Positions 1-64,000 of a stretch of DNA of 64,000 nucleotides are shown here, in pieces. The stretch covers positions 1-64,000 of the forward strand of contig NZ_CANLDD010000016.1 in NCBI RefSeq assembly GCF_947489355.1, in the 5' to 3' direction. The DNA comes from an uncultured Microbulbifer sp. (GTDB lineage Bacteria > Pseudomonadota > Gammaproteobacteria > Pseudomonadales > Cellvibrionaceae). The translations under genes and the position numbers were made by a program. Each line of letters starts with the position of its first letter. Within the stretch, counting starts at the first letter, position 1. The notes under the pieces are model-generated. The model searched no databases. It was not told the origin of the DNA and worked only from the letters and a program-made list of their open reading frames with translations.

Positions 1-474
1 AAGAGGTGCTATCAAAGCACAGTAGCTATGGCTTGTGCCTTCCTATGGCTACCCATGTGAAACGGGAACAGCCCCTAAGGCTGGGCTCTTTGTGATCATC
101 TGCTGGGGACGGGAAGCTGCAAGCAATGCTACAGCCATATAAGGAAAGGCGTCTCATTCAGGGGGCACTACTCAAATACTGTATGTGTATACAGCTTGGT
201 CTTGTAAGCCACTGCCGCCAAGGGTGAGGCTGACCGGTAGGCCGGGTAGTATTCACATAGCCAGCCTGATTGTTCCCCTGCCTTTGGGTTTTGCTCGCAG
301 CGTCATTTTACCGACTATAGAGTTTCCAAAGCCAAATCCACTACCGGCATGAATGCCGTGCTCTAAGAACTCCACCAGACAGGAATTTTCAGGAGTTCAG
401 ATAGCACCTTTATCTCACTGATCAAACCATTGAGCGGAGTGCTTATACGGGGAGGAGCATGCGCAAAACAAACT
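1..474. other. No gene recognised at left edge
   Basis: No reading frame here looks like a real protein, and no RNA gene or clear terminator is visible. The stretch lies downstream of the copper oxidase gene, which ends at 475 on the minus strand. It may be ordinary intergenic DNA or the decayed end of a neighbour outside the window. Confidence 0.4.
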
Positions 475-2562
475 TCAAAACCGGAGTAACACACCCACGC
501 CACCGTGATATTCATTGTGATAGCTGGCAGCAAAGGATAAAAAATCCGAATGCCAATAAGTGAGTTCCACGACGTATTCGGATTTGGAGAAGGAATCGTA
601 CTCGTACTCAAAACCTAACCCGAACCGGTCAATAATCGCCAGCTCTCGACTAATCGTGATCCGTCCGTTGCCGCGGTCATCCGCCCACAACAGGGCATTA
701 ATTTTGAAAGGCAAAAGACAGTAGAAGCCTGCCACGGCACGGGTGCGGTGGGGGTCAAGATCGGTATCGGTATTAATGCCCGCAAAACCGGAGAAAAAGC
801 GGTTCACAAAGCGATAGTACCCGAGCGTTGCTTGATACTCGTTGTCCCAGTTGCTCTCCCAGGTCAGAAATACATCGTTACGATTGTTGCGCGTTATCAT
901 GAAGCCTGTGTTCATATTGGTCTGCAGGCCAATATCCGCCCAGGCATACCAGGGGCCTTCCAGTGCTTTATAGCGAATCGCCTGAATTTCCGGGGACACT
1001 TCCGTGCCTTCGTAGTGAACGATTCGCGCCATACCTGACTCCAGGTGATACAGAATATGGCAGTGGAAGAACCAGTCTTTCTCCTCGTTGGCTTTAAATT
1101 CGATCATGGTGGTGTTCATCGGTGCCACATCCACCGTGTGTTTTAGGGGCGAATAATCGCCCTGGCCATTCACCACCCGGAAAAAGTGGCCATGCAGGTG
1201 CATGGGGTGGCGCATCATGGTGTTGTTTACCAACACAAACCGCACATTTTCTCCTTTCTTGATCTTGATATAGGCATCTTCACTCAGGGTTTTGCCATTC
1301 ATGGACCACACATAGCGTTTCATATCACCGGTCAGCATCAATTTCACAATACGGGTAGGGGCGTGTTTGGGCAGGGCGGTGGAAGTGACTGAGCGCAGTT
1401 GCTGGTAAGGGGCTGGTGGACGTTGTTGCGCATCGCCACCGGTCAATATGGGGCCCTCGATATTAGTGATATGCCCCATATCTGATTTAGGCATCCCCCC
1501 GGGGCTTTTATGCTTCTTCTGGATACGCTGAATCATTTCAGTGCCCACGTTGGCTGCATAGGTATAGATATTCGGTTTCTCGATAGCCAGCGCATAGACT
1601 TTTTCGCCACGCCCGATCCAACTGGATGTATGGTTGGAACCATCGTAATTGGTGGCGCGAAACTCCAGGCTTTTGCCCTCGGGCACCGTGACCAGTATGT
1701 CGTAGGTCTCCGCGACGGCAATCAACATCCGCTCCAACTCAATCGGTTCAATATCCTGGCCATCAGCAGCAATAACGGTCATTGGACCGCCTGCATAGTT
1801 CAGGTAAAAATATGTGGAAGTACTGCCATTAATAACCCGCAACCGGACCTGCCGACCGGCTGGCTGATCCACAACCCAGTCCTTTCGGCCATTGGTGATG
1901 ACCCTGTCGTAAGCGATATCGGAAACCTCCGCATTGATCAGGGAATACAGGTTGCGTTTAGTCACATTATCGATGGTTCCCGCCCGAATGGCGCCAACCA
2001 GGGTTTGCGAGTTACCGGTGCGGATGGCAAAGCCTTCGTTATCGCGTTTGAGCTTTCGCAGTGTCTCTTCCGGGCGCTCATCATTCCAATCCGCCAGCAT
2101 AATGATCTGATCAACTGGTGCATTGGGAGGGCGCTCTTTGGGGTGAATAATGATAGGACCAGTCAGACCGTACTGCTCCTGCAACCCAAAGTGCGAATGA
2201 TACCAATAAGTGCCGCTCTGCTTGATCGGGAATTCATAGGTGAAAGCAGTGCCAGGCATAATGGGGACATTGGTTACATAGGGCACACCATCCATATTGT
2301 CGGGCACCAAAAGGCCGTGCCAGTGGATTGTAATGGGTTTTTCCATGTGGTTTTCCACATGCATTACAGCGTAATCACCTTCGATAAATTCCAGTGTCGG
2401 ACCAGGTAGCTGGCTGTTAATGGTGATCGCCTGCACTGTTTTTCCTGTAATACTTCTGGGCTCACGATCCACCACCAAGGTGTATTCCACACGTTTTGAT
2501 AACGTCGGCAGTGATATCAACATCAGCAGAATCCAACTTATCCATAAAAGCAGAATTTTCAT
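475..2562 (-). CDS. Multicopper oxidase (CopA-like) fused to a C-terminal outer-membrane barrel (CopB-like)
   Basis: The first ~540 of 695 residues form a three-cupredoxin multicopper oxidase. All four copper-binding motifs are present: HWHG near residue 80, YHSHFG near 121, HPMHLHGHFF, and HCHILYHLESGM. Such enzymes oxidise Cu(I) in the periplasm and give copper resistance. The last ~157 residues, starting near YAWADIGL, alternate aromatic and polar residues in short strands and end in LLRF. That is the usual C-terminus of an outer-membrane barrel and resembles CopB. CopA and CopB are normally separate proteins. I chose the ATG at 2562 because a Sec-type signal peptide (MKILLLWISW...) follows directly; the frame is open 21 bases further. 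There is no twin-arginine motif, although CopA is usually Tat-exported. The oxidase call is firm; the barrel is read from strand pattern only. Confidence 0.88.
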   Translation of the reverse strand: MKILLLWISWILLMLISLPTLSKRVEYTLVVDREPRSITGKTVQAITINSQLPGPTLEFIEGDYAVMHVENHMEKPITIHWHGLLVPDNMDGVPYVTNVPIMPGTAFTYEFPIKQSGTYWYHSHFGLQEQYGLTGPIIIHPKERPPNAPVDQIIMLADWNDERPEETLRKLKRDNEGFAIRTGNSQTLVGAIRAGTIDNVTKRNLYSLINAEVSDIAYDRVITNGRKDWVVDQPAGRQVRLRVINGSTSTYFYLNYAGGPMTVIAADGQDIEPIELERMLIAVAETYDILVTVPEGKSLEFRATNYDGSNHTSSWIGRGEKVYALAIEKPNIYTYAANVGTEMIQRIQKKHKSPGGMPKSDMGHITNIEGPILTGGDAQQRPPAPYQQLRSVTSTALPKHAPTRIVKLMLTGDMKRYVWSMNGKTLSEDAYIKIKKGENVRFVLVNNTMMRHPMHLHGHFFRVVNGQGDYSPLKHTVDVAPMNTTMIEFKANEEKDWFFHCHILYHLESGMARIVHYEGTEVSPEIQAIRYKALEGPWYAWADIGLQTNMNTGFMITRNNRNDVFLTWESNWDNEYQATLGYYRFVNRFFSGFAGINTDTDLDPHRTRAVAGFYCLLPFKINALLWADDRGNGRITISRELAIIDRFGLGFEYEYDSFSKSEYVVELTYWHSDFLSFAASYHNEYHGGVGVLLRF

Positions 2563-3331
2563 GTTGCTATCTCTAAAACACACCCAGCCCTAACTGACAA
2601 GGGCACATCTTGAACAAGCCGGAAAAATTAGTCGGCAACTTGTACAATAAGAGCCATTTTTTCTCTTATCACTCAATTTTTTATTTTCTCAAAAAGTATG
2701 CCATGCGTACCCCGGTCCATTTTGCTCCCTGCCTCTTGATTGCCCGGAAATTTTTGACGCTCTTGTTACTGATTCCCAGGGGCTTTATCCACAACGATTG
2801 CCATGGCAATCGTGCATGATTGCATTGATGTATTCGATCACTGTGTAGATATTAAAAAACGAACCAAGAATCACGGAACACATACTCCGCGCACCAACAG
2901 TCCACACAGACCTGCAAACGCTGCACTGCCGGTCACCCGCCCTGCCAATGCCCATTCACCAGACCGGCTATCGCTTGTGTCAGGGGAGAGAACAACGACC
3001 ATCCCCCAGCAATACTGGCAGCGGTAGCACAAAAAACACCCGACCCCAAAGTCAAACATTAGTATCCAATTGTAGTTGCGACATCGGCCGCATGGAGAGT
3101 GCGTTGAGTGAAAATGGGCTGCTTCTAGAAAGACAATGCCAGGGGGCAATAGGGAACACACCTGGACAGGTTGTTATCAGACTACTCCGAGCCCGGATAG
3201 TAGAACTCCCCGGTGCTCAGGTGTCTTGTGGCAGATACAGGGGACCCTCCCATGTCATACACCGCCCCACCTGAATTGTGGTGCTGTACCAACCCGTGGC
3301 TCTATCTGTTGGCGGATAGTAGAAGCCAGCC
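2563..3331. other. Intergenic region with a 20-bp palindrome, no gene recognised
   Basis: Several short frames exist on both strands but none has a convincing start, composition or family resemblance. The only structured element I see is a perfect palindrome at 2794-2813, listed separately. A phrase like CCAGCA-TACTGGCA occurs near 3006 and again near 3342, so part of the region may be repeated or decayed. Confidence 0.35.
2794..2813. promoter_or_regulatory. 20-bp perfect palindrome, possible operator
   Basis: Half-site ACGATTGCCA is followed directly by its exact inverted copy with no spacer. It lies about 230 bases upstream of the copper oxidase start, which reads away from it. A dimeric regulator site is a reasonable inference, but it matches no consensus I know. 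Confidence 0.35.
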
Positions 3332-4417
3332 ATGATGCTCCAGCAGTACTGGCAAGAGTTGAAGCGCCAGTTCACCCTTCAAGCCGCCGGCAGGCCCAGT
3401 CCTTGCTATCCCCCAACCCCATGGGCAGCAATCCCCCCCCGTAGAAGCGCCGGCCGCCAAGCGGCGCCATCCAACGCCCGACAGATGCAAGCGCTGGCAA
3501 AGCCTGGCGGGAGACGGAAACCCAGAGTTTCCCAGCATAACCAGCGACTGCGACGACCTCCGCCCAGCCCCTCGACACTGGAGCGTCGGGCGCAAAAAGT
3601 CACCGCTTATATCGCCCAAACCCCCTGCTGGGTGATCACTCTCCATCCCCGAGGTGAGGGTGTACACGGCCTGCTGGACGTCCTTAGGAGCCAGCGTCTG
3701 CGCACTGGTCTTGTTGCCGGTATCGACGGCCGCACGGATTTTCCCCAGCTTGAAACGGGTGAATATATCGCCAATGCAGCCACCCGCTGGCGCCACTTAT
3801 GCGAGCTGACAAGTTCTGAAATCGGCTGCTATCTGGCCCACCTTCGCACCATAAACCGCGCATACCGGGCCGGATTCAACAGGATCTGTATTCTGGAGGA
3901 CGATGTACAGCTGGAGCCGGATTTTGGCAGGGTCCTGGCAGAGCTGGAGCGCCTGCCCCCCGAGGTGGAGATGATCCGCCTGATGGGGCTCAAGCTCAGG
4001 AAGCGCCGGGTAGTAAAAATCCTGGGGGATGGTATCCACAAACTTGTGCGCCCCGAGCGCGGCTGGTGCGGAGCCCAGGGATACCTCATCAACCGGGAGG
4101 GGATGCAGAAAGTGTTGAATTATGCCAACCGTATCTTGAAACCCATCGACAAAGTTTTTGATCACTTCTGGCAATTCGATCTGCACCTGTATGGCGTCGA
4201 ACCACATTTGCTGTGGGAGACCGAACACGCTTCCAGCATCGTGAAGTCCAATATGGGCAGGACCAAGGTCACCTCATGGCTGTACTGGTTGCACCCTATT
4301 GGAAAACTGTGGCGCAGTGTCGGGCGGCATTACTATCTGATCCGCCATACGCGCGCATTCTATCCGGCACAAAAACCCCATCGACGTACCGGGCGCACGA
4401 TGAGAATAAAACCCTGA
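3332..4417 (+). CDS. Glycosyltransferase family 25 (LPS/LOS sugar transferase)
   Basis: The family-25 core starts near residue 99 (CWVITLHPRGEGVHGL). It contains the hallmark segment LTSSEIGCYLAHLRTI followed by ICILEDDVQLEPDF, whose DD pair binds the metal-nucleotide sugar. Members add galactose or other sugars to lipo-oligosaccharide at the inner membrane's cytoplasmic face. The C-terminal part is basic and may sit on the membrane. The first ~95 residues are rich in proline and arginine and do not look like the family, so the true start may be downstream, for example the ATG at 3485; neither candidate has a strong ribosome site. It converges on the channel gene at 4442. The acceptor sugar cannot be read from sequence. 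Confidence 0.75.
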   Translation: MMLQQYWQELKRQFTLQAAGRPSPCYPPTPWAAIPPRRSAGRQAAPSNARQMQALAKPGGRRKPRVSQHNQRLRRPPPSPSTLERRAQKVTAYIAQTPCWVITLHPRGEGVHGLLDVLRSQRLRTGLVAGIDGRTDFPQLETGEYIANAATRWRHLCELTSSEIGCYLAHLRTINRAYRAGFNRICILEDDVQLEPDFGRVLAELERLPPEVEMIRLMGLKLRKRRVVKILGDGIHKLVRPERGWCGAQGYLINREGMQKVLNYANRILKPIDKVFDHFWQFDLHLYGVEPHLLWETEHASSIVKSNMGRTKVTSWLYWLHPIGKLWRSVGRHYYLIRHTRAFYPAQKPHRRTGRTMRIKP

Positions 4418-4441
4418 CACCCGCTTCAGAGAGCGGCAGTG

Positions 4442-4879
4442 CTAGCTCTCCCAGTGCCTTTGCATTTTCACGAACATAAACGAAGCGGTCCAGGTAATCA
4501 TCATCAATCCCGTCAGCGCCTCCAGACCCGCAGTAAAACGCAGGTGCCCGTGCGGTTCGATATCCCCGAAACCGAGTGAAGTGTAAGTGGTGAATGAGAA
4601 ATAGGCACAGTCCAGCAGGCTGCCATTAAAGTTACCAATCAGTGTGCCAAAATACGGTGAATTCACCATAAAGTAATAGCTGTAGGCGAACAGCCAGATC
4701 TCCGCCACATGGGCCAGCAGTGCGCCAAATACCCCGATCATAAGCCCCACATTGTACCGCAGGGAGTGCCATTGCCCGATACGAGCGAGCACATTGAGTA
4801 CTGTCTGGTGAATCAGCACGACGGCCGCGGTAACAATGCAATTGATCACAAAGGCAAAGGCTGTTTCAGCGTCGATCAT
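4442..4879 (-). CDS. Small two-TM potassium-channel-like protein
   Basis: This is a 145-residue membrane protein with a hydrophobic N-terminal helix, a second helix after HSLRYNVGL, a pore loop and a last helix. The pore loop reads TTYTSLGFGD, a close variant of the K+ selectivity filter TxGxGD, so the Ion_trans_2 family fits. There is no cytoplasmic RCK or cyclic-nucleotide domain, so the gating signal is unknown. Its start lies 14 bases inside the 3' end of tadA on the same strand, which implies translational coupling. Ion choice is inferred from the filter only. Confidence 0.75.
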   Translation of the reverse strand: MIDAETAFAFVINCIVTAAVVLIHQTVLNVLARIGQWHSLRYNVGLMIGVFGALLAHVAEIWLFAYSYYFMVNSPYFGTLIGNFNGSLLDCAYFSFTTYTSLGFGDIEPHGHLRFTAGLEALTGLMMITWTASFMFVKMQRHWES

Positions 4880-5321
4880 AAAAAAACTCGCGCACCAGTC
4901 TTCCCGCTTCCTCAGCCATAATCCCGGATTCTATATAAATTTTATGATTGAAAAAGTCCATCTGGCCCAAACTTAAGTGACTCTCTACAACGCCTGCGCG
5001 GGGTTCGCAGGCACCGTAGACCAGGCGCCGCACCCGCGCATGCACCAATGCACCAAAACACATGGTGCAGGGCTCGATGGTTACATACAGCGTAGTATTT
5101 GGCAGACGGTAATTTTGCAGCCCTGCGGCAGCGTGGCGCAAGGCGACAATTTCCGCGTGAGCGCTGGGATCGCAGTCTCCGATAGGGCGATTGCTGCCCT
5201 CACCGATTACCTTACCGTCATGCACCAAAACCGCCCCTACCGGCACCTCGCCACGCGAGGCAGCAATTTCTGCCAGATCCAGGGCTCTGCGCATAAATCC
5301 GTAATCTTTTGGTGTTGCCAT
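4866..5321 (-). CDS. tadA: tRNA-specific adenosine(34) deaminase TadA
   Basis: TadA converts adenosine 34 to inosine in the anticodon of tRNA-Arg(ACG) and is usually essential. The 151 residues contain the zinc-binding deaminase signature HAEIVAL, in which the His is a ligand and the Glu is the proton shuttle. The second half of the site is PCTMCFGALVHAR, with two Cys ligands. VPVGAVLV precedes them as usual. Length matches the family. The ATG at 5321 has a purine-rich AAGAAAG upstream. The channel gene overlaps its 3' end. Confidence 0.95.
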   Translation of the reverse strand: MATPKDYGFMRRALDLAEIAASRGEVPVGAVLVHDGKVIGEGSNRPIGDCDPSAHAEIVALRHAAAGLQNYRLPNTTLYVTIEPCTMCFGALVHARVRRLVYGACEPRAGVVESHLSLGQMDFFNHKIYIESGIMAEEAGRLVREFFYDRR

Positions 5322-5474
5322 GAATCTTTCTTGTTACCTCTGCTTCACCCATGTACAGCCCTGAGGTGGGTCTTAATGCCACCGAGGGAATGACACGCGC
5401 CCTGGGATACGGGCAGCTCCGGCAATTGTACCGATATTTCAATAGCGATCACCAGACAGGCCGTGAAAACGCTA

Positions 5475-6281
5475 TCAGGATGCAGGGTTAATAAAACGGC
5501 GTACGATAAAGTCGGCTTCCAGTGTCAGGCTGTCCTGCTGAGCCAATGCAGCACGGACCTCCCGATTTCCCCTCCAGGCGAGCGGTGTCATGGCGAGGAA
5601 GTCGGCAATTGCCGCACAGCCTCGCAGCTCAAGTGGAAAGCAGCAACGCAGATCCACTTCGGGATAAAGCCCTTTCACAACCCTGGGCACAGGGTGCTTG
5701 CGCGGCTCTTTATACAGTCGGCCTTTCAGGGTCCATAGATGATCCGGGCCGGGGGAGACATCCAACAGACATCCCCCGGCTTTTATGACCCGCAACATTT
5801 CGCTATCCGGTGCTGGTGCAAAAATACGCAACAGGTGGTCCACGCTATCCGAGGCAACTGGCAAATTGACATTGCTCGCCACGACAAACTGGGCGCCGCT
5901 GTCCGACTTGGCCGCCATACGCACCCCAAACTTGGCAATATCCACCCCGGCAAGCGCGTGCCCGTGCCAGCCGGCAGACTCCAATTGGCGCAGATAATAG
6001 CCCTCGCCACAACCGATATCCAACAGGTTGCCTCCCGGTTTATAGGGAAGCAGCGCTGTAATCGCCTCTACCAGCGGGCGGTAGTGTCCCGCCTTGAGAA
6101 AGCGCCGCCGCGCGCGCAGCATCTGTGCCGAATCCCCGGGTTCTTTACAGCGTTTGCGGTACACGGGCAGAAGATTGACATATCCCTCGCGGGCACAGTC
6201 GAAACTGTGCCGGTTACTGCAGTGCCAGCGCTTATTATCGGGTATCAATGGCTTTGCACAGAGAGGACATTGCCAGATCAT
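5475..6281 (-). CDS. rlmA: 23S rRNA (guanine-N1) methyltransferase RlmA
   Basis: The N-terminus has the RlmA zinc finger: CPLC, then CSNRHSFDCAREGYVNLLP. This is followed by a class I SAM-binding fold with LLDIGCGEGYY near residue 95. RlmA methylates G745 (G748 in some bacteria) of 23S rRNA hairpin 35. The 268-residue length is normal. Its ATG overlaps the stop of the upstream GMC oxidoreductase in an ATGA arrangement, so the two are translationally coupled although their functions are unrelated. Confidence 0.93.
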   Translation of the reverse strand: MIWQCPLCAKPLIPDNKRWHCSNRHSFDCAREGYVNLLPVYRKRCKEPGDSAQMLRARRRFLKAGHYRPLVEAITALLPYKPGGNLLDIGCGEGYYLRQLESAGWHGHALAGVDIAKFGVRMAAKSDSGAQFVVASNVNLPVASDSVDHLLRIFAPAPDSEMLRVIKAGGCLLDVSPGPDHLWTLKGRLYKEPRKHPVPRVVKGLYPEVDLRCCFPLELRGCAAIADFLAMTPLAWRGNREVRAALAQQDSLTLEADFIVRRFINPAS

Positions 6282-7912
6282 TCAGTTTCCTGATGTTGTA
6301 TATGCTTCATCAATGACAGCGAATCGCGCTGCAGGATAAGATCCGCCGCCTTTTCCGCAATGGCGATCACAGGCGCATTGGTGTTGCCGCTGATCAGGGT
6401 GGGCATTATGGAGGCGTCCACAACCCTCAGTCCATCCACCCCATACACTTTTAACTCTGCATCAACCACGGCAAGTTCGTCATTGCCCATTTTGCAGGTC
6501 CCCGCCGGGTGGTAGATGGTCTCTGCATTCTGGCGAATATAGTGTTCTATAGCAGCCTTGCTAGTGAGCTTTTGCTCCGGCAGCCAGTGGCGTTTCTGAT
6601 AGCGCAGTAAATCCTTCTGGGAGAGAATATCCCTGGCCATCTCAAATGCCTCCAACATCACCTGCAGGTCCTCGGCCTCACTGAGATAACGGGGCTGAAT
6701 ACGCGGCAGCGCCCGCGGATCTTGCGTATCCAGGGTGATTTCTCCGCGGCTTCTGGGGCGCAGCGCACAGGCGTGCAGGGAATACCCGTACCCGGGCTTC
6801 TTGATCAGGCCGTGATGAAATAGCGGTGCCGCAGTCAGATGAAATTGAATATCCGGACAGCCGTTGGCCAGGGTGGAGCTGGCAAATCCCCCGGCTTCGG
6901 CCACGTTACTGGTGAGCGGTCCCCGATTCAGAAACCAATACTCGGGCGCGCGCAAGGCGCTTTGCAGTTTGGGCCACAAAGACTCAGAAAAGCTCACCGG
7001 CGCCGACGCCTCCATGACCTGGGTGATATCCAGGTGATCCTGCAGATTCTTCCCGACACCGGGCAAATGATTCTGGGGCAGCAGGTCGAATTTGCTCAGT
7101 TCTTCCTGTGGGCCAATGCCGGAAAGCAGGAGAATCTGTGGAGACTGGATCGCCCCGGCACAGAGCAGAACCTCCTTGTTGGCCAGAATCTGCTTGCCGT
7201 TGATCAATTCCACCCCCGCCGCCCTGTCTCCCCTTAAAATCAGGCGGGCAACCGGGCTTCGGGTACGGATACGCAAATTCGGCCGTCTCTTGACCGGATG
7301 CAAATACGCTGCAGCCGCAGAACAGCGACGCCCCCTGCGCTGGGTGACCTGATAAAAACCGACGCCCGACTGCTGACTGCCATTGAAATCCGGGTTAAGC
7401 CTGTGCCCCGCGGACTGCGCAGCCCGAACAAATGCCTGCCCCGCCTCCGTCTTCCACTTCAAGTCCGCAACAGACAGGGGGCCATAGCCGCTGTGGTGGG
7501 CATCGCTTCCCCGTTCATTGCCCTCGGCCAAAAGGAAGTACGGCAACAGGTTCCGCCACCCCCAACCGGGGTTGCCGGCAGCCTCCCAGGCATCATAGTC
7601 CTCACCACTACCGCGAATATAAACCATGGCATTGATAGCGCTGCTGCCGCCCAGAGTGCGTCCCCGCGGCCAGAACAGGCGGCGATTCAGCAAATGCACC
7701 TGGGGCTCGGTGTAGTGGTGAAGGTTGTAGCGGGTACCCGGCAGCAGGTGACCGATACCCAAAGGCATTGAAATCAGCGGACTGCTATCGGATGGCCCTG
7801 CCTCCAGCAGGCAAACCCGGTGTTGCTCATCGGCGCTCAGTCGGTTGGCCAGTACACAGCCGGCAGAACCGGCACCTACGATCACATAATCAAACACCAT
7901 TTGAGCAGACAT
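6278..7912 (-). CDS. GMC-family flavin oxidoreductase (choline dehydrogenase-like)
   Basis: The N-terminus DYVIVGAGSAGCVLANRLS is the FAD-binding Rossmann motif. It is followed by GRTLGGSSAINAMVYIRG (GMC signature 1) and GAIQSPQILLLSGIGP (signature 2). Near the C-terminus are the usual His (YHPAGTCKMG) and the Asn of ISGNTNAPVIAIAEKAA. Such enzymes oxidise alcohols, choline-like or aliphatic, with FAD. No glycine-betaine genes are adjacent, so calling it BetA would go too far. The frame opens at 7960; I prefer the ATG at 7912 (MSAQMVFDY), with an AAGGGG-like site upstream, while 7900 is also possible. It overlaps rlmA by 4 bases. Confidence 0.88.
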   Translation of the reverse strand: MSAQMVFDYVIVGAGSAGCVLANRLSADEQHRVCLLEAGPSDSSPLISMPLGIGHLLPGTRYNLHHYTEPQVHLLNRRLFWPRGRTLGGSSAINAMVYIRGSGEDYDAWEAAGNPGWGWRNLLPYFLLAEGNERGSDAHHSGYGPLSVADLKWKTEAGQAFVRAAQSAGHRLNPDFNGSQQSGVGFYQVTQRRGRRCSAAAAYLHPVKRRPNLRIRTRSPVARLILRGDRAAGVELINGKQILANKEVLLCAGAIQSPQILLLSGIGPQEELSKFDLLPQNHLPGVGKNLQDHLDITQVMEASAPVSFSESLWPKLQSALRAPEYWFLNRGPLTSNVAEAGGFASSTLANGCPDIQFHLTAAPLFHHGLIKKPGYGYSLHACALRPRSRGEITLDTQDPRALPRIQPRYLSEAEDLQVMLEAFEMARDILSQKDLLRYQKRHWLPEQKLTSKAAIEHYIRQNAETIYHPAGTCKMGNDELAVVDAELKVYGVDGLRVVDASIMPTLISGNTNAPVIAIAEKAADLILQRDSLSLMKHIQHQETE

Positions 7913-7995
7913 AAGAGCGTGGCCCCTTTGCAACTGGATTTCCCACGACGGTACACTCAACCAGAAGCGAATAACAGCCAGGCGGGGAATCCATT

Positions 7996-8700
7996 GTGAG
8001 GGATTGCGAATTCAGCGATAGGAAAATCCTGCAGAGTTGGCACAAAAATGCCAGAGAGTGGGTGCGGGTAATAGAAGAGGCCGCAATCCCCAGCCGCAGG
8101 CGGGTAACCGACCAGGCAATTATCGATGCGGTGCGGGCGTGCAAACCCAAAAGCGTGTTGGATGTGGGTTGCGGGGAGGGCTGGCTGGCCCGGGCCCTTG
8201 CGGCAGAGGGGATTGAGGTCTGCGGCATCGATGGCGTCGCCCGGCTGATCGAAGTGGCACAGCACCGCGCGGGAAAACACCAGGAGTTTCGGCTGCTTTG
8301 TTACGATAATTTATGCGCCAGCACTCTACAGCGAGACTTTGACCTGGCGGTGTGCAATTTCTCACTGTTTGGTGAGTCCATAAAGGGTTTCTTCACAGAG
8401 GCGAGAGAACTGCTGTATCCGGGAGGACATCTGGTGGTGCAAACTTTACATCCCCCGCTCTGTTGCGGCGAATTCTGCTATCGGGACGGCTGGAGGGCGG
8501 GAACCTGGGAGGGCATTGAAGGGTGCTTTGCAGATACACCACCCTGGTATTTTCGTACGCTGTCGAGCTGGGTCAGACTGTTTATCGACAATGGTTTCGC
8601 ATTGACTGCGCTACAGGAGCCTCTCCATCCGGATACAGGCAAACCCGCCTCCCTGATCCTGTGTGGACAGCTTAAATCTGACACCGGCGTTTCGCCCTGA
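7996..8700 (+). CDS. Class I SAM-dependent methyltransferase
   Basis: The protein has 234 residues. The SAM-binding glycine motif VLDVGCGEGWLARAL is near residue 55, with an acidic residue ending strand 2 (VCGID). Motif III-like LYPGGHLVVQTLHPP is further on, as in UbiE/small-molecule methyltransferases. The substrate cannot be assigned. The start is a GTG at 7996 preceded by GGCGGGGA. It diverges from the GMC oxidoreductase with 83 bases between the starts. Confidence 0.78.
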   Translation: MRDCEFSDRKILQSWHKNAREWVRVIEEAAIPSRRRVTDQAIIDAVRACKPKSVLDVGCGEGWLARALAAEGIEVCGIDGVARLIEVAQHRAGKHQEFRLLCYDNLCASTLQRDFDLAVCNFSLFGESIKGFFTEARELLYPGGHLVVQTLHPPLCCGEFCYRDGWRAGTWEGIEGCFADTPPWYFRTLSSWVRLFIDNGFALTALQEPLHPDTGKPASLILCGQLKSDTGVSP

Positions 8701-9082
8701 AGGGCTTTACTGGCCTCTCAGTATAGATACGATGCACGCCAGATGCTCTGTGGAAACGATAGACCGGGCGGCCGCCAAGATCGACCGACCCGGTGCACAA
8801 GATCAATTTTTCATCAAGTCTGGCGCCACAATATCAAAAAAATAATAAAAAAACCTTGGCGCCATCCTGCTCACAGATCCGACCCCTTGGACAAAAATGG
8901 AAAACTCCCCAATTCATGCGGTCTCCGGGGAAGGAACTGCCATTTCCCGACTGTCCAGTATGAAAAGTTGCAACAGCCGCCTAATTAATACAGGAAAACA
9001 CATTGACATAGGTGTCCCATAATTAATTCAACCACCGCTTGCGGCCACCTAAGTGAATCGTCATGCCTTTGGGGGAGATAGA
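8701..9082. other. Intergenic region with paired TGGCGCCA palindromes
   Basis: No coding frame stands out. Two identical 8-base palindromes, TGGCGCCA at 8821-8828 and 8857-8864, bracket 28 bases that are almost only A and T. They could pair as a terminator-like stem for the upstream methyltransferase or serve as a protein site. Confidence 0.35.
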
Positions 9083-9571
9083 ATGGTACTCTGCAGTTTC
9101 CGAATCAGTTTGCACAGCACCCTGGCAAAGACATTCGGACTACTCTTACTTCCCGCCTGCTGCCTCTGCTCCGCCGACGACCTGTTTATCCCCGATTCCC
9201 ACCAGGCACTGAATATACAATCGGAAAGCGTATTTTTCTCCGACAGTGCCTTTGCCATGGATAACACGGCCTTATTCCAGGCCGCAGATTACCTCAGGAA
9301 TAACACCATGAGCGGCGTGCAGCGACGCCTTAACTACCAGTGGCTGCAAATGCATACCAACCCGGATGAATTCCGTCCCACTACCGGCGGCAAAGTGCTT
9401 TCCAAAATCCTGAAAATGGGCTGGGAAACCTACAAACAGCACAACAAGCGGACTGTGCAGAACAGCCTGCTTCGCTATACCACCCATCAAGGTAAAATCA
9501 GCAGTGTCATCGATTACGACATCAGACTCTCCAACGACAAGTTTCGTTTTTCCTTTGAGTATGAGTTTTAG
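9083..9571 (+). CDS. Exported protein of unknown function
   Basis: I do not recognise a family. The frame opens at a GTG (9053), but the ATG at 9083 has a clear GGGGGAGA ribosome site six bases upstream and starts a plausible signal peptide, with the hydrophobic stretch TFGLLLLPACCLC ending near SADDLF. The mature part is about 130 residues. It has a central helical segment (FQAADYLRNNTMSGVQRRL) and ends in short alternating strands, RFSFEYEF. The final Phe recalls outer-membrane proteins, but the protein is too short for an ordinary barrel. Confidence 0.65.
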   Translation: MVLCSFRISLHSTLAKTFGLLLLPACCLCSADDLFIPDSHQALNIQSESVFFSDSAFAMDNTALFQAADYLRNNTMSGVQRRLNYQWLQMHTNPDEFRPTTGGKVLSKILKMGWETYKQHNKRTVQNSLLRYTTHQGKISSVIDYDIRLSNDKFRFSFEYEF

Positions 9572-9643
9572 CGCTTGAAGGCCCCTCCTGATTGCCCCCA
9601 AGTTTGTTAGAATCTCCGCCAACTGGTATTGGCGGAGACAACC

Positions 9644-10135
9644 TTGAGTACCTCAACCCGTGCGACCTCGTTCCCGAAACTGCCCATCGCCGGTGTCGGA
9701 CGGCGCCTGGCGGCACTGCTTTACGACCTCCTGATTTTGACGGGTCTAATGATGGTCTACGGCTTTGTCGCCCTACCTGTGGCATCGGTGTTCGGGGGAT
9801 TGAATTGCCAACCGGAAACCCTCGATTACAGCCCCTGCGTGGGTGGCCCCCTCTTCCAACTGGGTGCAGTGGCGGTTATTGCCGGTTATTTTTTCTGGTC
9901 GTGGCGTGCGGCGGGACAAACAGTCGGCATGCGTGCCTGGCGGCTGTTGTTGGCCAACCCAGACGGCACCCAATTGACCTGGGGGCAATGCCTCCTGCGT
10001 GCCACAGTGGGCCCTCTCTCTATCGCCTGCCTGGGCCTCGGCTATTTTTCCGCTTGGGCCAGGCCGGATAAGGCCAGCTGGCACGATCTGATCTCCAAGT
10101 CCCAGGTGCGCCTGCTGCCCAAGAAGCAAAAATAG
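9644..10135 (+). CDS. RDD-family membrane protein
   Basis: Three predicted membrane helices are seen: LLYDLLILTGLMMVYG, AVAVIAGYFFWSW and the LGLGYFSAW region. Charged positions are typical of RDD proteins: GRRLAALLYDLL early, GQTVGMRAWRLLL in the middle, and KASWHDLISKSQVRLL at the end. Function is generally unknown; some RDD proteins act as Na+/H+ antiporters. The frame is open from a TTG at 9629, but the TTG at 9644 has GGCGGAG at the right distance and is preferred. It ends 9 bases from the convergent lptG. Confidence 0.8.
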   Translation: MSTSTRATSFPKLPIAGVGRRLAALLYDLLILTGLMMVYGFVALPVASVFGGLNCQPETLDYSPCVGGPLFQLGAVAVIAGYFFWSWRAAGQTVGMRAWRLLLANPDGTQLTWGQCLLRATVGPLSIACLGLGYFSAWARPDKASWHDLISKSQVRLLPKKQK

Positions 10136-10144
10136 CCCGCCTGC

Positions 10145-11206
10145 TCAGCGCGCACGCTTGAGCAATAACCAGCCAGCGGCAAAGCACAGCACGATCGGCA
10201 GTAGTACCGCGAGAAATGGCGGGAAGCCAAACACTAGCGAGGAGGGGCCGAGCATATCCTGCACGGTCTGGAAAACGATGCCCACAATAATGCCGGCAAA
10301 GACCCGAAGCCCGGTGGTCACTTCCCGGAGTGGACCGAATATAAAGGAAATAGCCACCATCACCAGGGCGGCAATCGTGAGTGGCTGCAGGAGTTTTTTC
10401 CAGAATTGCAGCCAATAGCGGCTGGCGTCTTCCCCTTTGCGATCGAGGAAAGTGGCATAGGACCACAGATTCCGCGGCGAGAGATCCGAGGGCAGCGGCA
10501 CAATCAGCGCAAACAATTCCGGTGAGATTTCCGCTTTCCACGCACTGGTTGGCAACTGTGCGCTGTGGGAGTTTTGTGCGGAAAACGAGGTAATACGGCT
10601 GTTCTCCAGCGACCACTGCTGTCCGGTAAACTGGCCGCGCTCGGAGAATTCCACTCTCTCCAGCTCCCGGTTGTCACCGAACTGGTAGCGGGTCACCCCG
10701 TAGAGTGCTCCATCCGGCAAGGCGGCATTGAAGTGCACGAATTCACCGCTGTCTCTCAGCCAGAGCCCCCGCTCCAGACCACTGGCCTCAAGCTCACCAA
10801 GCGCCCGGGCCTTGTTGCCCTCCGCAATCGCATTGGTCTTGGGAATCACAAACTCCGCCAGGGCGAGCCCCGACATAATGAGCACGAGAATCGGTTTCAT
10901 CACCGCCCAGGCAATACGGCCAATGGACACACCGGCGGCGCGCATGACGGTCAGTTCGCTGGTACCGGCCAGGGTACCCAGTCCAACCATACAGCCCACA
11001 AGTGCCGAAAAACCCAACTGCCCATAGATTCGAGCAGGTAGCGTCCAGATCACATACTGCACTGCCTCAGCTAAGCCATAGCCCCTCTCGAACTCACCCA
11101 ACTGATCGACAATGGCAAAGACGATATCGAGGCCGAGAATAACCAGCAGTACGGCACCTATTGCCAGGGCGATGGTGCGCCCAATATAGAGATCCAGCTT
11201 AAGCAT
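10145..11206 (-). CDS. lptG: LPS export ABC transporter permease LptG
   Basis: LptG is one of the two permeases of LptB2FG, which extracts lipopolysaccharide from the inner membrane and feeds the LptC-A-D bridge. The 353-residue protein starts MLKLDLYIGRTIA, with one N-terminal membrane helix pair, a periplasmic beta-jellyroll in the middle and a C-terminal helix cluster with LTIAALVMVAISFIFGPLR. The ATG at 11206 lies 8 bases inside the end of lptF, so the pair is coupled. The further-upstream Met at 11284 is an artefact of the open frame. Confidence 0.95.
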   Translation of the reverse strand: MLKLDLYIGRTIALAIGAVLLVILGLDIVFAIVDQLGEFERGYGLAEAVQYVIWTLPARIYGQLGFSALVGCMVGLGTLAGTSELTVMRAAGVSIGRIAWAVMKPILVLIMSGLALAEFVIPKTNAIAEGNKARALGELEASGLERGLWLRDSGEFVHFNAALPDGALYGVTRYQFGDNRELERVEFSERGQFTGQQWSLENSRITSFSAQNSHSAQLPTSAWKAEISPELFALIVPLPSDLSPRNLWSYATFLDRKGEDASRYWLQFWKKLLQPLTIAALVMVAISFIFGPLREVTTGLRVFAGIIVGIVFQTVQDMLGPSSLVFGFPPFLAVLLPIVLCFAAGWLLLKRAR

Positions 11207-12329
11207 CTGCCGACTCCTTTGTCCCTTCCGGCAGGCGTCCGGGTCTGCGCCACCACCCTCTGCCAGTGAGGAGTAACAACCCAAGCAGCAGAAAAGGCAG
11301 ATGCACCAGCCAGATCACCCCCGGAATGGCAATCTCGCCGTCTTCAATCGCGCCGCGAACCCCCTGCAACGTCACCAGATAAGTGATATACAGCAGCACC
11401 GCAGGGATCATTTTGGCAAACCGCCCCTGTCTCGGGTTGGTGCGTGACAGCGGCACTGCCAATACTGCAACAACCAGTACCAATAGCGGAAGGCTCAAGC
11501 GCCAGTACAGAAAGGCCTTTTCCTTGGGATCGTCACTACCCAGCAGTTGCAGAGTCGAAGCCGACTCCATCTGGTCGCGCCAGCGATTGCGCATTTGCGG
11601 CGCTTCCAACAGTACCGCATAACTGGCAAACGCCATCCGGCGGTAATCCCGCTGACCGGGAACACCCTCGTAGCGGTAGCCGTCACGCAATACCAGGTAG
11701 CGCAATCCCGTCTCCGGATCTATCTCCTGCACACCTTCACGAGCGCGAATCACTACCTGGTGACCCGCTTCAGTCCCGGCACCCGCGTCGCCCAGCTCGG
11801 CAAGAAATACCCCCTGCATGGTGGATTTGTCCTTACTGAGGAAATCGGCGTAATACACCGCGCGACCATCCCCGGTAGAGACAAATTTTCTCGGCACCAG
11901 ATGGTCAAACTCATTGCGGGCTTTTTCCGCATTTAACAGGCTCGAAGATTGTTCCACCCCTGCCGGTGAGAAGTACAAACTCATGGAAGCCACCGGCAGA
12001 GCCACCATCAACGCCGGCGCCAGGGTGTACATCAGCAGACGCCACTCGCTGAACCCGCAAGCGTGCAGCACCGTCATTTCACTCTCTATATAGAGCCGTC
12101 CGTAGGCGAGGAGAATTCCAACAAACAAACCCAGCGGCAATACCAACTCCAGAAAACCCGGCAGGCGGAACCCCATCAGGGAGAAAAGGATATCGGCCGA
12201 AATATCACCTGCCGCAGCCTCCGCCAGATATTTTACAAATCGGCCGCTCATCACCATTAACAGCAGGACTGCGCTGACTGCCAGCGTGGCAAAAAGCAGC
12301 TCGCGACAGAGATAGCGGAAGATAATCAC
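11199..12329 (-). CDS. lptF: LPS export ABC transporter permease LptF
   Basis: Partner permease of LptG in the LPS transporter. The family-typical start (IIFRYLCRELL) follows a GTG codon at 12329. The frame is open further to 12401, but those residues are not conserved. Helices run from LLFATLAVSAVLLLMVMSG and LELVLPLGLFVGILLAYGRLY, with the ESEMTVLHACG coupling-helix region that contacts LptB. The jellyroll domain lies in the middle and the final helices include LPLLVLVVAVLAVPLSR. lptF and pepA are divergent, as in many gammaproteobacteria. Confidence 0.94.
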   Translation of the reverse strand: MIIFRYLCRELLFATLAVSAVLLLMVMSGRFVKYLAEAAAGDISADILFSLMGFRLPGFLELVLPLGLFVGILLAYGRLYIESEMTVLHACGFSEWRLLMYTLAPALMVALPVASMSLYFSPAGVEQSSSLLNAEKARNEFDHLVPRKFVSTGDGRAVYYADFLSKDKSTMQGVFLAELGDAGAGTEAGHQVVIRAREGVQEIDPETGLRYLVLRDGYRYEGVPGQRDYRRMAFASYAVLLEAPQMRNRWRDQMESASTLQLLGSDDPKEKAFLYWRLSLPLLVLVVAVLAVPLSRTNPRQGRFAKMIPAVLLYITYLVTLQGVRGAIEDGEIAIPGVIWLVHLPFLLLGLLLLTGRGWWRRPGRLPEGTKESADA

Positions 12330-12502
12330 GGGGCGAAGACATTCCTCGATGGCAATGGTGTGATACTGCACAAGTTTCCCACTGGGTACAGCAATCCACA
12401 CACGGTCGGGTTAAACTAGCGCGACGCATTATCACTAAAAATTCTTGCTATGTCTCGGCTCGGGGCCATGCATCCACTGTCAGATTTTAAGGAAAGCGAA
12501 AC

Positions 12503-13969
12503 ATGCAGTTCTCCGCCAAGGTTTCAGATATCACCAAACAACGCAGTGCCTGTTCCATTATTTCGGCAGATGCCAAAAACGGCCTCAGTAGCAGCGGCAA
12601 AAGACTCGACCAGCTCACCGGGGGGGTGATCGGCAAAATCCTGAAACGCGGCGACCTGGGCTCCAAGCTGGGCAGCACTCAGCTGATCAATCTTTTCGAG
12701 GGCCCCAGCGAGCGCATACTGATCGTACGCGCAGGTAAAGCCCCCCTCACTCAGGCAGAGTTTCGCAAGTTGGCAATGGCCAGTGCCAATGGGGTGAAAC
12801 ACTGTAAGGATGCCATCAGCTACCTGTGTGAACTGGAGGTTGAGGGCGAAAACAAAGCCTGGCAGGCCCAGCAGGTCACCATGGCCGCGGGACTGGCCGG
12901 CTACCGCTTCATCCAGTGCCGCAGCGATGCCAGACCCTATCCCCTGACAAAATTTACACTGCACGCCCTGGAGCGCAAACAGCTCAAAGCCCTGCAGGAC
13001 GGTATGAAACTGGGTGCCGCCCAGGCTTTGGGTAGTAATGTCGCCCGGGAGTTGGGCGATCTGCCCGGCAATATCTGTACACCGTCCTACCTGGCAGCAG
13101 AAGCCCGCAAGCTGGCCAAGAAACAGGCAAAGCTGACTGCGACTGTGCTCGACGAGAAAAAGATGCAATCCCTGGGCATGGGCGCCCTGCTCAGCGTGTC
13201 CAAAGGCAGCGACCAGCCACCTGCGCTGATCGCCATGCATTACAAAGGGGGCAAAGCCAGTGACAAACCCGTTGTGCTCGTAGGCAAGGGCATAACCTTT
13301 GACAGTGGCGGCATCAGTATCAAGCCGGGCCTGGCCATGGATGAAATGAAATACGATATGGGTGGCGCCGCCTGTGTATTCGGCGTCATGAACGCCCTGG
13401 TCGAACTGCAGCCCTCCATCAATGTCGTAGGGCTGGTGGCCGCAGCCGAAAACATGCCCAGTGGGGGCGCCAGCAAGCCCGGCGACATTGTCACCTCTAT
13501 GTCCGGCAAAACCATTGAGATTCTGAATACCGACGCCGAGGGCCGCCTGGTGCTCTGCGACACCCTCACCTATGCGGGCAAGTATAAACCCCGTGCTGTG
13601 ATTGACATCGCCACCCTTACCGGTGCTTGTGTCATCGCCCTGGGCCACCATGCCAGCGGCCTCTATGCCAATAACCAAGCGCTTGCCCAGGCACTGCTGA
13701 GTGCCGGCGAAACCACCGGCGATCGCGCCTGGCAGATGCCACTGTGGGATGAGTACCAACCCTCTCTGGATTCCAACTTCGCAGACCTCCAGAATATCGG
13801 TGGTCGCGAAGCGGGCTCAGTGACGGCCGCCTGCTTCCTATCGCGCTTTGCCAGGGACTACAACTGGGCGCATCTGGATATCGCCGGCAGTGCCTGGAAA
13901 TCCGGCGCCGCCAAGGGCGCTACCGGCCGTCCGGTTCCCCTATTGGTGGAATACCTGCTGGGACAATAA
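12503..13969 (+). CDS. pepA: Cytosol (leucyl) aminopeptidase PepA
   Basis: M17-family dizinc aminopeptidase of 488 residues, normal for the family, which removes N-terminal residues from peptides. In some bacteria PepA is also an architectural DNA-binding protein. The active-site signature NTDAEGRLVL is present. So are the metal and catalytic residues around VGKGITFDSGGISIKP (Lys and Asp) and MKYDMGGAA. The C-terminal SVTAACFLSRF and HLDIAGSAW are also typical. A ribosome site AAGGAAAG precedes the ATG. Confidence 0.97.
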   Translation: MQFSAKVSDITKQRSACSIISADAKNGLSSSGKRLDQLTGGVIGKILKRGDLGSKLGSTQLINLFEGPSERILIVRAGKAPLTQAEFRKLAMASANGVKHCKDAISYLCELEVEGENKAWQAQQVTMAAGLAGYRFIQCRSDARPYPLTKFTLHALERKQLKALQDGMKLGAAQALGSNVARELGDLPGNICTPSYLAAEARKLAKKQAKLTATVLDEKKMQSLGMGALLSVSKGSDQPPALIAMHYKGGKASDKPVVLVGKGITFDSGGISIKPGLAMDEMKYDMGGAACVFGVMNALVELQPSINVVGLVAAAENMPSGGASKPGDIVTSMSGKTIEILNTDAEGRLVLCDTLTYAGKYKPRAVIDIATLTGACVIALGHHASGLYANNQALAQALLSAGETTGDRAWQMPLWDEYQPSLDSNFADLQNIGGREAGSVTAACFLSRFARDYNWAHLDIAGSAWKSGAAKGATGRPVPLLVEYLLGQ

Positions 13970-14087
13970 ATACCCCGGGCGCAAAAAAGTCGCCCGCAGT
14001 AATGGGTGGCGACCCCGCGCGCGGGGCGCCTGCCTCAGCAGGTTGAAGCCACAGTAAGGACAATAAACTGATGCACCGGCAACCTGA

Positions 14088-14519
14088 ATGACCCAAATCG
14101 ACTTTTACATTCTTTCCTCCCAACGAATCGAGCAGGCTGATATCTTCGCCTGTCGCCTGGCGGAGAAGGCGTACCGCACAGGGCTGGGTGTACTGCTGGC
14201 TGTGGATCATCCGGAGCGCGCAGAGCAGCTAAACCGGTTGCTGTGGACCTTTCGCGAAGATAGCTTCGTACCCCACGCACCCCAGGGCGAGGAGCCCCCT
14301 GCGGCGGTGGAGATCAACTGTGGTGAAGATCCGGGAGCGCACCACGGGCTCATGATCAACCTGTGCAGCGCGGTGCCCAACTGGTTTAGCCGCTTCGAAC
14401 GGCTCGCCGAGATCGTCGTGCAGCAACCGCAGGCCCTGCAGCGCTCACGCACGCGATTCGGCCTCTTCCGCGAGCGCGGATATCCGTTAAAATCCCACAA
14501 GATCAACCAGAGCAACTAA
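14088..14519 (+). CDS. holC: DNA polymerase III subunit chi
   Basis: Chi links the clamp loader to single-strand-binding protein through psi. The 143-residue protein starts MTQIDFYIL and has RLAEKAYRTGLGVLLAVD, LNRLLWTFREDSFVPHA and the late LFRERGYPLKSHKI, all typical of HolC. It lies between pepA and valS, the standard order for this family. An acidic unknown follows after 15 bases, presumably in one transcript. Confidence 0.93.
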   Translation: MTQIDFYILSSQRIEQADIFACRLAEKAYRTGLGVLLAVDHPERAEQLNRLLWTFREDSFVPHAPQGEEPPAAVEINCGEDPGAHHGLMINLCSAVPNWFSRFERLAEIVVQQPQALQRSRTRFGLFRERGYPLKSHKINQSN

Positions 14520-14534
14520 ATCACCAATACCGCC

Positions 14535-15365
14535 ATGTCCGGTCGAAAGAACAAACACAAGCACCGCGGACAGCAGCACCGGCAGCCCAGAGAATTACTC
14601 GACGAGCTAAGCGCACTGCATGCCCTGCTCGACCGTGGCGGCCCGGATGCAATTCCCCTGCTGAATCAAGTGGCCAACCCCCGCGGCCAGGAGACCCCTG
14701 AGTTCGCTGCCAAAGAGGAGCGTCCGCAGGCGAATGTCCAAACCAAAACCTCCCCGGAGGCGCCGCCGGATGAGGACGCCGACCTGCCCATTCTATTCTC
14801 TCCACTCAAAGAGCAACTGCCCGAAGAACACAGGGTTCGGCTCGCGGACTCCGATTTGGCTCTGTTGCGCCCTTTGCAAAACCTGCCCAGACAGGATAGC
14901 GAGGCTACAACTGCCTGCACTCTCGCCGGGAAGGGAGGGGAAGCTCCCATTACTGATACGGTATCCGAAGAGCACGACGAACCTGCCCCCGAGCGGGCCA
15001 CAGATACACAGCTCCAAGCGCCGAATAGCAAAGAAATACCGGAGAACCCCTTCCTGCCCGCCCATATTCGCGCGCGCCTGACCGGTGGCTGCCCTCCCGC
15101 AGACAACAGCCTGGCAGCACCGAATACCGCTTCCAGGCCCGAAACCACAAGTACAGTAAGTGCCGGTACCCGTACCCAGGCTCTGGTGATGGCTCAGGCC
15201 ATGGCCGAGCGGGAGGGTCCTGCGGACCAGCTGGAGACTTCGGGTAAAAAACGCCAGCGCCGGGCGCTGGTGGAGCAACTGGTCTCACAGCAACTACCGG
15301 AACTGGAGCGCCAGTTGCGTGCCCAGATCGAAAAAGTGGTCGATGAGCTTGAGATCTGGGAGTGA
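14535..15365 (+). CDS. Acidic low-complexity protein of unknown function between holC and valS
   Basis: No family is recognised with confidence. The 276 residues start with a basic patch (GRKNKHKHRG) and a short helix, LLDELSALHALL. About 160 residues rich in Pro, Glu, Ala and Thr follow and are probably disordered. NPFLPAHIRARL comes next, and the C-terminal amphipathic helix ALVEQLVSQQLPELERQLR has alternating hydrophobics. The C-terminal shape resembles short helices found in scaffold proteins, but this is only an impression. It follows holC by 15 bases. Confidence 0.75.
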   Translation: MSGRKNKHKHRGQQHRQPRELLDELSALHALLDRGGPDAIPLLNQVANPRGQETPEFAAKEERPQANVQTKTSPEAPPDEDADLPILFSPLKEQLPEEHRVRLADSDLALLRPLQNLPRQDSEATTACTLAGKGGEAPITDTVSEEHDEPAPERATDTQLQAPNSKEIPENPFLPAHIRARLTGGCPPADNSLAAPNTASRPETTSTVSAGTRTQALVMAQAMAEREGPADQLETSGKKRQRRALVEQLVSQQLPELERQLRAQIEKVVDELEIWE

Positions 15366-15391
15366 TCGTCACTAAGGACAACACCTGCCTT

Positions 15392-15419
15392 TTGCCCACC
15401 GCACCCCCGGCGGTATAAT
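15392..15419 (+). promoter_or_regulatory. Sigma-70 promoter for valS
   Basis: A perfect -10 TATAAT (15414-15419) lies 16 bases after a -35 of TTGCCC (15392-15397). The valS ATG is at 15506, which leaves a leader of about 80 bases. The site is just after the stop of the upstream gene, so valS probably has its own transcript. Confidence 0.55.
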
Positions 15420-15505
15420 TCCCGCCTTTTCGACGCAGCCACGGTCGGGCATCCCGGACCAAACCGCTGCGCCCGCTGTCAGTTAACACAAGGCTTCCCA
15501 CCCCC

Positions 15506-18280
15506 ATGGACAAAACATACCAACCCAACACCATAGAACAAAAGTGGTACAAGACCTGGGAGGAGAACGGTTACTTCAAACCGAGCGGCGACACAGAGGC
15601 CAAGCCCTTCTGCATTATAATCCCGCCGCCGAACGTCACCGGCAGTCTGCATATGGGCCACGGCTTTCAGGAGTCCATCATGGACGCGCTGATCCGCTAC
15701 CACCGCATGCAAGGGGACAACACGCTCTGGCAGGTGGGCACCGACCATGCCGGTATCGCCACACAGATGGTGGTGGAGCGCATGCTGGCAGCGGAAGGCA
15801 CCTCGCGCCACGAACTGGGCCGCGAACAGTTCATCGAGAAAGTGTGGCAGTGGAAGGCGCAATCCGGCGGCACCATTACCCGCCAGTTGCGCCGCCTGGG
15901 TGCCAGCCCGGACTGGTCGCGCGAGCGTTTCACCATGGACGACGGCTTCTACAAGGCGGTACAGGAAGTTTTTATCAAGCTGTACGAGGATGGCCTGATC
16001 TACCGCGGCAAGCGCCTGGTGAACTGGGACCCCAAATTCCACACGGCGATTTCCGATCTCGAAGTGCTCAACGAGGAGAAACAGGGCCATCTGTGGCACT
16101 TCCGCTACCCGCTCGCCGATGGCTCCGGGCACCTGGTGGTTGCCACCACCCGCCCGGAAACCATGCTCGGCGATACCGCGGTAGCTGTACACCCGGAAGA
16201 TGCGCGCTACCGGCACCTGGTCGGCAAGACCGTCAAACTGCCCCTCACCGATCGCGAGATCCCTATTATCGCCGATGAGTATGTAGACCGGGCATTCGGC
16301 ACCGGCTGCGTGAAAATCACTCCGGCCCACGACTTCAACGACTACGAAATGGGGCAGCGTCACAGTCTTGAGATTATCAATATCCTCGACGCGGACGCCA
16401 ACCTGAATGATGCCGTGCCGGCGCAATACCGCGGTATGGAACGCTTTGCCGCGCGCGTCCAGATCGCCGACGACCTGGACGCCCTCGGCCTGCTGGAGAA
16501 GGTGGAGCCCCACACCCTCAAGGTGCCCCATGGCGACCGCTCCGGCGCCGTTATCGAACCCTGGCTCACCGACCAATGGTATGTAAAAACCCAGCCCCTA
16601 GCGGAAGAAGCTATCGCCGCCGTGGAAGACGGCCGGGTAAACTTCGTACCGAAGAACTACGAAAATATGTACTTCTCCTGGATGCGCGATCTCCAGGACT
16701 GGTGTATTTCCCGCCAGTTGTGGTGGGGCCACCGCATTCCGGCCTGGTACGACAATGAGGGCAATGTGTTTGTGGGCCGCTCCGAGGAGGAAGTGCGTGA
16801 AAAATACACGCTCGATGCCGATGTCGCCCTGCGCCAGGACGACGATGTACTGGATACCTGGTTCTCCTCCGGCCTGTGGACCTTCGGTACCCTCGGTTGG
16901 CCCGAAGAGACCAAAGCACTGCAGGCATTCCACCCAAGCTCCGTGCTGGTCACCGGCTTCGACATCATCTTCTTCTGGGTCGCGCGCATGATCATGCTGA
17001 CCCTGTATTTCAAAAAGGAAGTGCCCTTCCACACCGTGTATGTCCACGGTCTGGTACGCGACAGCCACGGCCAGAAGATGTCCAAATCCAAGGGCAATGT
17101 GATTGACCCCATCGACCTGATCGACGGCATTGACCTGGAGCGTTTGGTCCAAAAGCGCACCACCGGGCTGATGCACCCACAGGACGCCCCCAAGATTGAA
17201 AAGCTGACCCGCAAGGATTTCCCACACGGTTTTTCCGCCTTCGGCACCGATGCCCTGCGCTACACCTATTACTCGCTGGCCTCTACCGGTCGCGATATCC
17301 GGTTCGACGTGGGCCGTATCGAAGGCTTCCGCAATTTCTGCAATAAAATCTGGAACGCTTCCCGCTACGTATTACAAAATTGCGAGGGGTACGACTGTGG
17401 ACAGGACAACAACGGCGATTTCGAACTGACCATCGCCGACCGCTGGATTGTTTCCCAGTTGCAGCGCACCGAAACCTCTGTGCGTCAAGCCTTGGACAGC
17501 TACCGTTTTGATCTCGCCTCGCAAACACTGTACGACTTTATCTGGGGCGAGTACTGCAGCTGGTACCTGGAGCTTTCAAAGCCAATTCTCAAAGACGAAA
17601 ATGCCTCCAACACCATCAAGATAGGCACACGCCGCACCTTGATCCGCGTATTGGAGACCCTGCTGCGCCTGGCACACCCATTGATGCCGTTTATCACCGA
17701 GGAAATCTGGCAGCGGGTGAAAACCCTGGCCTGTGCCACAGGTGACACCATCATGCTGCAGCCTTACCCGAAGGCCGATAGCCACAAGGTCGACGAAGAA
17801 GCCGAAACCGCTATTGCCTGGCTTAAGCAGGTCGTTGAAGCGGTGCGCAATATCCGCGGAGAAATGAACATCTCCCCAGCCAGGAAAATTCCGCTGATCC
17901 TGCGCAGCGGTTCCATCCGGGACAAGGCGCTGCTGGAGCAGGCTCACAGCCTGTTAATGCAGCTGGTCAGTCTGGAAGCCATTACCTGGCTCGGCGCCGG
18001 TGAACCCACTCCCACCTCGGCTACCGCACTGGTGGGAGAGATGGAACTGCTGGTGCCTATGGCTGGCCTGATTGATGTGAAAGCCGAGAGCGCGCGCTTA
18101 CAAAAAGAAATCGACAAGCTGACAAAAGAATTCCAGCGAGGCCAGGGCAAACTCAATAACCCCAAGTTTGTAAGCAAGGCGCCGGCAGAAGTGGTGTCCA
18201 GGGAAAAAGACAAACTGGCGGAGACAGAAAGTGCCCGGAAGCGCCTGCAGCAGCAGCTGGAAGCACTTAGCCGGCTTTAG
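15506..18280 (+). CDS. valS: Valyl-tRNA synthetase
   Basis: Class Ia synthetase that charges tRNA-Val; 924 residues is close to the usual ~950. The HIGH-type motif is [14 protein letters not shown] near residue 42 and KMSKS is in [14 protein letters not shown] near 525. The editing CP1 domain includes [17 protein letters not shown]. The anticodon-binding domain and the C-terminal coiled coil ([16 protein letters not shown]...) typical of ValRS are complete. Confidence 0.98.
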
Positions 18281-18898
18281 TCCACAAGGCGGGTCGGTGT
18301 TGATCGTTTCGAAACGGCTATTGAACCGTCGCTCAAACAGCGCTTCTGCTGCCTGTTTGGGCGTCGCTGTTGAACAGGAATACAACGGCTTGAAGATACC
18401 TGTCTCTCAGGCGCTCGGGCCAGCCACCGGTGACACCCGGATTAATCGGTAACCCTGTCTTCACATTCGCCGCATCATCCATAGCTGGCATTTGGTTCTC
18501 AAATTAGATAATGCATACCCGGTTGCTCACAAAGGCAAGGCAACAGGACATTACCACAGCGGTCAGGAACTGATGTTATGGTGCTGGTGATGGACATAGT
18601 GACTGTTCATGTCAGCAGCGCTAGCTATTATTATGGCTAGTATCATCGCCATTGGAACACTGAACCGGGCCGCTTTTAGTCGCCGCTCCCTCGGGATAGC
18701 TAAACCCAGTCAACCAGGCTGGATATTTTGCAGTGCCAAAATTGCATAGAAATTCTTGCTGCAGCCCAGTGTCATGCACAGTTTGAACAGTGAATCACCC
18801 CGGGCTTCTCGGCGTACACAGTCTTGCCGCCCTTACTGCCACCTACCATTTTCTTTCTACACCTTCACCACTTCCGCAACTCCCGGAAATGGATTTCT
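18281..18898. other. Intergenic region with possible decayed coding fragments
   Basis: After valS no intact gene is seen. Two stretches read like broken protein: a plus-strand piece after 18370 (VEQEYNGLKIPVSQALG) ended by a stop, and a minus-strand piece near 18700-18860 that is open only after a frame change. I cannot assign either to a family. They may be remnants of the same mobile-element decay seen beyond the peptidase gene. Confidence 0.3.
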
Positions 18899-19009
18899 AT
18901 TTAAGGGCATCTCTATAAATTGAGTTTTCCTTGGTTTTATCGCCCTGGAGCCCCCATTATTCGGTGCTTATGGGCAACAAAAAAGTAATTTTTATAACTG
19001 CCCTTAAAT
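18899..19009. mobile_element. Candidate 111-bp MITE
   Basis: Perfect 11-base terminal inverted repeats, ATTTAAGGGCA at 18899-18909 and its complement at 18999-19009, enclose 89 bases with no coding capacity. Similarity continues imperfectly inside the repeats (CTATAAA against TTATAAA). The length and ends fit a miniature inverted-repeat element. No clear target duplication is seen, and no second copy was noticed in the window. It ends 10 bases before the stop of the oligopeptidase gene. Confidence 0.45.
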
Positions 19010-19019
19010 GAAGTTCCAG

Positions 19020-21203
19020 TTACTCCCTGGAAGTAGCGTTCGCACTCTGACCAATAAGGTCGAGGTAAAATGCATACTGTAAGGCAGTTTCGTGGTAACG
19101 GCGGAAGCGACCAGAAGAACCTCCATGCCCAGCCTCCATATTTACTTGAAATAAAAGCTGGTTTTTATCGGTTTTTAGCTCGCGTAACTTGGCCACCCAT
19201 TTCATGGGCTCAAAATATTGCACTTGGGAATCATGCAAACCGGTAGTCACAAGCAGGTTGGGGTAGTCCTGGGCCCGGATCTGGTCGTAAGGAGAATAAG
19301 ACAGCATATATTCATAGCTGTCCTTATTATTGGGGTTCCCCCACTCATCATATTCATTGACCGTCAGGGGAATGGACTCATCCAGCATTGTGGTCACAAC
19401 ATCGACAAATGGAACGGCTGCAGTCACACCACGATATAGCTCCGGAGCCAAATTCACCACGGCCCCCATCAGCAAGCCCCCAGCACTGCCACCGGATGCA
19501 AATATTTTATCGTGTGCGCCATACTTCATCTTGGTAAGACCTTTGGTCACGTCGATAAAGTCGGTAAACGTGTTCTTCTTATTGAACATTTTTCCATCTT
19601 CATACCAGGCCCGCCCCAATTTTTGTCCGCCTCGAATATGAGCAATAGCAAAAACAAAGCCACGATCGAGCAGGGAAACGATTGAAGAACGGAACCAGGG
19701 ATCAACGGTACTACCGTAAGAGCCATAGGCGTATTGCAGCAGCGGATTGGAGCCATCCTGCTTGAATTTATCCTTACGATATACCAGGGATACCGGCACT
19801 TTCACTCCATCCCGAACAGTGATCAGGATACCTTCGCTCTGGTAGTGCTCGGGGTCAAAGCCACCGGGAACTTTATCCTGCTTGAGTAAACTCAACTCTC
19901 CATTGTCCAACTTTGCTTCATAAATACTGCGGGGAGTGGTTAAGCTGGAATAAGAAACCCGCACACGATCCGAGTCAGGGCTGGGGTTGGCGCTTAAACT
20001 CAATTGATAAACCGGATCATTAAAACCAACCTGCAAGTCTTTGTTGTCTTTCAGGTTGATAATACGCAAACTTGCTTGCCCCGCTTTCCGTTCTATAACG
20101 GCAAGATGCCGGTCGAACAGGGTAAAATCCTCGAGCAACACAGCCTTGTCATGGGGGATAACTTCAAGCCACTTGGATTTATTCGAAACATCTCCCATGG
20201 CGACTTTCATCAGACGGAAGTTTTCAGCCTGCCAGTTGGTCAGGATATAAAAGTCATTCCCAAGCTTCAGGGCTGAGTATTCATGGTTTTCCTCGCGCGG
20301 ATACAGAGGAGAGAACTCTCCCTGTGGTGAATCAGCACTGAGGATGGACTGGCCGCTAGTCGTGGTGGAATCGTGGTGAATATTAACCAGCTCCCCATCC
20401 CTGGATTTTGAAATCCAGGTATAGAACGCCTTGTCACGCTCCTCATAAACAACAACATCCTCACTTTGTGGCGTTCCCAACTTGTGGCGCAGTACCTGGT
20501 AGCCGAGCAAGGTCTGACGGTCTTTATTAATATAAAAAACGGTCTGGTTGTCATTAGCCCAAACCGCTACAGGAGACGCATTCTGCAATTTATCCGGCAA
20601 CAATTCCCCGGTTTTTAAATCCTTGAAGCGAATAGTATAGACACGGCGTCCCATATTATCTTCGGGATATGCCAGCAGCTGGTTGCTGGGGGAAACCGCC
20701 AAGGGCCCAACACTGAAGTAGCCAGTGTCTTCAGCAAGCTTATTGACATCCAGCAATACTTGCTCGGTAGCCTCCAAGTTACCTTTACGGCGTGCGTGGA
20801 TAGCATATTCTCTTTCAGGCAGATAACGGGTGTAATACCAATAGCCATTGTGAAATACCGGCGCAGTGGATTTGTCTTTCTCCAGGCGTCCGGTCATCTC
20901 CTCAAACAGCGTTTCCTGCAACTCCTTAGTGTGCTGCATAACAGAATCGGTGTAGGTATTTTCCGCCTCGAGATGAGCGATAACCTCAGGAGCCTTACGT
21001 TCATCATCGCGCATCCAATAATAATTATCGACCCGTTCATGACCATGGATGGACATCTTGTAGGGTACTTTCTTGGCAACCGGAGCCGATGGCAGCTCTG
21101 CAGATGCTGTCACTTTCTGATCGGTTTTGGCTGCTTCATCACCAGACTCGCCACAAGCCACAAGGCCAAGGGCGAGCATCACTGTTGCGGTGGTGATTTT
21201 CAT
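19020..21203 (-). CDS. Oligopeptidase B-like S9 peptidase, predicted lipoprotein
   Basis: Prolyl-oligopeptidase (S9A) family, 727 residues. The catalytic serine sits in GGSAGGLLMG. An Asp follows (GLHDSQVQYFEP), and the His lies near the end in MEAGHGG. The middle carries the propeller. Features such as YYWMRDDE and TVNEYDEWGNP match oligopeptidase B (PtrB), which cuts after Arg/Lys in short peptides. The N-terminus is a lipobox signal (ALGLVAC), so it is probably anchored in an envelope membrane, unlike cytosolic PtrB. Base composition looks A+T-richer than valS or nuo, and mobile-element debris lies on both sides, which suggests acquisition. Confidence 0.93.
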   Translation of the reverse strand: MKITTATVMLALGLVACGESGDEAAKTDQKVTASAELPSAPVAKKVPYKMSIHGHERVDNYYWMRDDERKAPEVIAHLEAENTYTDSVMQHTKELQETLFEEMTGRLEKDKSTAPVFHNGYWYYTRYLPEREYAIHARRKGNLEATEQVLLDVNKLAEDTGYFSVGPLAVSPSNQLLAYPEDNMGRRVYTIRFKDLKTGELLPDKLQNASPVAVWANDNQTVFYINKDRQTLLGYQVLRHKLGTPQSEDVVVYEERDKAFYTWISKSRDGELVNIHHDSTTTSGQSILSADSPQGEFSPLYPREENHEYSALKLGNDFYILTNWQAENFRLMKVAMGDVSNKSKWLEVIPHDKAVLLEDFTLFDRHLAVIERKAGQASLRIINLKDNKDLQVGFNDPVYQLSLSANPSPDSDRVRVSYSSLTTPRSIYEAKLDNGELSLLKQDKVPGGFDPEHYQSEGILITVRDGVKVPVSLVYRKDKFKQDGSNPLLQYAYGSYGSTVDPWFRSSIVSLLDRGFVFAIAHIRGGQKLGRAWYEDGKMFNKKNTFTDFIDVTKGLTKMKYGAHDKIFASGGSAGGLLMGAVVNLAPELYRGVTAAVPFVDVVTTMLDESIPLTVNEYDEWGNPNNKDSYEYMLSYSPYDQIRAQDYPNLLVTTGLHDSQVQYFEPMKWVAKLRELKTDKNQLLFQVNMEAGHGGSSGRFRRYHETALQYAFYLDLIGQSANATSRE

Positions 21204-21482
21204 GAATTTTGATTCCTCTCTAGCTCTGTGAGTTTAAGGAGAATAAACACCTTATTTGGTCATTCACAAGCAAGCACAGACTCTGATTTGCGGCCCTTTT
21301 CTTGTCTTTTTGTAGCATTTCCGGGTGAAGATCGGACGGATTTTCACTGGCTTTAGCTTGCATTGAACAACCTGGACGACTGACCCACGAACTGGGACCC
21401 ATCGGGCTCGCAGTGTAAATGGAAAAGGTTCATCGAACAACCGCATCACTGGTAGTGCGCATTCCTACGGGAGTTCGTACGG
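21204..21482. other. Upstream region of the oligopeptidase gene, no gene seen
   Basis: This A+T-rich stretch precedes the peptidase start and presumably holds its promoter, although I could not fix boxes with confidence. Short minus-strand frames here resemble nothing known and may continue the decayed IS91-type element next to it. Confidence 0.3.
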
Positions 21483-21677
21483 CTACATACCGGTTCTCAA
21501 GACTTCCTTCTGTTTCACGCGTTTTAGAATATGTGCAATCACAGCCGGGCCTTCGATACTGGCAGTCACCTTAACCTTTCCACTGCAACGCTCAAAGATT
21601 TCGATATCGTGATTGAAAACCCACCTCCGTCGCTGCATCCACTTTATTACCGGTATATTCCGGCCTACCCTGAACCT
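21483..21677 (-). pseudogene. C-terminal remnant of an IS91-family transposase
   Basis: A minus-strand frame, closed at both ends by stops, reads RRWVFNHDIEIFERC, then SGKVKVTASIEGPAVIAHIL. This matches the conserved tail of IS91-type transposases, typically RLKRVFxIDIExCxxCGG followed by VKVIAxIEDPAVIxxIL. The catalytic domain is missing, so the element is dead. The call comes from recalled family patterns. Confidence 0.6.
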
Positions 21678-22081
21678 CTATTCCAGTTCTTCGTGAACAC
21701 GTTTGGCAAATTTTCTGATATCAGTGTTCACGAGGAACCGAAATTCCTCTTAAAGCAGTATTTATCCATATTTTTTGCTACGTTTCGTACTTCTTGGAGG
21801 AGCGAGCGTGACCAGGTTGAGAGTCACAATGCGTCATATACGAGAAATCCTTCGCCTGGGCCGTAAGCATCTTTAAGTCAACGCCTTTTCCCCGCCCAAT
21901 CCCACGCGCAAAATTGCTCCCGGCTCAATTACTACTAGGCTGGAAGGAAAGAATATCCCCCTCCCAAGACGCGCCGTAAATACATCCCTGTACGCTCGCA
22001 ATCGGCATCCATGCCTCATACGATCCTGGCAGAGGGGTAGTCTTCCCTCTTGCCTTACCAGTACCTTCAAGGAGGCACGCT
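21678..22081. other. Decayed DNA between transposase remnants
   Basis: Open frames of about 65 and 111 codons exist, but their sequences show no family resemblance. I take the stretch as part of the insertion-sequence graveyard. Confidence 0.3.
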
Positions 22082-22231
22082 ATGGATACCAACCCCAACC
22101 AGAATCACAAGCAGAATACTGACAGCAGCAAATTCCGTCTGGCAGCAGTCGGGCTTCTCAGTCACCAAGTTCTGCCAGGCCAATGCTCAAGCTTATCTCC
22201 GGTTTTTAGGTTCTTAAAAAGTATTCTGTAA
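22082..22231 (+). pseudogene. Possible frameshifted IS66-type accessory ORF (TnpA-like)
   Basis: A strong AAGGAGG site precedes an ATG at 22082 (MDTNPNQNHKQN). About 12 codons later the meaningful reading moves to another frame, giving VWQQSGFSVTKFCQAN. This resembles the helix-turn-helix of IS66 accessory TnpA proteins (WxxSGLSxxxFCxxxGL). The start and this motif can be joined only by a frameshift, and both frames stop soon after. Confidence 0.35.
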
Positions 22232-22287
22232 TCCTGTGGAATACAGTCATACTTTCATCGGGGAATTACCAAATCCTCTATGGCGAA

Positions 22288-22668
22288 GTGGATTTCAAGC
22301 GTCACATGTATCAGACGTCGCGTGGTAGGAAAATACTGCTCCCTGGACTCGACAGTATGCATCATTCGTGCAGCCATTCCCCCGGCCTGCACCGCGAGCA
22401 GTTGCAAGCGGCTATTACCCGCTTTGAGCACCAAATGCCACGCATGGATTATGCAACCAATGTAAAGCCGAATTTCGCCATCGGCTCGGGCGTGACTAAG
22501 GCGGCTTGCAACAGGTTGATCCAGCAACGCTCCTCTTGTTCCCGCATACGCTGGAAGGAAAAGGGCCCGAAGACGGCTCTCAGCTTGTGTGAACTGACCC
22601 AAACAGCTGGACGACGAGATCCATTCTGGAAGAAAGTTGATCAATATGATGCGATGATTGCTGCGTGA
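22288..22668 (+). pseudogene. C-terminal remnant of an ISKra4-type transposase
   Basis: The plus-strand frame contains MDYATNVKPNFAIGSGVTK, then AACNRLIQQRSSCSRIRWKEKG, LSLCELTQTAGRRDPFWKKVDQY. This matches the conserved tail IGSGVTEAACKxLVKQRLCxSGMRWKxxG...LSLRxLTxTxxRWxxFWxKIDxYG of ISKra4-like transposases. Several conserved positions are altered (SCSRIRW for CGSGMRW), and the N-terminal two thirds are absent, so it is a degraded fragment. The longer minus-strand frame over the same DNA is its shadow. Confidence 0.6.
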
Positions 22669-22771
22669 GAACAACATACAGAGGCAATATCCATACTTTA
22701 GGGCATCACAGCCGTGCTTTTCTCTACCCTTTATTCCTTAGATTTCCCCTTCCTTTTGTTCTAAAAAACGG

Positions 22772-22799
22772 TTGTCGCTAAATATTACAGAATTATAGT
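22772..22799 (+). promoter_or_regulatory. Candidate promoter of the nuo operon
   Basis: A -35-like TTGTCG (22772-22777) and a -10-like TATAGT (22794-22799) are separated by 16 bases in A+T-rich DNA. A transcript from here would have a leader of about 270 bases that includes the palindrome at 22957. Each box has mismatches, so this remains a prediction. Confidence 0.4.
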
Positions 22800-22956
22800 A
22801 AATAAAAAAAACACCCCTAAGAAACAAACGTTCTTTAGTGATGCTGGCGCTATCTGCCGCAACGCTTTATAAAAAGAACACAACCGCGCCTGCTCGCAGA
22901 ATCCGACCGGGAACTCAGAAACTGCGCACACGCCGAGAAAAAGAACGCTTTACTCA

Positions 22957-22985
22957 AGAGACTTTCATTTTAAATGAAAGTCTCT
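22957..22985. promoter_or_regulatory. 29-bp near-perfect palindrome in the nuo leader
   Basis: Arms AGAGACTTTCATTT and its exact complement are separated by a single T. As DNA it is a symmetric 14-base half-site operator; as RNA it would form a long hairpin about 90 bases upstream of the nuoA start. It is not followed by a tight U-run, so a regulatory site is more likely than a terminator. Confidence 0.45.
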
Positions 22986-23075
22986 CTATGAAACCTTTTT
23001 AACGCAGTGTAGTTAACCGAGGTACCAGTAATTTATCCGGGCCAGGTCCCGGCATAAACTCGGGGGAGAGTAACG

Positions 23076-23489
23076 TTGAACCACCCAGACCAGTTCAACC
23101 CGGAAGTATGGCCACTTGTAGTTTACTGCCTTGCCGTATTTGGGTTGATCGCCTTAATGCTCGGCCTTTCCTATTTTCTCGGTCAAAAACGCAGAGATCC
23201 CGCAACCGACGAACCCTTTGAATCCGGCATTATCTCCCAGGGTAGCGCGCGGCTGCGTATTTCTGTCGCCTACTATCTGGTTGCCATTTTATTTATCGTC
23301 TTCGATTTGGAGGCGATCTACCTTTTCAGCTGGTCCATAGCATTTTTCGAAACCGGGCTGCTCGGATTTATCGAGGCCACTGTTTTTATCGTGATACTGC
23401 TGGTGGGTCTGATTTACCTCTGGCGCCTCGGCGCATTGGAGTGGGGTGGGCATCAGGAAAGCCTGGTCGGCCGCAAAGATCATCGCTAA
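23076..23489 (+). CDS. nuoA: NADH-quinone oxidoreductase subunit A
   Basis: Membrane subunit of respiratory complex I, 137 residues with three helices. The conserved loop [35 protein letters not shown] includes the FESG motif and the acidic FDLE. The start is a TTG (23076) preceded by GGGGGAG; no better in-frame ATG exists before the conserved region. It is the first gene of the 13-gene operon. Confidence 0.96.
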
Positions 23490-23508
23490 AAATAGACAGG
23501 AAGACACT

Positions 23509-24156
23509 ATGCGCTGGCAGCTTAGCAAAGCACGGGATGTGATTGCCGCAGATTCTACCCAGGCAGAAGAAGGCGCAATTGCCGAGGACCTGAAAAAAAA
23601 TATTCTGCTGGCGAAACTGGAGGAACTGGTTGCCTGGGGCAGGGCCAATTCACTCTGGCCATTCAATTTTGGCCTCTCCTGTTGTTATGTGGAAATGGCC
23701 ACCGCCTTTACCAGTCGTCACGATATCTCGCGTTTTGGCGCAGAGGTTATCCGTGCCACACCACGCCAGGCAGACCTGATTGTGATTTCCGGTACGGTAT
23801 TTTTAAAAATGGCACCGGTGTTGCAGCGTCTGTACGAACAGATGATTGAGCCGCGCTGGGTGATATCCATGGGTTCCTGTGCCAACTCCGGCGGAATGTA
23901 TGACATTTATAGTGTGGTGCAGGGCGTAGATAAGTTTCTCCCGGTAGACGTCTACGTACCCGGATGCCCACCCCGCCCCGAGGCGCTGTTACAGGGGCTC
24001 ACCCTACTACAGGCCTCGGTTGCCGCCGAGCGACGAAACTTCAGCTGGGTGGTGGACGAACAGGGCGCCAGAAAGACCCCCAAACCCAGCCAGCGCGATC
24101 TGAACCGTGAAGAGCGCATGCGCGCAACGGTTTTGCGCTCGCCGGATACAGTCTAA
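23509..24156 (+). CDS. nuoB: NADH-quinone oxidoreductase subunit B
   Basis: Peripheral-arm subunit carrying cluster N2, the last Fe-S centre before quinone. Ligand cysteines are seen in GLSCCYVEM, in [10 protein letters not shown] and in [10 protein letters not shown]. The ATG at 23509 has AGGAAG upstream; the frame is open further back, but that would run into nuoA. It has 215 residues, typical of the Pseudomonas/E. coli type. Confidence 0.97.
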
Positions 24157-24203
24157 GTGCGCAGTTGTCGCCGAGAAACAGACCTCTGATAACGGAAATC
24201 CCG

Positions 24204-26009
24204 ATGAGTGGCGTCATAGCAAAAAGTGTGCATAGCAAGACCCCCTATACAAAAGAGGCCAAGGTCTTTGTGCGGGACCTGGCACTGGAGTATCGCTGGC
24301 ACAATTATTGGCTGCAGCACGATAGCCCCGATATGCCCATTCTGTGGATAGACGCCCACGCATTGATTCCTCTGCTGCATTTCCTCAAGCAGGAGATTTC
24401 CCGTCCCTTCGCCATGCTCTATGACCTCAGCGCCATCGACGAGCGCCTGCGGGCCAACCGGGGAAGGGGGAAAGAGAGACAGCCAGCCAGTGACTTTACC
24501 CTGGTTTACCAGTTGCTGTCTTTCACGCGCAATTTATTTATCAGCATTAAGGTCGCCCTGCCAGAATCCAATCTGTCCGTGCCTTCCATCACCGGGGTTT
24601 GGAAAAATGCGAACTGGTACGAGCGGGAAGCCTGGGATTTGTTTGGGATCAATTTTACCGGTCATCCCAATTTGCAACGTATTCTGATGCCCACGACCTG
24701 GAAAGGGCATCCCCTGCGCAAGGACCATCATGCCCGTGCCACCGAAGTGGATCCCTATACCCTTTCCGAGGAAAAGGAGCGCAGGGAACAGGAGGCCCTG
24801 TTGTTTTGCCCGGAGGACTGGGGCATGGCGCGTGCCAGTGAAGACTCGGAATTTATGTTCCTGAATCTGGGGCCCAACCACCCCAGCGTCCACGGCGTTT
24901 TTCGCGTGGCCCTGCAACTCGATGGCGAACAGATTGTGGATGCCGTACCGGATATCGGCTACCACCACCGCGGTGCTGAGAAGATGGCCGAGCGCCAGGC
25001 CTGGCACACCTATGTGCCCTATACGGACCGCATCGATTATCTGGGCGGGGTAATGAATAACCTGCCCTACCTACTCGCGCTGGAACAGCTGGCGGGCATA
25101 CAGATACCACCGCGGGCTCAGGTGATCCGCGTGATGCTGTGCGAGCTGTTCCGCATCTCCAGCCACCTGGTGTTCTTCGGCACCTTTGCTCAGGATATCG
25201 GACAGATGTCGCCGGTCTTTTATATGTTTATCGACCGGGAAAAACTGTTTGGCGTTATCGAAGCAATCACCGGCGGACGCATGCATCCGGCTTGGTTTCG
25301 CATTGGTGGTGTCGCCCAGGACCTGCCCGAGGGCTGGGACAAAATGCTGCGTGAATTTCTTGATTACATGCCCGCCCGCCTGCGTGACTACGACGGTTTG
25401 GTGATCAAAAACAAATTAGTGCAAAAGCGTACCCGAGGGATTGGCGTCTATGATACCGCCGAAGCGCTGGAATGGGGGGTGACCGGACCGGGTCTGCGCG
25501 CCACCGGATTGGCATGGGACCTGCGCAAGAAGCGCCCTTACAGCGGTTACGACCAGTATGAATTCGATATCCCCAGCTACGATGGTGGCGATTGTTTTGA
25601 TCGCTGCCGCGTACGGGTCGACGAAATGTGGCAGAGCCTGCGCATTATTCGACAGTGCCTGGAAAACATGCCCCCCGGTCCCTATAAATCCGATCACCCG
25701 CTGACTACCCCGCCACGCAAGGGGCGCACCATGCAGGATATCGAGACACTGATCCAACACTTTGTAAATAACAGCTGGGGCCCGGTAATGCCCGCCGGCG
25801 AGGTCTGCTTTCCCATAGAGGCCACCAAGGGCCTAAACAGTTATCAGATTGTCAGTGACGGCGGCACCGCCTCATATCGAACCCGAATTCGCGCCCCATC
25901 GTTCCCGCATCTGCAGATGATTCCATTGATGTCACGGGGGCTGCTGATCGCCGACCTGATTGCAATTATTGCCAGCATTGATTTTGTGATGGCGGATGTG
26001 GATCGGTAA
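24204..26009 (+). CDS. nuoC: NADH-quinone oxidoreductase fused subunits C and D
   Basis: A single ~600-residue chain. NuoC (30-kDa family) covers roughly residues 1-190, with [25 protein letters not shown]. NuoD (49-kDa) follows, with [14 protein letters not shown], the [10 protein letters not shown] segment and [12 protein letters not shown] that frame the quinone site. The C and D fusion is standard in E. coli and Pseudomonas. The frame opens at 24165; the ATG at 24204 follows GGAAATCCCG and is preferred. Confidence 0.96.
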
Positions 26010-26058
26010 AAACTATAGCAGTGCGCGGCTCAAGCCGCCATCACAACGGAGGAGACCA

Positions 26059-26172
26059 GTGCACGGGAGAGAGCCGTACACCCCTGCCGCAGAAGAATAT
26101 TTCAGCGGCACAGTCACTTCACATATGCCTCTCCGAAGTCGGCCGAGGAAGCATATATGTCCAGCTTACTAG
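26059..26172 (+). CDS. Possible 37-codon ORF overlapping the nuoE start
   Basis: A GTG at 26059 follows a strong GGAGGAG site at ideal spacing and opens a 37-codon frame. It begins HGREPYTPAAEEYFSG and ends in TAG 16 bases inside nuoE. The 147-base nuoCD-nuoE gap is unusual in this otherwise packed operon. The peptide has no known relatives that I recognise. It could be a coupling leader or chance. Confidence 0.25.
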   Translation: MHGREPYTPAAEEYFSGTVTSHMPLRSRPRKHICPAY

Positions 26173-26723
26173 AACCGGAATTGATTGAAGTAATGGAGCA
26201 CAGCAGCGCGGACCCAAAAAAAAGCCCCGGTGGCCTCACAGCCGTGGAAAAAGAGGAAATCGATCGCGAATCTTCTCACTACGAGAACAAATCAGCCGTG
26301 GGGCTGGAAGCACTCAGAATCGTACAGAAATATCGTGGCTGGATTTCCGATGACACCCTACAGGCGATCTCCACCTACCTGGATATTCCCGTAGCACAAC
26401 TGGAATCTGTGGCCACTTATTTCCAGTTGATCTTTCGCCAGCCCGTGGGCAAGGAGGTCATCTACCTGTGCAAAAGTGTCAGCTGCTGGATTAAGGGCTG
26501 TGACCGCCTGCAACAACGCATTTGCGAACACCTGAAAATCCAACCTGGACAAACCTCTGCAGACGGCATCTTCACCCTGCTGGAAGCTCCCTGCCTGGGG
26601 GACTGTGACAAGGCTCCGGTATTGATGCTCGGCGAAGAGATGTTCCGCAATCTCGATGAAGCCGCCCTAGAGAATCTGATCAAAAAAAAGAAGAAATACC
26701 ATGCTGATCAATCCCCTGACTAA
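26157..26723 (+). CDS. nuoE: NADH-quinone oxidoreductase subunit E
   Basis: 24-kDa thioredoxin-like subunit with the 2Fe-2S cluster N1a. The ligand cysteines are in KSVSCWIKGCDRL and, further on, CLGDCDKAPV. At 188 residues it is slightly longer than E. coli NuoE because of a polar N-terminal extension of about 25 residues. The ATG at 26157 is preceded by GAGGAAG. It overlaps nuoF by 23 bases. Confidence 0.95.
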   Translation: MSSLLEPELIEVMEHSSADPKKSPGGLTAVEKEEIDRESSHYENKSAVGLEALRIVQKYRGWISDDTLQAISTYLDIPVAQLESVATYFQLIFRQPVGKEVIYLCKSVSCWIKGCDRLQQRICEHLKIQPGQTSADGIFTLLEAPCLGDCDKAPVLMLGEEMFRNLDEAALENLIKKKKKYHADQSPD

Positions 26724-27975
26724 AAATGTCACCGATCAGAATATCGCCACCGATCTCGAGCGCTACCTGGGCAACGGGGGCTACGTGGGCTGGCGCAAAG
26801 CCCACACCATAGATCCAGACAAGATTATTGATCTGGTCAAAGACGGTGGCCTGCGCGGGCGCGGTGGCGCGGGATTCAATACCGGACTCAAATGGAGTTT
26901 TGTCCCCCGCGGAGCAGATGCACCGGAACAGAAATTTATTGTCTGCAACGCAGACGAAATGGAACCGGGGACCTTCAAAGACCGGCTGCTGATGGAGCGC
27001 GACCCCCATCTGCTGCTCGAGGGTATGGCTATTGCCGCCTACGCCATTGGCGCTTCCATCGGTTACATTTTTATCCGGGGTGAATACCACTTGGCTGCAG
27101 AGCGTCTGGAATATGCCATCGAAGAGGCAAAAGCGCAGGGGCTTCTCGGTACCGACATCTGCGCGAGCGGATTCAGCCTGGAAATCTTCGTGCATCGCAG
27201 CGCCGGAAATTATATCTGTGGCGAGGAAACCGCGCTGTTGAATGCGCTGGAAGGTCGGCGCGCGATTCCCCGGGCAAAGCCGCCCTTCCCCCAGGTCAGC
27301 GGGCTTTGGGGTAAGCCCACCGTGGTCAACAACGTAGAAACATTTTGCAATATTCCCCATCTGGTGGAATTTGGCGTTGACTGGTATCGGGGACTGGGGC
27401 GCGGAGAGGATGCCGGCAGCAAGCTGTTCGGTGTGAGCGGCCATGTCAAGAATCCTGGTACCTGGGAGTTGCCTATGGGCACACCTATCCGGGAAATCAT
27501 CGAACAGCATGCCGGCGGCATGCACGACGGCTTGCGGCTGAGAGGCCTTCTGCCGGGCGGCGGCTCTACGGATTTTCTCGGGCCCGAGCACCTGGACCTG
27601 CCGATGGATTACGACGTGATCGGCAAAGCAGGCAGCCGTATGGGTACCGGCACCATAATTGTGCTCGACAACAAGACCTGCCCGGTGGGACTGGTGCTGA
27701 ACCTCTCCCAGTTTTTCGCCCGCGAATCCTGCGGCTGGTGCACCCCCTGCCGCGACGGGCTGCCCTGGGTCGTGAAAATATTACAGCGTATAGAAGCGGG
27801 CGAAGGACGCTCCGAGGACCTCGATCTGCTGCACGAACAGTGCAAACGCATAGGCCCCGGCAATACTTTCTGCGCCCTCGCACCCGGAGCTGCGGAACCA
27901 TTACAAAGTGCTCTGGTGCGTTTTGAACAGGACTTTTTCAACCATATAAATCAGCACCGCTGCCCCTACCGGTAG
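26701..27975 (+). CDS. nuoF: NADH-quinone oxidoreductase subunit F (NADH-binding)
   Basis: 51-kDa subunit that oxidises NADH with FMN. The nucleotide/FMN-binding glycine stretch GLRGRGGAGFNTGLKWSF is near residue 50, and ICGEETALLNALEG is further on. The N3 4Fe-4S ligands lie in ESCGWCTPCRDG, with a fourth Cys in GNTFCALA. At 424 residues it is normal in length. Confidence 0.97.
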   Translation: MLINPLTKNVTDQNIATDLERYLGNGGYVGWRKAHTIDPDKIIDLVKDGGLRGRGGAGFNTGLKWSFVPRGADAPEQKFIVCNADEMEPGTFKDRLLMERDPHLLLEGMAIAAYAIGASIGYIFIRGEYHLAAERLEYAIEEAKAQGLLGTDICASGFSLEIFVHRSAGNYICGEETALLNALEGRRAIPRAKPPFPQVSGLWGKPTVVNNVETFCNIPHLVEFGVDWYRGLGRGEDAGSKLFGVSGHVKNPGTWELPMGTPIREIIEQHAGGMHDGLRLRGLLPGGGSTDFLGPEHLDLPMDYDVIGKAGSRMGTGTIIVLDNKTCPVGLVLNLSQFFARESCGWCTPCRDGLPWVVKILQRIEAGEGRSEDLDLLHEQCKRIGPGNTFCALAPGAAEPLQSALVRFEQDFFNHINQHRCPYR

Positions 27976-28017
27976 CGTTTAGCGAAACCCAGGCGATACA
28001 ACCACAACGGACTGACA

Positions 28018-30864
28018 ATGCCAACCATCACGATTGACGGCGAAAAATATCAGGTCGACGGAGAACAGAACCTGCTCAACACCTGTCTGTCTCTGGGCCT
28101 CGATATTCCTTATTTTTGCTGGCATCCGGCAATGGGCTCCGTAGGTGCCTGTCGACAGTGCGCGATGATCGAATACAAGGGCAAAGAGGATCAGAGCGGC
28201 CGCCTGATCATAAGCTGCATGACCCCCATCCGTGACGGCGCCATTTACAGTATTGAGGCCGAGGCCGCAGAAACGTTTCGCGGTAGTATTATCGAAAACC
28301 TGATGATCAACCACCCGCACGACTGCCCCGTCTGTGAAGAGGGCGGCGAGTGCCATCTGCAGGACATGACGGAAATGTCCGGGCACACCCTGCGCCGCTA
28401 CCGGGGCACCAAGCGCACCCACCGCAACCAATATCTGGGGCCCTTTATTAACCACGAAATGAACCGCTGTATTACCTGCTATCGCTGTGTGCGGTTTTAC
28501 GATGACTATGCAGGTGGGATGGATCTTCAAGCGCTCGGCAGGAATGACCAGGTGTATTTCGGGCGCCAGGAAGAGGGGCGGCTGGAAAATGGCTTTAGTG
28601 GTAACTTGGTCGAAGTCTGCCCCACGGGAGTCTTTACCGATAAAACCTTCAGTGCACACTTTGTACGCAAGTGGGACTTGCAGACCGCTCCCTCTATCTG
28701 TGAACACTGCGCGGTGGGCTGCAACACCGCTCCGGGTGCACGGGAACCCGGCAATGGGCACGAGCCGATACTGCGCAGGGTGATCAACCTCTATCACCGG
28801 GATATCAACGGCTATTTCCTCTGCGACCGTGGTCGCTTTGGCTATGAATACATCAATAGCGCGACACGCATTGAGAAAGTATTCTCAGCCAGACACGAAA
28901 CGGTCATCAGCTCCACGGCACAAAGTGGCGATCGACTACACAGGGAGGTCGCACCACAAAAAGCGCTCCTGCATTTGGCACAACAGATATCGGCAGCCCA
29001 AGACAACAGGAGACACATGCTCGGCATTGGCTCACCGCGCACCTCCCTGGAAAATAATTTCGCCCTGAGACAGCTGGTGGGCCCGGAAAATTTCTTCTCC
29101 GGCCTCAATCAAAGAGACCAGGAGTTGCTTCAGCTGGTCAATAATATCCAAAGCGACAACCGAATCCTGTGCCCGACCACACCGGAAATTGAGGCCGCCG
29201 ACGCAGTGTTCATTCTTGCTGAGGATATCTATAACACCGCACCGCGTATTTCCCTGGCAATACGCCAAGCTGCCCGCAATCGTCAAAAACAACAAGCACA
29301 ATCACTAAAAATCCCCCTGTGGCAGGATGCTTCTGTCCGACAATTGGAGGGGAATGGCAGCCCGATTATTTTCGCCGGTACAGAACTCACTGATTTAGAG
29401 AACATAGCCTCCACCACCCTGTTTGAGACACCGGAAAAAGTAGCACAGTTTGCCCGATCCCTGGCCCTTCTGCTTTCCAATCCAGAAAACGCTCAGACCG
29501 GACTGGAACCACAACAGCAGGAAATCGCTGTGCATGCGGCAGAAATACTCCGCAACGCCAAAAATCCACTGATCATCTCGGGAACCTCCAGCAAGCACGC
29601 AGAAATACTGCATGCTGCGGCACAAATCGCCACCACCTTGAGCGAACAAAAAACCGTGCCCGTTATGCTGTATCTGGCCTGTGACGAAGTCAACAGCCTG
29701 GGGCTCAGTCAGTTTTTTAGCGGAGAAAGCGGTTATCTCGAGCAGCTGTTGCAAACACTCAGGGAAAGGGAACAAAGTGAAGTACCCACTACCCTGATTG
29801 TATTGGAAAATGATCTCTACAGACGCCTGGATAGAAAATCGCTTGCGCACTTGTTTGAGCACATCGATGAGGTCGTGCTCCTGGACACGCTGTTCCACTC
29901 CACGTCCAAGCGCGCAGACTGGATTTTTCCCGCAGCTGCCACGGCGGAATCCCAGGGAACTGTTGTGAACGCCAACGGGCTGGCCCAGCGCTTTTACGCA
30001 ATTTATGAAGGCAAAGGCTTTATACAGGAAAGCTGGCGCTGGCTGGTGGATGCCGTGGAATTCTGTACGGAAAAATCCGGAGCGCTGTCGCAAATCACCA
30101 GTTGGAAACACAGTACCGATCTCAGTGAAGCCATCGCCAGGGAGTTCAAAACTTTAGAGGTCCTCAATGTACTCGGGCCGGACGAAAACTACCGTATCGA
30201 TGGACTCAAAGTCGCCCGCCAAAGTGGCCGTTACAGTGGCCGCACAGCTGTCCATGCGCAAGAACATGTCTCGGAAGAGCCACCCATCCAGGACCCGGAT
30301 GCCCCCATGAATTTCAGCATGGAGGGGATACACAACCCTGACAAGACACAGCTCCAAGCCAATATCTGGTCCCCCGGCTGGAACTCCAATCAATCTATCA
30401 ACAAATTTCAGGAACAGATTGGCGGCGAGCGTAAGGGGGGGCCTTCCGGTCTGGCCATCAAACGTTCCAAACACCCGATGCCAGAATGGATCACTCCTGC
30501 AAAGGAAACAGCAACAGAGGAATTACCGGACATCCCCAACCCCGTACAGATGCAGCCGGTCTATCGGCTGTTTGGCTCCGGAGAACTGAGCAACCAGTCG
30601 AAGTGCATTGTTGAAGCAACTGAAGCGCCCTTTGTGCTCATTAATCTGGCGGAGGCAAAAATACCCGGTATCCACGACGGACAACCGATCGAACTTGTGA
30701 CCAGTTGCGGCACCTATCGGGCCGAGGCGCGCTCAGCCCCCACAATACCGCCGGGCAACGTAGGCGTACCCTATGGATTGCCAGGCCTTGAAACCCTGAC
30801 CCCCCTACTCCCCGGATACGCTTCCCTGCGCCCAGCGGAAGCGTCCGCCAGTATTGAGGACTGA
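28018..30864 (+). CDS. nuoG: NADH-quinone oxidoreductase subunit G
   Basis: 75-kDa subunit, 948 residues. A 2Fe-2S ferredoxin domain comes first ([20 protein letters not shown]). The N5 and N4 clusters follow: [17 protein letters not shown], then [11 protein letters not shown] and EVCPTGVF. The extra N7 cluster site of E. coli-type NuoG is also present, with CEHCAVGC and a later Cys at FLCDRGR. The molybdopterin-oxidoreductase-like C-terminal half is more variable and visibly A+T-richer than the front. Confidence 0.96.
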
Positions 30865-30871
30865 GAGACCG

Positions 30872-31828
30872 ATGAGCACGCCACTTTGGATAACACTGCT
30901 GAATATCTTCGGTGTATTGATCGCCACAGTCCTGCTGGCGGCAGTACTCACCTGGGGGGAACGGCGCCTTCTGGGATTCTGGCAGGACAGGCCCGGCCCC
31001 AACCGGGTAGGCCCCTTCGGCACCCTGCAGGTCGTTGCCGATATGATCAAACTCTTTTTCAAAGAGGACTTCATACCACGCTTTGCGGACATTCCGGTGT
31101 TCGTGCTGGCACCCACCGTGGTGATGGCCACCATGTTGATCGCCTTTGCCGTCGTACCCATGTCCCCCAGTATCGGCGTGGCGGATCTCAATATCGGATT
31201 ACTGTTTGTGCTCGCCATGAGTTCCATTGCGGTCTACAGCATTATTCTCGGTGGCTATGCCTCCAACAACAAATACGCCCTGCTCGGCAGCCTGCGTGCC
31301 GCCGCTCAGACAGTCTCCTATGAAGTGTTTATGGGATTGAGCCTGATGGGTGTCGTGATGCTGTCCGGCAGCTTCAACCTGCGGGATATTGTCGACGCCC
31401 AGGCAGGTTACTGGTTTATCCTGCCCCAGTTCCTCGGGTTTATTGTATTTTTTATCGCCGGAATCGCTGAGAGCCGGCGCACACCGTTTGATCTTCCCGA
31501 GGCGGAACACGAGCTTACTGCCGGATTTCACACCGAATATTCCGGAATGAAATTCGGCATGTTCTTTGTCGGCGAATATCTTGCCGTAATCCTGATCTCG
31601 GCACTGATCACCACGTTGTTTCTGGGCGGCTGGCACGGCCCCTGGCTGCCACCCATTGTCTGGTTTTGCCTGAAAACCGCATTTTTGGTGGCCCTGTTTA
31701 TCCTGCTGCGCGCTTCCCTGCCACGCCCCCGCTACGATCAACTGATGAAATTTGGCTGGAAAGTGATGCTGCCCCTGTCACTGGTTAATCTGCTCGCCAC
31801 CGCAGGGATACTACTATGGATCGCTTGA
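30872..31828 (+). CDS. nuoH: NADH-quinone oxidoreductase subunit H
   Basis: Membrane subunit at the quinone-chamber joint, about 318 residues with eight or so helices. Conserved parts include [21 protein letters not shown] near the start and [21 protein letters not shown], which lines the quinone path. The ATG at 30872 is chosen over a TTG at 30854 that lies inside nuoG. Confidence 0.97.
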
Positions 31829-31868
31829 GCACCAGCCAACCTCAGGAAAAACCGGCGGGAGGAAAAAG

Positions 31869-32387
31869 ATGATCGCAAGCCAAATCCGCAGCCTGTGGCT
31901 GGTGTTCAAGCACCTGTTTCGGCGCAATGTCACAGTACAATATCCAGACCAAAAGCCCTACCTGGCCCCACGCTATCGCGGACGGATCATTTTGACCCGG
32001 GACCCCAACGGGGATGAACGCTGCGTAGCCTGTAACCTCTGTGCAGTGGCCTGCCCACCGGACTGCATCTCCCTGCAAAAAACCGAAGATCCGGACGGAC
32101 GCTGGCGACCCGCGTATTTTCGCATTAATTTCTCACGCTGCATCATGTGCGGCCTGTGTGAAGATGCCTGTCCCACCTATGCAATCCAGTTGACACCGGA
32201 TTTTGAGATGTGTGAATACGACCGGCAAAATATGGTGTACGAAAAAGAAGACCTGCTGATCGACGGTCCGGGAAAATATCACGATTACAGTTTTTATCAG
32301 GTAGCGGGCAAGGCAATCCGGGGCAAAGGGAAAGGCGAGGCACAAAATGAAGCCGAGCCCATCGACATAAAGAGCCTTAATCTATAA
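31869..32387 (+). CDS. nuoI: NADH-quinone oxidoreductase subunit I
   Basis: Peripheral subunit with clusters N6a and N6b. Two CxxCxxCxxxC(P) motifs are seen, [15 protein letters not shown] and [15 protein letters not shown]. The 172-residue length is normal. The ATG at 31869 has GGGAGGAAAAAG just upstream, a strong ribosome site. Confidence 0.97.
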
Positions 32388-32475
32388 AGCGTCAACAAAC
32401 CCCTGGATAAAAATACCGATTTTCATCCAGGCGTGAAAAGTACCTGCAGATGCTCATTACAGTGGGAGGGTTTTT

Positions 32476-33000
32476 GTGAATTACCTATTCTATCTCACCG
32501 CGGCAATCGCGGTACTTTCTACCACTATGGTGATTTTTCACCGCAACGCGGTCCATGCACTTTTGTATCTGGTCACTTCCCTGCTGGCCGTGGCTGTTAT
32601 TTTTTACCAGTATGGTGCCCCCCTGGCTGCGGCTTTGGAAGTCATTATCTATGCCGGTGCCATTATGGTGCTGATCATATTTGTCATCATGATGCTCAAC
32701 CAGGGGGATTCCACGGTGGTTCAGGAACGGGCCTGGTTGCAGCCCAGCACCTGGGTCGGCCCGGCCCTGTTATCCGCACTATTGCTGATTCAACTGATTT
32801 TATTGGTCAGCAGCGCTCCGTTCTCTGCAGTCCGGGCCTTCCACTATATCGGTCCCAAGCAGGTGGGCATTGCTCTGTTCAGTCACTATGTCCTCGCCGT
32901 GGAGCTGGCTTCAATGCTTCTGCTGGCAGGATTGGTTGGTGCCTTTCACTTGGCCCGACATCGAAAACCAGAAACAGGGAGATCCGGCAATGCCAATTGA
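32476..33000 (+). CDS. nuoJ: NADH-quinone oxidoreductase subunit J
   Basis: Five-helix membrane subunit of complex I, 174 residues. The conserved helix [20 protein letters not shown] with its pi-bulge is present. The start is a GTG at 32476 after GGGAGGG. The last codons overlap the start of nuoK by 11 bases. Confidence 0.95.
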
Positions 33001-33307
33001 GACGGCACCTGGGCTAGAGGCCGGAATCCTTCTGGCCTCGACACTCTTTTGCCTGGGTTTGGCCGGGCTGATGATGCGGCGCAATGTCATTTTTATGCTG
33101 ATGTGTGTCGAGATCTGTACCAATGCTGCGGCCCTGATGTTCGTCGTCGCCGGCGCCCACTGGGGCAATGCCGACGGCCAGGTGATGTTTATTTTTGTGG
33201 TGACCCTGGCGGCAGCGGAAGTCGCCATAGCCCTCGCTCTGGTCCTGCAGTTCTACCACCGCAAACACACCGTCGATATCGATCAATTGAACGACCTGAG
33301 AGGGTAA
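32990..33307 (+). CDS. nuoK: NADH-quinone oxidoreductase subunit K
   Basis: Small three-helix membrane subunit, 105 residues. The key glutamates of the proton path are in [13 protein letters not shown] and [14 protein letters not shown]. The ATG at 32990 lies inside nuoJ, the typical arrangement. The frame is open further upstream but without relevance. nuoL starts one base after its stop. Confidence 0.96.
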
Positions 33308-33308
33308 T

Positions 33309-35147
33309 ATGCAGGGGCTTTTGGCCTGGGTGCCACTTCTACCGCTGATTGGCTTTTTGATACTGGTGGGTATCCCGTTGTTTTATCGGCGCGAACCTCC
33401 GGAGAGCGTGATCACGGTGATCGGGGTGGGCAGTGTCGGCATTGCGGCACTGTTCACGGCAGTCGCAACGGCCGCTGTTTTTTGGCAAACCCCGTCCGGA
33501 GTGGTCAATATTGCCCTCTGGCAGTGGATGCAACTGGGGGAGCTTAAACTCGGCATCAACTTCCATGTAGACTGGCTGACACTCGTGATGCTGATGATCG
33601 TTACCGGTGTCGGTTTTCTGATTCATCTCTATTCTGCCGGGTATATGCGCAAGGACCCGGATTTCCGCCGCTATTTTGCCTACCTGAACCTGTTTATCTT
33701 TGCCATGCTGACCCTGGTGATGGCCGATAACCTGGTGCTGCTTTATCTGGGCTGGGAGGGCGTAGGGCTTTGCAGCTATCTGCTGATCGGCTTCTGGTAC
33801 AAAGACCCTGTCAATGGCACCGCCGCGTGCAAAGCCTTTATTGTCACCCGTATCGGCGATACCGCCATGGCCATCGGCCTGTTCCTGCTGTTTTACGAGT
33901 TCTCGACCCTCAATATCCCAGAACTGATCAATGCAGCGGGCGACCCTGGCGCAGACCGGGAAATAATTACTATCGCCACCCTGCTGCTACTTGGCGGCGC
34001 AGTGGGCAAATCGGCACAGCTGCCACTGCAGACCTGGCTGCCCGATGCCATGGCCGGCCCAACCCCGGTGAGCGCTTTGATCCACGCGGCCACCATGGTC
34101 ACTGCAGGTGTCTACCTGATCGCCCGTATGCACCCCTTGTATACACTCTCTGAAACGGCGATGACCGCAGTGGCCATTGTCGGCGCTCTCACACTACTTC
34201 TCGCCGGATTCAGCGCCATCGCCCAAAGTGACATCAAACGAGTGCTGGCTTATTCCACCATCAGCCAGATTGGTTATATGTTTCTGGCTCTGGGTGTGGG
34301 CGCCTGGTCCGGGGCCATTTTCCACTTGATGACCCACGCCTTTTTCAAGGCACTGCTTTTCCTCTCCGCCGGGTCGGTTATTCTGAGTCTGCACCACGAG
34401 CAGAATATTTTCCGTATGGGCGGTCTATACCGGAAAATTCCGTTTACTTTTCTCTGCTTTACCATCGGCTGCGCTTCCCTGGCAGCCCTGCCCTTGACTT
34501 CCGGGTTTTACAGCAAAGACCAAATATTGCTGCGTGCCTGGGAATTCCACCAGGGTTTTAACAGTCTCTGGCTTGCGGGAGTCCTCGGCGCCCTGATCAC
34601 CGGTATCTATACGTTTCGCGTACTCTTCCTGGTATTTGCCGGCAGTGAGGGGGCCGCCTCAAGACACTGTAAAGATGCCAATACGCCGGCAATGACGATA
34701 CCTTTGGCCATTCTCGCAATACTCGCACTGCTCGGTGGGCTGTTGACGCCGCCTCTCCAGGCGGTATTCGGCACTACTGCAGAGAGGCACCCCGCGGCAT
34801 GGGTCGAAGGTGTGGCCATTGCCATGCCGCTGATTGGCCTGGGCGTGGCCTGGCAGCTGTATCGGCGCGAAAAAAAGACGGGCGAACAGCGCTCCCGGGT
34901 TACGCAATTCTGGTTCAGTGGCTGGGGCTTCGACTGGCTCTACGATCACCTGCTGGTAAGGCCATTCAACATGCTCGCGCGCCTGAACCACAACGACATG
35001 ATCGACGCGTTATACAAAGGCACTGCCGCGTTCAGCCGCCAGTTGAATACGCTACTGAGCGCTTCACAAAACGGCCAGGTGCGCTGGTACCTGGCAACCT
35101 TTGCTGCGGGTTCTATTCTATTCCTCGCACTTTTGGTGGCCCTATGA
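33309..35147 (+). CDS. nuoL: NADH-quinone oxidoreductase subunit L
   Basis: Antiporter-like proton-pumping subunit, 612 residues. The Glu of LYLGWEGVGLCSYLLIGFWY and the Lys-bearing helices are in place (GKSAQLPLQTWLPDAMAGPTPVSALIHAATMV). It also has SDIKRVLAYSTISQIGYM and the long lateral C-terminal helix. Its stop overlaps the nuoM start as ATGA. Confidence 0.97.
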   Translation: MQGLLAWVPLLPLIGFLILVGIPLFYRREPPESVITVIGVGSVGIAALFTAVATAAVFWQTPSGVVNIALWQWMQLGELKLGINFHVDWLTLVMLMIVTGVGFLIHLYSAGYMRKDPDFRRYFAYLNLFIFAMLTLVMADNLVLLYLGWEGVGLCSYLLIGFWYKDPVNGTAACKAFIVTRIGDTAMAIGLFLLFYEFSTLNIPELINAAGDPGADREIITIATLLLLGGAVGKSAQLPLQTWLPDAMAGPTPVSALIHAATMVTAGVYLIARMHPLYTLSETAMTAVAIVGALTLLLAGFSAIAQSDIKRVLAYSTISQIGYMFLALGVGAWSGAIFHLMTHAFFKALLFLSAGSVILSLHHEQNIFRMGGLYRKIPFTFLCFTIGCASLAALPLTSGFYSKDQILLRAWEFHQGFNSLWLAGVLGALITGIYTFRVLFLVFAGSEGAASRHCKDANTPAMTIPLAILAILALLGGLLTPPLQAVFGTTAERHPAAWVEGVAIAMPLIGLGVAWQLYRREKKTGEQRSRVTQFWFSGWGFDWLYDHLLVRPFNMLARLNHNDMIDALYKGTAAFSRQLNTLLSASQNGQVRWYLATFAAGSILFLALLVAL

Positions 35148-36742
35148 CACTAATGGCAATCATTATTCTGTTGTTCGCTGGCGGTATACTAGCCTGGCTT
35201 TCGGAGCGTTATCTGCAGCGGGGCGGGCACTGGATCGGCCTTGTCAGCCTACTGCTGGCCAGTTTGCTGCTGGCCAGTTACTGGCCCTATTTAGGTGCGG
35301 CACAAGTGATCGGCAGTGGTCCCTGGTGGGACAGTGTGCAAATCAACTGGATTCCCAGATTTGGGATCAGCTTTCACCTGGCCATTGATGGTTTGGGCTT
35401 CCTGATGCTGGCTCTGACCATGGCGATGGGTATTTTCGGGCTGGTCATGACCTGGAACGATATACATTTTCGCCGTGGTTTTTTCTATTTTAACTACCTG
35501 TGGACCCTCGCCGGTGTAGTCGGTGTATTCACGGCCATGGACCTCTTCCTGTTTTTTTTCTTTTGGGAAGTGATGCTGGTTCCCATGCTTTTCCTTATCG
35601 CGGTATGGGGGTATGAGCAGCGCCTCTTCGCCGCCATCAAATTCTTTATTTTTACCCAGGCCAGTAGCCTGCTGATGCTCATCGCCATCGTGGCACTGGC
35701 TTACCTCCACTACGGCAATTCCGGGCAACTGACCTTCAATTACAATGACCTGCTCGACGCCCAATTGGCACCCTCGACCGCCTACTGGCTGATGCTGGGC
35801 TTTTTCGTGGCATTTATTGTCAAGTTACCCGCGCTTCCATTCCACCCCTGGCTGCCCGATGCGCACACCCAGGCGCCGACGGCCGGCAGTATCCTGCTGG
35901 CGGCCATTCTGCTGAAAACCGGTGCCTATGGTCTTTTGCGGTTTAACCTGCCTCTGTTTCCCGAGAGCTCTGCGGCATTTGCACCGGTGGCAATGAGCAT
36001 CGGCGCTGTTAGTGTAATCTACGGCGCTATGCTCGCCTTTGCCCAAAGTGACATGAAGCGGCTGGTCGCCTATTCCAGCGTCAGCCATATGGGGTTTGTT
36101 CTGCTCGGACTCTACGCGCTGAATACGATTGCCATGCAGGGGGCCGTGATGCAGATGATTGCCCACGGACTCAGTACCGCCGCCCTGTTTGCGCTGGTGG
36201 GCGCCCTGCAACACCGGTTGCATACCCGAGATATGACGCAGTTGGGCGGAGTCTGGGCCATCCTGCCCAAGCTGTCCGCAATTGCGCTGTTCTTCGCAGT
36301 GGCCTCCCTGGGTCTCCCGGGGCTGGGGAACTTTGTCGCCGAATTCACAGTTTTGGTGGGCAGTTTTCGCAGCAGTCACTGGATTGCCGTACTTGCCGCC
36401 ACAGGTCTGATTGGCGCCGCCCTGTACGCACTCATCATGATGCAGAGGGGGTTTTTTGGTGCACTGAACAAGCGGCTCCAGAAACTTTCCCCGCAGGCCC
36501 CAATAGCGGATCTGAATTTGCGGGAATCCTGTGCCCTGCTCTCTCTCGCCGCACTGTTGGTGCTGCTGGGCCTGCGCCCGCAACCGGTATTCGATATCGC
36601 CAGCCCCACCGTCGCCCGTTCCCTGGCACACATTGAAACTGCCAGAGCGCAGTATGCCAAAGACCAGGGTATCGGCACTCGCTTTACTTCCCAGGAACAG
36701 ACCTGGGCAAAGCCACATCCAAAAGAGAGTGAATCCCCATGA
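35144..36742 (+). CDS. nuoM: NADH-quinone oxidoreductase subunit M
   Basis: Second antiporter-like subunit, 532 residues. FFFWEVMLVPMLFLI carries the conserved Glu, and KLPALPFHPWLPDAHTQAPT and SDMKRLVAYSSVSHMGFV are also diagnostic. The ATG at 35144 overlaps the nuoL stop by four bases; the longer open frame upstream is a shadow of nuoL. It overlaps nuoN in the same way. Confidence 0.97.
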   Translation: MTLMAIIILLFAGGILAWLSERYLQRGGHWIGLVSLLLASLLLASYWPYLGAAQVIGSGPWWDSVQINWIPRFGISFHLAIDGLGFLMLALTMAMGIFGLVMTWNDIHFRRGFFYFNYLWTLAGVVGVFTAMDLFLFFFFWEVMLVPMLFLIAVWGYEQRLFAAIKFFIFTQASSLLMLIAIVALAYLHYGNSGQLTFNYNDLLDAQLAPSTAYWLMLGFFVAFIVKLPALPFHPWLPDAHTQAPTAGSILLAAILLKTGAYGLLRFNLPLFPESSAAFAPVAMSIGAVSVIYGAMLAFAQSDMKRLVAYSSVSHMGFVLLGLYALNTIAMQGAVMQMIAHGLSTAALFALVGALQHRLHTRDMTQLGGVWAILPKLSAIALFFAVASLGLPGLGNFVAEFTVLVGSFRSSHWIAVLAATGLIGAALYALIMMQRGFFGALNKRLQKLSPQAPIADLNLRESCALLSLAALLVLLGLRPQPVFDIASPTVARSLAHIETARAQYAKDQGIGTRFTSQEQTWAKPHPKESESP

Positions 36743-38280
36743 GCACGCAGGAACTTTTCGCAATACTGCCACTGCTGCTACTGAGTGCGGGCATTGTCAT
36801 TCTCCTACTGCAGGTTTCCTTTTGGCGCGGACATCGGAGTGCACTGGCGACGACTTTAATCACCCTGTTGCTCGCAGCAGGCTCCTGCTTTTGGGTTGGC
36901 GCTACACTCTCTGGCGGTGTCAGTTCTGTCCAAGCCACCGGGCTACTGCTGGTAGATCACACCGCTCTGTTTTTCTGTCTATTGCTGTTACTGACGGCCA
37001 CTGCCGTCAGTATCATGGGCTATAGCTACCTGCGCCTGCGCTGCAACCCGGAGAGAAACCCCGGCAGTTACCCGGAAGAATTCTACATACTGCTGCTACT
37101 GGCGATGTTGGGTACAACCACGCTCGTTTGCGCCAGCCATTTCGCCACCTTCTTCCTGGGCCTCGAACTGATCAGCCTGGCACTTTACCCCATGCTCGGC
37201 TTCGCGGTCACCGGCGATTTATCTCCTGCGCGAGAGCAGGCGCAGTCGCTGGAATCGGCGATCAAGTACCTGTTGTTATCCGCGCTTTCCACAGCGCTCG
37301 GCCTGTTTGGTATTGCACTGGTCTACAGCGCAGGCGGCGCGCTGGACTTCAGTGGTATCGCTGCTCTTATGCCGGAACTGGCACAGACCTCTGCGCTGTT
37401 TGCCACAGGAATCACCCTGTTTTTAATCTCGGTCGCTTTTAAACTATCGCTGGTACCATTTCATATCTGGACACCTGATGTTTACCAGGGCGCTCCGACA
37501 CCGACAACCGCCCTTATTGCCACTGTGAGCAAAGGCGCAGTAATCGGATTCCTGCTGCGCTTCTTTAACACCCTGGACCTTTATGGAAGTCCCGTTTTGA
37601 TCAACCTGCTTTCCATCGCGGCCATCGCAAGTATGCTGGTCGGCAACCTGTTGGCGCTGATGCAAACCAATATCAAGCGACTCCTGGCCTACTCCTCCAT
37701 CGCCCATATCGGCTATCTGGTGGTAGCCTTTATCATCGGCAAGAGCACCTTCGGAACCGAAGCCGTTATCTATTATCTGGTGGCCTATATCATCACGACA
37801 CTGGGCGCTTTTGCCGTGGTTGGCCTGGTAGCGGATTCCGTCGAAGACAGGATTCTCAAGGGGGAATATCCGGAAAGTCCACCGTCCGATGCCGACAACC
37901 CCTACCATAGGGACTTTTACCGCGGATTGTTGTGGCGCTCACCCTGGCTCGCCAGCTGCCTCGCGGCCATGTTACTGTCCCTTGCAGGCATCCCCCTGAC
38001 CATCGGCTTTATCGGCAAATTCTATATATTCACCGCCGGTGTGGAGGGACAGCTGTGGGTACTTCTGGCAGCTGTTGTGATCGGCAGCGCGCTGGGTCTT
38101 TTCTACTACCTGAGACTGCTGTTAACCATGGTACAGCGCGACCCCACGCTTACCGCGGAATCCACCGGCAGCGTACAAATTGCAGTATCCGGCCAATGGC
38201 TGCTGGTTGTATTAACCGCGATCCTGCTGCTGTTTGGGATATTTCCACAACTCTTGATCAACTGGATAAATGCACTATAA
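36739..38280 (+). CDS. nuoN: NADH-quinone oxidoreductase subunit N
   Basis: Third antiporter-like subunit and last gene of the operon, 513 residues. LGLELISLALYPMLGF, KLSLVPFHIWTPDVYQGAPTPTTA and TNIKRLLAYSSIAHIGYL identify it. With this gene the full nuoA-B-CD-E-F-G-H-I-J-K-L-M-N set is present in the standard order, so the cell has a complete proton-pumping complex I. Confidence 0.97.
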   Translation: MSTQELFAILPLLLLSAGIVILLLQVSFWRGHRSALATTLITLLLAAGSCFWVGATLSGGVSSVQATGLLLVDHTALFFCLLLLLTATAVSIMGYSYLRLRCNPERNPGSYPEEFYILLLLAMLGTTTLVCASHFATFFLGLELISLALYPMLGFAVTGDLSPAREQAQSLESAIKYLLLSALSTALGLFGIALVYSAGGALDFSGIAALMPELAQTSALFATGITLFLISVAFKLSLVPFHIWTPDVYQGAPTPTTALIATVSKGAVIGFLLRFFNTLDLYGSPVLINLLSIAAIASMLVGNLLALMQTNIKRLLAYSSIAHIGYLVVAFIIGKSTFGTEAVIYYLVAYIITTLGAFAVVGLVADSVEDRILKGEYPESPPSDADNPYHRDFYRGLLWRSPWLASCLAAMLLSLAGIPLTIGFIGKFYIFTAGVEGQLWVLLAAVVIGSALGLFYYLRLLLTMVQRDPTLTAESTGSVQIAVSGQWLLVVLTAILLLFGIFPQLLINWINAL

Positions 38281-38364
38281 CGATACATAAGGGTATGGCT
38301 GCAAAAGCACACGACCTGTTTTTCCTGCCCAATAAAAAGCCACCAGCGAGCAAAGGGCAAGCTT

Positions 38365-38823
38365 ATGAAAACCTTCAAGCAGGCATTCGAGATTATAAAA
38401 GACGCAGAAAAGTTCCATCTGGATATGGCCGAACTCTACCAGGATCTGCTGAATAAATCAGAGGACTACCGAACGGGGCTTCTATTGAGACATATGCTGG
38501 AACACGAACAGCGTATGGCGAGAAACCTCTCCAACTATGGCGCAGTAGCGCAACAAAAAGTCATGCAGACCTGGCTGCAATACACCCATGAAGAGAGCGC
38601 ACAGGACTTTATTCGCCATCTGCCCTTGAGCGATCCCCCCACCATCAGGGAAATCAACAATTTGGGGCGGGAAGTGGACCGCTATTTCTCCGGTCTCTAC
38701 GAAGCCGTTTACGGTGCGATAGAATCCATGGAGGTGAAGGAAGTCTTCGATGATCTAAAGCAAATACAAGACAAGGAACGCATCACGCTCTCCATGGCCA
38801 CCAACTCCCTGTGGGACATGTAG
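38365..38823 (+). CDS. Ferritin-like helical protein of unknown function
   Basis: 152 residues, nearly all helical, with no signal peptide. Segments such as DAEKFHLDMAELYQDLL and LLRHMLEHEQRMARNL place Glu/His residues at helix-spaced positions like rubrerythrin or ferritin-like four-helix bundles. ESMEVKEVFDDLKQIQDKE comes later. Metal binding is inferred, not proven. It lies 84 bases downstream of nuoN on the same strand and may be read through from the nuo operon. Confidence 0.65.
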   Translation: MKTFKQAFEIIKDAEKFHLDMAELYQDLLNKSEDYRTGLLLRHMLEHEQRMARNLSNYGAVAQQKVMQTWLQYTHEESAQDFIRHLPLSDPPTIREINNLGREVDRYFSGLYEAVYGAIESMEVKEVFDDLKQIQDKERITLSMATNSLWDM

Positions 38824-38854
38824 CCCACCGAAACGCGACACAAAAACATGTCGC

Positions 38855-38873
38855 CACCGGTTCAGGACCGGTG
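38855..38873 (+). terminator. Hairpin after the ferritin-like gene
   Basis: CACCGGT and its exact complement form a 7-bp stem with a 5-base loop, followed by CAATTTGTTTG, which is only weakly T-rich. It is a plausible end for the nuo-plus-ferritin transcript. Confidence 0.4.
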
Positions 38874-38926
38874 CAATTTGTTTGAATTCATGCATTCCCG
38901 CCCATTTGCGCGGACTTTTCAAAAGC

Positions 38927-38963
38927 GGCAATCAAACAGGTTTGAAATACCAGTTTGATTGCC
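38927..38963 (-). terminator. Inverted repeat between convergent genes
   Basis: Arms GGCAATCAAAC and its exact complement (11 bp) flank a 15-base loop. The site lies 57 bases past the stop of the TonB-dependent receptor on the minus strand and could end its transcript. There is no clean T-run. Confidence 0.35.
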
Positions 38964-39020
38964 GGAGTAATCAAAGCGCGTCGTTTGCCCCCTCAACTTG
39001 GGAGGCTGACTTGCGACGCC

Positions 39021-41540
39021 TTAGAAATTCCATTGTGCGCGCACATAATAGAGTGCGCCGTTAAAGCCCATGGGAGCGGTTTCCGGGTACTCGGCACCGG
39101 CCACACCCGCCCAGGGATTTTTATCGGGATAATTGTTCAACAAATTCTCGGCACCGGCAATCAGAGACAGGGATTCGCTGAAATCATAGGCCCCCTCAAG
39201 GTCCACCGTCCACTCCTCTCCAGCAGTAAGGGGAAAGTCTTTATCATCCAGATGCGCCTCCCAATAGCTGCCGTAGTAATTCAGGCGCACCAGGCCACGC
39301 CAGCCGTCTCCAGCATGGGTGATCGTTGCATTACCACGCAGATTTGGCAGACCATCTTCCAGTTGCCTGATGCGCTTGTCATCCATGGTCTCCGGGTTGA
39401 AATCCGTAACCTCGGTATCCTTCCAGTTCATGGCGAAACTCAAATCGGTAGCATCTCCCAAGGGATAAGTGGCCACCAAGTCGATTCCCTGGGTTTTGGT
39501 ATCAAAGTCATTGGTATAGAAACGGAAAAAGTTGAGAGAATCGGCTCCACTGATGCCCTCCGCCACCAACTGGGCGCGTTCTTCGTCACTGAGCTCTTGC
39601 TCTGCGGACTGGCTAAGACGATCACTAACCGCAATCAGGAAGTAGTCGAGGGTAACCTCCCAGTCACCTGCCGCGACAATCGCCCCCAGGGTAAAGCTCC
39701 CGGACTCCTCCGGCTGTAACTGCTTGCCGCCTTTGAGGACCGCGATCGGGTTTGTGGGGGGAATGGTGCCCAGGTTTTGCAACTTGCCATCCGTAAAAGC
39801 TGTCGTCACATTGCTGATATTGGACTGGCCGGGCGTTGGCGCGCGGAAACCGGTACTGAGAGTAGAACGCAGCGCCAGCATATCACTGACAACATAGTGC
39901 CCTGACAGCTTGAAGTTAAAGGTGCTGCCGAAATCAGAGAAGTCCTCCCAGCGCAGGGCGGCGCCAAAGCGCAGGTTATCGGTGGCCTGCAATTCGGAAT
40001 CAGAGTAAAGCGCGATATTGTCCCGCTCGAAAGCACCGGCCACTTCCGGCCCAAACCCGGAGAAACCGTTGGAACCGATCAGAAAACCCTGCTCGGTCAG
40101 CGGGCCCACTTCCCAAGAGGCCCTATCGCCCATTTTTACCTGGAACTCCTCTTCGCGCCACTCGAAACCACCGGCCAAATACAGAGGCATGCCAGCGAAC
40201 TCGGTCGTCTTGCTCAGGTCGATATTAAAATTCGTTTCATTTTGAGCATAGCTACCGGGGCTAAACGCAGTGGGCGAATCCGGCCCCAGCGACGCATTCA
40301 CGGTGTTATAGATATTAAAATCCACCCGGTTATGGCCCCTGCTGGCACTGACATCGTAGCCGATACCATTGGCAAGCTCACCGCGCAGGCCGAAGACCAT
40401 GGAGTAATCCTCCAGCTCTCCGCCAAAACGGGGGGTAAATCCACCGGGAAACATTTCTACAAAGGAGAAACATTCATTACTATCGTGCGCCTCTGCAACA
40501 GTGAAGCCCGCGCAATCGTCGATGCCATTACTCGCATCAAGATCCCCTATTAAAGGCACGAGTATTTCTTCAGGAATCCCATCTCCATCTTCATCTCGTA
40601 AAACCTTGGTAGCAAAAACCCCTTCGCGAGTTTCAGGGTTACGGAAATAAAACCCCCCGTCGGTAGAGCGGCTGGCATAGTTACCAAAAGCATAAAGCTC
40701 AACGGCATCGCTCAGTTCAATGGCACTGTTGACAAAGAACTTGGTGTCATCCTCCACTTCCGGCTGGCCCCAGATTTGCGCCGGACTGGCGACAAAACTA
40801 TTACCATTCTCAATCAGCTGCGCTGCGTCATCACGCTGTACACTGCGACTGGTGGCATCCTGTTCGCGATATTCCATGCTGAAATTCACGAAGCCATCGC
40901 CGGTCAATGGCAGACCAACATTCGCGGCCACCATACTCTGGTCACCATCCCCCGCGTTGGTGGTTGCATGCTTCACTTCCACCGCGCCACCCTCGGCCGC
41001 ATCCTTCAGCTGAAAGTTGATCACCCCGGCGATAGCATCAGAGCCGTACTGGGCGGCGGCGCCATCGCGCAACACCTCAACCTGCTTCAGGGCGATCGCA
41101 GGGATAGAGGAAATATCCGGCCCCTGAGCGCCATCGGAGACACCATTGCCGAGAAAGGAAATCACAGCGGCGCGATGACGGCGCTTACCGTTCACCAGCA
41201 CCAGGGTACTATCCGACGGCAAGCCACGCAGATTTGCCGGGCGCACAATGGAAGCCGCATCCGAAATCGGCATTGTATTGACGTTGTAAGAGGGCACAAG
41301 ATTGCGCAGCAGATTGTTGAGATCTCCATCTCCCTGATTGACAAACGCCTCGCCGGATACGATATCAATGGGGGCGGCAGAATCTGTGGCGGAACGCCCT
41401 TCCACACGGGTACCGATGGTAATGACTTCCTCGAGAAGGGCTTCCTGTGCAATAGCGGGACTTGACAATGCGGCAATGGATATTGCCAGCAGTGATGGCG
41501 CGCCACAGGCGGTTAACCGGCGCCTCTTATTTTCTTTCAT
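39021..41540 (-). CDS. TonB-dependent outer-membrane receptor
   Basis: 839 residues with a signal peptide (SIAALSSPAIAQEA). The N-terminal plug follows: VLVNGKRRHRAAVI, then VEVLRDGAAAQYGSDAIAGVINFQL, the classic plug signature. The 22-strand barrel ends in YYVRAQWNF. TonB-box-like residues EEVITIGTR lie just after the signal. The substrate cannot be read; no siderophore, B12 or glycan genes are adjacent. Confidence 0.93.
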   Translation of the reverse strand: MKENKRRRLTACGAPSLLAISIAALSSPAIAQEALLEEVITIGTRVEGRSATDSAAPIDIVSGEAFVNQGDGDLNNLLRNLVPSYNVNTMPISDAASIVRPANLRGLPSDSTLVLVNGKRRHRAAVISFLGNGVSDGAQGPDISSIPAIALKQVEVLRDGAAAQYGSDAIAGVINFQLKDAAEGGAVEVKHATTNAGDGDQSMVAANVGLPLTGDGFVNFSMEYREQDATSRSVQRDDAAQLIENGNSFVASPAQIWGQPEVEDDTKFFVNSAIELSDAVELYAFGNYASRSTDGGFYFRNPETREGVFATKVLRDEDGDGIPEEILVPLIGDLDASNGIDDCAGFTVAEAHDSNECFSFVEMFPGGFTPRFGGELEDYSMVFGLRGELANGIGYDVSASRGHNRVDFNIYNTVNASLGPDSPTAFSPGSYAQNETNFNIDLSKTTEFAGMPLYLAGGFEWREEEFQVKMGDRASWEVGPLTEQGFLIGSNGFSGFGPEVAGAFERDNIALYSDSELQATDNLRFGAALRWEDFSDFGSTFNFKLSGHYVVSDMLALRSTLSTGFRAPTPGQSNISNVTTAFTDGKLQNLGTIPPTNPIAVLKGGKQLQPEESGSFTLGAIVAAGDWEVTLDYFLIAVSDRLSQSAEQELSDEERAQLVAEGISGADSLNFFRFYTNDFDTKTQGIDLVATYPLGDATDLSFAMNWKDTEVTDFNPETMDDKRIRQLEDGLPNLRGNATITHAGDGWRGLVRLNYYGSYWEAHLDDKDFPLTAGEEWTVDLEGAYDFSESLSLIAGAENLLNNYPDKNPWAGVAGAEYPETAPMGFNGALYYVRAQWNF

Positions 41541-42155
41541 ATAACTACCCTGTTAGTTCTCTATAATTGTCTTAGACGCCAGTCTACTCCCTGGCCATAC
41601 TCCAACACACGCTGCACACATATCAGCGCCAAGTGAAGAGATTCCACTTTAACGGATCATTGCACTGGCAGCCAGAACACTTTAATAACAAATTACTAAA
41701 AACGATCCCTTCTAAAAGCATCGTGCTATAAGATAACTCTCACAAATAAAAAATTATCGTCTAACCCTCCATTATCAATTTACTTTTCGCGTTCGTATAT
41801 AAATATCCTGACCACTCCTGCACACAAATAACCTTTAAAGCCCGTACGGCAAAGGAAGATATCGTCATCGGACACAGTCTGGCACGCATCCTCTAACTAT
41901 AATTACCCCAACAAATTACGCGGCATATTAGAAACAGCGATTGAACAGCACGGAAAGCTTGACTCTAATGTCAAACAAACCTGGACAGCCCGTAAAGAAA
42001 AAGTGATAGGACACGAACAAAAATACAGCCTTCAACAGGAAGGCCGTCCAACCTGTATTGCAGGTATTCATTTATCAGCTTAACAAACGTTCACAAATAC
42101 AGTCCACTCACCCAATGAGAGCGTGAACTCCGTACACTTTCGCAGGGAAATTACC
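41541..42155. other. A+T-rich intergenic region with a possible decayed gene
   Basis: This holds the upstream region of the TonB receptor. Around 41820-42081 on the plus strand there is protein-like reading in two frames: one gives AKEDIVIGHSLARIL, recalling a hydrolase GHS loop, and the next gives a 40-codon stretch that ends EGRPTCIAGIHLSA. No start with a ribosome site is seen. I regard it as a possible frameshifted remnant of unknown origin. Confidence 0.3.
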
Positions 42156-43889
42156 TCAATGGTGGAAAGGAAACACCAGAGGCAAAAGTGTTAATACCGT
42201 CAGGCTATAGGCAATCGTTAAAGGCAATCCGGAACGCATAAAATCCCGCAAATGGTAACCGCCGAGGTTTTGCACGATCAAATGGGTCTGATAACCGAAT
42301 GGCGTTAAAAAACTGGCACTCGCACCATAAGCCACTGCCATTACAAAGGGCATCCAACTAACGCCAAAGCCCTCTGCAAGACCCCATGCCAATGGAAACA
42401 CCAAGGCTGCGGCAGCGTTATTTGTCATCAACTCGGTCAACAACAGCGTCAAGAGAAAGATAGCGATCAAACCCACAGAGGGGCCTGCATCCTCGAGGGT
42501 ATCACGCATTCCTCCTACCAGAGTATCTGCCAAACCACTCGCGGAAAAAGCTTCGGCCAACACCAGGGCACTAGCAATAATAATCCAGATCTGGAACGGA
42601 AATCTCCGCTGCAATTCAGAGCTGGAGACTATATTTAGACCAATCATACAGCCCAGTAAAACCACAAGCCCTTTCAGCAGGGAAAACACCCCCAATGCCG
42701 CACCTGCCACCACCAATGCGAAGCCTGCCCCGAGCAGCCAACTGTCCCGCCAGGACAACTGCCTTTGCACCTCTGAGCCACTGATTACGTAGAAGTTCTT
42801 GTCAATATTACGGTGATGTTTGAAATCCTGCCCCACCGCCAGAAGCAATGCATCACCTGCCTGGAGCGGAATTTCACCAAGCTTTCCGGAAATGCGGTCA
42901 CCACCGCGGCGCATGGCCACCACCGCAGCATCGAATCGTGTGCGGAACTGACAACTCTTCAAGGACTCACCGATAATACTGGAACCTGGAGTGAGCACCA
43001 CCTCGGTCAAATCCAGATGCAGCGCCTCGTCCTCAAAGGCGAACAAGCGCAAGCCCTCTATATCCTTCAGTCGTTCGAGGTCGCGAATATCTCCACTGAA
43101 GATCAGCTTGTCGCCGTTGCGCAGCACTTCTGTAGGTGCTACCGGGCTGATCGTCTGCCCGCCGCGCACTATCTCAATCAGGTAGAGCGTCTCCAACCGG
43201 CGCAACTTGTTTTGCTCAACACTGCGGCCATCAAGAGGAGAGTTGGCAGCCACTTCGGCCTCCAACAGGTAATGTGCAAACGTCTCCTCATCGACCGGCC
43301 CTTCGGGCAACAAGCGATTGGCAATCAGTAATACGATAAGTCCAATAATGGTTGCACAGGCCCCTATGGGCAGAAAAGCGAAAAAATCCAGCGCGGGCAT
43401 GCCCCGGTCCAGTACAAAGCTGTTCACAATCAGGTTTGTAGAGGTACCAATCAGTGTCAGTGTACCGCCGAGGATTGCCGCATAGGAGAGTGGCAATAGC
43501 AGCTTGGCGGGCGGGTGGCGTCTCTGCGCTTTGACACTGGAAGCCAGCGCGGCAACTACTGCGGTGTTATTTAAGAACGCAGAACTGAGAGCGGTTGCGC
43601 TGGTCAACTTAAGCAAACTACCTCTCAGTGAACCGCCAATCAACCCATCTGAGATACTGCGTAGCCAACGGGCTTTCTCCAGCCCTAGGGAGGTTAGAAG
43701 AAGCACTACCAAGGTGACCAGGCCGGGGTTTACCGCCTTTTGCAGGACGGATTCTGCGGGCACCAGGCCGGTCAAAAAACAGACAACAGCAGCCGAAGCG
43801 AACACCTGAGAGGGGCGGATACGGGTAAAAATCAGGGAAAAAATGACCAGTAAAAAAATACCGGCGACAATAGATTCACTCAGGGCCAT
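42156..43889 (-). CDS. SLC13/DASS-type permease with TrkA-C domains
   Basis: 577-residue membrane protein. Two transmembrane halves carry the family motifs ALSSAFLNNTAVVA, GGTLTLIGTSTNLIVN and, in the second half, ELMTNNAAAALVFPLA and AYGASASFLTPFGYQTHLIV. Between them are two RCK/TrkA-C type cytosolic domains (around residues 190-390). Relatives take up dicarboxylates, sulfate or other anions with Na+, and members with TrkA-C insertions are often linked to sulfate. The substrate is not assigned. The ATG at 43889 (MALSESIV) is chosen; the frame opens at 43964. Confidence 0.85.
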   Translation of the reverse strand: MALSESIVAGIFLLVIFSLIFTRIRPSQVFASAAVVCFLTGLVPAESVLQKAVNPGLVTLVVLLLTSLGLEKARWLRSISDGLIGGSLRGSLLKLTSATALSSAFLNNTAVVAALASSVKAQRRHPPAKLLLPLSYAAILGGTLTLIGTSTNLIVNSFVLDRGMPALDFFAFLPIGACATIIGLIVLLIANRLLPEGPVDEETFAHYLLEAEVAANSPLDGRSVEQNKLRRLETLYLIEIVRGGQTISPVAPTEVLRNGDKLIFSGDIRDLERLKDIEGLRLFAFEDEALHLDLTEVVLTPGSSIIGESLKSCQFRTRFDAAVVAMRRGGDRISGKLGEIPLQAGDALLLAVGQDFKHHRNIDKNFYVISGSEVQRQLSWRDSWLLGAGFALVVAGAALGVFSLLKGLVVLLGCMIGLNIVSSSELQRRFPFQIWIIIASALVLAEAFSASGLADTLVGGMRDTLEDAGPSVGLIAIFLLTLLLTELMTNNAAAALVFPLAWGLAEGFGVSWMPFVMAVAYGASASFLTPFGYQTHLIVQNLGGYHLRDFMRSGLPLTIAYSLTVLTLLPLVFPFHH

Positions 43890-44218
43890 GGATTCTTCAC
43901 TTTCGGCAAAATACCTTGTGAAGGATAAATATTCCCGGGCCGGAAGGAAAGAACCTCCTCTCACCAGACAGAGAAAGAGAATACAAAGCCCCTAGGCCCG
44001 CTATCGGCACCAAGACCAGAAGCTATTGTGCTCTCTGCTACCCGGCAAACTAGCAGATTGCCGGATTACTACCTTCAGAGGCCTCCACCATCAGCGGCAG
44101 ACCAGGGGAAAGCATAAAAAACACACCATTACACGCAGCTGCACAGATTTCTCAAGGGGAGCAAACCCATTAAGGCTTGCTGGCCCGAACTGCATAACCG
44201 CCACAACCAGCCTCTGCA
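43890..44218. other. Intergenic region, nothing recognised
   Basis: About 330 bases between the SLC13 permease start and the msrA stop. It should contain the permease promoter. I see no convincing gene, RNA or strong terminator. Confidence 0.35.
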
Positions 44219-44797
44219 TTATCCCCAAACTTCCTCCAAACGCTGATCCCGTCCACAGCGGAAGCGGTAATACTTGTAGCGCAGGGGATTGCGCTGGTAG
44301 TAGTTCTGATGGTAGCCCTCAGCGGGATAAAAGGTACTGGCCGGTTTTATCTGGGTCACCACTGTTTTACCCAACTCCGCCTCCACCTTTTTCTTGCTCG
44401 CTTCCGCCAACTCCCTTTCCTGCTCATTACTGTAAAATATTTCACTACGGTACTGACCTCCACGGTCACAGAACTGGCCACCGGCATCGAAAGGATCAAT
44501 ATTATGCCAAAAGATCGTGAGCAAATCGGAATAACTGACTTTATTGGCATCATATTTTATCTGTATCACCTCGGCGTGACCGGTACCCCCCGCAGAGACC
44601 TGTTCGTAGGTCGGGTTCTTCACATGGCCACCACTGTAACCGGATGTGGTTTCAAGCACACCATTGACCTTGTCGTAGGGGGGTTCCATACACCAGAAGC
44701 AACCGCCGGCAAAGACGGCGGTGCGGATATTGGAGGATTCCTGGGCGCTGCCAAGTGTGGCAGCCAGAAGCATGAAAAGGGCAAAGATACCGCGCAT
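44219..44797 (-). CDS. msrA: Peptide-methionine (S)-S-oxide reductase MsrA, exported
   Basis: Repairs methionine-S-sulfoxide in proteins. The catalytic motif GCFWCMEPPYDKV is present, followed by TTSGYSGGHVKNPTYEQVSAGGTGHAE and FFxxHDP-like FWHNIDPFDAGGQFCDRGGQYRS. The ATG at 44797 starts a signal peptide (FALFMLLAATLGSAQ), so this copy acts in the periplasm. It lies 64 bases downstream of the alcohol dehydrogenase on the same strand. Confidence 0.93.
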   Translation of the reverse strand: MRGIFALFMLLAATLGSAQESSNIRTAVFAGGCFWCMEPPYDKVNGVLETTSGYSGGHVKNPTYEQVSAGGTGHAEVIQIKYDANKVSYSDLLTIFWHNIDPFDAGGQFCDRGGQYRSEIFYSNEQERELAEASKKKVEAELGKTVVTQIKPASTFYPAEGYHQNYYQRNPLRYKYYRFRCGRDQRLEEVWG

Positions 44798-44861
44798 AGT
44801 TGTATCCTGATGATAGGTCCGGTTGATCGATACTCTTCTGTCGATGCAGAGGAGGAAACTC

Positions 44862-46046
44862 TTACAGTTTGACAGTGCCTGCGCAGGCGCGCAGAAAAAT
44901 TTCGCGATATTCCCCTGCACCAAACGACATGGGATTGCTGGTGGCGGAGGGATCTGCCGCGGCCATCTGAGCTATTTTATTGGCATTGACGGTATCTATG
45001 CCGATGTCAGCGAGGTTATGGGGAATCCCCAACTGTTTGCGCAACCCGAGGATCCAGGTGAGCACTGACTCAAACCCATTGGCAGACGCCGTCTTACCGA
45101 CAAGTTGCAGATAGCGCGCCAAACGCGCCATAGGCGTCTCAATCGCCGGGCGATTGGCCACCAGTACATAGGGTATCAACACCGCGTTGAGCAAACCATG
45201 GTGTTTGTCATGAAGGGCACCGAGCGGATGTGCCAGCGCATGGATCGCACCCAGCCCGCGCTGGAAGGCGGTAGCACCCATACTGGCGGCCACCAGCATC
45301 TGCTGACGCGCTGCCAAATCTGTACCAATCGTATAGGCCCGTGGCAGGTATTCCTTGACCATGCGCATCCCCTCCAGAGCGATACCCTCCGCCATGGGGT
45401 GGTACATGGGTGAACAGTAGGACTCGAGATGATGGGACAGTGCATCCATTCCCGTGGCCGCGGTGATCCCGGGCGGCAGGCTCAGAGTCAACTCCGCATC
45501 CAGAATCACAATATCCGGCAGGAGTTCCGGATGAAAAATCAGGCGTTTGATATGCGCCTTTTCATCGGTGATGACCGCCACCCGCCCCACTTCCGAGCCA
45601 GTCCCCGCAGTCGTGGGTACCGCTATCACCGGCAGCATGCCATTGGTATCTACACGCCGGTAGTTTTCACCAACATCCTCGAAATCCCAAATCGGTCGGC
45701 TCTGCCCGGCCATCAGGGCAATGGCCTTACCGGCGTCTATAGCGGAGCCACCGCCAAAAGCTATCACCCCATCGCACTTCTTTTCCCGCAACAGCTCAAC
45801 ACCACACTCAATATTTTCGCTGTTGGGGTTGCCCTTGATCGCTGAGAAAATTTCAAGGTTCAGACCATTGTCACTGCAGGGATTGAGTACACGCTCAATC
45901 AGGGGCAGCTCGGCGAGGATGGGGTCAGTGACCAGCAGGGGGTGCATTACTCCAAGTTCTGCACAGGCCTTGGCAAGTTCTGCCACCCTGCCAGGCCCTA
46001 CCCAAATAGCAGTGGGATAATTCCATTTTACCCAGTATTGATCCAC
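44862..46046 (-). CDS. Iron-containing (type III) alcohol dehydrogenase
   Basis: About 394 residues. NAD-binding GGGSAIDAGKAIAL is near residue 100, PTTAGTGSEV is next, and the metal-binding histidines are in DALSHHLESY, ALAHPLGALHDKHHGL. The family oxidises or reduces short alcohols, including 1,3-propanediol-like substrates. The preferred start is a GTG at 46046 with GAGGG upstream; the frame is open to 46124 without conserved residues. It is third in the minus-strand GS/ALDH/ADH set, which suggests an alcohol side chain as substrate. Confidence 0.88.
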   Translation of the reverse strand: MDQYWVKWNYPTAIWVGPGRVAELAKACAELGVMHPLLVTDPILAELPLIERVLNPCSDNGLNLEIFSAIKGNPNSENIECGVELLREKKCDGVIAFGGGSAIDAGKAIALMAGQSRPIWDFEDVGENYRRVDTNGMLPVIAVPTTAGTGSEVGRVAVITDEKAHIKRLIFHPELLPDIVILDAELTLSLPPGITAATGMDALSHHLESYCSPMYHPMAEGIALEGMRMVKEYLPRAYTIGTDLAARQQMLVAASMGATAFQRGLGAIHALAHPLGALHDKHHGLLNAVLIPYVLVANRPAIETPMARLARYLQLVGKTASANGFESVLTWILGLRKQLGIPHNLADIGIDTVNANKIAQMAAADPSATSNPMSFGAGEYREIFLRACAGTVKL

Positions 46047-46354
46047 ATCACCCTCGCTCGGCTTCTCAGATCCTGAAAATTTGCAAATAACTGCCCAATA
46101 GCAATCAACTGCCTGCCGGCACATTGGGCCTGAGCGATCGGGTCAGGTCAGATGCGTGCTCAACCTGCTTACTAGTAAGGCAGGGGGGAAGCACACCTGA
46201 TTCACTGCTTTCCCCCTGAACAAAAAAAGCCACCTGCTTGGAGTGTATAACGTCCTGTTCTTAAGCAACATTCCCCAGCCTTCATATTCAGGGAGGGCAA
46301 AAAAACTGCTCCAATACGCCCACAACCCTACCATCTCACAGAAAACGGCCCTTC
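46047..46354. other. ADH leader with two overlapping inverted repeats
   Basis: About 300 bases between the aldehyde and alcohol dehydrogenase genes, without a coding frame I trust. It contains the two mutually exclusive hairpins at 46164-46218 described separately, and a T7 run on the minus strand just before them. Confidence 0.4.
46164..46218 (-). promoter_or_regulatory. Competing hairpins upstream of the alcohol dehydrogenase
   Basis: Read on the minus strand, the first stem pairs 46206-46218 with 46181-46193 (13 positions, one mismatch, 12-base loop). The second pairs 46176-46184 with 46164-46172 (CCTGCTTAC type arms with a one-base bulge). They share the bases 46181-46184, so only one can form fully at a time, as in attenuators. 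Confidence 0.3.
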
Positions 46355-47743
46355 CTATTCGCCAATTTTAAAATGAAAAGACTTGGGCCGAGTCAACTGC
46401 TCGAAACCGATACAGGACAGAGTACACCCCCTGCCCGACTGTTTTACCCCGCTCCAGGCCAGTTCCGGATCCAGATAGTCACACCTATTCAGAAAAACCG
46501 TACCTGTTTCCAGGTGATCTCCGATCATTAAGGCAGCCTCTTCATCGCGACTGAATATCGCAGCAGAAAGACCGAACTGGCTGTTGTTCATCAGTTCCAG
46601 CGCCTCGCCATCGTCATGCACTTTTTGCACCCCCAGCACCGGCCCAAAAGATTCCTCACGCATGACACGCATTTTATGCCGCACTCCGGTGAGTAACTGC
46701 GGTGCCATATACTGAGTGCCGCGCCGATCCATTGAGAAATCGCCAGTTTGCAGGTGCGCCAGAGCCCCCTCTGCCACCGCCTCGTCGATTTGTACCCGCA
46801 CCCTGTCGGCTGCAGCTGCGCACACCAGTGGCCCCAGCGTGGTCTGTGGTTCTTGCGGGCGCCCGAGACGATATTGACGTATGATGGCGACCGCACACTC
46901 GACAAATTCGTCGAATAGCTGCTCGTGGACATAGGCTCGTTCAATGCCACAGCAAGACTGCCCGGAATTAAAGTAAGCACCATCCACTATTGACTCAACC
47001 GCCGACTGCAGGTCGGCATCCGCGCGCACATAAGCGGGATCCTTGCCACCCAACTCCAAACCCAGCTGAACAAAACGGCCAGCCACACTGCGCTCTATAG
47101 CCACACCGCCATCTACAGAGCCGGTAAAGGCGATATGCTGGATTTCGCCGGCGCATGCCAGCCGCTGGGTACAGGGATGATCGAGATGCAGATACTGGAA
47201 GACACCGTAGGGAAGCCCCGCCTCTCGAAAGGCCTCCACCATACGCTCGGCACAGAGAGGGGTTTGTGCGGAGTGCTTTAAGATAACCGCATTGCCTGCC
47301 AGCAGTGAGGGCACCACCGCGTTGACCGCGGTTAAATAGGGATAATTCCAGGGGGCAATTATCAGGGAAATACCCAGGGGGTCGCGACGGATAAAGCGAG
47401 AAAAGCCCGGCTTGAACGACAATGGGATATCTGCCAAAGCCGCTTCGGCAATATCTGCCATGGCGCAGGCGCGTTTGGCAAAACCGTCAATCTCTCCCCC
47501 TGAGTAACGAATGGGGCGTCCCATCATCCAGCAGAGTTCCTCGCCAAGGCGCTTCTTGCGATCACAGAAAAATTCCACCGCCCGATGCACCACGGCAATA
47601 CGTTCGGCTATTGGTGTCAGCCGCCAGGCCCGCTGGGCAGACGCGGCCCTGTCCAGGGCCACACGAATCTCCACCTCGCCAGCCAGGGCCCGCTCCAGGT
47701 ACACACTGTTATCAACCGGTGAAATACATTGCAGAAAATGCAT
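46355..47743 (-). CDS. Aldehyde dehydrogenase family protein
   Basis: 462 residues, NAD(P)-dependent aldehyde oxidation. IIAPWNYPYLTAVNAVVPSLLAGNAVILKHS is the cofactor-binding stretch. LELGGKDPAYV carries the general-base Glu and NSGQSCCGIERAYV the catalytic Cys. FGPVLGVQKV lies near the end. The form is close to succinate-semialdehyde/gamma-aminobutyraldehyde types. It lies between the glutamine-synthetase-like gene and the iron ADH on one strand, so its substrate may be a glutamylated amino-aldehyde. Confidence 0.9.
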   Translation of the reverse strand: MHFLQCISPVDNSVYLERALAGEVEIRVALDRAASAQRAWRLTPIAERIAVVHRAVEFFCDRKKRLGEELCWMMGRPIRYSGGEIDGFAKRACAMADIAEAALADIPLSFKPGFSRFIRRDPLGISLIIAPWNYPYLTAVNAVVPSLLAGNAVILKHSAQTPLCAERMVEAFREAGLPYGVFQYLHLDHPCTQRLACAGEIQHIAFTGSVDGGVAIERSVAGRFVQLGLELGGKDPAYVRADADLQSAVESIVDGAYFNSGQSCCGIERAYVHEQLFDEFVECAVAIIRQYRLGRPQEPQTTLGPLVCAAAADRVRVQIDEAVAEGALAHLQTGDFSMDRRGTQYMAPQLLTGVRHKMRVMREESFGPVLGVQKVHDDGEALELMNNSQFGLSAAIFSRDEEAALMIGDHLETGTVFLNRCDYLDPELAWSGVKQSGRGCTLSCIGFEQLTRPKSFHFKIGE

Positions 47744-47893
47744 GCTTGAAAAGTTCCTTTTTTATTTTGTCCTGTGATAGACCCCCCGACCAGCGCATGA
47801 CCACCCGAACACTGTCGGCGGGAATTTTTCTGCTTGGCATTGACCTGGAACCGGGCTGACCGCCGGATATAGGATGAACATAACTATTCTGGG

Positions 47894-49267
47894 TCAGATG
47901 ATTTCGAAATACCTGTCCAGCTCCCAGTCACTCACATGACGCCGGTACTCACGCTCCTCCCACTCCCGGCTTGCGGCAAAGTGTTCGATAAAATCGCAGC
48001 CGAACAACTCACGCGCGGCCTGCGAACTTTTCAGTTTCTGCGCTGAATCCCATAGGGTATTGGGTAGTGCCTGCTGGGCCTGCGGGGCCAGCGCATAGGC
48101 ATTGCCAGTAATGGGGTCACTGGGCTGCCACTGCTGCATGATGCCGTAAAGGCCGGAGCCCAGGGCAGCGGCTAAGGCCAGATAAGGGTTGGCATCAGCG
48201 GCACCCAGCCGGTATTCAATACGCTGGGACTGGCTATTTCCCGGAATGGCGCGCAGGGCGGCGGTGCGGTTTTCCACGCCCCAATTGGCACCGGTGGGTG
48301 CCCAGAAACCGGGTACCAGGCGACGGTAACTGTTTATTGTGGGGGCGAGCAGTGCCAGAAATTCCGGCATCAGGCGCTGCTGCCCGGCGAGGAACTGGCA
48401 CATGGTCTCGCTCATCCCCTGAGCCTGGTGCGAGTCGACAAATGCGGATTCCCCGCTGTCGTTATCGCGCAGGGATAAATGAATATGGCCACTCTGTCCG
48501 GGATAGTGGCTGGACCAGCGGGACATAAAAGTCGCCATCAGGCCCATGCGCTGGGCCAGCACCTTTATAAAGGTTTTAAAGAGAGCGGCCTTGTCTGCTG
48601 CCGCCTCGGCACTATCCACAGCGATGGCCGCTTCCAAAACCCCAGGGCCCGTCTCTGTATGCAGTCCTTCCAGCGGGAAATCCATACGCTCACCCAGGTC
48701 GAGAATCTCCCGGTAGAGCCCCGAGTGTACCGAGTTGCGCAGTAACGAATAGCCAAACCAGTCCGGAGTGAAGGGTTTGAGGTTGCGAAAGCCTTTGCTG
48801 CGCACCGATTCGGGCGTTTCATCAAATAGGAAGAACTCGTACTCCAGCGCCGCAAAAGGCGCAAACCCCATGGCTTTGCAGCGTTCCACCACACGGCGCA
48901 GAAGTGCGCGCGGACACACTGCCTGGGCGCGACCGTCAAATTCGGCCAAAAACAGCAGCATAGTGTCTTCGAAAGGAATATCGCGACAGCTGTGGGGCAG
49001 GATACGTACTGGCGCATCCGGGTAGCCCGTATGCCAGCCGGTGTAACGAACGTTATCGTAGAGTTGGTCCTTCAGGTCCCAGCCCAGAACCACATCGCAA
49101 AATGAAAAGCCCTTAGCCAGTGCGGAAAAAAACTTGTCGCGGCTCATATACTTGCCACGCAATACCCCGTCGATATCGAAAAGGCCCACTTTGACATGAC
49201 TGAGACCGCGTCCCTCCACAATAGCGCGGGCCTCTTGTACGGTTTTCACCTCCCGAGCTTTTACCAT
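47894..49267 (-). CDS. Glutamine-synthetase family ligase (gamma-glutamyl-amine synthetase type)
   Basis: 457 residues. The N-terminal beta-grasp has VKVGLFDIDGVLRGKYM. The catalytic domain shows FAALEYEFFLFDE, ETGPGVLEAAI and GQSGHIHLSL (metal- and ammonia-site residues). NRTAALRAIP and the substrate Arg region RIEYRLGAADANPYLALAA follow. The sequence lacks GlnA's C-terminal adenylylation Tyr loop and resembles PuuA/IpuC/GlnA4-type enzymes, which join glutamate to an amine. It heads the minus-strand set with ALDH and ADH. Which amine it uses is not readable. Confidence 0.85.
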   Translation of the reverse strand: MVKAREVKTVQEARAIVEGRGLSHVKVGLFDIDGVLRGKYMSRDKFFSALAKGFSFCDVVLGWDLKDQLYDNVRYTGWHTGYPDAPVRILPHSCRDIPFEDTMLLFLAEFDGRAQAVCPRALLRRVVERCKAMGFAPFAALEYEFFLFDETPESVRSKGFRNLKPFTPDWFGYSLLRNSVHSGLYREILDLGERMDFPLEGLHTETGPGVLEAAIAVDSAEAAADKAALFKTFIKVLAQRMGLMATFMSRWSSHYPGQSGHIHLSLRDNDSGESAFVDSHQAQGMSETMCQFLAGQQRLMPEFLALLAPTINSYRRLVPGFWAPTGANWGVENRTAALRAIPGNSQSQRIEYRLGAADANPYLALAAALGSGLYGIMQQWQPSDPITGNAYALAPQAQQALPNTLWDSAQKLKSSQAARELFGCDFIEHFAASREWEEREYRRHVSDWELDRYFEII

Positions 49268-49380
49268 GACCGCTCTGCCCCGCTGTTGTTATCAATGCAT
49301 TACAGGATAGACCCGCCAAACGCCTTCGACGCCAAAGCGTTACCAGAAGGTCGCGGCTTTCCGCCTGGTTGGCCAGCGTA

Positions 49381-49386
49381 TATAAT
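49381..49386 (+). promoter_or_regulatory. -10 element for ppa
   Basis: A perfect TATAAT sits 42 bases upstream of the ppa start. No good -35 is found at 16-18 bases (TTTCCG is the best), so only the -10 box is claimed. Confidence 0.4.
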
Positions 49387-49427
49387 CCGCGCTCAAAAGT
49401 TTTCCTTTTATCCAGTCAGGACCAGCG

Positions 49428-49961
49428 ATGAGCTTCGACAAAATTCCCGCAGGTGTGGACCTGCCCAACGATATCAACGTAATCATTGAGATCCCTGCCA
49501 ACCACGACCCGATAAAATACGAGGTTGACAAGGATTCCGACGCAGTTTTTGTAGACCGCTTTGTGGCCACTCCGATGTTCTACCCGGCCAACTACGGCTA
49601 TATACCCCAGACTTTGTCTGAAGACGGAGATCCCCTGGACGTGCTGGTGGTCGCACCCTATCCGGTCATGGTTGGCGCCGTAATCCGCTCTCGCGTGATC
49701 GGCGTGCTGAATATGACCGACGAATCCGGTGTTGACGCCAAACTGTTGGCCGTACCCCACAGCAAACTGACCAAGCTGTACGACCATGTTCAGGAAATTG
49801 GCGACCTGCCGGAGCTACTGATCAAGCAGATCGAACACTACTTTGAGAACTACAAGACGCTGGAACCCGGCAAGTGGGTGAAAGTGGAAGGCTGGGCCGA
49901 TGGGGAAGCCGCGCGCAGAGAAGTGCTGGCCTCTCGCGAGCGCTACCTGGAAGAAGGCTAA
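49428..49961 (+). CDS. ppa: Inorganic pyrophosphatase, family I
   Basis: Hydrolyses pyrophosphate to phosphate, pulling biosynthetic reactions forward. At 177 residues it matches the family. The metal-binding signature [11 protein letters not shown] is present, and [15 protein letters not shown] and [22 protein letters not shown] carry active-site Lys, Glu, Arg and Tyr residues. It diverges from the GS-like gene, and a strong hairpin follows it. Confidence 0.97.
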
Positions 49962-50008
49962 GCGCGCCGCTGCTGATTGCTCTGGCAAACTACCGCGGGG
50001 ATAAAGAC

Positions 50009-50037
50009 ATCAATACCGGCCACTGGCCGGTATTGAT
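50009..50037. terminator. Bidirectional hairpin between ppa and a convergent gene
   Basis: Arms ATCAATACCGGCC and its exact complement (13 bp) with a 3-base loop. It sits between convergent stops (49961 and 50077). Tails are AAAG on one side and TTTG on the other, short but usable in either direction. Confidence 0.65.
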
Positions 50038-50076
50038 TTGCAACCCGCCAGGGTAAGAGCGCCTCATCAGAATTAC

Positions 50077-50577
50077 TCAATTGACCTCCCACTGCGGAAC
50101 CTGCACCGGCACGACCTCGCCCCGGTCCCGCTCCATCTCATCGAGCAGGAAGCCCTCTGCCGCACGCAGGCTGATATGCTCCACAGAAACCTGCACCGGC
50201 ACCACCTGCCTGCGCTCTTGATCCCTGATCAGATTCCCCTCCATTGGTGCGAGCGTCCAGTTGGGCACCACCACAGCGGAGGCGTTCAGCCCGTCAGCGG
50301 GTTGTGGCTTGGTTGCGGGCACAGCCTGGATAGTTTCGCCGCTGCATTCATTTCTGATGCTCACCTGCGCGCCGATTTTGCCAAGGGTAACCTGGAACTG
50401 CTCGGCATGGCCGCGGCTGAGCCCTTTTTTTAAGATTAACGGGCGCCCACTAAACAAATTTTCAACAGACTGTGCCTGAATCTTGAAAAGGCGGGCCATA
50501 TTGGCTTTTACGTCATTGGCGGTAAATCCATCAAGCAGGTCACCGCGAAAGATCAGGCTATAGGTGGGTTCTGACAT
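50077..50577 (-). CDS. Uncharacterised protein with a small alpha-beta domain and a repeated tail
   Basis: Residues 1-75 (YSLIFRGDLLDGF, VKANMARLFKI, VENLFSGRPLILKKGLS, QVTLGKIGAQV) look like the domain often found at the N-terminus of proteobacterial RDD-type or small zinc-linked membrane proteins, which has no defined function. After a Pro/Ala linker there are two copies of a ~31-residue unit: VPNWTLAPMEGNLI...VVPVQV and VEHISLRAAEGFLL...VVPVQV. The DNA under the repeat ends is also nearly identical. The start is the ATG at 50577. cysE lies 15 bases upstream on the same strand, so the two share a transcript. Confidence 0.7.
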   Translation of the reverse strand: MSEPTYSLIFRGDLLDGFTANDVKANMARLFKIQAQSVENLFSGRPLILKKGLSRGHAEQFQVTLGKIGAQVSIRNECSGETIQAVPATKPQPADGLNASAVVVPNWTLAPMEGNLIRDQERRQVVPVQVSVEHISLRAAEGFLLDEMERDRGEVVPVQVPQWEVN

Positions 50578-50592
50578 CCTTTGATCTCTCTG

Positions 50593-51435
50593 TTATGCAT
50601 CTGGGTCCAGGGTCTGATCCATGCTAAAGGCAGGGGCATCCCCGGTTCGGCCACCAACCTGGCGCGCCGGTACCCCCGCCACCGTGGTGTGATCCGGTAC
50701 ATCCTGCAACACCAGGCTGCCGGCGGCAATTTTAACATCAGACCCCACCCGTACCGGCCCCAGCACCTTGGCACCCGCGCCGATCATCACCCCGCGACCG
50801 ATTTTCGGGTGGCGATCCCCAGAGCCCCGACCACTGCCGCCCAGCGTGACCGAGTGCAGTATGGAAACGTCGTCCCCCACCACACAGGTTTCCCCCACCA
50901 CCAGACCGGAAGCGTGGTCAATCATAATACCGCTGCCAAATGTCGCCGCCGGGTGGATATCCACAGCGAGCTGCTCCGATACCCGGCTCTGGAAATACAG
51001 AGACAGGGTGGTGCGCCCCTGCTGCCAGAGCCAGTGGGCAATCCGGTGCGACTGCAGGGCGTGAAACCCCTTGAAGTAAAGGAAGGGGATCAGGTACTGG
51101 TTACAAGCCGGGTCCCGGTCGTACCAGGCACAAATATCAGCGAGCATGCAGCGGGCAATATCGGGATCGCTCTCCAGGGCTGCGGCAATCACTTCCTGCA
51201 GGGAAGCGGCGGTCAGGGCATTGTGGTTCAAGATAGTGGCAAGCTGGTCGGCAATGGCGTGCTCGAGAGACCGGTGGCGCAAAATGGTATTGTGGAAATA
51301 GCTCGCCAGAATTGGCTCGCCACTGGCCGCTACAGCGGCCTCGGCGCGCATGGAGCCCCACACATCACGAGGATTTGTCTGGCTGTCGATAATAAGCTTC
51401 TCGCCTTTTGTATCCACTATTCCACGATGTCCCAT
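50593..51435 (-). CDS. cysE: Serine O-acetyltransferase CysE
   Basis: Makes O-acetylserine for cysteine synthesis. The N-terminal helical domain (AADICAWYDRDPACNQYL) is followed by the left-handed beta-helix with hexapeptide repeats. These include DIHPAATFGSGIMIDHASGLVVGETCVVGDDVSILHSVTLGG, with the catalytic His and Asp. The C-terminal tail ends DQTLDPDA and lacks the terminal Ile that anchors to CysK in E. coli, so that complex may differ. 280 residues. Confidence 0.94.
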   Translation of the reverse strand: MGHRGIVDTKGEKLIIDSQTNPRDVWGSMRAEAAVAASGEPILASYFHNTILRHRSLEHAIADQLATILNHNALTAASLQEVIAAALESDPDIARCMLADICAWYDRDPACNQYLIPFLYFKGFHALQSHRIAHWLWQQGRTTLSLYFQSRVSEQLAVDIHPAATFGSGIMIDHASGLVVGETCVVGDDVSILHSVTLGGSGRGSGDRHPKIGRGVMIGAGAKVLGPVRVGSDVKIAAGSLVLQDVPDHTTVAGVPARQVGGRTGDAPAFSMDQTLDPDA

Positions 51436-51564
51436 AGGCTGTAACAGAGAGTATGTCAGGGCCTTTTGCCACCACAGCTTGGAGCTTGGCAGGAATAGTG
51501 GGCACTTTCAACCATCGCTCCCGGTTGTCAGAACCGGTGGATCAGACGATAAACACCCCTATCC

Positions 51565-52281
51565 TCAACGCTGCGAAAATTTGGGGTAACAGTGATCCGG
51601 GACCCATATAAAGCGCGTATAGATTTCCAGGAGCTGCTCACACACCGTATCATACAGGGCCAGATTGCTGCGACGCAGCTGTTCATCCAAGCGCTCAAGC
51701 GTGAGTAGTTGTTGCAGTTCCCAGGCGCGCGGTGCATAGCTGAGATGCCAGCGCTCTGGGGCTATGCCGCCGTTGTCCTCGGCGTAAGGGCGAAACAGGC
51801 CGTAACTCCGGCCTGAGGCAATACGCGCATCTAGCCATCGATGGAAGGGGCCAAAAACACCATCGCCGGCCGCTTCCTGCGGTGTCAGTTGCGGGCGATA
51901 ATCTTCGGGTACCGCAGCAGCATCGATAACGTCGAAATCCGTACCCCAGTGGTGTCGGGAAGCACCGGGCAGTGCCGACCAGCGCAGGATGGCAAATACC
52001 AGATCCCGCGGCGTCAGGCGGGAAATTTCCAAGGCTACCCCACGGCTGTCGAGTACTGGCCGCAATCCCTGAGCTTTGCCGTTCCAGATAATGCGCTGGC
52101 GCTTGAAGTCGCGGAAACCGGAGACAACCCTGGGGGCGAAACCCGCATCCTGGGCATCCCTGCACAGGCGCTGAAAAGCCACCAGGGCCTCGGGGTGCAG
52201 CAGCTGGTCGGATTCGGGATCGAGGATGACATGCGTATCACCGAGACCGAAGAGGATACGCCGAAGAGATACGTCTAACAT
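51565..52281 (-). CDS. M15 (VanY-type) D-alanyl-D-alanine carboxypeptidase
   Basis: About 238 residues. Zinc ligands are in SRHHWGTDFDVID (His and Asp) and ERWHLSYAPR (second His, with Glu as base), the VanY pattern. SGFRDFKRQRIIWNGK is the substrate-binding Arg region. It probably trims peptidoglycan stem peptides. The ATG at 52281 starts a short N-terminus without an obvious signal peptide, so its location is uncertain. It diverges from the TfoX-C gene. Confidence 0.85.
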   Translation of the reverse strand: MLDVSLRRILFGLGDTHVILDPESDQLLHPEALVAFQRLCRDAQDAGFAPRVVSGFRDFKRQRIIWNGKAQGLRPVLDSRGVALEISRLTPRDLVFAILRWSALPGASRHHWGTDFDVIDAAAVPEDYRPQLTPQEAAGDGVFGPFHRWLDARIASGRSYGLFRPYAEDNGGIAPERWHLSYAPRAWELQQLLTLERLDEQLRRSNLALYDTVCEQLLEIYTRFIWVPDHCYPKFSQR

Positions 52282-52526
52282 TAGTGTTCCGTAGCAGCCA
52301 ATTTTTGCATTGCGGGCTAAAGTAAACACACCCCGCTGCCTACTTTACCAAAGAGCGTGCCGAAATATGCGGGTCCGCCAGGCTTTGCCGGGGAGTACAA
52401 CAGACGCTGCCCGCTGTGCGTCGGCAATAATGTTTATTGGCGGACCGTTGAATTATGTTAAGTTCAGTCGCGCGATTGAAGGAGTAATCGCATTACCTGG
52501 ACGTTAAACCTAGTAGGGAAAACTGA

Positions 52527-52811
52527 ATGCATCCGAGCCAATCAGAACTACTGAAACTGAAGAACCTGGGCCTGGCCTCTGTCAATATTCTGCACTCTAT
52601 CGGTATCCGCTCCTACGACGACCTGCACCGCATAGGTCCGGTAGAGGCATTTATCAGTATTCGCAACCGCGGTATCAACGCTTCCAGAGTCATGCTCTAC
52701 GCCCTGCAGGGCGCGCTGATGGACGTACACTGGAACGACCTGGACCCCAACCTAAAGCAGCAACTGACCAGCGAAGTTGACCGGCTGCTCGCCACGCAAA
52801 ATCCCGAATAG
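52527..52811 (+). CDS. Stand-alone TfoX/Sxy C-terminal domain protein
   Basis: 94 residues. The helix-hairpin-helix-like layout LKNLGLASVNILHSIGIRSYDDLHRIGPVEAF and the later ALMDVHWNDLDPNLKQQLTSEVDRL match the C-terminal domain of TfoX/Sxy competence regulators. The N-terminal domain is absent. Full TfoX activates CRP-dependent competence genes, and what the isolated domain does is not known. It has its own GGGAAAA ribosome site. Confidence 0.8.
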   Translation: MHPSQSELLKLKNLGLASVNILHSIGIRSYDDLHRIGPVEAFISIRNRGINASRVMLYALQGALMDVHWNDLDPNLKQQLTSEVDRLLATQNPE

Positions 52812-53012
52812 TTTAACAGACAGCCCAGAGTCCATTCGCCCTGTCAGCCAGTGGGCCACCCTCGGTCTAATGGATTGTGCCCTTGAAAAGCTGGCGCAAC
52901 TGGGTAGAGTTGCGTGTATTTTAGGGGCCCGGGTCAGTTTGTCCCACGGTGGGTATACGCCCAACCCGGTGCTATCTAAACTTCCCTTGGATAACTTAGA
53001 AGGAGAGCGCCG

Positions 53013-53897
53013 ATGTTGCGCATTGGGCTATTCTTGCTGACCAATTTGGCTGTTTTGGTCCTGGTTGGCATTATTTTCAATATCTTCGGTATCGGGGGCA
53101 TCCTTCAGGCCAACGGGGTGGACCTGAACCTGGGTGCCCTGCTGCTCCTGTGTGGCCTATTCGGCTTTGGTGGCTCTTTTATTTCGCTGTTGCTCTCCAA
53201 GACCATCGCACGTAGGAGTACCCGTACCCAGGTGATCACGGAACCGCGCAGCGCCGATGAGCAGTGGTTGGTGGAAACCGTGCGGGAACTCTCGCGCAAA
53301 GCCGGTATCGGCATGCCGGATGTGGGCATATTCCCCATGCCCCAGGCCAATGCCTTCGCCACCGGCTGGAACCGCAACAACGCTTTGGTATCGGTCAGTG
53401 CCGGACTGTTACAGCGCTTTGGGCGCGAAGAGGCGCGGGCGGTGATCGGACACGAAATCGGTCATGTGGCCAACGGCGATATGGTGACCCTGGCACTGAT
53501 CCAGGGGGTGGTGAATACATTTGTCATGTTCTTTGCGCGCCTGGTGGGTTTCTTTGTAGACCGGGTGATACTGCGCAATGAACAGGGCCTGGGTATCGGC
53601 TACTTTATCACTTCCATCGTGATGGATATTGTATTCGGCTTTTTCGCCATGATGGTTGTGGCCTGGTTCAGCCGTCGCCGGGAATACAGGGCGGATCATG
53701 CCGGTGCCACCCTGGCCAGCCCCAACGCCATGATCGCCGCCCTGGAGACCCTCAAGGTGGAATCGGAGCGGGGCCAGGAGGAACCGCTGCCAGGCAATAT
53801 GAAGGCCTTCGGTATCTTCGGCAATATGGGCGCGCTGATGGCCACGCACCCGCCCCTGACCGACCGCATCCTCGCACTGAAAAACTTCCGCAAATAG
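53013..53897 (+). CDS. htpX: Protease HtpX (inner-membrane M48 metalloprotease)
   Basis: Membrane zinc protease that removes misfolded membrane proteins together with FtsH. 294 residues. Two N-terminal helices are followed by the zinc motif VIGHEIGHVANGD (HExxH), a second helix pair, and the third ligand Glu in SRRREYRADHAGA. The ATG follows AGAAGGAGAG. I found no clear sigma-32 -10 box upstream, although a CTTGAAAA is present near 52882. A GC-rich hairpin follows at 53920-53951. Confidence 0.97.
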   Translation: MLRIGLFLLTNLAVLVLVGIIFNIFGIGGILQANGVDLNLGALLLLCGLFGFGGSFISLLLSKTIARRSTRTQVITEPRSADEQWLVETVRELSRKAGIGMPDVGIFPMPQANAFATGWNRNNALVSVSAGLLQRFGREEARAVIGHEIGHVANGDMVTLALIQGVVNTFVMFFARLVGFFVDRVILRNEQGLGIGYFITSIVMDIVFGFFAMMVVAWFSRRREYRADHAGATLASPNAMIAALETLKVESERGQEEPLPGNMKAFGIFGNMGALMATHPPLTDRILALKNFRK

Positions 53898-53919
53898 CCT
53901 CGTGTAAAAAGCCATACCC

Positions 53920-53951
53920 GGCACCTGGGGGCAACCCCCTCCCCCAGTGCC
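53920..53951 (+). terminator. GC-rich hairpin after htpX
   Basis: GGCACCTGGGGG pairs with CCCCCAGTGCC (one bulge) around a short loop, 23 bases after the htpX stop. No T-run follows, so it may be a pause or Rho-linked 3' end rather than a classic terminator. Confidence 0.4.
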
Positions 53952-54090
53952 TGTCAAGGCTTTGGCCCACAGGGTCCACCGGTTAGGACAAAGCAACCGC
54001 GGGAGCAGGCACTGTATAAGCCGCATCTTCCCGCCTCTGCCGCGGGCACGGTAAACTTACCGACCCGACCCCAAAGCAACAGTGCCATCC

Positions 54091-55149
54091 ATGACACCGC
54101 TGAACACACTAATAACGCTTCTCTCCACGCTACTGCTCTGTGCCGCTACCCTGCTGTTTGCAGAGGAAGTACAGGAGTTTGCCACCGATGACGAGCGCAA
54201 CACCATGCAGGTGTTCAATTTCGCCAGCCCCTCGGTGGTGTATGTCACCAATGAAACCCTGGTGCGCGATCGCAGAACCCTGCGGCTGCACACAGTGCCC
54301 AAAGGCGCCGGCAGCGGCTTTATCTGGGATGAACACGGTCACGTGGTCACCAATTTCCATGTGATCGAGGGTGCGCGCAAGGTGACCATCACCCTGCAGG
54401 ACCGCAGCGAATGGCCGGCAAAACTGGTGGGATCAGCGCCGGAAAAAGACCTGGCCGTACTGGAGATCGAGGCCCCCAGAGCACTGTTGAAACCACTGGT
54501 GGTAGGCACGTCCAGCAACCTGTCGGTGGGGCGCAAGGTACTCGCCATCGGCAATCCCTTTGGCCTCGATACCACCCTGACAACCGGTGTGGTCAGCGCC
54601 CTGGGGCGCGAAATTGAGGCGGCCAACAACCGCACCATCCGCAACGTGATTCAGACCGACGCCGCCATCAATCCGGGAAATTCCGGCGGCCCGCTGCTGG
54701 ATTCCCTCGGCCGTCTGATCGGTGTCAACACCGCCATCTACAGCCCCAGTGGCACCAGCGTGGGTATCGGCTTCGCCATTCCGGTAGATACGGTCAAGAA
54801 AATTGTACCGGAACTGATCAAACACGGCCGCCTGGTACGCCCGATTCTCGGCATTGAGTCCGCGCCCGACCAATGGCGCAACCGCTACGGATTCGAGGGT
54901 GTGGCGATATTGCGAACAGCGCCGGGGATGCCTGCGGAAAAAGCGGGCCTGCGCGGTATCCACCGCACTCGCCAGGGCGGCTGGCAACTGGGGGATGTGA
55001 TAGTGGAAGTGGAGCGTCAAGCCATTCGCAGTTACGACGACCTGCTCAACGCACTGGAAAAACACCGCGCCGGGGATGAGGTCACCCTGGGTATCATGCG
55101 CGATGGGATTATACGCTACACCGCCATTACACTCGCCGCGCCCCAGTAA
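54091..55149 (+). CDS. S1C serine protease of the DegS/DegP type with one PDZ domain
   Basis: About 352 residues. A single N-terminal hydrophobic segment (LITLLSTLLLCAATLLF) is a signal or anchor. The trypsin-like triad is complete: His in VVTNFHVIEGA, Asp in EKDLAVLEIE and Ser in NPGNSGGPLLD. One PDZ domain follows (GIESAPDQWRNRYGFEG to the end). One PDZ plus an anchor resembles DegS, the sigma-E sensor protease, but genuine DegS assignment needs more. The ATG at 54091 is preferred over the GTG at 54082; neither has a good ribosome site. Confidence 0.88.
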   Translation: MTPLNTLITLLSTLLLCAATLLFAEEVQEFATDDERNTMQVFNFASPSVVYVTNETLVRDRRTLRLHTVPKGAGSGFIWDEHGHVVTNFHVIEGARKVTITLQDRSEWPAKLVGSAPEKDLAVLEIEAPRALLKPLVVGTSSNLSVGRKVLAIGNPFGLDTTLTTGVVSALGREIEAANNRTIRNVIQTDAAINPGNSGGPLLDSLGRLIGVNTAIYSPSGTSVGIGFAIPVDTVKKIVPELIKHGRLVRPILGIESAPDQWRNRYGFEGVAILRTAPGMPAEKAGLRGIHRTRQGGWQLGDVIVEVERQAIRSYDDLLNALEKHRAGDEVTLGIMRDGIIRYTAITLAAPQ

Positions 55150-55231
55150 CGGCACACACAGCCTGTGCGCAGGAAATTCCCATTGGCGAATCGTTTCACA
55201 AGGAACAACCACCCCCAAGAGTCGGACATTT

Positions 55232-55576
55232 ATGCAGAAATACTTCCTGTGCCGCTACGATACATTGAGCGAAGGGCAATCCAGGGGCTTCTCTCTCGGC
55301 GACAATACCACCGGCACTGACAATGTGTTCGCGGTGATGAAAGGAGGTGAGATTTATGTTTACAGCAATACCTGCCCGCACAGAGGCATTAATCTCGACT
55401 GGCAGGAAGACCAGTTTCTCGATCCAGACGGCGCACTGATCCAGTGTGCGTCCCACGGCGCCCTGTTCCTGATTGAAACCGGTGAGTGCATTGCCGGCCC
55501 CTGTAGCGGCGATGCACTGACCCCCATACCGGTCGAGTATGCCCAGGACGGGCTCTATGTCCTGCTGCCGGAGTAA
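55232..55576 (+). CDS. Small Rieske 2Fe-2S protein
   Basis: 114 residues forming one Rieske domain. The ligand motifs are CPHRGINLDW (CxH) and CASHGALF (CxxH), spaced as in NirD/ferredoxin-type Rieske proteins. No signal peptide is seen, so it is likely cytosolic and may pass electrons to an oxygenase. No partner gene is adjacent. The ATG at 55232 is used; the open frame further upstream overlaps the protease gene. Confidence 0.85.
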   Translation: MQKYFLCRYDTLSEGQSRGFSLGDNTTGTDNVFAVMKGGEIYVYSNTCPHRGINLDWQEDQFLDPDGALIQCASHGALFLIETGECIAGPCSGDALTPIPVEYAQDGLYVLLPE

Positions 55577-55594
55577 GGCAGCCCCGAGAGGCAC

Positions 55595-56293
55595 TCAGGC
55601 AAACGGCAGCCTCTCCGCCAAAACTATCTCCTCGGCACTCAGTCGCGCCTTGTAGGCGAGTACTTGCACCCCTGTCGACACTGCACTATGGAAGGCCTCT
55701 GCATAGCCCGGATCAATTTCCCGCGCGACCTCCACACTGTCAATGCCATTGTGCTGCACGCAATAGAAAAGCACCGCGCGCACGCCGCTACCGGCCAGCT
55801 TCTGTAACTCGCGCAAGTGCTTGGCGCCCCGGGCGCTGACTGCATCGGGAAAGAAACCCCGGCGCGCCTCCGCCAGGGTGACATTTTTCACCTCGACATA
55901 ACAATCGCCGTCACAGCCGGACAAGAGAAAATCAATCCGGCTGTTCTCCTCGCCGTAGCGCACCTCTCTGCGCAGGGACTCGTAGCCTTGCAGTTCGCTG
56001 ACGATGCCGGCGCGAATAGCCTCTTCCACCAGCGCGTTGGCGCGTGCTGTATTCACCCCAGCCAGTGCCCCCTCTGGCGTGGTGCTGATCTCCAGCGTAT
56101 GGCGATACTTGCGCTTGGGGTTGCCGGAATCCGAGTACCAGCAGACGCCCCCCTCAATCCAGCAATTCTTCATGGAGCCGGTATTTGGGCAGTGAATGGT
56201 GAAAACCTCTCCCTCCGGTGACGCTACATCGGCAAGGAAACGCTTGTAGCGACGCAACAGGGTTGCCTCTTGTAGCGGGGGGGTAAACTTCAC
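55595..56293 (-). CDS. sfsA: DNA-binding protein SfsA (sugar fermentation stimulation family)
   Basis: 232 residues. Diagnostic parts are LRRYKRFLADV, HCPNTGSMKNCW, GVNTARANALVEEAI, SRIDFLLSG, CYVEVKNVTLAE and the FPDAVSARGAKHLREL run that resembles nuclease folds. E. coli SfsA binds DNA and affects maltose use; the molecular role is still unclear. The GTG at 56293 with AAAGG upstream is the start, and the frame opens to 56416 without conserved residues. It sits divergent from dksA, as in Pseudomonas. Confidence 0.92.
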   Translation of the reverse strand: MKFTPPLQEATLLRRYKRFLADVASPEGEVFTIHCPNTGSMKNCWIEGGVCWYSDSGNPKRKYRHTLEISTTPEGALAGVNTARANALVEEAIRAGIVSELQGYESLRREVRYGEENSRIDFLLSGCDGDCYVEVKNVTLAEARRGFFPDAVSARGAKHLRELQKLAGSGVRAVLFYCVQHNGIDSVEVAREIDPGYAEAFHSAVSTGVQVLAYKARLSAEEIVLAERLPFA

Positions 56294-56507
56294 GGGCCAA
56301 GCCTTTTGGTACTTTTGAACGCCGCAAAATAGCAGACAACTATTTGTAGCGCGAATCGCGCAGATTTGATAGCTTCCACGCTCCCGGTCACCGAGGGGTA
56401 TCGGCAACCGGGGCAAGGATTAGCCTGCCACCACAACCGTTTTGGCTGGTGATAAAAGCATCACCCAACAGGTTTCCGGTCTAGGCTAGATTGAATTTGG
56501 TGGTATC

Positions 56508-56525
56508 GCCCCCATTATCGGGGGC
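56508..56525 (+). promoter_or_regulatory. Leader hairpin upstream of dksA
   Basis: GCCCCC pairs with GGGGGC around the loop ATTATC, ending 25 bases before the dksA ATG. It could shape translation of dksA or be part of the promoter-proximal region; no T-run follows. Confidence 0.35.
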
Positions 56526-56550
56526 CCGTATAGAAAGAGAGGCACCGACT

Positions 56551-56988
56551 ATGCCCAAAACTGCTGCGAGCGCCGATTCTCTGCACGGCTTTGAGCCCTA
56601 CCACGAGGTCAAGGGCGAGGAGTACATGAATGAGAAGCAGCAGGCGCATTTTCGCAACTTGCTGTTGGCCTGGAAGGCCGAACTCATGGCGGAAGTGGAC
56701 CGCACCGTTTCCCATATGAAAGATGAGGCTGCCAACTTTCCCGATCCCGCCGACCGTGCCAGTCAGGAGGAGGAATTCAGCCTCGAGCTTCGTACCCGCG
56801 ACCGCGAACGCAAGCTGATCAAGAAAATCGATGCCACCCTGGAGTTGATCGATCAGGAGGACTACGGCTATTGCGAAGCCTGCGGGGTTGAGATTGGTAT
56901 CCGCCGCCTGGAGGCACGCCCCACCGCCACCTTATGCGTGGACTGCAAAACCCTGGCGGAAATCAAGGAACGGCAGATTTCCGGCTGA
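56551..56988 (+). CDS. dksA: RNA polymerase-binding transcription factor DksA
   Basis: Works with ppGpp on RNA polymerase to control rRNA and stress promoters. 145 residues. The coiled coil (HFRNLLLAWKAELMAEVDRTVSHM) leads to the tip with the DxxDxA residues DPADRASQ. The C-terminal four-Cys zinc finger is CEACGVEIG and CVDCKTLAE. The ATG at 56551 is preceded by AAGAGAGG. It starts the dksA-gluQ-cbrX-cbrA-cbrB block known from Pseudomonas. Confidence 0.97.
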   Translation: MPKTAASADSLHGFEPYHEVKGEEYMNEKQQAHFRNLLLAWKAELMAEVDRTVSHMKDEAANFPDPADRASQEEEFSLELRTRDRERKLIKKIDATLELIDQEDYGYCEACGVEIGIRRLEARPTATLCVDCKTLAEIKERQISG

Positions 56989-57045
56989 TTTCCAACCGGT
57001 AACAGCCCAAAGCGCCCGAGGTAGCCCGGCGCGAAAGGGCCGTCT

Positions 57046-57939
57046 GTGGGACCACCGCCAATCACCTTGGAAAGTGCTAAGCCCTATATTGGCCGTTTTG
57101 CGCCCTCACCCAGCGGCCCCCTGCATTTCGGGTCGCTGGTGTGCGCACTCGGCAGCTTCCTCGATGCCAGAGCCCACGGCGGTCACTGGCTGCTGCGTAT
57201 GGAGGACCTGGACCCCCCGCGCGAAGCCCCAGGCGCAGCGGCGCGCATTCTGAGCGCCCTGGAGGCCCACGGCTTGCATTGGCACGGTACTGTTAAATGG
57301 CAAAGTAAACGCACCCCACTCTATGAGGATACCCTGCAGCAGTTGCGCAAACAGGGTCTGTTGTACCCCTGCTACTGCTCGCGCAACCGGATTCGCCAGA
57401 GCGGCGGGCACAACAACAGCCGCTGCCGCACCGTAAATCCCGGCAAGGGCACCTGTGCCCTGCGCCTGGTCTGTGCCGGCGGCGAGGAGCATTTTTTGGA
57501 TATCTGGCACGGGGAGCAGCGCCAGTACATCCGAGACGATACCCTCCTCAAACGCCGCGACGGCCTCTACGCCTATCAATTGGCCGTGGTGGTTGACGAT
57601 ATCTCTCTGGGCATCACCCATGTGGTACGCGGTGCGGACCTCCTCGACACCACCGGCGCGCAGATACGCCTGTTCGGGGCACTCTCCGCTGCGCCACCAG
57701 TATTCGGACACCTGCCCCTGGTGATGGGGCCGGGAGGCCGGCAAAAACTGAGCAAACAAAATCGCGCCCCGGCTGTCGATAACGCCAATGCAGCTGGCAA
57801 TCTCTGTACCGCGCTGGCATTTCTCGGCTTTCATGTGCCCGCGTCCCTGGCGCAGGAGATGCCGGAAACAATTCTCAACTGGGCCGCAACCCACTGGCAG
57901 CGCCACCAGGTCGATAGGCACAACCGGCAATTGCACTGA
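57046..57939 (+). CDS. gluQ: Glutamyl-Q tRNA(Asp) synthetase
   Basis: Attaches glutamate to queuosine 34 of tRNA-Asp. 297 residues. It is a GluRS catalytic core without the anticodon domain. GRFAPSPSGPLHFGSLVCALGS is the HIGH-type region, LLRMEDLDPPRE follows, and KLSKQNRAP is the KMSKS-like loop. A zinc site is suggested by CYCSRNRIR and CRT. It starts at a GTG (57046) after AAAGGG. Lying directly after dksA, it is often co-transcribed with it. Confidence 0.93.
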   Translation: MGPPPITLESAKPYIGRFAPSPSGPLHFGSLVCALGSFLDARAHGGHWLLRMEDLDPPREAPGAAARILSALEAHGLHWHGTVKWQSKRTPLYEDTLQQLRKQGLLYPCYCSRNRIRQSGGHNNSRCRTVNPGKGTCALRLVCAGGEEHFLDIWHGEQRQYIRDDTLLKRRDGLYAYQLAVVVDDISLGITHVVRGADLLDTTGAQIRLFGALSAAPPVFGHLPLVMGPGGRQKLSKQNRAPAVDNANAAGNLCTALAFLGFHVPASLAQEMPETILNWAATHWQRHQVDRHNRQLH

Positions 57940-58070
57940 ATTGCGTTGACAATTACCCTTTTTATGCCAGTCATGCTCGGCCCCAGGCAACAGCCGGTTT
58001 ACCCCTGCGCACAACTACCTGGCCTGGCAACTGAATATTTTTACTGCAAAGCGGGTTTCCAAAGCGACTT

Positions 58071-58247
58071 ATGAGCAACCGCACTCTGTTAATCCTGCTC
58101 GTGCTGGTGGGCTATGTGTTTTCCCCCACCATTTTTACCTGGATGATCAACCCCTTCGGAGCTTGGTACCGGCCCTTTATCCTCTGGTTTGTCCTAATCC
58201 TGCTGGCGATTTTTATCCAGTGGAGGCGCAAGTCGAATGAGCTTTGA
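58071..58247 (+). CDS. Small membrane protein CbrX-like, coupled to cbrA
   Basis: A 58-codon frame (MSNRTLLILLVLVGYVFS...) with two hydrophobic helices around MINPFGAWYRP, ending WRRKSNEL. It runs from an ATG at 58071 and its stop is 11 bases inside cbrA. In Pseudomonas a similarly placed small protein, CbrX, is translationally coupled to CbrA. This matches in size, position and two-helix character, so I call it CbrX-like by context rather than sequence identity. Confidence 0.75.
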   Translation: MSNRTLLILLVLVGYVFSPTIFTWMINPFGAWYRPFILWFVLILLAIFIQWRRKSNEL

Positions 58248-61197
58248 GATAGCCCATATCGCTTTTGTGGGTGTCGCCTATATCGCCATCCTGTTCTTTG
58301 TCGCCTTCGCCGCGTCCAAGGGCTGGATGCCGTCGCGCTGGATGCGCCACCCTGTGGTATACGTGCTCTCCCTGGGGGTCTCCCTATCCGCCTGGACCTT
58401 CTACGGCATTGTCGATTTAGCCTGGCAATACGGCTACGGCGTGCTGGCCTACTACCTGGGCACCGGCGCCATGTTCCTGTTCGCCCCGGTGGCCCTGGAA
58501 CCCCTGGCGCGACTGGCCCAACGTTACCAGCTGTACTCTCCCGCGGACCTGCTGGTATTTCGCTACCACAGTCGCCAGGCGGGCATCCTCACCACACTGT
58601 TTATGCTGTTGGCTCTGATGCCCCTGGTGGCCCTGCAGATCCAGGCGGTGTCGGAAACCCTGGCACTGCTGTCCCATGACAGCGCTACCGTACTGGCACT
58701 GCCGGACAGCGACGTGTCCAGCAAAAACCTGATCGCCTTCCTTTACTGTGTATTACTCGCAGTGTTCACCAGTATGTACGGTGCCACCCGCGAGCGCGGT
58801 GAGGGGCTGGCCAGTGCCATGGCACTGGAATCCCTGGTTAAGCTGGTTGCCCTTACCTCCGTTGGGGGCTATGCGGTGTTCGGTGTATTCGGCGGCTTCT
58901 CCGGCCTCGACCAGTGGTTGCTGGAAAACAGTGATATGCAGCAGCGGCTCTACACCCCCATCGAACAAGGCTCCTCGCACACGCTGCTGCTGGTATTTAT
59001 TGCCACGGCTGTGGCCATGCCGCACATCTTCTATCTGAGTGTCGCCGAGCGCCCAACAAGGCAGGCTCTGCGCACTGCCAGCTGGGGCTTCCCGCTGTTT
59101 TTGCTGCTGATGGCACTGCCGATCTTCCCAATCATGTGGGCGGGCTTTGCCCTGGGCGTGGCCGAGCCCGTACAGTATTTCTCCCTGGCGGTACCCCGCA
59201 CCAGCGGCTCCGCACTGCTCACCGCGCTCGCGTTTATCGGCGGTCTTTCCGCCGCCACCGGCGCACTGATCATGATCACCCTGGCACTCTCCACCATGGT
59301 GATGAACCACTGGCTGCTGCCGGGCACCCGCTGGCATTCCGAAGACAATATGTACCGGCAACTGGTGTGGCTGCGCCGCACCCTGATTGCCGCGTTATTC
59401 GTTGCCGGCTTTGCTTTTTACCTGCTGCTGAACAATCGATTGTCCCTGTCGGATCTGGCCCTGCTGGCGTTTATCGGTTCCCTGCAGTTCCTGCCGGGTA
59501 TCTTTGCGGTTATCCACTGGCCGAGGGGCAATCGCCGCGGGTTTATTGGCGGTCTGCTCGCGGGCATGCTGATTTGGGGCTGCGGCCTGATGCTGCCGTC
59601 GATCCTCGACCTGAATGGTATCACCCTGCCCGGCACGTCAATACGAATGCCTCTGGGGATGTCTATATGGACCCAGATCACCACCCTGTCACTGGGTGCC
59701 AACATACTGCTGTTCGTCTGCCTGTCACTGTTTACCCGCACCGGCAGCCTGGAGCAGTACGCCGCCGACCTGTGCAGCGATGACACCATCGCCCAGGCCC
59801 TGCGCCTGGGGCTGGACGTGGAGTCCGCCACGGACTTCCGCCTGCGCCTGGCGGAAAGCCTGGGCGCAGCCACCGCCAGCCTGGAGGTCAAACGCGCCCT
59901 CAACCAACTCAACCTGCCGGACGATGAGCGGCGTCCCTACGCCCTGCGCCAGTTGCGCAATCGGCTGGAAGCGAACCTCTCAGGGCTGCTCGGGCGGGTG
60001 CTGGCCGGGCAGATTATCGACCGCCACTTCCCCTTCAAAAACAGTGATCAACCGGCCAATAAGGATATTCACCTGATCGAGACGCGCCTGGGGCGCTACA
60101 AACACCAACTCACCGGACTCGCTGCAGAACTCAACAATCTGCGCCTGTACCACCGCCAGATGCTCGAAGAATTGCCCATGGCTGCCTGCTCACTCGGTCG
60201 CGACGGCGAGATATTGCTGTGGAACTACGCCATGCAGGATCTCACCGGCATCACCGCCAGCGGAGTGGTCGGCTCCAAACTGGATTACCTGACCGAACCC
60301 TGGCGCGGTCTGTTGACAGAGTTCGCCCAGTCCGCCAATGCCAGTCGCTTCAAGCAGCAGGTCAACCTGGGAGGCATCAGCCACTGGCTCAATCTGCACA
60401 AGACCCGGCAGAAGCGCGACCGCAACAACCGCACCCACAACGAGCGCGGTGATGCCCAGATGCTGTTGTTGGAAGATATTACCGAGACACAGGTTCTGGA
60501 GCAGGAGCTGATGCACAGCGAACGCCTCGCCTCGGTCGGCCGTCTTGCCGCGGGTGTCGCCCACGAGGTGGGCAATCCGGTCACCGGTATCGCCTGCCTG
60601 GCACAGAATCTCCAGTTCGACTGCGACAATCCGGAGGTCCTGGAGACCGCCGACCAGATTCTCAGCCAGACCCAGCGCATCAGCCGTATTGTGCACTCAC
60701 TGGTCAACTTCTCCCACAGCGGTAGCCAGGAGAGTGAACGGGCACCGGTGGATCTGTACGCCTGTGTGCAGGAGGCGGTACAGCTGTTGTCGCTGCAGCG
60801 GGACAAGACTGAGGTACGCTTCGATAACACAGTGCCAGAAGACCTGATTGCTCCCGGCGACAACCAGCGCCTAATCCAGGTATTTATCAACCTGCTCAGC
60901 AACGCGCGTGACGCCAGCCCCGACGGAGGCCATATCCGCATTGAAGGCCATATCTGCAAGGGTAGCGCCTGTGTTTCGGTTACCGATGACGGCCCGGGGA
61001 TCTCCCCAAAGCACCGGGAGCGCATCCTCGAGCCCTTCTTCACCACCAAGGAGCCCGGAGAGGGCACCGGGCTGGGATTGGCGATGGTGTACAGCATTAT
61101 CGAGGAACATGGTGGACAGTTGGAACTGGTCAGTCCGGCCAACAAGGAAAGTGGACGCGGTGCAAAATTTATCGTGCAGCTACCGCTGGCTGGGTAA
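58237..61197 (+). CDS. cbrA: Sensor histidine kinase CbrA, transporter-fused
   Basis: 986 residues. The first ~500 form an SSS-type sodium/solute symporter domain with 12-13 helices (WTFYGIVDLAWQYGYG, SAWT...). A linker and PAS domain follow (MAACSLGRDGEILLWNYAMQ). The HisKA helix has the phospho-His in RLAAGVAHEVGNPVTGI. The ATPase domain shows INLLSNARDA (N box), DDGPGIS (G1) and GTGLGLAMVYSI (G2). In Pseudomonas CbrA senses carbon/nitrogen state, can take up histidine, and activates CbrB. Its start lies inside the small upstream gene. Confidence 0.93.
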   Translation: MSFEIAHIAFVGVAYIAILFFVAFAASKGWMPSRWMRHPVVYVLSLGVSLSAWTFYGIVDLAWQYGYGVLAYYLGTGAMFLFAPVALEPLARLAQRYQLYSPADLLVFRYHSRQAGILTTLFMLLALMPLVALQIQAVSETLALLSHDSATVLALPDSDVSSKNLIAFLYCVLLAVFTSMYGATRERGEGLASAMALESLVKLVALTSVGGYAVFGVFGGFSGLDQWLLENSDMQQRLYTPIEQGSSHTLLLVFIATAVAMPHIFYLSVAERPTRQALRTASWGFPLFLLLMALPIFPIMWAGFALGVAEPVQYFSLAVPRTSGSALLTALAFIGGLSAATGALIMITLALSTMVMNHWLLPGTRWHSEDNMYRQLVWLRRTLIAALFVAGFAFYLLLNNRLSLSDLALLAFIGSLQFLPGIFAVIHWPRGNRRGFIGGLLAGMLIWGCGLMLPSILDLNGITLPGTSIRMPLGMSIWTQITTLSLGANILLFVCLSLFTRTGSLEQYAADLCSDDTIAQALRLGLDVESATDFRLRLAESLGAATASLEVKRALNQLNLPDDERRPYALRQLRNRLEANLSGLLGRVLAGQIIDRHFPFKNSDQPANKDIHLIETRLGRYKHQLTGLAAELNNLRLYHRQMLEELPMAACSLGRDGEILLWNYAMQDLTGITASGVVGSKLDYLTEPWRGLLTEFAQSANASRFKQQVNLGGISHWLNLHKTRQKRDRNNRTHNERGDAQMLLLEDITETQVLEQELMHSERLASVGRLAAGVAHEVGNPVTGIACLAQNLQFDCDNPEVLETADQILSQTQRISRIVHSLVNFSHSGSQESERAPVDLYACVQEAVQLLSLQRDKTEVRFDNTVPEDLIAPGDNQRLIQVFINLLSNARDASPDGGHIRIEGHICKGSACVSVTDDGPGISPKHRERILEPFFTTKEPGEGTGLGLAMVYSIIEEHGGQLELVSPANKESGRGAKFIVQLPLAG

Positions 61198-61323
61198 GGA
61201 AGGAGGCTCAAAACGATTAAATTTTGTGCAAATATAGCTCGATTCTCAGTTTTTGAGTTGCATAGAAACGGCGCACAGGTAAAACTAGGCGCTTGCTGAG
61301 TATTTTGTAACCAGGCGTAACAC

Positions 61324-62715
61324 ATGAGCCACATCCTGATCGTCGAAGATGAAGCCATTATTCGAACGGCGCTGCGCAAGCTTCTGGAGCGGCACCGCTA
61401 CAAGGTCAGTGAGGCGGGTTCCGTTCGCGAAGCACTCAGTAAGTATCGCCTGAACACGGTGGACCTGATCATCTCGGACCTGCGCCTCCCCGGTGCACCC
61501 GGCACCGATTTACTCAAACCCGCCGGCGATATCCCCGTGCTGATCATGACCAGCTACGCCAGCCTCAGGTCCGCCGTGGACTCGATGCGTATGGGGGCTG
61601 CGGACTACATCGCCAAGCCCTTCGATCACGATGAGATGATCACCACCATACGCCGGGTAGTCGGCAAAGCTGAGCAGAGCCGCATCCAGGCCCCGGCGGA
61701 GAAAGAGAGTACCGGCTCCATCGCCGGAATGATCGGTAACAGCCGGATAATGCGCGAGCTGTATGGCCGCATCCACAAAGTGGCACCTACCGATGCCACA
61801 GTACTGGTACACGGTGAAACGGGTACCGGTAAGGAGCTGGTTGCCCGCGCCATCCACGAGGAGAGTCACCGTGTCGGCAAACCACTGATATCGGTGAACT
61901 GTGCCGCCATCCCCGAGACCCTGATCGAATCGGAACTGTTCGGTTATGAAAAAGGCGCTTTTACCGGGGCACAGAGCGCCCGCGAAGGGCTGGTAGCTGC
62001 CGCAGATGGCGGCACCTTATTCCTCGATGAAATCGGCGAACTCCCCCTGGAGGCCCAGGCGCGCCTGCTGCGAGTGATTCAGGAGGGCGAAGTGCGCCCC
62101 ATCGGCGCGATTGAATCGCGCAAGGTGAATGTGCGACTGGTAGCTGCCACGCACCGCAACCTGCGCCAGCTGGCGGCAGAACGCAAATTTCGTGAAGATC
62201 TCTACTATCGCATCAACGTGGTACAGATGACCCTCGCCCCCCTGCGGGAGCGCGGTCGGGACATTCTGGCACTGGCTGAGCACCTGCTGGAAAAATTTTG
62301 CAAAAAAATAGAGCGCCCGCTCCTGCGCCTGTCCCCTGAGGCCATCCAGGCGGTCACCACTTACGCCTGGCCCGGCAATGTGCGGGAACTGGAGAACGCG
62401 ATCCAGCGCGCGGTGATCCTCACCGACAGCAGCAGTGAAGAAATCGATCATAAAATTCTGGATATTGATCTCGACCTGGTACCCGTGGAAGAGGCCAGAA
62501 GCTCAACGCGTCCTCGCAGCTTGCATACAGACCCCCGCGAGGACCTGTCCCTGGAAGATTATTTCGCCCGCTTTGTTATCGAGCACCAGGACACCATGAG
62601 CGAAACCGAACTGGCCAAGAAATTGGGTGTCAGCCGCAAGTGCCTGTGGGAGCGGCGGCAAAAACTGGGGATTCCACGCAAGAGGACCCGCCGTAGCACC
62701 GTCGCCGAGGCCTGA
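61324..62715 (+). CDS. cbrB: Sigma-54-dependent response regulator CbrB
   Basis: 463 residues in three parts. The receiver domain has the phospho-Asp in LIISDLRLPG near residue 52 and Lys near 102 (AKPFDHDEM). The AAA+ activator domain has GETGTGKELVARAIH (Walker A), GAFTGAQ for sigma-54 contact, and LFLDEIGEL (Walker B). A Fis-type HTH ends the protein (ETELAKKLGVSRKCLWERRQKLG). It lies 126 bases after cbrA. In Pseudomonas CbrB activates crcZ from a sigma-54 promoter; a candidate promoter of that type starts 220 bases downstream. Confidence 0.95.
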   Translation: MSHILIVEDEAIIRTALRKLLERHRYKVSEAGSVREALSKYRLNTVDLIISDLRLPGAPGTDLLKPAGDIPVLIMTSYASLRSAVDSMRMGAADYIAKPFDHDEMITTIRRVVGKAEQSRIQAPAEKESTGSIAGMIGNSRIMRELYGRIHKVAPTDATVLVHGETGTGKELVARAIHEESHRVGKPLISVNCAAIPETLIESELFGYEKGAFTGAQSAREGLVAAADGGTLFLDEIGELPLEAQARLLRVIQEGEVRPIGAIESRKVNVRLVAATHRNLRQLAAERKFREDLYYRINVVQMTLAPLRERGRDILALAEHLLEKFCKKIERPLLRLSPEAIQAVTTYAWPGNVRELENAIQRAVILTDSSSEEIDHKILDIDLDLVPVEEARSSTRPRSLHTDPREDLSLEDYFARFVIEHQDTMSETELAKKLGVSRKCLWERRQKLGIPRKRTRRSTVAEA

Positions 62716-62935
62716 CCTCCCCCATCTTCTTCGGGGTTTCCTGTCTTCTCCCCGCCCGGCAGCGTCCGTACCCACCCCTACTGCCGCAGCCAACCCAAGG
62801 CTGATCGGGGCAAGTGTTACCCAACCCATCCACAAGTAACAATTGCCGCACCTTCCGTAACGCAACAAGCCAGAGAAAAGTTCCGTGAAAATATGTAAAG
62901 ATTATAACTTATTGATTTTTATAATATTTTTAAAG
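62716..62935. other. Region between cbrB and the CrcZ-like promoter
   Basis: A CCCC-ATCTTCTTC-GGGG hairpin with a TTT tail lies 16 bases after the cbrB stop and may end the cbr transcript. The rest becomes strongly A+T-rich towards the sigma-54 promoter. Upstream activator sites for CbrB would be expected here, but I could not identify a clear repeat. Confidence 0.4.
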
Positions 62936-62952
62936 TTGGCACATAAAGTGCT
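62936..62952 (+). promoter_or_regulatory. Sigma-54 promoter of the CrcZ-like RNA
   Basis: TTGGCAC (62936-62942), five bases, then GTGCT (62948-62952) keeps the invariant GG-N10-GC spacing of sigma-54 promoters. Only the -12 block (GTGCT for TTGCA) deviates. Transcription would start near 62963. The upstream gene, cbrB, encodes the cognate kind of activator. Confidence 0.75.
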
Positions 62953-62962
62953 TTATTCTTGA

Positions 62963-63358
62963 TACAAAAATTAAAAACGGCCAACAATAAAAATAAATGA
63001 CCGTTGTAAGCCCTAAAATGACTCACAATAAGCGGGCAAAAGAGAATAATAATAATGGGGCGGTCGACAATAAGAGCAATGAGAGACCAAAACCGAAAAA
63101 ACAACAATAAACAATAAGAATAAGTCCCAATCAAGAATAACAAAAAGCGCGTTGCAAACTGACTGAATTGTACCTGGGATAGGGTGTTTGCTTGACTGCA
63201 AATTGAGAGCGCAAGGAAGCCGCTACCTTCATACAGAAAATAAGAGTGATTCTCATTCGGTCGGGCAGTCACCAGTTGTTCCGAGGGTGTTCTGCCAACC
63301 GCATTTCTCACAAGAAGCGTTTTCCTCCACCTCCCTTCTATCAGCGGCTTTCCTTTAG
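62963..63358 (+). ncRNA. CrcZ-like small RNA with multiple Hfq/Crc (AAnAAnAA) motifs
   Basis: Directly after the sigma-54 promoter the plus strand is A-rich. It carries AAnAAnAA motifs in four clusters: 62983-62996, 63045-63055, 63100-63123 and 63133-63146. CrcZ of Pseudomonas has the same place (after cbrB), the same promoter type and several such motifs, and it sequesters Hfq/Crc to lift carbon catabolite repression. A 12-bp long-range stem (63213-63224 with 63343-63355) followed by CCTTT suggests a 3' end near 63358. That gives about 396 nt, close to CrcZ's roughly 400. Sequence identity was not checked; the call rests on layout and motifs. Confidence 0.7.
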
Positions 63359-64000
63359 GTACACAGTTATTCCTGTAATACCAAGCGACGTGAGCAGACT
63401 TTCATGGGGCCTTTCAAACCATGTCTCAGATCTCTTACCATTTACACGATAGTCTCGCCCGCAGAGCAGACATGTGAAGTCTTCACCGCTATGGTACCCG
63501 GGGGTAGCGAGCCCCTTCTTCATTTAACGATCCCGGTTACACCCGGCTTGAGCTGAATGCCTGCTGTTTTATCTTGCAACGACATTGCGCTGCCCGTAGG
63601 GTCAAGTTTGGATAAAAAAGAGCAATTCATAAAAGGCCTGGCAACCCCATACACAAACGCCTGGTGTGCCAGGGAAAATTATCCCGCTGGCTATGGAAGG
63701 ATTCCCGGATTCTCCAACCTGTAATAATTCTTATTTTCATTATCAAAACACCCGACATCCGCAGATTGCGGGCGCATTGTATGGGGTATGTTAGAATCGC
63801 GCCCACACATCCAGCTCGCTGGAGACAGGCGTCACTTTAGTGCCTTAATTTGTACTTCAACTCTGGCCAGCCCGGGGCTGTAGAAGCAGCAGTATCCCCA
63901 CCCCTCTGGGTCCCAGGGTGGAAAAGCATGGGCACAGAGCCTGCCCCCACTGCCGTGTGGCCAAAGCGCAGCAGGGTTTTTCCGGTCATCCACGAATGGC
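63359..64000. other. Region after the CrcZ-like RNA, no assigned gene
   Basis: In Pseudomonas pcnB follows crcZ. Here no PcnB-like start is recognisable before the window ends. A plus-strand frame from 63850 is still open at 64000 and contains an ATG at 63928 (MGTEPAPTAVWPKRSR), which might be the start of a gene cut by the edge. A 60-codon minus frame at 63341-63523 with a CLLC motif is not convincing. Hairpins occur near 63868-63880 and 63900-63920. Confidence 0.3.

Follow-up and report, generated by a model that had tools for sequence, protein, structure and literature searches.

A predicted CrcZ-type decoy RNA gene behind cbrB in Microbulbifer, with counterparts that appear to span a bacterial order

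What does the A-rich DNA between cbrB and pcnB encode in an uncultured Microbulbifer species? We addressed this question computationally, starting from a stretch of 64,000 nucleotides (the window, meaning the whole stretch analyzed) for which a preliminary description had proposed a CrcZ-like decoy RNA gene with a sigma-54 promoter downstream of cbrB. According to a 2022 review, CbrAB and the cbrA-cbrB-crcZ gene order are exclusive to Pseudomonas and Azotobacter and unique to the Pseudomonadaceae (PMC8871633), and the abstract of a second paper calls CbrAB exclusive of Pseudomonads (PMC6296734). Our search of the open-access PMC literature, with subscription papers and preprints outside its scope, returned no description of CrcZ outside Pseudomonas and Azotobacter, and the excerpted Acinetobacter literature, including PMC12802169, describes no CrcZ gene. 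The kind of RNA is already known; its range and variants are undescribed as far as we have seen in the open-access literature.

The cbrAB locus and its promoter

The genes that frame the A-rich stretch are as follows.

58237..61197, plus strand: cbrA, with an N-terminal transporter-like region, a PAS domain and a histidine kinase (Pfam PAS, HisKA, HATPase_c)
61324..62715, plus strand: cbrB, an NtrC-type response regulator with receiver and sigma-54 AAA+ domains (Pfam)
63918..64000, plus strand: first part of the frame of pcnB, for poly(A) polymerase, which runs past the window (L334:918-2375, Pfam PolyA_pol)

The N-terminal 520 residues of the cbrA product are 46-47% identical to CbrA of two loci of the Pseudomonas-type family f20 (L164 and L165), and the cbrB product is 62-63% identical to their CbrB. 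Pfam SSF/SLC5 gave no match on the cbrA product at 1e-3, and its transporter-like part is named by identity to f20 CbrA. The pair consists of a transporter-like/histidine kinase fusion followed by an NtrC-type regulator, the composition that defines CbrAB, as judged from that identity and from Pfam. The predicted RNA gene lies directly downstream of cbrAB, with pcnB on its other flank; folK (HPPK) is also found downstream on the contig, and the true start codon of pcnB is probably later than 63918. The stretch from the RNA to pcnB (63258-63917), unconserved across the genus, exceeds in length those of L010, L015 and L016, and a TGTTAGAATC element near 63790 is similar to one upstream of pcnB in relatives.

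The GG-N10-GC spacing noted earlier behind cbrB was confirmed: TTGGCAC-ATAAA-GTGCT begins 221 nt past the cbrB stop codon. Three CbrB half-sites and an IHF-like site, all missed in the preliminary description, lie upstream of it.

62815..62820, plus strand: CbrB half-site F1, TGTTAC, shared with P. putida crcZ (PMC6296734)
62836..62841, plus strand: CbrB half-site R1, GTAACA, as in P. putida crcZ (PMC6296734)
62857..62862, plus strand: CbrB half-site R2, GTAACG, preceding the sigma-54 site by 80 nt
62905..62917, minus strand: IHF-like site, WATCAANNNNTTR, named by likeness to the IHF consensus; matched exactly in 34 of the 70 loci from the family
62937..62952, plus strand: sigma-54 promoter -24/-12, TGGCACATAAAGTGCT, within TTGGCAC-ATAAA-GTGCT at 62936-62952

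The dissected crcZ promoter of P. putida has F1 TGTTAC, R1 GTAACA and R2 GTAACg together with IHF and sigma-N sites (PMC6296734), and the window promoter shows the same half-sites in the same layout and order. Half-sites F1, R1 and R2 and the sigma-54 site, at conserved spacing, make up a putative CbrB-dependent sigma-54 promoter. The pattern TGTTAC-N10-20-GTAAC-N80-110-TGGCA matched the window's own genome once, at this promoter, and its backward-read control not at all. In 15 other genomes the bare half-site/TGGCA pattern gave 19 matches versus 12 in the control, indicating that outside the own genome the A-rich tracts are needed for specificity.

Hits of the Rfam P36 sRNA (RF01679) in two f20 loci (L100:131-191 and L099:154-216) overlap CbrB half-sites between cbrB and crcZ, as read from coordinates. 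Part of the P36 family may represent the promoter and the cbrB terminator, not an sRNA.

The predicted RNA and its putative partners

The following features were assigned to the RNA.

62963..63257, plus strand: predicted crcZ-type RNA, its start placed from promoter spacing and its end where genus conservation fades
62983..62997, plus strand: (A-R-N) tract 1
63045..63056, plus strand: (A-R-N) tract 2
63069..63080, plus strand: (A-R-N) tract 3
63097..63111, plus strand: (A-R-N) tract 4
63113..63124, plus strand: (A-R-N) tract 5
63133..63147, plus strand: (A-R-N) tract 6
63158..63184, plus strand: conserved core ACTGACT...TGGGATAGGG, similar to the ACTGATT...TTGGAGAGG seen in Pseudomonas-type CrcZ
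63186..63203, plus strand: 3' hairpin GTTTGC...GCAAAT, with compensatory changes at two of seven pairs genus-wide

The predicted RNA is A-rich and about 290 nt long. The preliminary description had it run for about 400 nt, to a possible 3' stem near 63355; it probably ends near 63257, where conservation in the genus alignment fades (the later RNA alignment was cut at 63257), and the stem is unconserved in the genus. Nor did either of two terminator scans find anything near 63355; the looser one, run on the plus strand from the RNA to pcnB, returned 63500-63517 (two versions) and 63827-63845. The four A-rich clusters described earlier are there, comprising 14 occurrences of AANAANAA between 62983 and 63146. 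Both strands of the window hold 17 matches to AANAANAANAA, 9 of them within the RNA region (1.5 expected, at most 5 in 100 shuffles). Tracts of the type (A-R-N)n with n of at least 4 number six in 62965-63257, a count reached in none of 1,000 mononucleotide shuffles. No plus-strand frame at the RNA exceeds 66 codons in 30 genus loci, bearing out the earlier statement that no protein-coding frame explains the motifs.

A short core pattern, defined after inspecting the sequences, was present in 7/10 loci of f20, 2/2 of f2 and 38/66 of f1 and in none of the other families, with 3/134 for the reversed-string control. Four helices that we named were paired in 96.9% of cells in 26 genus sequences, compared with 22-38% for slid versions. 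Helix cells changed on both sides numbered 20 versus 6.3 in shuffles, and pairs with a double change 4 versus 2.3 (18 of 500 shuffles were as high), counts that are inflated by kinship among the rows and that come from the few helix pairs that vary. Further pair types in the helices were fewer than in every shuffle, and the RNAalifold covariation term was small (-0.86). Covariation gives modest backing for a conserved RNA shape.

An Rfam scan of the window region and a search of its own genome with the CrcZ model RF01675 gave no match, and 14 control genomes were likewise blank, so the genome search taken by itself is no proof of absence. As a positive control, all four f20 loci submitted scored 305-334 bits, against a gathering threshold of 95 bits; the window locus itself (L006) had no RF01675 row at E of 10 or below. 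Hits below threshold were obtained in 8 of 14 non-f20 loci, each overlapping the predicted RNA on the same strand: L121 (f34) at 73.3 bits (4e-17), L047 of the window's family at 39.4, L134 at 39, L130 at 24, L113 at 23, L036 at 21, L119 at 20 and L137 at 18 (E 0.69). The earlier reading as a CrcZ-like RNA is largely supported, the promoter having the layout of P. putida crcZ; the Rfam CrcZ model, however, finds no match in the window RNA. Membership in RF01675 was rejected on the model score, and the RNA is not filed there. Nor does the 3' domain demonstrate homology to CrcZ: a sequence model of 91 positions from 13 family 3' domains, for which RNAalifold gave no base pair, missed Pseudomonas-type CrcZ. 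It had one match in 82 sources, a displaced copy from the same family, and none in Pseudomonas-type or other families.

The preliminary description had proposed looking for crc and hfq in the genome, and both are present. Of five PF03372 matches, one is Crc (L003:1453-2220, 255 aa; best PDB match the Crc entry 4jg3, 6.2e-78), with neighboring reading frames that we read as pyrE and rph, which is the Pseudomonas gene order; L001:1492-2307 is a separate, ordinary exonuclease III (6.3e-116 to 1ako). The single Hfq keeps Y25 and K56. In P. aeruginosa Hfq, a change of Y25 stops CrcZ binding, whereas a K56A variant still binds (PMC4063720). rpoN was found as well. AANAAYAANAA placed 4-12 nt before ATG was not enriched in the own genome (37 matches versus 33 in the control). 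Among 30 such A-rich places that were fetched, three precede open reading frames of about 300-500 aa, which is no proof that they are targets.

Spread within the order and beyond

CbrB was searched for in 144 family genomes and 390 order genomes, and we collected the DNA downstream of cbrB from 70 family loci (30 from the family search, including the window's own, and 40 chosen) and from 80 loci of 31 other families, taken from the best matches listed; in total, 32 of the 47 families found in the order search are covered. A loose test asked for a sigma-54 site with at most one mismatch and, no more than 300 nt after it, four or more AANAANAA motifs. It was passed by 66/70 family and 68/80 other-family loci, that is, by 134/150 loci in 27/32 families, including three (L094, L125, L144) in which the sigma-54 site chosen is over 800 nt downstream. 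The comparison with relatives proposed earlier thus finds the A-rich motifs kept. A strict test, which required exact matches to GTAAC and, 77-83 nt further downstream, to TGGCAY-N6-TGC, together with at least four motifs, was passed by 115/150 loci, in which the distance from the R2-type half-site to the sigma-54 site is 77-82 nt, by 0/150 reverse strands and by 0/2,940 shuffles (loci with N omitted from the shuffles). In f20, all ten loci have the promoter and the A-rich cluster, and all ten have pcnB.

pcnB follows cbrB in 126/150 loci. The 24 others comprise four cut at contig ends, ten CrcZ-negative loci and ten CrcZ-positive ones, some of which perhaps lack it only because a short stretch was collected. 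Four of the 16 negatives of the loose test end with their contigs (L059, L077, L111, L148); among the remaining 12, pcnB is present in two f9 loci only. These two, L089 and L090, have, in roughly the first 400 nt behind cbrB, an entire CbrB/sigma-54 promoter and a miniature RNA with two AANAANAA motifs. In both, the two motifs are followed by a hairpin and its T-rich tail.

A pattern search for displaced copies, run on 12 of the negative genomes and three positive controls, found them in three of the 12. G008 has a copy with 28 motifs about 2.5 kb beyond cbrB, G150 has two (L349 and L353, 8 and 9 motifs) and G342 has one (L354, 4 motifs). In the f8 copies (L349, L353, L354), GTAAC lies 94 nt upstream and the -12 element is of the TTGTA type, so they would fail the strict test; none of the three f8 loci examined has an RNA behind cbrB. 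Neither an RNA behind cbrB nor a displaced copy was found for L063, L073, L087, L091, L098, L147 and L156. The joint absence of the RNA and pcnB behind cbrB would fit loss or displacement by rearrangement. By reading, L097 (f14) contains a tandem pair of CrcZ-type units, both equipped with a sigma-54 site.

A contig search for named relatives of CbrB gave at least 80 loci, with five close ones (60-72% identity) among the matches listed. The nearest of these, Gilvimarinus gilvus (72%), has the RNA promoter and 28 motifs; Pseudomonas fildesensis has one RNA promoter and 9 motifs. Dasania sp. GY-MA-18 (L226) has two units in tandem, with 9 and 6 motifs, each with its own sigma-54 site and GTAAC 78-79 nt upstream. 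No RNA was seen in the uncultured Pseudomonadaceae contig L228, and L225 ends at 415 nt.

The preliminary description foresaw that the switch would extend beyond Pseudomonas and Azotobacter, which is supported; the RNA is not confined to a Microbulbifer-like genome but is found across the order. The CbrAB/CrcZ-type system appears to be order-wide, the order in question being probably the Pseudomonadales in the GTDB sense, and this carbon-choice switch looks far older and wider than Pseudomonas.

We then considered the whole class, searching 274 genomes and fetching the best 20 CbrB-like loci that were not already covered, 19 from outside the order and one from inside (L208, f35). CbrA-like and CbrB-like genes are neighbors in all 20, the CbrA part being incomplete in L207. 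None of the 20 has an A-rich cluster (at most three motifs; L215 readable for 790 nt), and no pcnB was found in these stretches. The presence of cbrAB pairs without the RNA outside the order indicates that cbrAB looks older than the crcZ-type RNA. In L216, L220 and L222, from other orders, TGTTAC/GTAACA occurs in the first 150 nt after cbrB without an A-rich cluster; these are perhaps CbrB sites that predate the RNA.

Interpretation and comparison with known systems

The best explanation of 62716-63257 is, very probably, a CrcZ-type decoy RNA gene with its CbrB/sigma-54 promoter. The sigma-54 site, the adjacent cbrB and the presence of crc, hfq and rpoN support the decoy reading at the level of sequence. 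By analogy with Pseudomonas, exhaustion of the preferred carbon source would lead CbrA to phosphorylate CbrB, which would bind the three half-sites (62815-62862) while IHF bends the DNA. RpoN polymerase would start the RNA near 62963, and the six (A-R-N) tracts would occupy the distal face of Hfq, with Crc helping. Uptake of Hfq by the RNA would free mRNAs for less preferred substrates from Hfq/Crc repression.

Alternatively, the RNA may act on Hfq only, as a decoy or platform, with Crc uninvolved both in the window genus and ancestrally, and may serve general Hfq availability and not carbon choice. In favor of this, A-R-N tracts are motifs for the distal face of Hfq, and in P. aeruginosa it is Hfq that CrcZ titrates, with Crc reported not to bind RNA (PMC4063720). 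We nevertheless consider it unlikely: the window genome encodes a clear Crc, placed as in Pseudomonas, and Crc-type matches at E of 0.001 or below occur in 331/390 order genomes and 75/80 of the other-family genomes fetched (weak ones may be exonuclease III). The five of these 80 without one are G145, G207, G289, G349 and G406. In four f28 genomes (G207, G349, G238, G289), none of 13 PF03372 matches resembles Crc, and two of them retain the RNA, with 21 motifs in G207 (L113) and 24 in G349 (L112). These two cases would fit the titration of Hfq by CrcZ described in P. aeruginosa (PMC4063720), and a divergent Crc is possible; G170, also of f28, has a Crc match at 1.5e-61. Loss of the RNA and loss of Crc are uncoupled, the f8, f9 and f10 genomes having a Crc match.

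A second alternative, which we regard as improbable, is that the A-rich stretch is the untranslated leader of pcnB, or an AT-rich spacer with a sigma-54 promoter for pcnB. The usual position of pcnB behind the RNA speaks for it, as does possible read-through in the window genus, where a search up to 700 nt from the promoter for a perfect stem of at least 6 pairs and a T-rich tail gave 0/30 loci. The same search succeeded in 31/36 loci of other genera of the family and 40/68 of other families, the displaced copies in G008, G150 and G342 retain promoter and A-rich tracts, and motifs and hairpins are conserved in the genus, all of which argue against a pcnB leader. That the stretch is intergenic DNA that is AT-rich by chance, or a small gene on the minus strand, has next to no probability: the minus-strand frame of 130 aa (62919-63311) does not keep its length in 30 genus loci (73 to 156 codons for the longest such frame) and looks like the shadow that it was earlier taken for, and the strict composite never arose in the shuffles.

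In our view the window RNA, read as a CrcZ-type decoy, corresponds to Pseudomonas CrcZ in both position and function and descends from the common ancestor of the order, although it is not RF01675 by score. For the evolution of the system, we lean towards a CbrAB-RNA-Hfq switch ancestral to the whole order. An older cbrAB pair would have gained the RNA, and Crc would be a dispensable co-repressor, lost at least once (within f28) with a many-site RNA kept. The RNA would have shrunk to two sites in f9, become tandem in Dasania and moved in f8. If this is true, a large bacterial order has as its ground state the control of carbon choice through an Hfq decoy RNA. Natural variants with two sites to dozens, with or without Crc, allow direct tests of what Crc does, which is debated, and of how many Hfq sites are required.

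Among known RNAs, sRNA99 of Acinetobacter baumannii is Hfq-bound, has three AAN motifs and has been likened to CrcZ; it belongs to another family, and the excerpt mentions no CbrB link (PMC12802169). Pseudomonas CrcZ (RF01675) is closest: like the window RNA, it lies between cbrB and pcnB behind F1, R1 and R2, the distance from R2 to the sigma-54 site being about 80 nt, and the window core resembles its ACTGATT...TGGAGAGG. The six A-R-N tracts equal the count reported for P. aeruginosa CrcZ, whereas the window RNA, at about 290 nt, is shorter than the 407-nt CrcZ of PAO1 (PMC4063720). It also differs in having another sequence, no Rfam match, no strong terminator found and, by pattern search, a single copy in its genome. 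CrcY and CrcX of Pseudomonas and CrcY of Azotobacter are likewise A-rich decoys driven by CbrB and sigma-54, and the CrcY/CrcX paralogs lie away from cbrB; a second locus of this kind (L343) appears in the f20 genome G384. The CsrB/RsmZ decoys use GGA motifs and CsrA, not A-R-N tracts and Hfq. Directed against CsrA/RsmA, they follow the same logic, in which an RNA soaks up a translational repressor (PMC4063720).
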